DNA of 35,164 bases, from IMG/VR virus record IMGVR_UViG_3300024520_000258, positions 1-35,164 of that record; one strand, given 5' to 3'. Each line of letters opens with the position of its first letter. Position 1 is the first letter of the stretch. The stretch is from a virus. The position numbers were made by a program, and so were the translations under genes. The notes below the pieces were generated by a model, which did no database searches, was not told the DNA's origin, and was given only the letters and a program-made list of their open reading frames with translations. Shown piece after piece: positions 1 to 35,164 of the stretch.

Positions 1-126
1 GAGACCTACTGCAAAAAGCACAGCTTTATCAAATGAAGATTGCAAAGCTTGCTACGGAAGCCTGTACTATCCAACGCGGCGGGCATAAGAGTAAACGAAA
101 CCCATTATATTCAGTCAAAGATTATG
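1..126. repeat. Left copy of 126-bp terminal overlap
   Basis: Bases 1-126 are identical to 35036-35161. The sequence then diverges, with caa at 127-129 against ggt at 35162-35164. The repeat lies inside one gene that reads in frame across the joint, so the simplest reading is a circular or circularly permuted genome whose contig ends overlap. The length is close to a common assembler k-mer. A true short direct terminal repeat is less likely for a P22-like headful packager but is not excluded. Confidence 0.9.
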
Positions 127-530
127 CAACTGATATTGGTGCAACTTATACCACCCTTATGGATTGGGTCTATACTTACCGAAACGTCGTTGAGAAGCTT
201 GAAAAACCGCCTCAAACCCAGAAAGAATGGGCACACGCTGTTGAAACAGATAAGAGATTGGGTAGTGCAATGAATCCTACCAAAAAGAAAGGATTCGTAG
301 GCAAGAGAAAGGCAACGAAGTTTGATGTTCAGACAATTTACAATGCAGTTTCAGAAGAAAAACCCTTTGTGCATGAATTTGACTCTGTGGTTAAATACAC
401 AAAACATGCTAAGACTTTGTTTTCTAAAAGGGATCTTAAGTTGATAGACAGAAAAAAGCTGCTAAAGTGTATGGAGCTGCTTGACGAAATAAGCGAGATT
501 TTGAATGAGTATTTAACGAGGACGCGATGA
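1..530 (+). CDS. HTH-like DNA-binding protein, C-terminal part (gene crosses the contig joint)
   Basis: This is the downstream part of a gene whose real start is at 35002. Joined over the 126-bp overlap, the gene is 564 nt and encodes 187 aa. A start at 33 inside the window would cut off the first 22 residues. Around residues 46-76 of the joined protein, the pattern YSVKDYATDIGATYTTLMDW looks like a helix-turn-helix with its following helix. The C-terminus is charged and helical. The gene ends in ATGA overlap with the next gene (527). I do not recognise the family. DNA binding, possibly regulation or partition, is inference from the HTH-like stretch only. Confidence 0.75.
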   Translation, partial: DLLQKAQLYQMKIAKLATEACTIQRGGHKSKRNPLYSVKDYATDIGATYTTLMDWVYTYRNVVEKLEKPPQTQKEWAHAVETDKRLGSAMNPTKKKGFVGKRKATKFDVQTIYNAVSEEKPFVHEFDSVVKYTKHAKTLFSKRDLKLIDRKKLLKCMELLDEISEILNEYLTRTR

Positions 531-808
531 AAAAGGAAACTTGCGCCAAGTGGTTGGATAAAAACAGAAGAAGGTTCCACTGTGCACATATGAATGACGA
601 AGAAATTCTAAATTCCGCATGGAGCCATCAACAAGAGAAAATTAATAAACTGCTAAAAAGAAAGCCAACTAAATTAGAAGTCAGACGCTCTATTTCCTAT
701 TACAAGAGCGACAACAAAAGGCTTAGATTTAAGGTGAATGTGTTGGTAGCAAGGTTAGAGATTGCGAAGGTGAGAGAATATGAAAAGGAGCGGATAACAG
801 ATGAATAA
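527..808 (+). CDS. Small basic helical protein, unknown
   Basis: This 93-aa protein starts in an ATGA overlap with the preceding HTH-like gene and ends eight bases into the next gene, so it is translationally coupled on both sides. It is rich in Lys and Arg and predicted helical, with a Cys and a His near the N-terminus (CAKW; FHCAHMN). I see no recognisable domain. Its position just upstream of the large terminase in a tightly packed operon suggests a packaging-era or accessory role, but that is only context. Confidence 0.7.
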   Translation: MKKETCAKWLDKNRRRFHCAHMNDEEILNSAWSHQQEKINKLLKRKPTKLEVRRSISYYKSDNKRLRFKVNVLVARLEIAKVREYEKERITDE

Positions 809-1079
809 CGACTTAGACGAAAAGATTGTAACCGCATTAGAATTCCCAGAATCCCGCAGAGTTAAAGGAAAAGCTCGCATCGAGTGGATATGCGCGAACT
901 GCAGCAACGGGAATAATGTTATTTATGGCATTTTAAAGATTAATGAGTTTGTGGGGCGGTGTAAATATTGCGAAGTGACATCTCTTATAAAGCCGGAGTG
1001 GGAAGATTGGCCTCGGATGGACGATATCTATTTGTATCGTGTGGTGCCTTTTCATGTATTGGGTTTACTGGGAAGCTAA
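801..1079 (+). CDS. Small zinc-ribbon protein
   Basis: This 92-aa protein has two CxxC knuckles, CANC near residue 31 and CKYC near residue 54, spaced as in a four-cysteine zinc ribbon. It overlaps the preceding gene by eight bases and ends six bases before the terminase large subunit. Zinc-ribbon proteins of this size are common in phage accessory regions. A nucleic-acid or protein-binding role is likely, but no specific function can be given. Confidence 0.7.
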   Translation: MNNDLDEKIVTALEFPESRRVKGKARIEWICANCSNGNNVIYGILKINEFVGRCKYCEVTSLIKPEWEDWPRMDDIYLYRVVPFHVLGLLGS

Positions 1080-1085
1080 CAACTT

Positions 1086-2738
1086 ATGAACGACCTAGAT
1101 TATATCTGGAATGCGGAACACTTCCATAAAATACGGACAAAAATTGATGGCGTTCAACCCTTCGATCTAAGGCATTACCAGAAAAGATTTGTTGAGTTTG
1201 TTAATGCTATAGAGGGTCCTAAGAGAGTTGTCGTCGTCAAACCAAGACAGGCAGGATTCACAACCCTTTGTGCCTCGATATTCAGTCATAGAATGTACAC
1301 GATTAAAAACGAGAGAGTTATTGCGATAGCCGATAAATTTGGGCGAACGCTAGAAATGAGTAAAATTTATCGCGATTACGTGGACTTAATAGACCCGGCG
1401 ATGCTTCCAATGGTTGCAGTAAAAAACCAAGATGAAATATACTTTGACAACCCAGATGTGGAAGCCCGCAAGAAGCATCCAGGTATGAGCAGCGGTATAA
1501 GATTTATGACAGCTAGAGACAAGTACGCAGGAAGAGCAGGGACGAGAACAGGAGCGCATCTTTCAGAGGTCGGTTTCTTTATGTATAGCTCTGACATTGA
1601 CGAGGGTATTCAAAATTCTATCCCATTACATAAGAACACGCTGATAATAAGAGAATCGACCGCAAATGGAAGGCAGGGGCTTGGTGCGCCGTTTTATGAA
1701 TTAACCGAAGCGGCAAGAAGAGGGGAGTCTATATATAAGTTCTTTTTCGTGGCGTGGAATGAAATTGAAGATTACTGGATAGAGCCACCGAGAGACTTTA
1801 CATTAACATCATATGAAAAAGAGATAATGGGCACGACTAAAGATTTAACGCACGGTCATTTGATGTGGCGCAGGCTCAAGGTAAGTGAATATTTAGGAGC
1901 TAAAGACGGGTTAAATTTTGGACTTTCCCCAGAAGAGAGGTTTAAGCAAGATTTCCCATTAAATGTAGATGAAGCCTTTCTTTTTAGTGGCTCTCCGATT
2001 TTTCCACAGGATAAAATACATAACCAGGCAAAAGCCGTTAGAGACAGAAACCCTATAAATCTAGCAGGTAAAGTTGATTTAGGAATGTTGGGTCATGTTT
2101 TAAAGAGTAGACTTGATGAAGTTAAGATACTTTCACCGCCGAGAGGTGACTCCCAGTATTTTATTGGTGTTGATGTCAGTGAAGGGTTAGCTATTGGAGA
2201 TTCTTCCGCCATAACCGTGGTTGATAATAATCTTAATGATGCAGCGTACTGGATTGGAAAGATAGATCCTGATATGTTGGGACACATAGTCATAGATATA
2301 GCAAAGCTCTATAATAATGCCCATGCTGTCGTTGAGAAAAATAATATGGGTATAACAACAGTAATTACTATGAAAAACGAGGGTTATACGAATGTTTTTA
2401 AAAAGAAAATAGAAGATCATATCACAAGGAAAATAAGGACAGAGCTTGGGTGGAGGACGACAGTCAAGAGCAAGCAAGAGATGTTAAACCTTTTAATACA
2501 GACATTTCGAGATGGGGACTTTAAACCTAGAAGCCTTGAGTTATTACTTGAAATGGGCAACCTTGCAAGAGAAGAAAATGGCGACGTTTGTTTGAATGGA
2601 AAGGATTTATGCGTCTCGGCGTGTCTTGCAATTGTAGGTTGGAAATATTATTGTCGGCCCGAAGAAGAATTAAAACAGAAAAGTAGAGAGCTGTATGATC
2701 TAGGCGCTCAGAAAAAAGGTAACGATTTATTTGGTTGA
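1086..2738 (+). CDS. Terminase large subunit (packaging ATPase/nuclease)
   Basis: This 550-aa protein would power DNA translocation into the procapsid through the portal and cut the concatemer. The N-terminal ATPase shows a deviant Walker A, KPRQAGFTT (about 52-60), a Walker B-like AHLSEVGF with the acidic E161, and a coupling motif ESTANG (190-195). The C-terminal RNase H-like nuclease shows GVDVSEG with D363, VVEKNN with E417, and a late Asp in GKDLCVSACLA near 510. The length is normal for TerL. In this circular genome it lies about 3.8 kb downstream of the small terminase gene at 32368, separated by accessory genes. The start lacks a strong Shine-Dalgarno sequence, but the reading frame leaves no better choice. 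Confidence 0.97.
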   Translation: MNDLDYIWNAEHFHKIRTKIDGVQPFDLRHYQKRFVEFVNAIEGPKRVVVVKPRQAGFTTLCASIFSHRMYTIKNERVIAIADKFGRTLEMSKIYRDYVDLIDPAMLPMVAVKNQDEIYFDNPDVEARKKHPGMSSGIRFMTARDKYAGRAGTRTGAHLSEVGFFMYSSDIDEGIQNSIPLHKNTLIIRESTANGRQGLGAPFYELTEAARRGESIYKFFFVAWNEIEDYWIEPPRDFTLTSYEKEIMGTTKDLTHGHLMWRRLKVSEYLGAKDGLNFGLSPEERFKQDFPLNVDEAFLFSGSPIFPQDKIHNQAKAVRDRNPINLAGKVDLGMLGHVLKSRLDEVKILSPPRGDSQYFIGVDVSEGLAIGDSSAITVVDNNLNDAAYWIGKIDPDMLGHIVIDIAKLYNNAHAVVEKNNMGITTVITMKNEGYTNVFKKKIEDHITRKIRTELGWRTTVKSKQEMLNLLIQTFRDGDFKPRSLELLLEMGNLAREENGDVCLNGKDLCVSACLAIVGWKYYCRPEEELKQKSRELYDLGAQKKGNDLFG

Positions 2739-2745
2739 GGTTAAT

Positions 2746-2859
2746 ATGGTCAGAGAATTTTGGTTTCCGGCGGTATCAGGCTTACTAGCCGCCTATATAT
2801 TTTTAACCACAGCGGCTGGTTTCGCTAGTGGTATTTCCCCTCGTTTAGGTGAGGACTGA
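2746..2859 (+). CDS. 37-aa single-span membrane peptide
   Basis: The ATG at 2746 follows a GAGG-type ribosome site seven bases after the terminase stop. The peptide has one hydrophobic stretch (PAVSGLLAAYIFLTTAAGF) between a short charged N-terminus and a polar tail. It is the first of a series of tiny membrane proteins (2746, 2869, 3053). Its function is unknown. Its reality is supported by the packing of the operon and the clean transmembrane pattern rather than by homology. Confidence 0.5.
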   Translation: MVREFWFPAVSGLLAAYIFLTTAAGFASGISPRLGED

Positions 2860-2868
2860 GGTTGGTGT

Positions 2869-3060
2869 ATGTCTCTTAGGAAAGAAATTTCAATTACGCT
2901 GGTATCAATGTCATGTATGGTTTACATACTTCTGTACATTATAAATATATTCGGCCCCATACTTTCCTCTTACGTGAACTGTAACAAGAGGCATAACTTT
3001 GATTTATTAATCCCCGCTGCAAAATCAATAGGGTGTTGGCTCAAGGACGAAGATGTCTAA
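2869..3060 (+). CDS. 63-aa membrane protein
   Basis: The N-terminus is basic (SLRKE) and is followed by one long hydrophobic segment (residues 8-33, ITLVSMSCMVYILLYIINIF). The rest is a 30-residue soluble tail with Cys in VNCNK and IGCWL. The gene overlaps the following 40-aa gene by eight bases. The two tail cysteines could form a disulfide if the tail is periplasmic. Function is unknown. A role in lysis, exclusion or envelope interaction is possible but unproven. Confidence 0.55.
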   Translation: MSLRKEISITLVSMSCMVYILLYIINIFGPILSSYVNCNKRHNFDLLIPAAKSIGCWLKDEDV

Positions 3061-3175
3061 TTTACACCGTCTTATAATTTTATTTGTATTATTTACACTG
3101 GTTATTTTAACTATCAATATTATGGTAGATTCTACAATAAGTATTTACAGAAAAATAGACGATATTGCGTTTTAA
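3053..3175 (+). CDS. 40-aa single-span membrane peptide
   Basis: The ATG at 3053 lies inside the end of the previous gene, and the stop TAA at 3173-3175 overlaps the next ATG (TAATG). Residues 5-24 form a transmembrane helix (HRLIILFVLFTLVILTINIM) followed by a short polar tail. This coupling on both sides supports expression. I see no recognisable family. Confidence 0.5.
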   Translation: MSNLHRLIILFVLFTLVILTINIMVDSTISIYRKIDDIAF

Positions 3176-3387
3176 TGTACGATATAAATACGAACCCCAT
3201 TAACAAAAAATACCTGGACATAGAAGAATACCCCGAGGGATTTCTTGAAGTATGGAAAAACAGACCAGAAAAAGCCTTTAGATCACAAAAAGCAGCGGCA
3301 TATTATATATACAGCGAAATATTTGACAGGGAAATAGAACATAATAGCGATGAGGATGACAGCGACTTTATTGGTGTGAGAATATAA
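3175..3387 (+). CDS. 70-aa acidic protein, unknown
   Basis: This soluble, acidic protein is coupled to its neighbours by TAATG overlaps at both ends. It contains an aromatic-rich middle and a run of Asp/Glu near the C-terminus (HNSDEDDSDF). I cannot assign a domain. Location in the post-terminase accessory string is the only clue. Confidence 0.6.
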   Translation: MYDINTNPINKKYLDIEEYPEGFLEVWKNRPEKAFRSQKAAAYYIYSEIFDREIEHNSDEDDSDFIGVRI

Positions 3388-3782
3388 TGGAGGGATTGAG
3401 GGAGATAAGGAAAATGGACAGCAGAGCGATAACAAGTGTGGAACGAGATTTGTTAGAACAAATCCGCAGACTGCAAATTGAAAATTCCACTTTCCTAGAT
3501 GGTGCTAGTAAAATGATAGAAGCCGAAACCAAGAGATTATTGGATAAAATTCGCGATTTGCAAATTAAAAACGCCACGCTTGAAAAGATCATCTCGCACG
3601 GTGATTGTGGTTTATGTCATGTATATCCAGACGGGAAGCCTTGCACGGGGTGTCTAATGAAAGAACTTGCCACGCTGAAAGAGTTTGCAAGAAATTATAA
3701 GAAACCTATAGTGAATAATGAATTAATGAGAAAAGTCGAAGCAATCCTAGGGGTGAAAAATGACAACGCAAGAAGCAAATAA
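3387..3782 (+). CDS. Coiled-coil protein with a four-cysteine knuckle
   Basis: The protein is 131 aa. About residues 17-65 form a heptad-rich coiled coil that contains two similar blocks (LLEQIRRLQIEN and LLDKIRDLQIKN), which suggests an internal duplication. It is followed by a Cys cluster (CGLCHV and CTGC) that would bind zinc, then a helical C-terminus. The last 23 nt overlap the next gene. The bases encoding the C-terminal AILG contain a 15-bp direct repeat (3739-3753) found again at 4106-4120. Function is unknown. Confidence 0.65.
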   Translation: MEGLREIRKMDSRAITSVERDLLEQIRRLQIENSTFLDGASKMIEAETKRLLDKIRDLQIKNATLEKIISHGDCGLCHVYPDGKPCTGCLMKELATLKEFARNYKKPIVNNELMRKVEAILGVKNDNARSK

Positions 3783-4206
3783 AATTATAGCGGAGTTTAT
3801 GGGATTTAAAGTTAAGCTTTACGAAACATTGAAGGGCGCGGACATACCATTAAATTTCGGCAAATATTGGAAGCAGATAGAAGGTTCACATGCACCTTAT
3901 GACCAGTGGGAGCCTGTCGAATATATCTATTCCCTCGACGCCCTTGTGCCTGTTTGGGGAAAATTAGGATGGTTTAATAAAACGGTTGTAATGAGAAATA
4001 ACGATTTAACCGATAATAAGTGTAGTTATGAAATAGCCGTTAAAAAAGGGTTTTTTGACGCACAGGCTGAAAATTATCAAAAAGCCGCAGCAATAGCAAC
4101 AGCGAAAGCAATCCTAGGGGGTATACCCACTGAGGGTAGGCATTGCCTTTCATGCCACTTAAGTCACAAAAATTGTAAATGTGACAAGGTTGACCCGAAT
4201 AAATAG
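3760..4206 (+). CDS. Phage alpha-beta-alpha sandwich-type protein, copy 1
   Basis: This 148-aa protein has the pattern SLDALVPVW in the middle and an AAAIATAKAIL helix later. These are features I associate with the small phage ABA-sandwich family (BC1872-like). The same protein type is encoded at 34701, with long stretches of near-identical DNA. This copy has an extra C-terminal Cys/His tail (CLSCHLSHKNCKC) that may bind zinc. It starts inside the previous gene after a GGGG ribosome site. Molecular function is unknown. Confidence 0.7.
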   Translation: MTTQEANKIIAEFMGFKVKLYETLKGADIPLNFGKYWKQIEGSHAPYDQWEPVEYIYSLDALVPVWGKLGWFNKTVVMRNNDLTDNKCSYEIAVKKGFFDAQAENYQKAAAIATAKAILGGIPTEGRHCLSCHLSHKNCKCDKVDPNK

Positions 4207-4210
4207 GTTA

Positions 4211-4370
4211 ATCGGGCAAGATCGGGCAATGATAAAGTGTAGAATTATACTTGGTATGGCTATTTATGGGTATATTTATGGATAATATGCCATAAAGTGC
4301 ATGCTATACCCTATCGGATATACTGTAATGCGTATAATTATGATTTATACTATAAAGCGTATATTTATAG
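4211..4370. repeat. Iteron-like repeat cluster (candidate origin or control locus)
   Basis: The 355-bp gap between 4207 and 4561 starts with a tandem 9-mer, ATCGGGCAA (4211 and 4221). Four related 19-mers follow at 4232, 4292, 4325 and 4352, with consensus near ATAAAGYGTATAATTATAC. The copies at 4232, 4292 and 4352 are exactly 60 bp apart. Inverted repeats lie between them: TTTATGG/CCATAAA (4275-4281, 4290-4296) and CTATAAA/TTTATAG (4350-4356, 4364-4370). A 12-bp tandem repeat (tatttatgggta, tatttatggata) occupies 4261-4284. Such density is typical of protein-binding arrays such as replication origins or multi-site operators. No initiator gene is recognised, so the role is inference. Confidence 0.6.
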
Positions 4371-4441
4371 TGGTCCGGTTGTAACATACTGTTGATTAAT
4401 CGTAACAATAAAAAGCTTATCGACTTATATGTTATGAAATA

Positions 4442-4509
4442 TCGGTGCTATAGACCGAGTTAACATGTAAAAATTAACCGGAAACTATCACTTTTTAACT
4501 GTTTCTGGT
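4442..4509. repeat. Two further inverted repeats in the 4207-4561 gap
   Basis: TCGGT (4442-4446) pairs with ACCGA (4454-4458) around a 7-nt loop. ACCGGAAAC (4477-4485) pairs with GTTTCTGGT (4501-4509), nine pairs including one G-T wobble, around a 15-nt loop. Neither is followed by a T-run, so neither looks like an intrinsic terminator. They lie between the iteron-like cluster and the first membrane-protein gene at 4562. They may be operators or leader RNA structure. Confidence 0.4.
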
Positions 4510-4561
4510 AAAAATTATGTAATTCGGGAGTTCAATTGCATATTTGCATAAAAGAGGATAT

Positions 4562-4723
4562 ATGAATAAAACGATAGCCATGTTTCTTATTTTTCCAGTT
4601 ATGGCGCTTGTACTATTTATTTCGTTAATATTAGAGGCAGTTTTTGGTCACGACGTGGAAACTAAGTTTGCCCAATGGGGTCCGGTTGGCTGGGTCTGTG
4701 ATTTATTCGAGAGGTATTTTTAA
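4562..4723 (+). CDS. 53-aa membrane protein
   Basis: The start at 4562 has a clear ribosome site (AAGAGG, four bases upstream). The first 25 residues are strongly hydrophobic (MFLIFPVMALVLFISLILEA), followed by a Trp/Gly-containing polar tail. The stop overlaps the next ATG (TAATG at 4721-4725). It is the first of three consecutive small membrane proteins (4562, 4723, 4818), which end in a convergent overlap with the leftward gene at 5102. The role is unknown. Confidence 0.6.
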   Translation: MNKTIAMFLIFPVMALVLFISLILEAVFGHDVETKFAQWGPVGWVCDLFERYF

Positions 4724-4815
4724 TGGTTTTAACTGTGAACGATGTGATTATTTTGCTTTGCTTAGGATACACAGGAGTTGCTTTTCTTGTAATTTATTGG
4801 ACAAATAAGGATTAA
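4723..4815 (+). CDS. 30-aa single-span membrane peptide
   Basis: The ATG overlaps the preceding stop (TAATG). The peptide is almost only a transmembrane helix (VIILLCLGYTGVAFLVIYW) with a short Asn/Lys tail. A new start follows two bases after its stop. It is very short, so the call rests on tight coupling and the membrane pattern. Confidence 0.4.
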   Translation: MVLTVNDVIILLCLGYTGVAFLVIYWTNKD

Positions 4816-4817
4816 AG

Positions 4818-5105
4818 ATGAGTGAAGAAACAAGAGTCATATTGGCCTTATTATGTGGGTCGTTCATGATTATTTTTTTTGTAGCATATTCCTTTGTTCT
4901 GCAAGAAATAAATAAGGGCAACAGGAAAACCATTACTCAGCTTAACGACCTGTCGCAGTATCTATACGACAACATGAAACTAATCAACCCAAACATAAAA
5001 TTACCGCCGAAAAAAGTAGTTTCCAAAGGAAAGGGATCTAGTTACATTCCGTCTAAGGACATTGATAGTGTTTTAGGAAACAGTGCGCAGGATATTTTCG
5101 ATTAG
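4818..5105 (+). CDS. 95-aa membrane-anchored protein
   Basis: An N-terminal transmembrane helix (about residues 8-28) is followed by a 65-residue soluble domain that begins helical and ends with a basic, Gly/Ser-containing tail. Its last four bases overlap, tail to tail, with the leftward gene at 5102. The layout could fit an inner-membrane spanin or other envelope protein, but no family is recognised. Confidence 0.6.
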   Translation: MSEETRVILALLCGSFMIIFFVAYSFVLQEINKGNRKTITQLNDLSQYLYDNMKLINPNIKLPPKKVVSKGKGSSYIPSKDIDSVLGNSAQDIFD

Positions 5106-5968
5106 TTGTCTATAACCAAAGCATCAAACCCCGCAGATACATCTAAATCAGCAGCAGAGCCAGAAGCCTGTATTTTGATAATTGCTGGACCCGTAACAAC
5201 TTTCGGGACCGTGTAGTTAATTGTCAATGCGGAGGTGCCAGTTGTTATTAGCCCGAATGTGTGCTTAGTAAGAAAAGTGTTTGCGTTATCGCCCGGCTCA
5301 GGGTTAACGAGCATTTTCACATCGACCGCGCCGGAAGCACCGCCGGACTTGTTAACGTTTCCATAAAATCTAGTTATATAAAGAGATTGCGTTGAGGGAA
5401 TCCCATAAATTGCCATTTGGGTTTGTCCTTCCCCTGCTCTAATAAGCGCAGTTCTGGTTCCGTCTGTATCCGCAGTTATAGCAATATCTCCGGCGTTTGG
5501 TCCTAAAGCACCGCTTGTAAGGACGCTTGCCCTATGAATAATTACGTAAGAATTTACCGTGGTTACGCCGCCGGTCCCATTCATTGTAACGGTCTCGCTG
5601 GTTTCTTTAGCGTTCCATGAAGTTAAGCCGGAAATTCTTAGAGTTCTGGCCCCGTCTGTTGCGGTGTCTCCATCGTCGCTTAGACTTGTTGAAAATATAG
5701 TATGGGTTCTTGCTTGAGTTGGCGCGGTCCATATAGCTTGGTCATCACTTGCCGTAGCATTATCCCAAATATCTGTTGCGATACCACTATCTACATTTGT
5801 ACTCCGCCCGAATTTATTAATGCAGGTTTTACCTTCGCTTAAACCTCTGGCAACGTAAATAACGTCAGAGACAGCGATTTTACGCAACTCAGTGACATCA
5901 TCGACAACAGGTGCAGCCTTTAAATTAAATGATATAAGTAAAAAGATTATTGATAAAAGTAATTTCAT
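5102..5968 (-). CDS. Virion-type beta-rich protein with N-terminal signal peptide
   Basis: This 288-aa protein begins with a textbook signal peptide (MKLLLSIIFLLISFNLKA followed by APVV). The remainder is Thr/Ser/Gly-rich and beta-type. It includes SETVTMNG and GARTLRISGL, wording I associate with structural or receptor-binding proteins of environmental tailed phages. It lies with 5965 in a leftward two-gene unit between terminase and portal, facing away from the head operon. Whether it is a virion component that is exported or a secreted decoy cannot be told from sequence. No catalytic motif is visible. Confidence 0.65.
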   Translation of the reverse strand: MKLLLSIIFLLISFNLKAAPVVDDVTELRKIAVSDVIYVARGLSEGKTCINKFGRSTNVDSGIATDIWDNATASDDQAIWTAPTQARTHTIFSTSLSDDGDTATDGARTLRISGLTSWNAKETSETVTMNGTGGVTTVNSYVIIHRASVLTSGALGPNAGDIAITADTDGTRTALIRAGEGQTQMAIYGIPSTQSLYITRFYGNVNKSGGASGAVDVKMLVNPEPGDNANTFLTKHTFGLITTGTSALTINYTVPKVVTGPAIIKIQASGSAADLDVSAGFDALVIDN

Positions 5969-6387
5969 GCATTATCCCCTTCTGGAACCCACTCTTTTAG
6001 GTGTTTTATTTCGTTACCTGATAGTTTAACTCCGTGTTCTTTACATATTCTTTCGAGTTTAGCGTCTGACCAGAAAGGCTGACCCTCTTTTTGCTGTGGA
6101 AAATCCTCATAACCCATTTCGACTAATCCCATATCCTTTAGATGCTTTTTATATTGCGCATACGTATCGCAATGCTTTCTTATATTTCTTTGGAAGCCTG
6201 GCTTAAATGTGTCATCGACTGATTTTTTTGATTTAATCACGACCATTCTGGGGTATCCGCAATCGTAACAAGCAATGCCCGGCTCCCTACCGCCGTATGC
6301 TAAAAGATCGTATTCCTCTACTTTATAAAATCTGTGGTGGTCTTTTCCGCATTTAGGGTGTCTACATTTCATTCGGTAAGCTGGCAT
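5965..6387 (-). CDS. Zinc-ribbon protein upstream of exported virion-type gene
   Basis: In this 140-aa protein the N-terminus carries Cys/His pairs CRHPKCGKDHH and CYDCGYP, consistent with one zinc ribbon. The C-terminal part is helical and charged. It overlaps the start of the downstream leftward gene by four bases. Its promoter region carries the 19-bp palindrome at 6427-6445, which is shared with the regulator locus at 30776. This suggests the leftward pair is under phage control. No specific function can be assigned. Confidence 0.7.
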   Translation of the reverse strand: MPAYRMKCRHPKCGKDHHRFYKVEEYDLLAYGGREPGIACYDCGYPRMVVIKSKKSVDDTFKPGFQRNIRKHCDTYAQYKKHLKDMGLVEMGYEDFPQQKEGQPFWSDAKLERICKEHGVKLSGNEIKHLKEWVPEGDNA

Positions 6388-6426
6388 CTTTTTAATTAAA
6401 CACTTAAACGGGATTGATTACACAGT

Positions 6427-6445
6427 TGGTAATTTTAAACTACCA
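6427..6445. promoter_or_regulatory. 19-bp palindromic operator, site 1
   Basis: TGGTAATTTTAAACTACCA has eight of nine symmetric pairs. Its reverse complement, TGGTAGTTTAAAATTACCA, differs from the site at 30776-30794 at one base only. Read leftward, the sequence contains TAAAAT at the place where the other site contains TAGAAT, so it would cover the -10 of a leftward promoter for 6387-5102. It also sits just upstream of the rightward promoter region of the portal operon. A phage repressor or activator binding here is inferred. Confidence 0.65.
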
Positions 6446-6484
6446 GCGTTACTAAAATTTTTTTAATGTTGTTAAATATAACGA

Positions 6485-8512
6485 ATGGCAAAAAACAAAA
6501 AACCCTTAGAACTAGTCAAAGACGTAGAAACGTCTCTTAGAAACTACAGAAGACCCTTTGAAAAACCCCAAACCGACGAAGAAAAAGCTTATTACGGGGA
6601 TATTTGGGTGAATACTTCCGAGTATAGGCCTGTGGAAAACCATATCTTTCGAATTGTAGAAGGTGAAGTAGCTACGATTACGGATAGTTTTCCCAGTGTA
6701 AAAGCTGAAGCAAAGGATCCTGATAAAAAACCTCAAGCCCAAAACTTAAGTAAGGCGATAGAATACGTAAATGAGAAGCAAAATCTCCAGGGCATGCTCC
6801 CTGTCGTTGTTAGAAATTCATTAAAGGGCGGTCCTGGTTATATTCACGAGTATTACGACCCTAATGCTGATAATGGAGAGGGTTTAATTAAAAGAGAATC
6901 CCTTCACTGGCGAGATGTTTTGCTTGATGGGTCCGTGTCAGTTATAGAGGATTCAAATAAAGCTCAGTTTAGAGTTAGAAGGTCGAAGGAATGGCTTAAG
7001 CTATCCTATCCTAAATTTAAAAAAGAAATAGAAAAGGCAAAAGCTGAAGACACTATTGGAGAAGATAGCGAGGGAAGAGGTCTTGAAACAAGAGATACAG
7101 GGTCAGGTGCTAGAAATAAAAGGTCTATTCCTCCAAGATATAAAGACGAGGACACGCTCACACTTTGTTATACATACATAAAAGATTTTTCACTCGCAAA
7201 GATACCAGAAGAGGAAACATCTGCGGAATTGGAGCAGGAAAACGCTAAATTATCGGCTTCGGAGGCTCCAAACCTGACCAAATGGCAAGACCACAAAGCG
7301 CACATTGAATTCCATATTCAAGAACGGGGTAGCCTTTTAGAGAATATCGGACTTCCTCCAGAAGCGTCATTTCAAGAAGCGGCGCAGTTAATTGATCAGA
7401 TATTACAAGAGAGTCCAGAATCCGGTGCAGACGTATTACTATTTCAAATAAAAGTATTAGAAAATCATATAGAAGAACATGCTATTTTATTAGAAGAAAA
7501 TCCAGACTCAGCTAAAATGAAATACCCAGATGGCTGGAGAGTTCTCGAAACGCTAGGCAAAACTGTCCTTCACGATGGTAAAAGCAGATATAACACAGAA
7601 GACGGGGGCCATGGTGAGATACCTATTACCCCATTTTATGCCAATAAAGACGAAACTATTTATGGTTTTTCTGACGTTAAAAACATACTTGACTCGCAGC
7701 GTATGCAAGTTGTCATGGCATATAAAGAGTATAAAGGGCTTCAGTTAACTGCAAATCCTCAAATTATTTACGACAACGAAACGAATCTAACCGATAAAGA
7801 TATTACTAACGAAGATGGAGCAAAATATAAGATTCCTCAAGGTTCCAATATTAGATATATGGAAATGGGTCAGGTCTCAGAACAAGTCGTTAGGTTTAAA
7901 AACGAGCGCGCCATTGTTATGCAGGACATTGCTGGAGCTAGAGACTTATCTGATAGTTCAGTATTTAGAGGACAACTAAGCGAAGCAACTGTGGAGAGGC
8001 TACAGATTCAATCAGTCGGCAGACAACGCCTTAAACAAAGACAAAATCAATTCTATTCACTAGCAAGAATGGGAAAAATCACGGCTGGCAATATCATGCA
8101 ATTTTGGTCAACTGAAAAGACCATTGGTGTTGATAACAGCCAGGGATTCGATGCAGCTATTATATTTACTCCCGTTGAAATGCAAGACCTTGAGTTCGAT
8201 ATAAAAATTGATCAAGGTAGCGCAGCGGGTACAGATAAAAATTCTTATAACGCACTTTTATTCAATCTATTAAAGCTAGGTCAGATAAACGTGTCTCAAT
8301 TCTTCAAACTGGCTTCCGATCTTCCAAAATCAAACGAAGCGGTCGAAATGATAGGTATAGATCAACAAAAGGACCAAGCCATTCAGCAATTGCAGGAAGA
8401 GTTAGTCTTTATGAAGGCCAGATTTGACCCTAATAGCCTAACAGAGGACGAAGCCAAGTTTGTCGAAGAAGCAGCTAATCAAGCGGGAGTCGATAACGAC
8501 CAACCCGTGTAA
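6485..8512 (+). CDS. Portal protein (P22 gp1-like)
   Basis: This 675-aa protein is close to the P22 portal length. It forms the dodecameric ring at the DNA-entry vertex, binds terminase and later the adaptor. It is the first gene of the head operon. Typical features are an N-terminal helical domain, a VVRNSLKGGPGY core strand region, a long acidic insertion (about 200-330), and a late helical stretch ending in the RDLSDSSVFRG and ERLQIQSVGRQR segments typical of podovirus portals. There is no Shine-Dalgarno sequence before the ATG. Instead an AT-rich -10-like box (TTAAAT, 6472-6477) lies seven bases upstream, so the message may be leaderless. Confidence 0.9.
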   Translation: MAKNKKPLELVKDVETSLRNYRRPFEKPQTDEEKAYYGDIWVNTSEYRPVENHIFRIVEGEVATITDSFPSVKAEAKDPDKKPQAQNLSKAIEYVNEKQNLQGMLPVVVRNSLKGGPGYIHEYYDPNADNGEGLIKRESLHWRDVLLDGSVSVIEDSNKAQFRVRRSKEWLKLSYPKFKKEIEKAKAEDTIGEDSEGRGLETRDTGSGARNKRSIPPRYKDEDTLTLCYTYIKDFSLAKIPEEETSAELEQENAKLSASEAPNLTKWQDHKAHIEFHIQERGSLLENIGLPPEASFQEAAQLIDQILQESPESGADVLLFQIKVLENHIEEHAILLEENPDSAKMKYPDGWRVLETLGKTVLHDGKSRYNTEDGGHGEIPITPFYANKDETIYGFSDVKNILDSQRMQVVMAYKEYKGLQLTANPQIIYDNETNLTDKDITNEDGAKYKIPQGSNIRYMEMGQVSEQVVRFKNERAIVMQDIAGARDLSDSSVFRGQLSEATVERLQIQSVGRQRLKQRQNQFYSLARMGKITAGNIMQFWSTEKTIGVDNSQGFDAAIIFTPVEMQDLEFDIKIDQGSAAGTDKNSYNALLFNLLKLGQINVSQFFKLASDLPKSNEAVEMIGIDQQKDQAIQQLQEELVFMKARFDPNSLTEDEAKFVEEAANQAGVDNDQPV

Positions 8513-8529
8513 AATAGCAGGAACATATA

Positions 8530-9543
8530 ATGCAAGAACATGAATTTATTAACTCGCAAATGGAACAATTGGAAACAAATTCCACAGAGGAAACTACGGA
8601 GACAGAAGCAACTGGAACAACCGAAACGGAATCCAAGACTACTGAAACCGAAACAACGTCAAATCAAACTGAAGAGAGCAAACCGGAAAATGATCTGGCC
8701 TCTAAATTAGATGGGTTTGAAGAAGAGAAACCAGAAGAAGGTGATAAACCCGGTCTCTTAGGGATTGTAAACGATATGGGGATGCTCAGAAATGGGTTGC
8801 CTATGGAATTTAAGTCTGAAGAGGAAATCAGGGAGCATTTATCTAAAGGTTTTGATTATACCCAGAAAACTCAAGAACACGCCGAAAGCGTAAAAGCAAA
8901 CGAAGCGGTTTTTAATGAAAAACAAGCCGATTTCGACAAAAAAGTAAGCGAGTTTAAAGAGTATGAAGGGCAAGTACAGAGTAAATTAGTAGAAAACAAT
9001 GTCTTATTTGATATTCTACGCGAAATCCAACACGACGAACCGGAGCTTATTGATCAAATTGAGAGATCGTATGATTCTAGAATGAACTCATATAATCAAT
9101 CAATCAATAATCCAGCCGTCAATGAACTCAAAGAACGGTACTCCGAACTTGAAAAGAAAATTCAAGGAAGGGACGACCAAGCAATCGAAAAAGAAAATGG
9201 CAACATTGTAAAGCAATGGGAAGATGGACTTGGAGAAATCCAACAAGCATGGGGCTCGAAGCTTAAGACTTTAGGCATTAAACCATCTTGGAATAAAGTC
9301 CAAGAATCATGGAAGAACGATTCGAGTAATACCATGACCGTCAAACAGGCTTTTCTTGCAATACATGGGGAAGACATCAATAAAGCAATGGAGTCAAGGA
9401 ATAGCCTTGCAGAAACTAAAGCAAAGTCAAATTTGCGAAAAGGTGAGCCCGTTGAACAAGTTGAAGAAAAAGGAGCCCCGAAGATTGAGAGTGATTTGGA
9501 TGTAGTATCTAGAATAGCAAGTAAATTAGGAATCTCAGCTTAA
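8530..9543 (+). CDS. Scaffold/capsid assembly protein
   Basis: This 337-aa, acidic, highly charged protein lies between portal and coat, the P22 gene 8 position. The N-terminal 45 residues are a low-complexity Thr/Glu tract. Long coiled-coil helices follow (about 110-230), and the C-terminus is short and basic. Scaffold proteins are typically helical, charged and located exactly here. Identity is inferred from position and composition, not from catalytic motifs. Confidence 0.8.
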   Translation: MQEHEFINSQMEQLETNSTEETTETEATGTTETESKTTETETTSNQTEESKPENDLASKLDGFEEEKPEEGDKPGLLGIVNDMGMLRNGLPMEFKSEEEIREHLSKGFDYTQKTQEHAESVKANEAVFNEKQADFDKKVSEFKEYEGQVQSKLVENNVLFDILREIQHDEPELIDQIERSYDSRMNSYNQSINNPAVNELKERYSELEKKIQGRDDQAIEKENGNIVKQWEDGLGEIQQAWGSKLKTLGIKPSWNKVQESWKNDSSNTMTVKQAFLAIHGEDINKAMESRNSLAETKAKSNLRKGEPVEQVEEKGAPKIESDLDVVSRIASKLGISA

Positions 9544-9554
9544 GGAGCTAAAAG

Positions 9555-10589
9555 ATGAAAAATTTATTAACTATCCTTAAGTCTTTTTTAGCGATCTTTA
9601 TCTATAAGATGAAGGACGAAACGGGCGCTTTTGAGTTCGGTCAAGTAACTGCGATTACGCATAACGCAATCAAGGAAATCTTAACCGACGGTGTATTTAC
9701 ATCAAGCGCCTATCTAAACAGACTTAAGCAAAAAATGCGCATTGAAGGCGGCGGGAATCAAATCCTTTGCCCTTTAATGACTGTAGACGATACTGGGTCA
9801 ACCGGTAGCTTTTACAAACGTGCGGATGCCCTATCACTACAAGAGTATGACGGGATTTCTGCTTCAAAACACGATTGGAAATATCTACAAGAAACTGTTG
9901 TTATTTACAAGACTGATATTGCGAAAAACGCCGGTGCTGCTGGAGTTTTAAAGCTTGTTGCCTCTAAAGTTTCTCAAGCCAAGGGTGCTATGGGACAAAG
10001 AATGGTAAAGGGTGCTTTATCTGACGGTACTAGTTCAACAGGTGCTTTAGATTCTGATCAGTTTGTTGGTTTACAATCTATAATCGGTGCTACAGGTACC
10101 AGTTATGGTGGTTTTTCTGACTCCGATTTGTCAACATGGCTAGCCGCTGTAGATGATAATTCAGGGACAAACCGTGCCATTACTAAAGCAATTCTTGATG
10201 CAAATTATGATAACGCTTCAGAGAATGGTAAAGGTCAGCCTAGTTTAGGTCTTTGTAATAAAGCAGTTTTTTCAAAGATTAAAGGGCTGTTAACAGCGCA
10301 ACAAAGAACGACTAGAGAAGATTCTATGTCAGGATTTGGTCACGCGGGGCAGGTTTTGGTTTATAATGGGATTGACGTCCTTATTGAAAATCAAATGCCA
10401 GACAACACATTTTTTCATGTAGACGAAGAACACGCTTATCTTGTTGCTCAAAAGGATAACAACATGAGACGTCAATCAATTCAGGATCTGGAAACAGCCG
10501 ATGCATTGCTTGAAAGGGTTTTCTTTTACGGAAATATGGTTGCGCCTGAACGTAAATATCATGGTCGTATTAACGACATAACAGAGTAA
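9555..10589 (+). CDS. Major capsid protein
   Basis: This 344-aa protein directly follows the scaffold, with a strong ribosome site (GGAG) before the ATG. It has the mixed alpha/beta, glycine-containing character of HK97-fold coats, for example TSSAYLNRLKQKMRIEGGG early and FFYGNMVAPERKYHGRI at the end. Oddly, the start with the good ribosome site adds a hydrophobic N-terminus (LLTILKSFLAIFIY). An internal ATG at 9609 would remove it but has no ribosome site. That leader could be a membrane-targeting or cleaved segment. Confidence 0.88.
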   Translation: MKNLLTILKSFLAIFIYKMKDETGAFEFGQVTAITHNAIKEILTDGVFTSSAYLNRLKQKMRIEGGGNQILCPLMTVDDTGSTGSFYKRADALSLQEYDGISASKHDWKYLQETVVIYKTDIAKNAGAAGVLKLVASKVSQAKGAMGQRMVKGALSDGTSSTGALDSDQFVGLQSIIGATGTSYGGFSDSDLSTWLAAVDDNSGTNRAITKAILDANYDNASENGKGQPSLGLCNKAVFSKIKGLLTAQQRTTREDSMSGFGHAGQVLVYNGIDVLIENQMPDNTFFHVDEEHAYLVAQKDNNMRRQSIQDLETADALLERVFFYGNMVAPERKYHGRINDITE

Positions 10590-10598
10590 GGGGGAATT

Positions 10599-11126
10599 AT
10601 GAAAAAGTTATTTTTAGTTTTTATCCTTCTTATCGCCGGTATCGCACTAGCAGATATTGGTCCTGTAGGAAGGTCAGTGCAGCAAGATGCTATTGGCAAC
10701 GTCATGTCGGGCTCGCAAGACAACTGGTATATTTTTGTACAAAATGGTTCCGGTGGCTCTCTAGCTGACGGTACGGTAGTTGTCTTGAAAACAGCTTCCG
10801 ACGATGGTTATAGTGTCACCACTTCAACCACAGCGGGCGCAATTCCACACTGTATTATCGCAAGAGAAACAGCGGCGGCTTGTGCAGATGAGGCTATGTG
10901 TAGATGTCAGACATACGGTAGAAATACTGGCGTTGTTTTTGATATTACAAATGGTCCCGGTGGTTCTGCTGGAGAATGGGCTTTCATTTCGGAAAGTACA
11001 GCGGGATTTATCGAAGCTGAAGTTACGGGTAGTGTAGCATTAACCGACAACCCTGTAGGTGTATTCTTAGACGATACAACCTCGGGAGCCTCGGAAGATG
11101 TAGACCTATTCATAAGATTAAGGTAA
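10599..11126 (+). CDS. Exported small beta-rich protein, candidate head decoration protein
   Basis: This 175-aa protein follows the coat gene by nine bases. It has a clear signal peptide (MKKLFLVFILLIAGIALA, cut before DIG). The mature part alternates Gly, Thr and Ser and carries Cys in ACADEAMCRC. The ADGTVVVLKT pattern and the position after the coat recall capsid decoration/cement proteins (DUF2190-like), which normally have no signal peptide. The cysteines suggest disulfides in an oxidising compartment. The decoration role is a tentative inference. Confidence 0.6.
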   Translation: MKKLFLVFILLIAGIALADIGPVGRSVQQDAIGNVMSGSQDNWYIFVQNGSGGSLADGTVVVLKTASDDGYSVTTSTTAGAIPHCIIARETAAACADEAMCRCQTYGRNTGVVFDITNGPGGSAGEWAFISESTAGFIEAEVTGSVALTDNPVGVFLDDTTSGASEDVDLFIRLR

Positions 11127-11133
11127 AAAATTG

Positions 11134-12255
11134 ATGAAAAGTTGCAACCTCACTTTTCATTATTATTGGGGGGGCGTGTTTATTGCGCTTCCCCTCTTTT
11201 TAAAGGTAGGAATGAATCTTGCCACGCCGAGGTATCCACAAGACTTCTTTTTCTTTTTCGCTACGTCCTTATCCTTAATTCTATTTGGTTTTTATAAACC
11301 TGTAGACTTAAAAATAAAGTTGATAGCAGGCGGATTTTTTGCTCTAGCGTTTTTAAATTCATTTAACTTTACTAGCATGATGTACGTTTATCAGATCATT
11401 CTTATATCTACGTTTTGCCTTGCTTTAGTTCAATTCAATTCACAAAGCTTAACCGATATAGACAAAAAATTAAGTATTTTATTCAACGGGATTGGTGTAA
11501 GCGCTATTATACAGGTGATTTTAGGTATTTTACAAAAGTTCGGTCATAATCCCCATCAACTATTATATTTCTTCTTAGAACTTGGTGGGAAACAGAAGTA
11601 TATTTCAGTGGGCTCTACTGGTACTTTAAATAATCAAAATATCTTTGGTTGTTTCTTGGCCCTTGCTTTACCTGTTTTTTTCAGAAAAAAATGGTGTTAT
11701 TTTATTCCATTTATACTCCTTGGAATATATCTGAGCGCGTCAACTGGTCCATTATTAGCAATAGTAGGGTGTGTCGTAGGTTATACGTTGCACAAAAAGG
11801 TACAAAAATTGTACTATCTTGCGCCGCTTCTTGGTTTAGTGTTTACTTATTGTGTCTATGTTTCGCCATTATCAGAGCAAAAATTTCCAAGGAAAACCAT
11901 TTGGAGAAACATGATTGATAAAACAAAATCGGAACATTATTTAAAGGGTTATGGAACTGCGTTTGTCACTGAAAATAAAAAGTCATGGAAGGGTAGATAT
12001 GTATATCCTGCGGATCAAGCTCATAATGAATATTTAGAGTTATTTATCACTTATGGCGCAGCGGGGGTTATACTTGTAACGGCTTATTTTTATCTCTTCT
12101 ATAATACAGTAAGCCCTATTTTATCCGCGATAACCGCGGGAAGTCTGGTTTCTTCACTGTTTCATTTCAATCTACATATAAGCATAACCGCTTTAATGTT
12201 TTTAGTTTCAATTTCATACAACTATAAGAAAAAGCAGGGGGTGGACCATCACTAG
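11134..12255 (+). CDS. O-antigen ligase/polymerase-like membrane protein
   Basis: This protein of about 373 aa has some ten hydrophobic segments. It carries the Wzy_C/WaaL-family landmarks in order: GTLNNQNIFG followed by a hydrophobic helix (near 163-185), a Ser-rich SASTG turn, a periplasmic loop with RKTIW and KGYGTAF, and AHNEYLELFITYGAAGVIL (near 296-315) with the characteristic His. Family members join or polymerise O-antigen units at the periplasmic face of the inner membrane. It sits inside the head operon, eight bases after the exported protein gene and directly before the adaptor. ATG 11134 is preferred to TTG 11131. It probably changes host surface glycan. Confidence 0.8.
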   Translation: MKSCNLTFHYYWGGVFIALPLFLKVGMNLATPRYPQDFFFFFATSLSLILFGFYKPVDLKIKLIAGGFFALAFLNSFNFTSMMYVYQIILISTFCLALVQFNSQSLTDIDKKLSILFNGIGVSAIIQVILGILQKFGHNPHQLLYFFLELGGKQKYISVGSTGTLNNQNIFGCFLALALPVFFRKKWCYFIPFILLGIYLSASTGPLLAIVGCVVGYTLHKKVQKLYYLAPLLGLVFTYCVYVSPLSEQKFPRKTIWRNMIDKTKSEHYLKGYGTAFVTENKKSWKGRYVYPADQAHNEYLELFITYGAAGVILVTAYFYLFYNTVSPILSAITAGSLVSSLFHFNLHISITALMFLVSISYNYKKKQGVDHH

Positions 12256-12286
12256 ACGCTGGGTACAAAAAACATTTATAGACAGA

Positions 12287-13297
12287 ATGGCCTCCGAACT
12301 CGGAGATACCACTACAACATTTAGGGCGCATTTAATTAGATGGGCAAATGAAATACAAAACGATGTGATACAACTTTTTCCTGCTGAAGAAATGAAGTTT
12401 AAACTCAAAAAGCTTCTTCCTACTGAACAGGATTTTATGTCTTTAACGGTAGAAAAACCTTCCGCGCCAACAGCTACAATTGCTTCAGGTGGTTCTTTAA
12501 CGGATGGTACAGTATATAAGGTATATGCCACTTTTGTTATTTACGACGATGACACTAGAAAATATATTGAAAGTGAATTAGGATCTGCCAGTGCAGAAGC
12601 TACGGGCGACTCTTCAAATAAAACGATAGACGTAACCGCTATTCCAACTATGAGTGGAGACACCGATGTAAATCCTAAGACTATTTACAGAAATATTTAT
12701 GTCGCAGCAAAAGCCTCTGGGGAGTCAAACTTTGCAGAACCATTTTTTAGCTCACAAATAACGGACAATGTAAGCACTACGGTTTCAATAACAAGCGCAC
12801 CGAGTTCTACTCAAACGCCTCCAAGTTTCAGTGAAGTTGACCAGGTAGCCTCTGACCACATGTTTATGCAGTCCGGCAATTGGTGGTTGCAACATGTTGG
12901 GAGTAATAAACTCACTAGGTTTTCAACTAATCCTGGTACTTCTGAAACGCCAAGCGCATTTGATTTTTATGGGCTTGACGGTATCAGATTATTTCCTCCG
13001 CTTGCAAGCAGTTCAAGTATAGCGCAGAGAACTTTACAATATACGGTACATCGTAGACCCCATGAAATCTTTTATGAATTAGATAGAGAAATAGACCTCC
13101 CTATTAGCTGCGAACAAGCTTTAGTCAAAGGTGTTCTATGGAAGGGCTATGAATTCAGAGATAGAGCAGGAAAAGAGTCAAAACAAATTAACTATGAACA
13201 AGAAAAAATAAGGCTTGAAAGAATATTTTCAAGGCAAAAGGGATCACCACAACCTATCCGAGATGTTAACGGCGGGTTTGATGGGTTTTCAATATAA
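12287..13297 (+). CDS. Head-tail adaptor (P22 gp4-like) with inserted beta-sandwich
   Basis: The N-terminal 50 residues (RAHLIRWANEIQNDV and following) and the C-terminal helical part (LPISCEQALVKGVLWKGYEF, then ERIFSRQKG) look like the podovirus adaptor that plugs the portal. An Ig/fibronectin-like domain fills residues 60-187. Its sequence parallels a domain in the next gene. There is no ribosome site before ATG 12287. The frame stays open upstream as ITRRWVQKTFIDR, and AGGGGG (12236-12241) lies six bases before an ATC at 12248, so the true start may be non-canonical and earlier. Confidence 0.75.
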   Translation: MASELGDTTTTFRAHLIRWANEIQNDVIQLFPAEEMKFKLKKLLPTEQDFMSLTVEKPSAPTATIASGGSLTDGTVYKVYATFVIYDDDTRKYIESELGSASAEATGDSSNKTIDVTAIPTMSGDTDVNPKTIYRNIYVAAKASGESNFAEPFFSSQITDNVSTTVSITSAPSSTQTPPSFSEVDQVASDHMFMQSGNWWLQHVGSNKLTRFSTNPGTSETPSAFDFYGLDGIRLFPPLASSSSIAQRTLQYTVHRRPHEIFYELDREIDLPISCEQALVKGVLWKGYEFRDRAGKESKQINYEQEKIRLERIFSRQKGSPQPIRDVNGGFDGFSI

Positions 13298-13305
13298 GGG
13301 ATTAG

Positions 13306-15255
13306 ATGCCACAGAGTAAAAGTCGCTTGATAAAATGGAAGTTTCTCGATATGGCAGTGAGTTATAAACCACTTATACAAGACCGTATGGCCGATGCCTT
13401 AAATGTGGTAACTAACCAGAAGATTTTAGAGACTCGTCCAGGTACTTCAAGATATAACGCAACAGCAATCAACGCTAACGAGATCAATTCAATCACTTAT
13501 TTTAAAAATAATGCTGGAACTATCCACGTATTGGCAAAAGTCCAGCAAGATATGTTTCTCGTCCCTACAACAGGAAGTGCTACGCATTTAGCTGGTAGTT
13601 TTGAGCTAGATGTAGATGCATTAGACGAAACTATACTAGACGAATCAGGAGCAGGGTTGACCGCCGCTGCAAAACATAGAGGCGTAACATTCCGTGGACG
13701 GCATATTGTTGCCGTTAAAACTAACGGTCTATTTACCTATGACGGGACCACATGGAGTCAATTAGGGCAGGCCATACCCGGGGCGCCAACAGTGGCAGCT
13801 AGTGGGTCAGGAAATACATTATCAGCTTCAGACTATAAAGTAGCTTATACGTTTTATGACTCAACAAACGGCTTTGAAACAAACCAAGGCACGGCAAGCA
13901 CAACGGTCACAGTATCCTCTGGCGAACAGATAGATGTTTCTGCAATTTCAACAAGTGCAGATAATGGGAATATTGATAAAGTTAGAATCTATATAAAAGA
14001 CGTAACAGCGGGAAGTGATTTCCTTTTTTGGGCTGAAATAGATTTAACAGACGGTTCCGACACAATAGATTCAGATACAACTTCAACAAGTGTACCGCCG
14101 ACTAAAAACGCCCCGCCAAAGTCTGGGGGAGCGCAATTTCTAACAATGTTTGGAAATAAACTTGCTTATTCGGGTAACACGACATTTCCAAGTGACGTAT
14201 TTCTTGGCACGGCTGACATACCCGATGCTGTAGATGACTCTAGTACGGGGGTAATACTTTTTGCAAGCGGACAAGGGCCTGTAACGGGCTTAGGAACGGG
14301 ATTTTATAGTGGTGATCAAAGCGCAAAAGTTCCATTTCTATGTATATTTAAGAGAACTTCGATTGAGGTTTATGACACTACAAACGGAATTTCTACTATT
14401 AGTAGTGATGTCGGGGCTCCATCTGGGGATACGATCCGGGAAATCAACGGGGCGGTGTTTTTCCAATCAACTATTGGTTGGCACGTTATAGTCAATGGGA
14501 GATTACAAACCGATAAAAATAGCGATGCATATAACTTAGGCGAAGGTGATATTGATGATATATTTACCAGGACAGGATTTACCCACAGTATTTCTAAGGG
14601 TCAATTGATAAATGCTTTTTCTGTTTATTATCCGACCTTAAACCAGTATATGACGTTTAACCCCTTAGCGGGAAGCACACAATCTTTTAGATCCAACAAC
14701 TATGAACTAAATATATCGGGGTTTCGTCCTTATAAATTTCCTCTTGAAATATTGGACGCCACACTAGCTGAAAATTCTGACGGCGAGGACATTGTTTTAT
14801 TTGCTACAGAAGATGGTTTTATAATGCAACATTCGATTGCAGAAAGTCGAAGTGATGCATTGGCCGACAATACTACTCGGGCAATAGAAACATTTTTCCA
14901 ATTATACTGGTTGAATGGTGAAGATATGGACGCCACATATAATTATGGTAGAGTTATATTTAGCGCATTAGAACAGGACACGGCAGTAGAAGCGAGATAT
15001 TTTCTCGATTACAAAACAGCAGAGCCAGTATCACAGGACTTTGATTTTAGCGGAACATTAGCGGGATTTCAGCTTGATGTTTCAAAATTAGATGAGGGTG
15101 TACTTTTTGACGGCAGGACAATTATTACATTTCAAGGCAACGTGGACAAAACAGCGAAAGCGTTGTTGTTGGGGTTTTATCAGAATACAAGCGGAACGAA
15201 TATAAATATGCTGGAAGGAATGATTTCTTTCAGTAAGAACGGAACTTTTAGCTAA
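13306..15255 (+). CDS. Tail hub/stabilisation protein (P22 gp10-like)
   Basis: This 649-aa protein occupies the gene 10 position, downstream of the adaptor. It opens with YKPLIQDRMADALNVV, then repeated beta strands as in the propeller-like hub that closes the portal channel. Residues 159-272 form an inserted beta-sandwich (YKVAYTFYD, IDVSAIST, VRIYIKD) that matches the insertion in the adaptor protein. Later parts contain FKRTSIEVYDTTNG and GAVFFQSTIGW typical of podovirus hub proteins. It is longer than P22 gp10 mainly because of the insertion and a C-terminal extension. Confidence 0.7.
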   Translation: MPQSKSRLIKWKFLDMAVSYKPLIQDRMADALNVVTNQKILETRPGTSRYNATAINANEINSITYFKNNAGTIHVLAKVQQDMFLVPTTGSATHLAGSFELDVDALDETILDESGAGLTAAAKHRGVTFRGRHIVAVKTNGLFTYDGTTWSQLGQAIPGAPTVAASGSGNTLSASDYKVAYTFYDSTNGFETNQGTASTTVTVSSGEQIDVSAISTSADNGNIDKVRIYIKDVTAGSDFLFWAEIDLTDGSDTIDSDTTSTSVPPTKNAPPKSGGAQFLTMFGNKLAYSGNTTFPSDVFLGTADIPDAVDDSSTGVILFASGQGPVTGLGTGFYSGDQSAKVPFLCIFKRTSIEVYDTTNGISTISSDVGAPSGDTIREINGAVFFQSTIGWHVIVNGRLQTDKNSDAYNLGEGDIDDIFTRTGFTHSISKGQLINAFSVYYPTLNQYMTFNPLAGSTQSFRSNNYELNISGFRPYKFPLEILDATLAENSDGEDIVLFATEDGFIMQHSIAESRSDALADNTTRAIETFFQLYWLNGEDMDATYNYGRVIFSALEQDTAVEARYFLDYKTAEPVSQDFDFSGTLAGFQLDVSKLDEGVLFDGRTIITFQGNVDKTAKALLLGFYQNTSGTNINMLEGMISFSKNGTFS

Positions 15256-15267
15256 AAGGGATAAAAA

Positions 15268-16287
15268 ATGAAAACTTTGTTACTAATTTTTTTACTAATT
15301 GCTACACAAATTAGTAGCAATGTTTATGCAGGAACGTGTACAAGTGACTCGTTCACTTCAAATTCAGCAAACAGTATTTTAACATCAACCAAATACAACT
15401 CGGATCATTCGACAATCTACGACAGATTAGCGGGTGCATTTGATGGTGGTTGTATCACAGATGGGACAGTAGAGGACGGCGGTCTTAATACCACGGACTT
15501 CGCGGTTATGTTTAACGCCATGAAAGAAGGGTGCGAGATAACCAAGTCTGACGATAGCACCGTGTCGATTAATAGATGCATGCTTTCAGTCAATGGGAAT
15601 TTCGTTAAGACAACTACTGCGACAACCGTTGCCATGGGTTGTGCAACTAATTGTGATGCGGAAGCGGCTTCAACTGATTATTATGTTTTTGCGATAACTG
15701 GAAGCACAGGGACTACACTTACATTAGGCTTAAAGACAGGCGCACCAAACGGCGATAGTTATGACGGGTCCGGAAACCGTGTCCTGGGAATTGTCACTAA
15801 TGACGGTAGCAGTAACGTATCGACTCCCAGTATCAGACAATGGAAGCAAGGTGGTTTAGAGGTCGGTTGGTCCGCTCCTGCTTCATATAAACCAGTATGG
15901 ACAGGTTTCGGAACGGTAACAGATGGAAACGTTAATTGTGACTGGCATCGAGAAAACTCAGACTTAATTGTAAAATGCGATGCGACCGTAGGGACATCAA
16001 CAGCTACCGAAGCACAAGTGACTCTACCGAGCGGATTAGTATCAATATCAGCAGGGCCCACAAATCAAATCGTTGGTGTCCACTCACAGACAGAAAGTAG
16101 TGTCAATGATCATGGTGGTATTGTTATGGTTGAAGCTGGAAAATCTTATTTAATTTTTAGTAATACAAAAACTTGGGGTACATCTGGCGGACATATACCT
16201 TTGTCTGGCGCAAACGGAAATGTAGTTGTAGGCGCAGGATTAAGATTCAATTTTAAAGCAACTATTCCTATAGAAGGATGGAGGTAA
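15268..16287 (+). CDS. Candidate tail fibre/needle protein with signal peptide
   Basis: In this 339-aa protein the first 22 residues are a signal peptide (MKTLLLIFLLIATQISSNVYA, cut before GTCTS). Next comes a pattern common at the N-terminus of phage fibres (KYNSDHSTIYDRLAGAF), then Thr/Ser/Gly-rich beta sequence with several Cys pairs. It is located where P22 encodes its tail needle. Signal peptides are unusual for fibres assembled in the cytoplasm. It could be an exported fibre, a secreted receptor mask or a mislocalised-looking virion protein. Function is not certain. Confidence 0.6.
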   Translation: MKTLLLIFLLIATQISSNVYAGTCTSDSFTSNSANSILTSTKYNSDHSTIYDRLAGAFDGGCITDGTVEDGGLNTTDFAVMFNAMKEGCEITKSDDSTVSINRCMLSVNGNFVKTTTATTVAMGCATNCDAEAASTDYYVFAITGSTGTTLTLGLKTGAPNGDSYDGSGNRVLGIVTNDGSSNVSTPSIRQWKQGGLEVGWSAPASYKPVWTGFGTVTDGNVNCDWHRENSDLIVKCDATVGTSTATEAQVTLPSGLVSISAGPTNQIVGVHSQTESSVNDHGGIVMVEAGKSYLIFSNTKTWGTSGGHIPLSGANGNVVVGAGLRFNFKATIPIEGWR

Positions 16288-16289
16288 TA

Positions 16290-16625
16290 ATGAAATATTT
16301 ACTAATTTTTCTAATCAGTTTTAATGTTTATGCGCAAGAGAAGACTTATAAAATACAGGTTTTTAGAAACTCTGATAACCAACAGCTTTATGGCCTCTAT
16401 GCAAAAGAACATAAAAAAGCGCAGAGAGTTAAAGAGGCTCAAAAGCTTCACATAGGCGGCGAAACCCGCATGATAGTTGAGGATATTACGCAACAGTTAG
16501 CGGACGAGAAACAGTCTCACCTTGATGCGATAGAAGAGAGAAAATCTTTTAAAGTATTAGTTAATTCAGTGAGTGATCCAATAGTAAGAAAGATTCTTAA
16601 AAGAATAGTGAAAGATTTTTATTAA
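16290..16625 (+). CDS. Small exported protein in the tail gene cluster
   Basis: The start is ATG 16290, preceded by GGAGG from the end of the upstream gene, rather than ATG 16278. The 111-aa product has a short signal peptide (MKYLLIFLISFNVYA, cut before QEKTY), a small beta region and a charged helix (about 60-95). It lies between the fibre-like gene and the ejection proteins, where P22 has gene 14. It is the third exported product in this operon. No family is recognised. Confidence 0.6.
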   Translation: MKYLLIFLISFNVYAQEKTYKIQVFRNSDNQQLYGLYAKEHKKAQRVKEAQKLHIGGETRMIVEDITQQLADEKQSHLDAIEERKSFKVLVNSVSDPIVRKILKRIVKDFY

Positions 16626-16634
16626 GGAATAGAT

Positions 16635-17336
16635 ATGGGATTTTCAATAGGAAGAGCAATTGCGGCAGCGGGAACAGGTGGCTTATCTGAAGTAGGTAGG
16701 GCCGCGGGTCTTTTTGACAAAGGCAGAGTAACCCCAGCTGATCCAGAGGCAGCAGAACTTAGAAAAATTAAGTTATTGGGTGCAAAAGGCGAGGCAGAAG
16801 CATTAAAACGCTTTAGAAAAAGGCTAGACGAAGATACCAGTGGTATTATTCGAAGTGATATTGCTAGAGAACAGCAAGCAACTAGGGCAGGTGCAGAGGA
16901 TGCTACGAGAGGTCTTAGAGCGAGAATAGCCCAACAAGGTTTGCAACGAAGCTCAATAGGACAACAAGCAGAAGCTAATCTCCAAAGAGACGTAGCGAGC
17001 GATGTTGGCAGGATAGGCTCAACATTCAGGAAAAGGTTAGACCAAGAAAAACTCAAACGCTTAACGGAATTCAGGAATGTAGCAGCGGGAACCTTGGCCA
17101 ATCAAGATGTAGGGATAAGATTCCAGCCAACTAAAGAAGAGTCGTTCGGCAGGCAATTAATAAAAGGCGCAGTAACTGCGGGCGTAGGTGGCTTTTCAAG
17201 AGGCGCAGGACAAAGCGTAGGATCAGGCGGTGCGCGGGGAAAGCGTAGAGGCGGGGGTAATTCCGCCAACTTTAAACAAAGTGAGCCAGTAGCTTTTAAT
17301 TTTAACCCAAGTGGACCCTCAAGTAGAACAGCATAA
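16635..17336 (+). CDS. Internal virion/ejection protein (P22 gp7-like position)
   Basis: This 233-aa protein opens with a short glycine-containing hydrophobic segment (GRAIAAAGTGG). A long Arg/Glu-rich helical region follows (about 40-145), then a glycine-rich, basic tail. Small Ala/Gly/Arg-rich proteins ahead of two larger ones are typical of podovirus ejection protein triplets that leave the capsid with DNA and build a conduit through the envelope. Assignment is by position and composition. Confidence 0.7.
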   Translation: MGFSIGRAIAAAGTGGLSEVGRAAGLFDKGRVTPADPEAAELRKIKLLGAKGEAEALKRFRKRLDEDTSGIIRSDIAREQQATRAGAEDATRGLRARIAQQGLQRSSIGQQAEANLQRDVASDVGRIGSTFRKRLDQEKLKRLTEFRNVAAGTLANQDVGIRFQPTKEESFGRQLIKGAVTAGVGGFSRGAGQSVGSGGARGKRRGGGNSANFKQSEPVAFNFNPSGPSSRTA

Positions 17337-17345
17337 GGAATAATC

Positions 17346-18419
17346 ATGGCTTTTACAGATATTTCAAGACGAGAGCAACAGGATATAAACAGAAGGCAGC
17401 AAGCTTTTCAGCAAAATATTGTGGGAAATTTCCAGAGGGGCTTTTCTGAAGGAAGAGAGGATGCCATAATTAGAAGAAAAGAGCAAAGGGAGGATGCCAC
17501 AAGAAGAGAAAGAGAAAAAAATCTTGAGAACAAGGAAAGAAAAAAAGCAGAAAAAGAAGCTGACGAACTTCTTGTTAAAAACAAAAGGCAGCAAGCATTA
17601 GATTCTATTAAACTCGTGGAGTCCGGCGCCAGCCCGAAAGACGTCGAGGAGTTTAATAATGCAACAAACAAAAAGGATGATGTTGGGGCGAATAATGCTT
17701 TTACTAGAATAACTAAAAGTATAGGGAAGGTCACAGAAACAAGAGAAAAAGCTAAAATTAGTAAGATATTAATTAGCAACGCCGAGAAAGCAAAAAAACA
17801 AAGAGAATTAAGCTTAACGCCGGGGCAAAAAGTTTTTGATAGGGAAGCCGCAAAAGATTTAGCTGCGTTCTCAGTAGGTGGCGGAGCTTCGACAGTGGCA
17901 AAGGATCTTACCCAATTAAAAGAAGTAGAAAAAAACCTTTTAAAAAGCGACCTCATCACTGGACCTGTAATAGGGGCATTACCTGATTTCTTAAGAGATA
18001 GGCTATTGCCAGAGTCTAAATCAGCACAAGAGGCAGTGGAAGAGGTTGTCCAAAGAAATCTTAAGAAAGTCTTAGGTGGACAATTTACAGAGAGAGAGGG
18101 TGAAAAGTTAGTAAAAAGGGCTTTTAATATATCGTTAGGCGAAAAAGAGAATAAAAAGAGACTCGGTAGATTAATTAAACAAATAGAATTAGCGGCTGTC
18201 TCAAAACAGGAAGCACTAGATTATTTTCAAGATAATGGAACTATGGCAGGATTTAAAGGGAAAATACCAACGGTAGCAGACTTCGAGAGTGCAATAGACG
18301 GGAAAACGGAAAAAGATTTTGAGTTCGGGTTTAACCAGGAAGCCGTTGCGGGAGATATAGACCAGCAAAAGCAAAAACGCTTAGAAGAAATAGACGCAGA
18401 GCTAAAGGCTTTAGAATAA
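17346..18419 (+). CDS. Internal virion/ejection protein (P22 gp20-like position)
   Basis: This 357-aa protein is almost entirely helical and highly charged. Residues 1-90 are a Gln/Arg/Lys/Glu-rich coiled coil, then a segment with SLTPGQKVFDREAAKDLAAF appears, wording seen in phage internal virion proteins. The stop overlaps the next start (TAATGG at 18417-18422). Second of the three ejection proteins by gene order. No enzymatic motif is visible. Confidence 0.7.
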   Translation: MAFTDISRREQQDINRRQQAFQQNIVGNFQRGFSEGREDAIIRRKEQREDATRREREKNLENKERKKAEKEADELLVKNKRQQALDSIKLVESGASPKDVEEFNNATNKKDDVGANNAFTRITKSIGKVTETREKAKISKILISNAEKAKKQRELSLTPGQKVFDREAAKDLAAFSVGGGASTVAKDLTQLKEVEKNLLKSDLITGPVIGALPDFLRDRLLPESKSAQEAVEEVVQRNLKKVLGGQFTEREGEKLVKRAFNISLGEKENKKRLGRLIKQIELAAVSKQEALDYFQDNGTMAGFKGKIPTVADFESAIDGKTEKDFEFGFNQEAVAGDIDQQKQKRLEEIDAELKALE

Positions 18420-20176
18420 TGGCAACAGAAGAAGAAAAAGAGATAAGAAGGCAAGAACTATTACAAGAAAGGGATGCACTATTAGGTGCAGATGCCAAAG
18501 AGCAAAGAAAGCAAGAATTAATTGCCGAAAGAAATAGTATAACAGGAGAACAGCCCGTTGAAGAAGGGCAAAAAGGTAGCGCCGGGGAAGCATTTAAAGT
18601 GGGCGCCGAAAGGGAGTTGCTTTTTGGTACTAGACCAACCGTGGCAGGGCCTCCTGGGGAAGCTGTTGCAGAATTTGTTATGGCATTAGATGAAGGCGAA
18701 GATCTCGGGGGGGCGCTTAAAAGAACAATAGGAGCTTTTCAAGAGGCGAGACAAAGAAAAATAAAAGAGGAAGAGGCATTAGAGAAGGAATTCCCAAAGG
18801 CAACATTGGCCGGACAGGTTACAGGGGGGATTCTCACATCCCCGTTAACGCCAATAAAGGCAGCAAAGGGCGTTAGTGTCCTCGGGAGAGCGGCGCAAAC
18901 AGCAGTTCAGGCTGCTAAAGTTGGGGGAATAAGGGGTGCTGGGGAAGCTGTAGGAAAGGCAGAAAGTATAGAAGAAGGGGTAAAAGAAACGGCTAGCGGC
19001 GCAGCTTTTGGTGTCGCCGGATTAGGATTAGCAAAAGCCGTTGGTGGAACAGCATCTTTAACTGTTAAAGGGATTAAGAAGGTATTTCCAGCTAAAACCG
19101 CCCAAAAAATAGCTGAAACCATGACAGGTGTACCAGGAGAACAAATTGAAACATTCGCTAAAAACACTAAGGAAGTTAGCCGTATTATAAGACAAACCCA
19201 AGGACAATTTGCAGAAGCCACAGATATGGCCAAAGATAAGCTGGCCAAAGATATTCAAACATTCAGAAAGGGTGTTAATAAAGAAATAGGCGATGCGCTG
19301 GAAACCGCAAGCCCTGAAAAAATAGTGAACGCAGACCCCATTAGAAAAGCACTAAATAAATCAAAATCACAGATAGACGCGGATTTGAATCCAGAACAAG
19401 TCGCGGAGATAGATGAGATATTAGAGATAATAAATAAGAAATTCAAAGACGGGGATACGTTATCACTTAAGGAATTATTCGATATAAAAGATTTTTTACA
19501 AGATAGAGCGAAGGGAGCATTTAGAAAACAGGGACAAATCTTTACTTCCGGTAAGAAAACCCAAAGGGCGGCAAGATCCGCAGCAGCAGAAGCAAAGAAG
19601 ATATTAGATAGAATAAGCCCGGAAATAAAAGAGGCTAATGCAAAACTCGCTAAACTCCATGCTATGGAGGAAACGATGAATAAACAGTTATTAAAAGTTG
19701 GCGGCGCAGAGGCTTCATTTTTAGCGGCTGGTTCTGGTTTAAATAAAAGAAACGAAAAGTTACTAAAAGCGTTAGATAAATTAACTGGCTCGAACTCGTT
19801 AGAGCAGGCCAAAAAACTTTCAGCTGCTAGGCAATTTACAGACCCTAGCCTAATCCCACAAGGGACAACAGGCTTAACAGCAACAAGATTGTTAGCGGGT
19901 GGTGCAATTGGTGGCGCAATTGGTGCTATTACCGGGGATGAGAGCAAGGGTATTTTAATAGGAGCTGCGCTTTCAAGTCCAGCAGCACTAAAAGCGTTAA
20001 TAAAGGGCTCAGATATAACAGACGATGCTATTAAAGCGACGATAAGCGTTTTAGATAATCCTCAGGTTCTTTCTTTTATTACAAAAGAAGCGTCTAAGGG
20101 CGGCGTTAAAGTCAGGAAGATAAAGCGTAGATTAAACGATGCATTAAGGAAAGGGCGTGGCAAAAGAAACAATTAG
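18419..20176 (+). CDS. Large internal virion/ejection protein (P22 gp16-like position)
   Basis: This 585-aa protein has a charged helical N-terminus. Alanine/glycine-rich amphipathic to hydrophobic segments follow (about 130-220 and near 480-520, TRLLAGGAIGGAIGAITG), separated by long helices, and the tail is basic. Glycine-zipper-like membrane-active segments fit a protein that inserts into the cell envelope during DNA entry, as proposed for P22 gp16. It is the last morphogenesis gene before lysis. Confidence 0.7.
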   Translation: MATEEEKEIRRQELLQERDALLGADAKEQRKQELIAERNSITGEQPVEEGQKGSAGEAFKVGAERELLFGTRPTVAGPPGEAVAEFVMALDEGEDLGGALKRTIGAFQEARQRKIKEEEALEKEFPKATLAGQVTGGILTSPLTPIKAAKGVSVLGRAAQTAVQAAKVGGIRGAGEAVGKAESIEEGVKETASGAAFGVAGLGLAKAVGGTASLTVKGIKKVFPAKTAQKIAETMTGVPGEQIETFAKNTKEVSRIIRQTQGQFAEATDMAKDKLAKDIQTFRKGVNKEIGDALETASPEKIVNADPIRKALNKSKSQIDADLNPEQVAEIDEILEIINKKFKDGDTLSLKELFDIKDFLQDRAKGAFRKQGQIFTSGKKTQRAARSAAAEAKKILDRISPEIKEANAKLAKLHAMEETMNKQLLKVGGAEASFLAAGSGLNKRNEKLLKALDKLTGSNSLEQAKKLSAARQFTDPSLIPQGTTGLTATRLLAGGAIGGAIGAITGDESKGILIGAALSSPAALKALIKGSDITDDAIKATISVLDNPQVLSFITKEASKGGVKVRKIKRRLNDALRKGRGKRNN

Positions 20177-20423
20177 TCTATCATTTTCAAGCGTGGGCAA
20201 AAAATTAGGGCTCATAGGCTTTTTACTCGCTGCCGTAAGTTGCTTAACAGCGGTTGCCACAAGTGCGTTTAAAGATAAAGCGCATAATACTGATAAATTT
20301 ATCGAGAGAATCACCCGGGTTGAAGATAAAGAGTCGGAGAATAGGCGTAATATAGGCAAAATCGATAAAAAATTAGAAGCTATTGATAAGAAACTCGATA
20401 TAGTAATATTCAAATTGAAATGA
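20157..20423 (+). CDS. Membrane protein with coiled coil, lysis-linked
   Basis: The GTG start at 20157 is preceded by AAGGAAAGG inside the previous gene. The 88-aa product has one hydrophobic helix (about 15-36, LGLIGFLLAAVSCLTAVATS) and then a charged coiled coil (46-88). It overlaps the endolysin start by an ATGA. The layout suits an accessory holin or an inner-membrane spanin component. Assignment to lysis is by neighbourhood. Confidence 0.6.
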   Translation: MAKETISLSFSSVGKKLGLIGFLLAAVSCLTAVATSAFKDKAHNTDKFIERITRVEDKESENRRNIGKIDKKLEAIDKKLDIVIFKLK

Positions 20424-20833
20424 AAAAATATTATGATATAAAAGAACCTGACGTTAATCTCAAGGAGTTACCTTTTTTGCAATGGCCATTAGCTATAGTT
20501 TTGCATTATATAATCGGGTATGCCGATATGCATAGCCTTCCAGTTAAAATAACGTCTATAAGTGAAAAAATTGCTAGAAGAAAAAGCCGTAGTCATGACG
20601 AATTTCGTGCCGTAGATATTGCTACGCGTTTATGGTCTGACGAGCATTTAAGTACGCTTAAAAGGAGAGTGAACGCGATATTTTACAATTGGGGGACAGG
20701 TCCAGTGAAGGGTAAAAAGCAGGTTTTTGTTTGGGAGCCGCCCGACCATTTAAATCACATACATTTGCAGGTGCGCCGCAATATAAAGATTGACGATATT
20801 GGAAGCAGAAAGATTTTCAACTTAAACAAATGA
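20420..20833 (+). CDS. Endolysin-like M15 family peptidase
   Basis: This 137-aa protein contains the zinc ligands of M15/VanY-type peptidases. SHDEFRAVD holds His 59 and Asp 66, and NHIH holds His 113 and His 115. Members cut the peptide part of peptidoglycan, often the L-Ala-D-Glu bond in phage endolysins. It is somewhat short and has no signal peptide, so a holin would be needed for release. It is coupled to the upstream membrane protein by ATGA. A hydrolase domain without a cell-wall-binding module fits a Gram-negative host. Confidence 0.85.
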   Translation: MKKYYDIKEPDVNLKELPFLQWPLAIVLHYIIGYADMHSLPVKITSISEKIARRKSRSHDEFRAVDIATRLWSDEHLSTLKRRVNAIFYNWGTGPVKGKKQVFVWEPPDHLNHIHLQVRRNIKIDDIGSRKIFNLNK

Positions 20834-20843
20834 GGTTTTAAAA

Positions 20844-21362
20844 ATGAAAGTGTTTATCCCTACTAGGTTTGGTGTGTTTATATCAAATTACTGCGACTAT
20901 ATAAAAATTAAAAAAGAGGGATGGGTATTATCGCCAACAAAAAGCAAGACAGGGTATATATCACCGAGAGTTTTTAGGTGCAAAAAAAATCCAAACGGCG
21001 GTAAAACGTTAACAGAGTTCGCATTATATTCGAGGCTTGTTTTAGAGCCAAAAAAGCACGAATTAGTGGATCATATTTCTCGAAGTACGCTTGATAACAC
21101 AAGAGGTAATCTAAGGATTGCAAATAAAATAACTAACGGCCAAAATATGAGAAGCACGAAAGGGAAGTCAAGATATAAAGGTGTCTGCCTCAGAAACAAA
21201 AAGAAGCCCCATCATAAAGATGCATGGCGCGCGTATATAACTGTCGATAAAAAAAGGATAGAACTCGGAACACATAAAACACAAGAAAAAGCAGCAGAAG
21301 TTTATAACACCGCAGCATTAAAATACTTTGGTGAGTTTGCTTGCTTAAACAAAATAGTTTAA
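20844..21362 (+). CDS. HNH homing endonuclease with AP2 domain
   Basis: In this 172-aa protein the central HNH nuclease is marked by LVDHISRSTLDNTRGNLRI (about 73-92). It is followed by an AP2 DNA-binding domain (SRYKGVCLRNK, then WRAYITVDKKRIELGTHKT and AAEVYNTAALKYFG). This domain pair is common in free-standing phage homing endonucleases. It is inserted between the endolysin and the holin-like gene, splitting the lysis cassette. Confidence 0.9.
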   Translation: MKVFIPTRFGVFISNYCDYIKIKKEGWVLSPTKSKTGYISPRVFRCKKNPNGGKTLTEFALYSRLVLEPKKHELVDHISRSTLDNTRGNLRIANKITNGQNMRSTKGKSRYKGVCLRNKKKPHHKDAWRAYITVDKKRIELGTHKTQEKAAEVYNTAALKYFGEFACLNKIV

Positions 21363-21387
21363 TATTCATTAAACAAAGGAAATTATC

Positions 21388-21567
21388 ATGGAAAAGAAAT
21401 GGTTTGAGTCAAGAACGATTTGGTTTAATGTGTTTATGGGTGCGGCCGGTGTCGCGCTGGGTTTAAAGCCCGAATTATCTAAATATGTAAATGAGACAGT
21501 ATTTGACGCAATTTGGATGATTGTCAACTTATTTTTACGTAAAGATACAATGAAAGCGATTGTCTAG
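21388..21567 (+). CDS. Holin-like small membrane protein
   Basis: This 59-aa protein begins with WFESRTIWFNVF, which closely resembles a widespread phage holin-associated N-terminus. It has two hydrophobic segments (about 11-26 and 41-52). A ribosome site (AAAGGA) lies nine bases upstream of the ATG. The stop overlaps a GTG start (TAGTG) of the following gene. It would oligomerise in the inner membrane to release the M15 enzyme. Confidence is moderate because small holins vary. Confidence 0.65.
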   Translation: MEKKWFESRTIWFNVFMGAAGVALGLKPELSKYVNETVFDAIWMIVNLFLRKDTMKAIV

Positions 21568-21803
21568 TGCAAATCGCAATAGGAGTCCTAGCACTTCTTA
21601 AGGTTATCGGAGAAATTTACAGTGATAAGCTCAGTAAAAACTGGTCATCTGAAATAGAAGATTTGCAAGATCGTCTCTGGAGAGAGATCAACTTGCCGGA
21701 TGAGAAAAAAGACATGATCCGCATCGATAATATGCTCCAAGAAATCAACATTAGAACCGCTAAAATGAGAAGGTTTATGATAGAAAATCTTCTAAAGAAA
21801 TGA
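21567..21803 (+). CDS. Membrane-anchored coiled-coil protein, candidate i-spanin
   Basis: The GTG start overlaps the holin-like stop. The 78-aa product has a short N-terminal hydrophobic helix (IAIGVLALLKVIGEIY) and a charged helical rest, resembling the type II inner-membrane half of a spanin pair. No nested outer-membrane lipoprotein lies within it. The lipoprotein at 22360, 560 bp downstream, is a possible partner. The spanin role is inferred from topology and neighbours. Confidence 0.55.
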   Translation: MQIAIGVLALLKVIGEIYSDKLSKNWSSEIEDLQDRLWREINLPDEKKDMIRIDNMLQEINIRTAKMRRFMIENLLKK

Positions 21804-21849
21804 TATAAGAAACCAAAGGGCAAGATATTTAAGGGCTATACACAAAGAT

Positions 21850-22176
21850 GTGATGAATAATACGCTTAAAAAGGACGTTGTCATAACCGAAAGAGACATG
21901 AAATACCTGCAATATCTAACCAGAAAACAAAAAGAGGAAGAAAATGCCAAAACCAAAGAACAAACCGCCCAGGCCGACACCTTATTCTTAATGACCGTAC
22001 TTCTGTGTGAGTGTGAAACTAACAACAAAGCATATAAAATAGGCAGAAATAAACAGATAATAGGAGGCGGTTTATGCCCTGTATGCGGAGTGTTTAAAGG
22101 TTGCAACAATAACCATAATAAGATAAAAGGTAAGCGACCGGCAAAAAAACCAAAGTATAAAAACAAAAGGGGTTGA
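21850..22176 (+). CDS. Small protein with CPVC knuckle, unknown
   Basis: The ORF opens at GTG 21850, but ATG 21853 is the likelier start, giving about 107 aa. The first half is helical and charged. The second half has Cys residues (LLCECE, CPVCGVFKGC), probably half or all of a zinc knuckle, and a very basic tail (KGKRPAKKPKYKNKRG) that may bind nucleic acid. It ends one base before the HTH gene. I see no clear family. Confidence 0.6.
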   Translation: MMNNTLKKDVVITERDMKYLQYLTRKQKEEENAKTKEQTAQADTLFLMTVLLCECETNNKAYKIGRNKQIIGGGLCPVCGVFKGCNNNHNKIKGKRPAKKPKYKNKRG

Positions 22177-22177
22177 T

Positions 22178-22363
22178 ATGAAAAGAAATGAGAAATTAAG
22201 AAAGGATACAAAAAACGCAATGTATAAAAAGGGAGGCTTCAGACAGGTTGAGCTAGCTTCCATTATCGGGTGCACGGATAACATAATGTCTAAATTTTTA
22301 AATGGATGGATTAAGCTACCGGAAAAACACCATAAAAACTTAAAAGAGTGGATAAACAAGTGA
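22178..22363 (+). CDS. Small Cro/XRE-type HTH protein
   Basis: In this 61-aa protein, residues 22-45 fit a helix-turn-helix (RQVELASIIGCTDNIMSKFL followed by NGWIKLPEKH, a typical XRE recognition-helix and tail pattern). A strong GGGG ribosome site lies upstream. The stop overlaps the lipoprotein start by GTGA. It may be a Cro-like regulator. Its target is unknown. Confidence 0.7.
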   Translation: MKRNEKLRKDTKNAMYKKGGFRQVELASIIGCTDNIMSKFLNGWIKLPEKHHKNLKEWINK

Positions 22364-22638
22364 AAAAGCTACTTATCGGCTTCATATCAGGAATTATAAT
22401 AAGTGCCTGTGCTTCGCGTCTTGTAATCCCAACGCTTGATAATAGAACTTTATTGATCAGGCAGGACCGCCCTGGAACATTGTATTACCCGTATTGTAAA
22501 GATTATAAATCTTTCAAGAAAAATACCTGTAAAAAAGGGCAAAAATATGTGGATACATACGACTTAAATAACATAGGAACGCGCATAGCCCTAAAGGATT
22601 TCGTTTGCGTTAATCGAAAGCGCATCTTTTCTCAATGA
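22360..22638 (+). CDS. Cysteine-containing lipoprotein
   Basis: GTG 22360 overlaps the preceding stop (GTGA). It gives a 92-aa prolipoprotein with a signal sequence ending in the lipobox ISAC. An upstream GTG at 22348 is the alternative. The mature part has three further cysteines (YCKDY, NTCKK, FVCVN) and no proline-rich stretch. It might be an outer-membrane spanin or a superinfection-exclusion lipoprotein. It ends in a 7-base tail-to-tail overlap with the gene at 22632. Confidence 0.7.
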   Translation: MKKLLIGFISGIIISACASRLVIPTLDNRTLLIRQDRPGTLYYPYCKDYKSFKKNTCKKGQKYVDTYDLNNIGTRIALKDFVCVNRKRIFSQ

Positions 22639-22856
22639 AGTGTCCTATTTATATCCTTCATATCAACGGCTTGAGGATCTCTCTTCAGGCAGAACTTATC
22701 GGTTCTCTCTTTTGAAACTTCAGTAACCACCTGATTAAGGCACCTACCGCATTGGTATAAAGAACCTGACTTAACAACACTACCCCAAACCAAATTTTGA
22801 CATCTACTAATTAGACTCATCACTTCGCGACATGGTAAACAAAATATTTTTTTCAT
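22632..22856 (-). CDS. Small four-cysteine zinc protein
   Basis: In this 74-aa leftward gene, Cys residues in FCLPCRE, SRCQN, YQCGRC and KFCLKR can form a zinc site. It is the last gene of the leftward block. The ribosome site is weak. It overlaps the rightward lipoprotein gene at the 3' end. No family is recognised. Confidence 0.55.
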   Translation of the reverse strand: MKKIFCLPCREVMSLISRCQNLVWGSVVKSGSLYQCGRCLNQVVTEVSKERTDKFCLKRDPQAVDMKDINRTLH

Positions 22857-22962
22857 AACTGTCCACGGTTTATAGGAGGTGTGTTAAAAGCTTTCTCTTT
22901 TGACCACCCCCAAAGAAGCCTGTTATGTATAAGCCTTGCGCCGCCCCCAAGCCTTAAGGCCT

Positions 22963-23202
22963 CTATTTTTTATCGGGAAATGCTTTCTTTCTGGGATTGT
23001 CACTTTTTTCCCTGGTCTTATGTGCAGATTTAGCAGATGCGCCTCTGTTTTCTTGTTTTGGGTCGTTTTTCGCGTGAAGCCTAGATATTTCATCGTCAGC
23101 TTTTTTACTCGCATCACTCCCGTGAAACGTGCTTAATATCTCACCTGTCGATCCGTGTCTCACCTGGAAACTAGTTTTACCTGATTTCTCTTTAAATGCC
23201 AT
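22963..23202 (-). CDS. Small basic protein, unknown conserved type
   Basis: This 79-aa protein starts after AGGAA, six bases upstream of the ATG. The first half (QVRHGSTGEILSTFHGSD) has a distinct beta pattern and the second half is very basic (KTREKSDNPRKKAFPDKK). Its start is a few bases downstream of the PP-loop gene stop (23214), in the same leftward operon. No function can be assigned. Confidence 0.65.
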   Translation of the reverse strand: MAFKEKSGKTSFQVRHGSTGEILSTFHGSDASKKADDEISRLHAKNDPKQENRGASAKSAHKTREKSDNPRKKAFPDKK

Positions 23203-23213
23203 GATTTATTCCT

Positions 23214-24047
23214 TTAAATGTCGTTGATGTTGGTATCCCCAGAATAAACCTTTTCTGTGTTATGGTCAATTATTTCAGCAAATTCAATTTGACACATAAT
23301 CCCGCACTCGGGGATAATAGGCTTTTCATTTCGGCCCCTGCTTGGATCTAACTCGTCTAAAAAAACTCTTTGCCGTCCTATACACTTTTTACCTTCCATA
23401 ATTTTGGTGGTCACGCAAGTGGCATTTAATTCCCTCTCAAGTTCAGCGACGTCGTCAAAAACATCAGGAAAATCCTTTCTAATGCGGTTCCAATAAGCCA
23501 TACCGCCCTTAAAGCACCCTATACAGTTATTATTTAAATAGCCTAATTTATACATTTCTGGTGTTTCAATATTTTGCTGTTTTAATAGATAGAGGCAGTT
23601 TTTTTTGTCCAGTTTTTTATCTATAAGTGGATATAAGGGGCTTAATTCTGGATATTGCTGTTTAAACCGTATGGCCCTATTAATCTCTTTTTCAGTAAAC
23701 TCGAAGCCCATTATGTGATGATCGTATTTAAAATCTAGGCCTTTACAATATTCAATACGGACATTTTTTTTAAGCTCCTGAGAGCATCTAGCACCCGCTG
23801 CGCCGTTTATGTAGCGAAGGGTATAGCCGACATCTAAGGGCGAAATATACCCCTTCTTGTTTCTAATTATTTTTATTCTCTTACCGTACCATTTCTCACA
23901 ATCTTCTATAAATCTAGGATTGTCCTCATGTGCTGCGCCAGTTTCGATGTAAACAATATCAACATCATCTGGGTTGTATATTTCCAAAGCTATTTTGGTG
24001 GCGACAGCAGATGTCACGCCCGCAGACCACCATGAGATTATTTTCAT
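23214..24047 (-). CDS. PP-loop ATP pyrophosphatase, PAPS reductase-like family
   Basis: This 277-aa protein's N-terminus contains the PP-loop SWWSAGVTSAV (about 5-15), the nucleotide-binding signature of the adenine nucleotide alpha-hydrolase superfamily, followed by DIVYIETGAAHEDN. A later GARCSQELKK and NCIGCFKGGM supply cysteines seen in phage PAPS-reductase-like proteins. True PAPS reduction is doubtful for a lone phage gene. Nucleoside or DNA thiolation-type chemistry or another ATP-activated modification is possible. Its start overlaps the RecT-like stop (TAAATG). Confidence 0.8.
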   Translation of the reverse strand: MKIISWWSAGVTSAVATKIALEIYNPDDVDIVYIETGAAHEDNPRFIEDCEKWYGKRIKIIRNKKGYISPLDVGYTLRYINGAAGARCSQELKKNVRIEYCKGLDFKYDHHIMGFEFTEKEINRAIRFKQQYPELSPLYPLIDKKLDKKNCLYLLKQQNIETPEMYKLGYLNNNCIGCFKGGMAYWNRIRKDFPDVFDDVAELERELNATCVTTKIMEGKKCIGRQRVFLDELDPSRGRNEKPIIPECGIMCQIEFAEIIDHNTEKVYSGDTNINDI

Positions 24048-24874
24048 TTACTATCCCAACCAATCTCATTACCTGTTTCGTCCATTTGTTCTATAGGAGC
24101 CGTTTCGAGTTCGGTCAAATAATTCACCATGCTATCGTGGACTTCTCTATTTTGAGCGTCGAGTTTCCCTACCTTTTCCTGTTTGTCAAAATACTCGATT
24201 CTATCCTCTATCTGTTCTCTTGTTAAATCCTGTAATTGAGCCCCAGCATGTTTTCTAGTTAATATTCTGTAAAGAGGCGAGCCTATTTCTTTTTCCTCAG
24301 GCGGGACAGCGTGTTCCTCATCAAACTCTCTGCGCTCATCTGTAACCGTTCTCATCGGTCTACCATCCAAGTCTTGAAACTCTTCTGGTACGTACAATCC
24401 AAGAATACTATCTGGAAATACAACTCTACATGCCTCTGACGTGGCGCGACATCTTAACATATTCATAAACTGCTTTTTATAGTTATCCTTGCCTACTAGC
24501 CCTAAACTCTCAACCCTGGCGCGGTCCCATTTCGAGGTGTAACCGTTCTCTGCGCTGTCCGCGCTTCTCGCACAGAAACACGTTACCGTTTCATTTTCCC
24601 AGTCCATAGTAGGTTTAATAATAGCTGTCGGTAAGTCTCTATAAACCAGACCAGTCAGTAAATAAACTGAAACGCATGGCTTCCCCTGAATAACATTTAT
24701 TTCTTGTAAAGCGGTCATGGTCGGGATATTTCGCTCCATGCCCATAAGCATAATCGCAAAAATATCCTGAGGTTTACCTACAAGAGAATAAGGAATAATC
24801 TTTGATTTCGACAGGTTTTCTGCCATACGCATGGCTTGCTTAGACGTGTCCACGTTTAAAATTAAATCTTTCAT
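24044..24874 (-). CDS. RecT-like single-strand annealing protein
   Basis: This 276-aa protein shows the RecT-superfamily pattern: an early SLVGKPQDIFAIMLMGMERN and PTMTALQEINVIQGKP, then WDRARVESLGL, then the hallmark FMNMLRCRATSEACRVVFPD and GLYVPEE. Family members anneal complementary single strands during phage recombination and replication. A GGGG ribosome site precedes the ATG. No partner exonuclease is recognised next to it. Confidence 0.85.
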   Translation of the reverse strand: MKDLILNVDTSKQAMRMAENLSKSKIIPYSLVGKPQDIFAIMLMGMERNIPTMTALQEINVIQGKPCVSVYLLTGLVYRDLPTAIIKPTMDWENETVTCFCARSADSAENGYTSKWDRARVESLGLVGKDNYKKQFMNMLRCRATSEACRVVFPDSILGLYVPEEFQDLDGRPMRTVTDERREFDEEHAVPPEEKEIGSPLYRILTRKHAGAQLQDLTREQIEDRIEYFDKQEKVGKLDAQNREVHDSMVNYLTELETAPIEQMDETGNEIGWDSK

Positions 24875-24924
24875 ATCAACCCCTTTGTTTGTTTATAGCA
24901 TGTTGTTTTATTAATTCAAGTCGT

Positions 24925-25119
24925 TTATCTTTTATATGCACCTTTGGAAGCATCCTCTCTTAACACGACCATTATTTCCTCTACAATCTTTTCAACGTCT
25001 GTATCATTTACGGCCAAGAAAGGTACACTTATGGCAGCCAACTCCCAGCCTTCAGAGATACTTTTATCCTCCTCAAGTAGCCATTTTTGACCTTTTTCTA
25101 AAATTTCTTCTTTATCCAT
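24925..25119 (-). CDS. 64-aa acidic protein, unknown
   Basis: This small acidic helical protein has a good ribosome site (AGGAG, five bases before the ATG). It sits between a lipoprotein and the RecT-like gene in the leftward operon. The composition (many Glu, EEIMVVLRED) suggests a helical partner protein. No recognised family. Confidence 0.65.
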   Translation of the reverse strand: MDKEEILEKGQKWLLEEDKSISEGWELAAISVPFLAVNDTDVEKIVEEIMVVLREDASKGAYKR

Positions 25120-25143
25120 AATAATCTCCTGGTTTAAATAATA

Positions 25144-25497
25144 TCAGTCAAAAACATCATTTGGATCCCCAGTCTGCCATTCAGAAAGCGTGAGGACGTT
25201 ATCGCAGCCTATATTCCACTTTCCAACGTCAGCAAGGACCGTATCAGCGCAGTTAGCAAGCGCTACATTACCATTCGAACTAAAATGTGCAGTAAATTCC
25301 CCGGCTTCATCGTCGCAAGTTCCGCTAACAATTATCTGACAAGTAACGTCCACGCCACAAGTTCGATAATCAATAATTAACCCATTTGCTCTGTGAGTCC
25401 AAACGCTTGCTAGTTCTTTAGAAGCAACGCATGGAACCGTAATCTCTTCATCTTTTCCACAACCTAATAATAAAAATAAAATAAGTAAATATTTCAC
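25144..25497 (-). CDS. Cysteine-rich lipoprotein
   Basis: The GTG start is preceded by GGGGG, five bases upstream. The 117-aa precursor has a very short signal (MKYLLILFLLLGC) with lipobox LLGC, giving a lipid-anchored mature protein with further Cys residues in pairs (VPCVAS, RTCGVDVTCQ, GTCDDE, LANCAD, IGCDN). The FNSNGNVAL-type beta pattern recalls small lipocalin-like folds but this is weak. A surface or exclusion role is possible. Confidence 0.7.
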   Translation of the reverse strand: MKYLLILFLLLGCGKDEEITVPCVASKELASVWTHRANGLIIDYRTCGVDVTCQIIVSGTCDDEAGEFTAHFSSNGNVALANCADTVLADVGKWNIGCDNVLTLSEWQTGDPNDVFD

Positions 25498-25523
25498 AGC
25501 AACCCCCTTTTGAAATATTAAAA

Positions 25524-25721
25524 TCAGTCTCCTAATGTTAGCCTGAATTTACTTTTCTGCTCTTTTTTTAACTTCTCAGCAGCTTTAAATAAACCAAGCT
25601 CGTCAAGTTCTAAAGCTTTATCAAAGAATTTTTGTAGCCCTCCAAATTTAGTCATTATCTGAGCTAATTTTGCAGGAGTTAACCTGACCGATCTTGTTTC
25701 ACTTTTCGTCTGTTTCGTCAT
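25524..25721 (-). CDS. 65-aa basic protein, possible DNA-binding
   Basis: The start has a good ribosome site (AGGAC). The N-terminus is basic with RSVRLTPAKLAQIM, resembling a ribbon-helix-helix strand and first helix, and the rest is helical and lysine-rich. A DNA-binding role is possible but unconfirmed. It lies between the zinc protein gene and the lipoprotein gene. Confidence 0.6.
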   Translation of the reverse strand: MTKQTKSETRSVRLTPAKLAQIMTKFGGLQKFFDKALELDELGLFKAAEKLKKEQKSKFRLTLGD

Positions 25722-25739
25722 AGATAGTCCTTTCTCCTT

Positions 25740-26114
25740 CTATTTATAAATATTTTCTAGTTTTTTTAAGATTTCTTTATCCTCATTATTTTTAGGGTCC
25801 AAATCGTCACCATTATTTAGTTTTTCAAGCTCTATTGCATTTACGCTTATTGTGGAGCCTTCGATTATCCCGCAATCTTCAGAACAAACGCTCACACCGT
25901 CTGGGGGAAAATTTCTTGACTCACTATAACAATAAGGACAAATGGTAAATTCTTCTTCTTTTAGTTTTTCTTTGCAATTAGAACAAATAGACCTACCTAA
26001 AACCTCTTCCAGACCATCTTCCGGAAAATGTCTATCGCAATTTTCACACTCATAAAAGTCCGATTCGCCGCTGTCTAATTTGTAATTATCGTTTTGTTTT
26101 TCTGGAAAGCGCAT
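25740..26114 (-). CDS. Zinc-finger protein with two to three Cys pairs
   Basis: The start at 26114 (MRFPEK) is chosen because GAGG lies five bases upstream. A longer frame to 26183 has no such site. The 124-aa product carries CENCDRHF, CSNCKE, CPYC and CSEDC, enough for two zinc sites, and an acidic helical tail. It is the first gene of the leftward block, with a divergent promoter region towards 26267. Regulatory or nucleic-acid function is likely but unspecified. Confidence 0.7.
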   Translation of the reverse strand: MRFPEKQNDNYKLDSGESDFYECENCDRHFPEDGLEEVLGRSICSNCKEKLKEEEFTICPYCYSESRNFPPDGVSVCSEDCGIIEGSTISVNAIELEKLNNGDDLDPKNNEDKEILKKLENIYK

Positions 26115-26167
26115 ATCAACCTCGTTGTTATTGTATAACCATATTGTAACACGAAAACAACCATTAT

Positions 26168-26180
26168 TGTAATGATTACA
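26168..26180. promoter_or_regulatory. 13-bp perfect palindrome in divergent promoter region
   Basis: TGTAATGATTACA (6-1-6, all pairs match) lies midway between the leftward gene start at 26114 and the rightward gene at 26267. A second perfect 10-bp palindrome, AATTGCAATT, occupies 26230-26239 and overlaps the -35 of the rightward promoter. Both are candidate operators for a dimeric regulator. The sequences differ from the 19-bp operator at 6427 and 30776. Confidence 0.5.
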
Positions 26181-26231
26181 CATCGAGATTACGGGTATTT
26201 AGCTATTTAATTGAGGTAAAAAGACGGGTAA

Positions 26232-26259
26232 TTGCAATTATTTGGGAATGCTTTATCAT
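26232..26259 (+). promoter_or_regulatory. Promoter for the 26267 operon
   Basis: TTGCAA (26232-26237) and TATCAT (26254-26259) are separated by 16 bp. The -10 lies only seven bases before ATG 26267, so the transcript would begin at or next to the start codon. The -35 hexamer is the same as the one in front of 30798. Confidence 0.5.
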
Positions 26260-26266
26260 TGTATAT

Positions 26267-26977
26267 ATGGGAAATAGCTATAAATCTGTACTTGTAATAT
26301 CTGATATACATGCGCCCTTCCAGCATTATGATACAATCAAATTTCTACGTGCCTTAAAACGCAAATACAGACCTGACAAGGTGGTTTGTACAGGTGACGA
26401 AGCCGACAAACAAGCCATTAAATTTCATCAAACAGATAGTGATTTATTTAGCGCAGGGGATGAGCTTAAAAAAACGACTCAATATCTACATGGTTTATAT
26501 GACGTTTTCCCGATAATGGATATTTTAGAGAGCAACCATGGAAGTCTACATTTAAGAAAAGCTAAAGCGAACGGGATACCAATCCATTACATGAAGGATT
26601 ATAACGAAATTTACGATCTCCCAAAAACTTGGAAATGGTATCATGAATTAGTTTTGAAACTTAGTGACGGTCAGAAGGTTTATTTCTGCCATGGAAAGAT
26701 TAAAGACAGCGCAAAGCTCTCCCAACAGATGGGTATGAATGTATGTCAAGGCCATTATCATGAGTCATTCAAAATAGAATACTGGAGCAACCCTGATAAT
26801 TTATTCTGGGGTTTAAATGTAGGGTGCTTAATAGATAATAAATCTATGGCATTTGCCTATAATAAGGTCTTTCCTAAGAGGCCTATAATCGGGACCGCGA
26901 TAATATTAGATGGGTTACCCAAACTGCTCCCAATGATTCTCAATGGGCGTGGAAGATGGACGGGGTATATACCATGA
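26267..26977 (+). CDS. Calcineurin-like metallophosphoesterase
   Basis: This 236-aa protein has the metallophosphoesterase motifs in order: DIH (13-15), GDEAD (43-47), SNH (89-91, for the usual GNH), CHG (141-143) and GHYH (162-165). These bind two metals and cut phosphomonoesters or diesters. The substrate could be DNA ends, RNA or a signalling nucleotide and cannot be told. The start has no ribosome site and lies seven bases after a -10 box, so leaderless translation is likely. It is first in a three-gene operon with ATGA overlaps. Confidence 0.88.
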   Translation: MGNSYKSVLVISDIHAPFQHYDTIKFLRALKRKYRPDKVVCTGDEADKQAIKFHQTDSDLFSAGDELKKTTQYLHGLYDVFPIMDILESNHGSLHLRKAKANGIPIHYMKDYNEIYDLPKTWKWYHELVLKLSDGQKVYFCHGKIKDSAKLSQQMGMNVCQGHYHESFKIEYWSNPDNLFWGLNVGCLIDNKSMAFAYNKVFPKRPIIGTAIILDGLPKLLPMILNGRGRWTGYIP

Positions 26978-27276
26978 AGCCAATACCAGAATCTATAGAT
27001 ATTTGTGGGAAAATATATAAAATAAAGTATGTAAAAAATTTAAAAGATGAAGAAGGTTCGGAATTAGACGGCTGTGTTGATAAAAAGAAACCTATTATCT
27101 ACCTATGCAAAGACTTAAAGGGAGGTGATCTCAAATCTACTTTTATTCACGAATGTTTCCATGCTGTAGTACGGCAATGTAATTTATCAGAGCTTGTAAC
27201 CTTTAAAGACGAGGAGTGTATCGTCGCAAATCTGGAGCAATTTATAGAAAATAAATTTGTGATATATCTGAAATGA
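26974..27276 (+). CDS. Small HExxH metallopeptidase-like protein
   Basis: The start at ATG 26974 overlaps the preceding stop (ATGA). The 100-aa product contains FIHECFHAV with H59, E60 and H63, the zinc-binding HExxH motif, and a downstream acidic helix (KDEECIVANLEQF) that could give the third ligand, as in small ImmA- or SprT-like proteins. Phage proteins of this shape sometimes act on regulators. The target is unknown. Confidence 0.75.
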   Translation: MKPIPESIDICGKIYKIKYVKNLKDEEGSELDGCVDKKKPIIYLCKDLKGGDLKSTFIHECFHAVVRQCNLSELVTFKDEECIVANLEQFIENKFVIYLK

Positions 27277-27488
27277 GGATAACAATGTATACAGAATTGA
27301 TTATTTTGGCCTTATTACTTCTCGCTGTTGCGCATTTAGCTGAGCCAGCAAAATCAGATGTTGTTTATTGGGGTGACGCGCCCTCAACTGACCTCGTTGA
27401 CGTATACGAACCACTTGACGATACATGCCCGATTTGCCCTACTTGTTTTAAGTGTGAGTGCTTTAAATATTATAGCGATATTTGGTGA
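27273..27488 (+). CDS. Membrane-anchored Cys/Pro protein
   Basis: The ATG overlaps the preceding stop (ATGA). The 71-aa product has an N-terminal transmembrane or signal segment (TELIILALLLLAVAHL) and a short acidic domain ending in CPICPTCFKCECF, six closely spaced cysteines that could bind zinc or form disulfides. Its end overlaps the methyltransferase gene by 19 bases, tail to tail. Confidence 0.65.
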   Translation: MRITMYTELIILALLLLAVAHLAEPAKSDVVYWGDAPSTDLVDVYEPLDDTCPICPTCFKCECFKYYSDIW

Positions 27489-28309
27489 AGGTTGTTTTCA
27501 TATTCCAAAATGGCCATCCCTATTAGTTCCGGTATTTGAGGGACTACAGAATTACCTAATTGTTTAATCCTTTCTTTTCTATTTTTGTCCAATCCTCGGG
27601 GTAGCCCATCATCCACTCGACAAATGCCGGACTCAATTTTCCACCAACCACGGAAACTAGCGGTGGTTTTTGTCCACCACTCGGATTGTGATTCCTCGGA
27701 GGCAAAGGCTTTCCAGAATCGCGGCATGTCGGTGTCGGAAGTTTCCCCATTCTCGCAAGGCTTTCCAGTGAATAGCGTTTCTTTGAGTTTTTTCCCGGAC
27801 TTTTGTTGTAACCGCCCGGTGTCGCCCTTGGGGTAGGCAATAATCCAAACCCTTTCGCGGAGGTGAGGGGCACCAACGGAGCGAGCTGAAATAATATGCC
27901 ATTCACAACGAAACCCGATCGACCATAAATCTTTGATAACTTGGTTAAGGCCGAGGTTGCGCAAATTGGCAACATTTTCAATAATGGCGTATTGTGGCTT
28001 AACTTCTTTGATAATGCGCGCAAATTCTTTCCATAAACCTGATCTATTTCCATTTTTAATACCTTTTTTTTGTCCCGCCACTGAAATATCTTGACATGGG
28101 AAACCACCACAAACAACATCAATATGTTGGTTAATATGTTTCTTTTTAAGTTTTTTAACATCGTCGAATATAGGAATACCAGGCCAATGTTTATTCAAAA
28201 CTTTTTGACAATGTTTGTCGACCTCACAAAAAGCAACAGTTTTCATCCCGGCTCTTTCTAGGCCGAGAGAAAAACCCCCTATGCCACTAAATAGGTCTAA
28301 AATATTCAT
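27470..28309 (-). CDS. C5-cytosine DNA methyltransferase
   Basis: ATG 28309 (TAATG overlap) is preferred to GTG 28318. The 279-aa enzyme shows motif I DLFSGIGGF (5-13), motif IV GGFPCQD with catalytic Cys 72, ENV (111-113), RERVW (151-155) and the late LGNSVVPQI motif. It transfers methyl groups from SAM to cytosine C5, probably to protect phage DNA from host restriction. The recognition sequence cannot be deduced, and no restriction enzyme gene is seen. The region between RERVW and LGNSVVP also reads sensibly in another frame (27556-28161). Confidence 0.93.
   Translation of the reverse strand: MNILDLFSGIGGFSLGLERAGMKTVAFCEVDKHCQKVLNKHWPGIPIFDDVKKLKKKHINQHIDVVCGGFPCQDISVAGQKKGIKNGNRSGLWKEFARIIKEVKPQYAIIENVANLRNLGLNQVIKDLWSIGFRCEWHIISARSVGAPHLRERVWIIAYPKGDTGRLQQKSGKKLKETLFTGKPCENGETSDTDMPRFWKAFASEESQSEWWTKTTASFRGWWKIESGICRVDDGLPRGLDKNRKERIKQLGNSVVPQIPELIGMAILEYENNLHQISL
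27556..28161 (-). other. Open alternative frame within the methyltransferase gene, meaningful-looking
   Basis: A 201-codon frame, shifted by one base from the enzyme frame, stays open over the C-terminal half of the methyltransferase. It reads LLPTPRATPGGYN, KLPTPTCRDSGKP and GGKLSPAFVEWMMGYPEDW. These motifs are characteristic of the target-recognition region of another group of phage C5 methyltransferases (LPTPTASD... GGLNPEFVEWLMGFP). The main frame through the same bases is also of a known type (WWKIESGICRVDDGLP). I do not know whether the second frame is ever translated. Confidence 0.6.
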
Positions 28310-28635
28310 TAATGGCACACCCCATTAACCATAAATATCTTCTCTCGAGTCCCAATACAACCACAATTCCTTATAACTTTATTGCTAGTGTAAAATTCTT
28401 TATCACACTTAAGGCAGTTTCTTTTTATTCTATTTTTCCCCATCGGGATATTTTTCCCTTCGTATTTCCTGGCAGTATCTAGGAGGCCATTTTCTTTATC
28501 GCTCTTGTAAATAAACAAACAGCTTCCGCATGTCCCTCCATAGGGTGAGCTTGTTACTCGCATATTGTCGGTTTTTCTATTACAAAACACCGATGTTTCA
28601 CTTCTAAGGATATGTATTTTTAAATCATTCAACAT
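28309..28635 (-). CDS. Zinc-ribbon protein upstream of methyltransferase
   Basis: In this 108-aa protein the C-terminal half carries NCLKCDKEFYT and NCGCIG, the C-x2-C ... C-x-C form of a phage zinc ribbon. An earlier CGSCLF adds a further pair. The stop overlaps the methyltransferase start (TAATG), so the two are coupled. Its own start lies directly after the glycerophosphodiesterase-like stop. A DNA- or RNA-binding adaptor role is plausible. Confidence 0.7.
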   Translation of the reverse strand: MLNDLKIHILRSETSVFCNRKTDNMRVTSSPYGGTCGSCLFIYKSDKENGLLDTARKYEGKNIPMGKNRIKRNCLKCDKEFYTSNKVIRNCGCIGTREKIFMVNGVCH

Positions 28636-29295
28636 TTAGCGGCCCCTTAACCAATCTATAAATTTTCTCCACAGACTTTTCTTTTTATATGTTTTAATAT
28701 ATTTTCCATGCGGCGTAATTTCATAAAGAGGATTTCCAAACAAATCTTTCTTATGATTGCCTATCTTTAATACATTGATCCCGTGAAGTCCAAACTTCTC
28801 ACCCCATGCTTTTCTGTTTCTTCTGGGGAACGATTTTTTGAAATGTTTTATTGTAAATGAGTCGAAAGAAATACAATGAACCGGAACACGATTCCCGATA
28901 AGTTTTCTAAAGGCTACAATCTCATCTATAAGCTGCTGCCTTCTCTTATCGGTGTAAATTCTTTTAATCTCGACCAAAATAGGTCTACATAAATGCAACC
29001 CCTGGTACATAGCTCTATCTAAGTTTTGGAATTCTTGGAATAACTCTTTTAACGAAACCCTATATGGTTCTTTTCTTTTAATCTCACCTAGCGTTAAAAC
29101 GCGGACCTTCTCGCCTGATTTTAGGTTTCTATCGTGGATAATCACAAGATCATTAATGCACTCGTTTATATCTGTTTCCCAATATTTGAAATCTTTCTCT
29201 TTTTGATGAGCCCAACCGACCATCATAGAGGCGACAGTGTTGGGTTTTTTATTCGAAACGTCTCCAAAAAGTCGATGACCTGTATTTTTACTCAT
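28636..29295 (-). CDS. Glycerophosphodiester phosphodiesterase-like protein
   Basis: This 219-aa protein has the GDPD barrel signatures in order: HR (7-8), NT (19-20), WETDIN with E40 and D42, IIHDRN with H54 and D55, VEIK with E109 and K111, and SFDSF (143-147). The two catalytic histidines and metal ligands all seem present. Family members hydrolyse glycerophosphodiesters to glycerol-3-phosphate and an alcohol. There is no signal peptide, so it acts in the cytoplasm or at membrane lipid headgroups. It is short for the family. It starts in a TAATG overlap with a 45-aa gene. Confidence 0.8.
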   Translation of the reverse strand: MSKNTGHRLFGDVSNKKPNTVASMMVGWAHQKEKDFKYWETDINECINDLVIIHDRNLKSGEKVRVLTLGEIKRKEPYRVSLKELFQEFQNLDRAMYQGLHLCRPILVEIKRIYTDKRRQQLIDEIVAFRKLIGNRVPVHCISFDSFTIKHFKKSFPRRNRKAWGEKFGLHGINVLKIGNHKKDLFGNPLYEITPHGKYIKTYKKKSLWRKFIDWLRGR

Positions 29296-29432
29296 TACTC
29301 GCTCCTTTCTAGCATAGCATTACTTAAATCAATTTCTTCCGGTATATTCTCAATCCCGTCTAAATCCTTCATAATGTTATCTAAACTCTTTTTAAACCAA
29401 TCGTCGAAAGCTAATTCCGTTATTTCATCCAT
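29295..29432 (-). CDS. 45-aa acidic peptide
   Basis: The ATG at 29432 follows GGAGG by four bases, a very good ribosome site. The stop overlaps the GDPD-like start (TAATG), so it would couple translation to that gene. The peptide is acidic and helical (DEITELAFDDWFKKSLDNIM). Function is unknown. Short length limits certainty, but the signals are strong. Confidence 0.6.
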   Translation of the reverse strand: MDEITELAFDDWFKKSLDNIMKDLDGIENIPEEIDLSNAMLERSE

Positions 29433-29443
29433 AAAACCTCCAT

Positions 29444-29767
29444 TTAATATCTTAACCCTTTACGCATAGAAGTCATTTTCTTCAACCTCTCTGCTAAATA
29501 ATATATTTCTTTATTACTCCATTCTTTGAAATCATCAAAACTATTAACTTTGCAAAAATTCTGTAGTATTTCATTTTTACCATCCCTATCCTTACCCTCA
29601 CATGCATCTTTTAAGGCTTTTTTTAGCGCGTTTAAGGCATCCTGACCAGCAGACTCGACAACATCTATAGTCTTCAACCTGTTTGCATCTTTAGGTAAAA
29701 TAAACCCGACTGTTTTAGCACATAAACCTCTTCTTACTAAGTAATTTTGCCATTTTGTATATGCCAT
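29444..29767 (-). CDS. 107-aa helical protein, first gene of the second leftward block
   Basis: The start follows AGAGG by five bases. The sequence is helical and charged with two Cys residues (GLCAKTV, ACEGKD). It is the promoter-proximal gene of the unit ending in the methyltransferase, so it is likely expressed early. No family is recognised. Confidence 0.65.
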   Translation of the reverse strand: MAYTKWQNYLVRRGLCAKTVGFILPKDANRLKTIDVVESAGQDALNALKKALKDACEGKDRDGKNEILQNFCKVNSFDDFKEWSNKEIYYLAERLKKMTSMRKGLRY

Positions 29768-29798
29768 ACCAACCTCTAAAAGAAAGGGCCCCTAAAAA

Positions 29799-29877
29799 CT
29801 TGGTGTAGAGTAGTAGAGGCCCAATCAATTGAATCCGAGAAGACCCAAGTAGGATATATATGTTAAATTTCACCAAG
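29799..29877 (-). promoter_or_regulatory. Leader helix with T-run upstream of leftward block (attenuator-like)
   Basis: On the minus strand CTTGGTG (29877-29871) pairs perfectly with CACCAAG (29805-29799) across 65 nt. The 3' arm is followed at once by TTTTT. In RNA this is a stem plus U-run 30-40 nt upstream of the start at 29767, a layout that could terminate or pause transcription. The long loop weakens it as a simple terminator and leaves room for alternative folding. Confidence 0.4.
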
Positions 29878-29885
29878 CTTAAGAA

Positions 29886-29914
29886 GAGTAGAAAAGAAAG
29901 TGCGGCAATGTCAA
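29886..29914 (-). promoter_or_regulatory. Candidate leftward promoter
   Basis: Read leftward, a perfect TTGACA lies at 29914-29909. The -10 is weaker: TCTACT (29892-29887, 16-bp spacing) or TACTCT (29890-29885, 18-bp). It faces away from the strong rightward promoter whose -35 is about 40 bp to the right. Confidence 0.45.
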
Positions 29915-29930
29915 CTTAATTTTAAAAGAA

Positions 29931-29992
29931 AAACGCTCCATTAAAAATCTCTTGACAGCCATTCGGCTAAGACCAATAATGGAGCTACGTTT
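29931..29992. promoter_or_regulatory. Long inverted repeat around the rightward promoter (operator pair)
   Basis: AAACGCTCCATTA (29931-29943) and TAATGGAGCTACGTTT (29977-29992) are inverted copies. CTCCATTA/TAATGGAG is perfect, and AAACG/CGTTT matches again after a 3-base offset. The right copy covers part of the -10 box and the expected transcription start. A shorter hairpin, AGCC/GGCT, lies in the promoter spacer (29957-29960, 29965-29968). This arrangement suits repressor binding at two sites. Confidence 0.5.
29952..29980 (+). promoter_or_regulatory. Strong sigma70-type rightward promoter
   Basis: TTGACA (29952-29957), a 17-bp spacer and AATAAT (29975-29980) give 11 of 12 consensus bases, the best promoter I found in the window. 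Transcription would start near 29987, about 375 nt before the HNH gene at 30362. Confidence 0.75.
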
Positions 29993-30361
29993 AATATCTT
30001 TATACTAATTCATTATTATTCAGATAGCAAATTATTCAACTGTGCAGAGAGGGGTTGCTAGAAGCCCACCATTTAGGACAGGCTGCACTTCCTAATGGCC
30101 ATTTCTAGGGGATGACTGTGCCTCAGGAGGGGGATAAGTATTTCGGTTGAATGAAGCCCTTAATTATCATTCTGAAAGCCACCCACATAACACGGCGAGT
30201 AGGTTATACCAACCCAGAAGTCCAAGGATGGAATGAGCGTGTAGGCGTGAAGGGTTGCGCGGAAGATTAGGTCAATCAGAATTGTTTAAGTTGGTTTCTT
30301 AAACAGACCTAAAGGGATTCTTATACCTAAAAAAGGGATATGTTATCAAACAAGGAGTTAT
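29987..30361 (+). ncRNA. Candidate structured RNA or long leader upstream of HNH gene
   Basis: No gene fits in 29768-30361. The part after the strong promoter is richer in G and C than its flanks and holds several helices. GTGCAG (30042-30047) can pair with CTGCAC (30083-30088), which lies in the loop of CCATTTAGG/CCTAATGG (30069-30077, 30091-30098), making a pseudoknot. Further helices are GAATGA/TCATTC (30149, 30167), CAACCC/GGGTTG (30210, 30252) and GTTTAAG/CTTAAAC (30284, 30298; extendable to 8-9 bp). Near the end CCTAAA(AAA)GGGAT occurs twice. I cannot match it to tmRNA, RNase P, 6S or a known riboswitch. Confidence 0.5.
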
Positions 30362-30676
30362 ATGAATATAAAAGTTTTATGTAAAAATTGCCAAATGATA
30401 ATTGAAAAAGACAGGGAAAGTAGAAGAAAAAACAAACAACCGCCGCCATTTAAAAAAACTAAAGAATGGAGAATGTTGAGATATGAAATATTGGTTAAAT
30501 ATAATGCGACATGTTTATTATGTAGGGATGATAAGAGTATAATGCACGTGGATCATATAAAACCTAGATCGAAATACCCTGAATTAGCCCTTGAAGCGGA
30601 TAACCTGCAAGTTCTTTGTGAGGATTGTAATATGGGAAAATACAACATATATGAACACGATTTTAGAAAAAAATAA
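30362..30676 (+). CDS. HNH endonuclease
   Basis: This 104-aa protein has a McrA-type HNH fold: WRMLRYEILVKY, a zinc knuckle CLLC, the catalytic HVDHIKPRSK, and NLQVLCEDCNMGK. Small HNH proteins are often encoded near phage terminases and can assist packaging cuts. Others are mobile. A GGAG ribosome site precedes the ATG. It is the first gene after the long structured leader. Confidence 0.88.
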   Translation: MNIKVLCKNCQMIIEKDRESRRKNKQPPPFKKTKEWRMLRYEILVKYNATCLLCRDDKSIMHVDHIKPRSKYPELALEADNLQVLCEDCNMGKYNIYEHDFRKK

Positions 30677-30678
30677 AC

Positions 30679-30695
30679 CCCCACTTTCGCAGGGG
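30679..30695 (-). terminator. Candidate terminator (reads best leftward)
   Basis: CCCC (30679-30682) and GGGG (30692-30695) form a short GC stem. On the minus strand the stem is followed by a T-rich run (from the a-rich 30667-30677), so it resembles an intrinsic terminator for leftward transcription. On the plus strand the following CCTATTACTT is a poor U-run. Four base pairs is weak. Confidence 0.3.
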
Positions 30696-30760
30696 CCTAT
30701 TACTTCACAGGAGACCTAACATCCATGTCGGGCTATTTATATTATACCAAGTAAAAATGT

Positions 30761-30794
30761 TTGCAATCAAAGGGTTGGTAGTTTAGAATTACCA
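30761..30794 (+). promoter_or_regulatory. Promoter with 19-bp palindromic operator, site 2
   Basis: TTGCAA (30761-30766), a 17-bp spacer and TAGAAT (30784-30789) form a promoter ending nine bases before ATG 30798. The palindrome TGGTAGTTTAGAATTACCA (30776-30794) covers the -10 and differs at one base from the reverse complement of the site at 6427-6445. Binding would block the promoter. The mRNA would start within about two bases of the ATG, and no ribosome site is present. Confidence 0.65.
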
Positions 30795-30797
30795 TAA

Positions 30798-31163
30798 ATG
30801 GGGACATATACTACAATACAATGCACAATACCTCTTAAGGATGATGAGGGCTTAAAGGACGCACTTGAGTCAAAAGAGCATAGTTTTTTTAAATGCGAAA
30901 ATTGGGAACACCTTTATTTTAAAATCAAAGAAGCACACGTTTCGATAACAGGAGAGAAATGGTGTAATTACCTGTCTGTAGATATAGAACGTAAAAGTTT
31001 GTATTCGTGGACCTATGATAAGTTCTTCGATTTTATATCCGAGTTCACAGATGAATTTATACTAGGAAGAGTAAAAACAGATGACGACGATATATGGACT
31101 TATCCGACTAATACACAAAGAAAAGTTATATTAAAAAATATGGATAAGCTTTTAAAGGATTAA
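30798..31163 (+). CDS. 121-aa protein under operator control, unknown
   Basis: The start lies three bases after the palindromic operator and has no Shine-Dalgarno sequence, so it is probably translated from a leaderless message. The protein is aromatic and acidic (FFKCENWEHLYFKIKEAHVS, DEFILGRVKTDDDD). No domain is recognised. It directly precedes the XRE-like gene at 31164, with stop TAA and ATG joined (TAAATG), which suggests a shared regulatory operon. Confidence 0.7.
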   Translation: MGTYTTIQCTIPLKDDEGLKDALESKEHSFFKCENWEHLYFKIKEAHVSITGEKWCNYLSVDIERKSLYSWTYDKFFDFISEFTDEFILGRVKTDDDDIWTYPTNTQRKVILKNMDKLLKD

Positions 31164-31613
31164 ATGCCAAATTTTAAAGAATCTTGTGAAAGAAACAAAA
31201 TCGGTACGAGACTTCGCTGGGTTCGATCACATTTAGATATATCAGCAAGAAAAACTGCGAGAGACAATAATATAGTATGGGAAAATTACCACAATAGGGA
31301 AAATAACGGTAGGACCAGGCATTATGAAGAGTTCTTTGTTCTTTCTTATTATTTTGATAAAAGATGGCAAGAGAAATACAGAAATAGGGGCGTATATCCT
31401 GCATATTGTCAACATATAGTAGATGAGATTACAGTTTCATGGTTGATATTTGGAGTCGATAGGAACTCGTGTTGTAAAAAAGCAATGATTAAAGCTCTTA
31501 AAAGGCAGTTTAAAGAGAAGTTCGATAAGTGCGAGAAACGGGAATTAGAATTGGTTGAGAAGAAGTTTGAGCTTGAGATGGAATTACAAAAGAGAGAGGT
31601 TATAGTTGACTGA
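31164..31613 (+). CDS. XRE-like HTH protein, candidate phage repressor
   Basis: The N-terminal part of this 149-aa protein fits an HTH regulator: IGTRLRWVRSHLDISARKTA, then a conserved-looking NYHNRENNGR and later EITVSWLIFG, an ending often seen in phage XRE-type proteins. The C-terminal 45 residues form a long charged coiled coil that could dimerise it. It is the second gene behind the palindromic operator at 30776 and may bind it. That link is inference. Confidence 0.65.
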   Translation: MPNFKESCERNKIGTRLRWVRSHLDISARKTARDNNIVWENYHNRENNGRTRHYEEFFVLSYYFDKRWQEKYRNRGVYPAYCQHIVDEITVSWLIFGVDRNSCCKKAMIKALKRQFKEKFDKCEKRELELVEKKFELEMELQKREVIVD

Positions 31614-31782
31614 AATAGGCTCCTGCCAGGGTATAATAAATAAAATACAGACAACGCTTGATGGTGGAGTAAGATTGACTTTAGATTTGAATCCAAGCGA
31701 GAGTGATTTGATTAAAAAATTATTTGAGTTGAAAATGTCCGAGGAACCCGAGGTTTGTGTAGGATTTGCTAAGATAGAATAA
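31606..31782 (+). CDS. 58-aa small phage protein, TTG start
   Basis: The TTG at 31606 lies in the end of the preceding gene (TTGACTGA). The sequence IINKIQTTLDGGVRLTLDLN followed by VGFAKIE resembles a recurrent small phage protein found near terminases and recombination genes, for which I know no function. Reading frame and protein character are convincing. Confidence 0.6.
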   Translation: MTEIGSCQGIINKIQTTLDGGVRLTLDLNPSESDLIKKLFELKMSEEPEVCVGFAKIE

Positions 31783-31807
31783 TATAGAATGTAAGGATAC
31801 GGAATAG

Positions 31808-32296
31808 ATGGAATTTTATTGTTATGACGATATTTTTTTTCTTACCAAAATGTCGACTCGCTTAATTGGGCAGGATTTAAATGGGTGCTGGAATTGGAGC
31901 TGTAAAAAAGGGAAATATGGGCATATTACAATAGTGCATAATAAAAAACTAGGGATACATACAGTAAAGGCTCACAGAAAATCGGCAGAAATATTTATAG
32001 GGGATATAAAAGGTAAAGAGGTTATGCACATGTGCGATAATCCTCGCTGTTTTAACCCTGACCATCTTAAAATTGGAACAACCTCCGATAATGTACAAGA
32101 TATGCATAATAAGAAAAGGCACCGATGGAGTAAAGCCACCCATTGCGCTCAGGGTCATAAGTTTAATAAAGAGAATACATATATTACTAAGAGAAACCAA
32201 AGACAGTGCAGAATGTGTGGCAAATTACGTATGAGAAAAGTGTACAATAAACGACGGGAAAAAATAGGTGAAGAACCAAAAATATACGCAAACTAG
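31808..32296 (+). CDS. HNH homing endonuclease with C-terminal zinc finger
   Basis: This 162-aa protein shows the HNH_3-type nuclease core in VMHMCDNPRCFNPDHLKIG (about 77-95). A C-terminal C/H finger follows (CAQGHKFNKENT, RQCRMCGK). Such genes are free-standing mobile elements that cut at a conserved site, often near terminase. It is located 70 bp upstream of the small terminase. Confidence 0.88.
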   Translation: MEFYCYDDIFFLTKMSTRLIGQDLNGCWNWSCKKGKYGHITIVHNKKLGIHTVKAHRKSAEIFIGDIKGKEVMHMCDNPRCFNPDHLKIGTTSDNVQDMHNKKRHRWSKATHCAQGHKFNKENTYITKRNQRQCRMCGKLRMRKVYNKRREKIGEEPKIYAN

Positions 32297-32367
32297 TACG
32301 AGAAATGGACTAACTAACGCGCAAGATTGTACGAAGATAAGACTATGCGTGACAATATGGGGTTAAA

Positions 32368-32853
32368 ATGAGCGAGCCTTTGAAATATAAACCAGAATAC
32401 TGCCAGATGTTAATAGACCACATGAGCGATGGGAGTTCTTTTAGAACATTTGTGATCGTAACTAAATGCAGTAGGAAAGTTATGTACGAATGGGTTGAAA
32501 AATATCCAGAATTTGCACTTGCTAAAGAAATAGCGTTTGCAAAAGCGTTAGAATTCTTTGAAGATGGATTAAAACTAAAAGCGTCAGGTAGAAAACAAAC
32601 TGAGGCAGAAAAAAGACTTAGAAATGTGGACAAAATAGATATGGGGGCAATTACATTCCCACTTAAAACTAGGTTCCACGAGGAGTACGGAGATAGGTTA
32701 AAAACGGAAGAAGTAGAACCTACCGAGTCGTATGAGTCCCGTATAGAGAGAGTAACAAAAGAAAAACTAGAACGAGATAGGAGAAAAGAAAATGGTAAAA
32801 GAAAAGAAAGAGACCGTGAAAAAGCCAAAAGTAAAAGTACGAAAGAAACTTAA
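32368..32853 (+). CDS. Terminase small subunit
   Basis: The N-terminal half of this 161-aa protein is a helix-turn-helix-like DNA-recognition domain ending in a pattern typical of TerS (VMYEWVEKYPEFALAKEIAF, then AITFPLKTRFHEEYG). The C-terminus is a lysine/arginine/glutamate-rich helix. It recognises the packaging site and loads TerL. A GGGG ribosome site precedes the ATG. In P22-like phages the pac site lies within this gene, but I cannot point to it here. Confidence 0.9.
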   Translation: MSEPLKYKPEYCQMLIDHMSDGSSFRTFVIVTKCSRKVMYEWVEKYPEFALAKEIAFAKALEFFEDGLKLKASGRKQTEAEKRLRNVDKIDMGAITFPLKTRFHEEYGDRLKTEEVEPTESYESRIERVTKEKLERDRRKENGKRKERDREKAKSKSTKET

Positions 32854-32941
32854 ACGAACCGCCATGCAAGAGAGTATTGCAGAAGAGAAGAAGAAAGAGC
32901 ATGGGTGTGATCATGATAAGAAGTATCATGGGAGCAAATAA
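32792..32941 (+). CDS. 49-aa lysine-rich protein, overlapping TerS end
   Basis: The ATG at 32792 has an AGGAG eight bases upstream and lies in another frame within the TerS 3' end. The product is highly basic, with a His/Cys tail (EHGCDHDKKYHGSK) that might bind metal. The overlap is unusual for this genome, but ribosome site and tail character support it. Function is unknown. Confidence 0.5.
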   Translation: MVKEKKETVKKPKVKVRKKLKRTAMQESIAEEKKKEHGCDHDKKYHGSK

Positions 32942-33092
32942 CGAAATACCCGTAACCATGACAGAGCTTCTTATTGATATAGCCGAAAATGGGAAGGATT
33001 TTAAAGATAAAATTGGTAAATTAGTTGTCTTAAATGAAAACAATATTCTCAAGGATTACAACAATGAACGAGAAAATACTAAAACGCCGTAG
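32928..33092 (+). CDS. 54-aa protein, unknown
   Basis: The likely start is ATG 32928 (MGANNEIPVTM), overlapping the preceding small gene by 14 bases. A downstream ATG at 32958 is an alternative. The product is helical and acidic to neutral (ELLIDIAENGKDFKDKIGKL). It overlaps the next membrane peptide gene at 33064. No family is recognised. Confidence 0.5.
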   Translation: MGANNEIPVTMTELLIDIAENGKDFKDKIGKLVVLNENNILKDYNNERENTKTP

Positions 33093-33207
33093 AGCGGCCG
33101 GGATTATAGTTGCGTTATTAGGGCTAGCATTAGCGTATTTTGGGCTAACTACGTCTTATGAGGCGCACAAGGAACTCGGTAGGTTAGATCAGATGATATT
33201 AAAATAA
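33064..33207 (+). CDS. 47-aa single-span membrane protein
   Basis: The start has AAGGA eight bases upstream. Basic residues (KILKRRR) precede one transmembrane helix (AAGIIVALLGLALAYFGL), then a short polar tail. The positive-inside pattern predicts a periplasmic C-terminus. The next gene begins one base after its stop. Role unknown. Confidence 0.55.
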   Translation: MNEKILKRRRAAGIIVALLGLALAYFGLTTSYEAHKELGRLDQMILK

Positions 33208-33208
33208 C

Positions 33209-33412
33209 ATGACAACTGCAGTAACAATAATCGCCTTGTGGTGTCAAATTTTTAGGATTAACGCCGTTGGTGGTGCTTTACAAAATAAAAAAGTTTGTGA
33301 GTCTGACTTAATGGTCTGTTATACGCCCAATATGTACGAGCACAATTTTTATAAATGCATTGCTAAAAGGTTAGAGAAATTTAATAATAAACAAACCAAA
33401 GGAAGGTTATGA
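33209..33412 (+). CDS. 67-aa protein with hydrophobic N-terminus and cysteines
   Basis: The N-terminal segment (AVTIIALWCQIF) could be a weak signal or anchor. Three further cysteines lie in the rest (KVCESD, MVCYTP, YKCIAK). The start is coupled to the preceding gene (TAACATG), and the stop overlaps the next ATG (ATGA). Export followed by disulfide formation is possible. No family is seen. Confidence 0.55.
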   Translation: MTTAVTIIALWCQIFRINAVGGALQNKKVCESDLMVCYTPNMYEHNFYKCIAKRLEKFNNKQTKGRL

Positions 33413-34050
33413 CAGGAAGAACATCAGTAGACGAAAAAACATCCGTAAAACAGACGAAAAACAACCAAATAATGGTAGGTGATGCGCTAGGAGAGTTTGA
33501 CAATTTAGTTAATGACTTCGATGTGGCGGATCTAACGAGAGATGAAGCGCAGAGAATAGTATTGATGAGAGATTTCGATAGGGCATTTTTTATCTTAAAA
33601 ACTAAGGTAAGAGAAGAGAAGGGGGATGAATTTCGTAAGGTTTTACAGCAAATGCTTTCATGGGAAGATAAGGTCGGAAGATTAAATCATCATGGAGCCG
33701 AATGGTATGAGCTTAACGCAATGGATGAAGCAGATTGTACCGATAAATGTCAGTATTACAGGAAGATTTCAGCGGGTAGGTTTTCTAATGCTGTAGTGGG
33801 TGAGTCTTATGCTTATTCAAAAGGTGAGTGGAAACCTCATCCGATCAATCAAAATAAGCAGGTTAGGGTCTATAGTATTTTTCTTAAGAAAATTACTACT
33901 GGGGAAGAACAGATTGGCAGGGAATTACAGAGGAAGATTGAGAGAAATCAGCCGATAAGTGAAAGCGATTATGTGGAAGATAGGATTGATTCCGATAGGA
34001 TTTACTTAAATCAGAGTGAATTTGTTAAATACTTCAGGGATATTAAATAA
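33409..34050 (+). CDS. 213-aa conserved-looking phage protein, unknown
   Basis: This soluble, mixed-charge protein has an N-terminal disordered stretch, a helical middle (RDEAQRIVLMRDFDRAFFIL) and a C-terminal region with CTDKCQYYRKIS and GEWKPHPI. It lies between TerS and the ABA-type gene in the rightward accessory string, with an ATGA start overlap. I cannot name a family. Its size makes it the largest uncharacterised gene here outside the virion block. Confidence 0.65.
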   Translation: MTGRTSVDEKTSVKQTKNNQIMVGDALGEFDNLVNDFDVADLTRDEAQRIVLMRDFDRAFFILKTKVREEKGDEFRKVLQQMLSWEDKVGRLNHHGAEWYELNAMDEADCTDKCQYYRKISAGRFSNAVVGESYAYSKGEWKPHPINQNKQVRVYSIFLKKITTGEEQIGRELQRKIERNQPISESDYVEDRIDSDRIYLNQSEFVKYFRDIK

Positions 34051-34060
34051 GGAGTTTAAA

Positions 34061-34321
34061 TTGACTATAACTAAATCAAGCCCCTCAATAGCCGTAACAG
34101 CAGAGGGAGACTTAACAGAAGCCAATATTAAAGAGGCTGTAGAAATACTTTTAGCGGGCAATTTAATTACAGACCTCGACTTTACATCGGGGGGCGTCAC
34201 AGTTACGCTGAGTATTAGCGGTTCAACAGTAACTATTTCAGATGGGACGAGTGATACAACGATGGTTAATACAAACCACGTAGGGATTGCTGGCACTATT
34301 ATCGCGTTTCTGGCGCTATAA
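34061..34321 (+). CDS. 86-aa beta-rich protein, TTG start
   Basis: The TTG at 34061 is chosen because GGAG lies six bases upstream. A longer frame to 34016 has no such site. The product is Thr/Ser/Val/Gly-rich (TSGGVTVTLSISGSTVTISD) with a hydrophobic C-terminal end (VGIAGTIIAFLAL). The character is like small virion or decoration proteins, but the context is an accessory operon. Stop and next ATG overlap (TAATG). Confidence 0.6.
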   Translation: MTITKSSPSIAVTAEGDLTEANIKEAVEILLAGNLITDLDFTSGGVTVTLSISGSTVTISDGTSDTTMVNTNHVGIAGTIIAFLAL

Positions 34322-34416
34322 TGCATTTACCGTCAGTGGGCGAAGTTCTTATATTACTAGTGTTCCTTACAGTTACGTTAGGTTTGATGATACGAGGCGT
34401 CTGGAGTTTCTTCTGA
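34321..34416 (+). CDS. 31-aa membrane peptide
   Basis: The ATG overlaps the previous stop (TAATG). The peptide is essentially one transmembrane helix (EVLILLVFLTVTLGLMI) with a short end (RGVWSFF). Its end overlaps the next reading frame. Very short, so support is limited to coupling and hydrophobicity. Confidence 0.35.
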   Translation: MHLPSVGEVLILLVFLTVTLGLMIRGVWSFF

Positions 34417-34553
34417 ATAGATTCGCACTGCTTATATTAACCCTTGGCGTGTTGTTTTGTTATGTTTTTACGGGCATTATATTTGGTCAGACCAGTGCTT
34501 ACAAAACATGTAAGAGGGTTTTAATGCATAGTATAACGCACAGGCTAAAATGA
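34413..34553 (+). CDS. 46-aa membrane protein, non-ATG start
   Basis: A CTG at 34413 with GGAG six bases upstream overlaps the preceding stop (CTGA). It would give a protein with one transmembrane helix (ALLILTLGVLFCYVFTGIIF) and a basic tail. The frame is open further upstream to 34287, so a longer form is possible. The C-terminal end overlaps the next gene by ATGA. The start codon is uncertain. Confidence 0.4.
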   Translation: MNRFALLILTLGVLFCYVFTGIIFGQTSAYKTCKRVLMHSITHRLK

Positions 34554-34723
34554 AAGAAGACGGAAAATGTTCACACGGCGTATCGTATATTTATTTCTGT
34601 TTACGTTGCCAAGAAGAGATCCATGAGACATTATGCGACCATGGTGTTTTTGGAACAGAAAACTGCCTTGAGTGTGAGGTGGAAAGAAAGAGGTTGGCTG
34701 ATGAAAAAGGAAGAAGCAAGTAA
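34550..34723 (+). CDS. 57-aa zinc-binding protein
   Basis: The ATG overlaps the preceding stop (ATGA). Cys and His residues recur as CSHG, CLRCQEEIH, CDHG and CLEC, a complete set for one or two zinc sites. The tail is basic. Its end overlaps the ABA-type gene by 23 bases. Likely nucleic-acid- or protein-binding. Function is unknown. Confidence 0.6.
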   Translation: MKEDGKCSHGVSYIYFCLRCQEEIHETLCDHGVFGTENCLECEVERKRLADEKGRSK

Positions 34724-35030
34724 AATTATAGCGGAGTTTATGTTAAAGGGAAAAGCATTTGCTAACGTAGATGAGGTTATAAGTTATGGAGAACCAAATT
34801 ATTTATCCCTCGACGCCCTTGTGCCTGTTTGGGAGAAGTTGAAATTTGAAGATATTGAAATAATAAAAGGGATTGGAACAGCTAGAGGATTATTTTTCTC
34901 TACGTTAAATGTAAATCTAAAAAAATATGACGGTGGAGAACAGCCGACAATCCAAGCAGCCGCAGCAATAGCAACGGCAAAAGCAATACAAGAGGTTAGC
35001 AATGAAAAACTACAAAGAGTTGGTGACTGA
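34701..35030 (+). CDS. Phage alpha-beta-alpha sandwich-type protein, copy 2
   Basis: Start ATG 34701 has AGAGG upstream. The frame is open further back to 34623, but that part is shadow of the zinc gene. The 109-aa product shares IIAEFM, SLDALVPVWEKL and AAAIATAKAI with the protein at 3760. DNA identity is 30/31 at 34712-34742, 28/28 at 34806-34833 and 27/29 at 34959-34987. It lacks the Cys tail of the other copy. It overlaps the HTH-like gene at 35002. Function is unknown. Confidence 0.75.
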   Translation: MKKEEASKIIAEFMLKGKAFANVDEVISYGEPNYLSLDALVPVWEKLKFEDIEIIKGIGTARGLFFSTLNVNLKKYDGGEQPTIQAAAAIATAKAIQEVSNEKLQRVGD

Positions 35031-35164
35031 AGGCAGAGACCTACTGCAAAAAGCACAGCTTTATCAAATGAAGATTGCAAAGCTTGCTACGGAAGCCTGT
35101 ACTATCCAACGCGGCGGGCATAAGAGTAAACGAAACCCATTATATTCAGTCAAAGATTATGGGT
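35002..35164 (+). CDS. HTH-like DNA-binding protein, N-terminal part (continues at 1)
   Basis: The real start of the gene that ends at 530. ATG 35002 lies inside the end of the ABA-type gene, overlapping in another frame. It encodes MKNYKELVTEGRDLLQKAQL before the part repeated at the start of the window. After 35161 the last three bases no longer match the left end. Confidence 0.75.
   Translation, partial: MKNYKELVTEGRDLLQKAQLYQMKIAKLATEACTIQRGGHKSKRNPLYSVKDYG
35036..35161. repeat. Right copy of 126-bp terminal overlap
   Basis: Identical to 1-126. Removing it gives a 35,035-bp circle in which the HTH-like gene (35002 to 530) is intact. The final three bases (ggt) differ from caa at 127-129, which may be assembly end noise or a population variant. 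Confidence 0.9.

Follow-up and report, generated by a model that had tools for sequence, protein, structure and literature searches.

Here we describe a gene of the Wzy_C family (hereafter wzy) that lies within the capsid operon of an uncultured virus, directly downstream of a gene for a putatively exported protein with a predicted capsid-decoration fold. The record, analysed over its whole 35,164 bases (the window), belongs to a phage group known from uncultured virus sequences only, and its capsid module is nearest to those of Mx8-like phages. Judged from profile and predicted structure, the wzy product is a polytopic membrane protein and a putative glycan transferase. We favour a role in protein O-glycosylation over one in LPS modification, and we give an even chance to the following model, taken as a whole. 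The wzy product would be an inner-membrane protein O-oligosaccharyltransferase glycosylating the neighbouring decoration protein, which would be exported by Sec and oxidised in the periplasm. The enzyme would take a host glycan from undecaprenyl pyrophosphate and attach it to the decoration protein; the latter would join filled heads when the inner membrane opens at lysis, and virions would leave bearing host-type sugars. A partial terminator in the start of wzy would let capsid and decoration proteins outnumber the enzyme and the products of later genes.

For the virion proteins of tailed phages, folding and assembly are assumed to be cytoplasmic, a picture that group-wide signal peptides and paired cysteines on decoration and fibre proteins challenge. 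A broader proposal is possible, and we advance it tentatively: in several unrelated groups of tailed phages, part of the virion would be built in a second compartment. Exposed proteins (decoration, fibre) would be exported by Sec, then disulfide-bonded and O-glycosylated in the periplasm with host glycans by a phage Wzy_C enzyme; their addition to heads at lysis would yield virions coated in host glycans. If true, a dedicated glycan-transfer gene would be the phages' own route to protein glycosylation, with a bearing on adsorption, masking and glycoengineering. We found no earlier description of such a pairing in the open-licence literature.

The Wzy_C-family gene and its signal-peptide neighbour

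The wzy ORF is intact and encodes 373 amino acids, from an ATG at 11134 to a stop codon ending at 12255 on the plus strand (the TTG at 11131 is another possible start). An earlier note on this DNA had called it an O-antigen ligase/polymerase-like gene from three motifs (GTLNNQNIFG, RKTIW and AHNEYLELF), all of which are present in the translation, and had proposed profile and structure comparisons, both of which bear the assignment out. The product matches Pfam Wzy_C (PF04932) with an E-value of 1e-9 and 38.8 bits, above the gathering cut-off of 31.7, and is thus a member of the family. An AlphaFold model built from 34 phage relatives (pLDDT 87, pTM 0.88) has a WaaL-like polytopic fold, its single significant PDB match being WaaL (7tpg; E 5.7e-5, TM 0.59). 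The 34 relatives are 17–33% identical to the window protein, and 30 of them match the Pfam Wzy_C profile at E 0.01; R253 and H297 are invariant among them and W257 nearly so. R253 and H297, equated by motif order only, would be R288 and H338 of WaaL, and the corresponding Arg matters for WaaL function (PMC3643930). The gene is not filed as PglL because the PglL-specific motifs PglL_A and PglL_B were found in none of the 34 wzy-family members; PilO is also without them (PMC3643930). Wzy_C sequence alone cannot separate ligases, polymerases and protein glycosyltransferases (OTases). No match to the wzy product was found among PDB sequences (phmmer), no relative among 50,697 phage records (tblastn) and only insignificant matches among NCBIfam profiles; single-protein scans of IMG/VR with the window wzy or capsid protein gave no match, and relatives had to be sought with a DNA motif pattern and with alignments. 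A recent origin of wzy as a moron was considered and rejected, as its GC3 (0.332) matches the operon (about 0.29–0.34 in neighbouring genes) and its place is conserved.

Features of the window's structural operon, with the evidence for each
Feature	Positions	Strand	Evidence
Major capsid protein, SU10/Mx8-like	9555..10589	+	SU10_MCP 1.4e-8; PHROG major head protein 2.4e-33
Capsid-decoration-fold protein, exported precursor, putative glycan acceptor	10599..11126	+	Model, PDB matches, co-occurrence with wzy
Signal peptide MKKLFLVFILLIAGIALA of decoration protein, putative cut before D19	10599..10652	+	n-, h- and c-regions, ALA site
wzy, Wzy_C-family polytopic membrane protein (putative)	11134..12255	+	Pfam, AlphaFold model, GC3
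Intrinsic-terminator-like hairpin and U-tract in wzy coding sequence, first codons	11168..11203	+	Folding energy, codon test
R253...W257 (RKTIW), invariant Arg in periplasmic loop	11890..11904	+	Alignment of 34 relatives
H297-N-E-Y-L-E302 motif, putative catalytic His	12022..12039	+	H297 invariant; corresponds by motif to H338 of E. coli WaaL
Head-tail adaptor, by gene order	12287..13297	+	Beside wzy in relatives; PHROG adaptor Ad4 only E 0.18
Head closure/stabilisation protein, unbiased probe	13306..15255	+	PHROG head closure Hc3 2e-6
Fibre-like protein with signal peptide (MKTLLLIFLLIATQISSNVYA), conserved cysteines	15268..16287	+	Pfam mtd_2nd E 2.7e-4, below cut-off

The decoration protein begins with a textbook Sec signal peptide (MKKLFLVFILLIAGIALA-DIG), similar in all homologues aligned, and its gene is preceded by a Shine–Dalgarno-like AAGGGGGA. 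Here and below, signal-peptide calls come from a heuristic and from inspection by eye; this one had been overlooked in the earlier note. Cysteines are plentiful in the mature part (2.66 per 100 residues; capsid protein 0.62, adaptor 0.33, scaffold 0.00) and even in number in the decoration proteins of 23 of 24 lineages, as periplasmic disulfide bonding would predict. The best PDB matches of the predicted structure (pLDDT 85.5) are decoration or capsid-stabilising proteins of phages Pam3, XM1, TW1, T1 and Sf11 (8hdt, E 6e-5). The protein thus has the beta fold of cement proteins but, with its signal peptide, departs from their cytoplasmic form. It occupies the slot held in Mx8 and Mx9 by decoration proteins devoid of a signal peptide; a profile comparison with Mx8 p49 gave no significant match, so it is fold and position that support this link. 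As a candidate acceptor site, a conserved Ser/Thr close to the C-terminus was considered but dropped, as Mx8 p49 has a similar turn.

The place of wzy is conserved in the window's phage group. The earlier note had put the gene among head genes, and the neighbours are as claimed: portal (P22_portal, E 1e-14), major capsid and head closure proteins by profile, the adaptor mainly by gene order. A DNA pattern for HNEYLE-x5-G-x2-G retrieved 40 IMG/VR contigs, of which 38 have a Wzy_C-like ORF; in 11 contigs found by the pattern, gene order around wzy matches the window's over the length that each contig covers. Sampling blind to wzy, by a search with the head-closure protein and with near-identical loci merged, gave 26 lineages with an intact capsid-to-adaptor interval. 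Twenty-four carry both the decoration gene and wzy, two (L086 and L089) carry neither and none carries one alone; the decoration gene is found in every lineage with wzy. A search for related genes at the same place had been proposed in the earlier note. In all 24, wzy lies between the decoration and adaptor genes of a co-directional structural operon, rather than in a separate lysogenic conversion cluster, which agrees with the expectation that it should be a late gene. L086 and L089 group in the tree with L088, which has both genes, so decoration gene and wzy appear to have been gained or lost together. The head-closure probe had no match in bacterial genomes. A conserved ORF of 81–93 amino acids lies near wzy and the adaptor gene in many relatives (among them L045 3730-4008, L026 1961-2230 and L029 2724-2996) but is absent from the window; in L084 its place is taken by a 110-amino-acid ORF that starts with a signal peptide.

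Pairing of wzy with signal-peptide genes across phage groups

The wzy-bearing phages span several capsid families (the SU10/Mx8 type of the window, PHROG 3437 and PHROG 371). Across 45 wzy clusters defined at 50% identity, the heuristic called a signal peptide for the gene directly upstream in 38 of 43; one call was false, the neighbour being itself a second wzy, which leaves about 37 of 43. The background rate of signal-peptide genes in the same contigs is 19%. In one viral contig (L057, 9842-12063), two tandem Wzy_C-like genes directly follow an ORF of 569 codons whose product has a signal peptide.

A second podovirus group (PHROG 3437) was sampled by its capsid protein alone. In all 15 of its clusters with wzy, the gene directly upstream encodes a signal-peptide protein (in one case judged by eye); a further 6–7 clusters encode the exported protein but no wzy, and about 19 lack both (Fisher p 2.7e-6, computed ignoring relatedness). 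Because every wzy is paired while the exported protein also occurs by itself, wzy depends on the exported protein and not vice versa in this group. On the PHROG 3437 tree the labels are clustered, with three changes for the exported protein and five for wzy; independent pairs on the tree number two concordant and none discordant, too few for significance alone. The capsid probe of this group matched five MAG contigs, with a detectable wzy in none, and tblastn of four of its enzymes against the 50,697 phage records gave no match.

Genes for protein O-oligosaccharyltransferases adjoin those of their exported substrates, as PilO does with pilin and PglL with ComP (Schulz 2013, PMC3643930); the baylyi PglL, encoded beside comP, was studied as a test case (PMC3643930). 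The same adjacency to an exported protein of acceptor type is seen for wzy, and by this logic (PMC3643930) the decoration protein would be the likeliest, putative acceptor of the glycan. It could instead be a partner or regulator of the enzyme and not its substrate. For the earlier interpretation the consequences are mixed. A Wzy_C/WaaL-type gene in the capsid operon stands, whereas the purpose proposed for it, alteration of LPS or surface glycan, is disfavoured: across several unrelated capsid families the constant partner of wzy is an adjacent exported protein, the pattern of protein O-oligosaccharyltransferases and their substrates (PMC3643930).

Known systems and alternative readings

PglL, PilO/TfpO and PglS, members of the Wzy_C superfamily, share with wzy the Wzy_C domain, the conserved Arg and His and a co-oriented gene adjoining an exported protein (PMC3643930). 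By contrast, wzy is phage-encoded in a capsid operon, has a decoration-fold partner rather than a pilin and is without PglL_A/PglL_B motifs. The predicted fold and the conserved Arg and His are equally those of WaaL, which leaves room for a late O-antigen ligase or polymerase that alters LPS or surface glycan in the dying cell and so keeps progeny from sticking to debris or re-infecting, with the exported neighbour inhibiting or helping a host polymerase as Iap does for D3 Wzy-beta. Phage-borne Wzy_C proteins have precedents in D3 Wzy-beta and in VarioGold p25, which lies beside the signal-peptide protein p26 in a presumed conversion cluster (PMC9658991), and the late operon position is compatible with such a role. 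We nevertheless regard it as rather unlikely. The neighbour's fold is that of a capsid decoration protein and not of a small inhibitor, an exported head-region protein co-occurs with wzy in several capsid families, and the scanned window genes revealed no other glycan gene. Relative to WaaL, wzy is 13% identical, has no LPS genes found nearby and has an exported head-region protein as its constant partner; the genes of D3 and VarioGold belong to conversion (moron) clusters away from the structural operon, and their action is presumed to take place in lysogens.

The order portal, scaffold, capsid, decoration, adaptor, closure is shared with Myxococcus phage Mx8 and Stenotrophomonas phage BUCT555, whose decoration proteins differ in having no signal peptide and whose modules have no Wzy_C gene. 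No wzy was found in the capsid–adaptor interval of Mx8, Mx9, BUCT555 and similar phages, and in BUCT555 this interval holds a holin and an endolysin. Phages are well known to export proteins that block receptors, and two or three structural-operon proteins of the window have signal peptides; the exported decoration- and fibre-like proteins might remain at the surface of the host, glycosylated or not, and prevent adsorption, with the Wzy_C enzyme modifying either them or the receptor glycan. Such superinfection exclusion or receptor masking seems distinctly improbable to us, given that the decoration protein has a capsid cement fold and sits in the Mx8/Mx9 decoration slot, and that L086 and L089, though without wzy, have a fibre-like protein that retains the signal peptide. 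That Mx8, Mx9, BUCT555, L086 and L089 all manage without the gene might also be expected if wzy had entered an ancestor's operon once and been tolerated as a neutral passenger with no virion or surface role. This we consider very hard to credit, since an Arg and a His are invariant at 17–33% identity to the window protein, 24 of 26 lineages have the gene at one and the same place and the pairing recurs in unrelated phages.

A hairpin in the start of wzy and other genes of the operon

The first codons of wzy contain a terminator-like hairpin (−18.5 kcal/mol, z −3.1 in the window). Hairpins of at least 12 kcal/mol followed by a U-tract occur at the start of wzy in 17 of 24 lineages, and the 126 starts sampled from five neighbouring genes contain none. 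A formal covariation analysis failed, as differing loop lengths misalign the hairpins, and a synonymous-codon test was used in its place: recoding destroys the hairpins (native mean −12.3 against −4.6 kcal/mol recoded; combined p 2e-15), which indicates that synonymous codon choice maintains them. In the two wzy-less lineages, L086 and L089, a terminator-like hairpin is present between the capsid and adaptor genes; no hairpin was found in the enzyme genes of the second group. In T7, the terminator T-phi lies just after the capsid gene and would step down later genes. The window hairpin is likewise terminator-like and just after the capsid genes, but differs in being part of a coding sequence, that of the second gene after capsid, where synonymous codons maintain it. 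It is probably a step-down terminator embedded in wzy, in which case wzy and the genes beyond it may be expressed at a lower level than capsid and decoration genes, albeit within the same late operon. The conserved WG...LP peptide near the wzy N-terminus may partly reflect the hairpin.

The fibre-like protein has four cysteines (C24, C62, C89 and C104) that are invariant in seven homologues, and its signal peptide is kept in both L086 and L089. A small protein encoded after it (16278-16625) also starts with a signal peptide. Further downstream, 20420-20833 encodes a candidate endolysin with an M15-type peptidase pattern seen by eye (SHDEFRAVD...HIHLQ); Pfam and PHROG gave no match to it. The adaptor frame is open upstream of the ATG at 12287, where window positions 12249-12287 read ITRRWVQKTFIDRM, and the N-termini of relatives (MTRRWNGKALIDEL) are alike, which suggests that translation begins at a non-standard codon (ATC) overlapping the stop codon of wzy. 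Finally, the major capsid protein is extended at its N-terminus by an additional hydrophobic or amphipathic stretch (MKNLLTILKSFLAIFIYKMKDETGAF; window 9555-9630; L049 8381-; L050 8371-), pointing to a possible membrane-associated assembly of heads. Extensions of this type are missing in more distant relatives and occur on the capsid proteins of the nearest ones, as well as on the scaffolds of L049 and L050.
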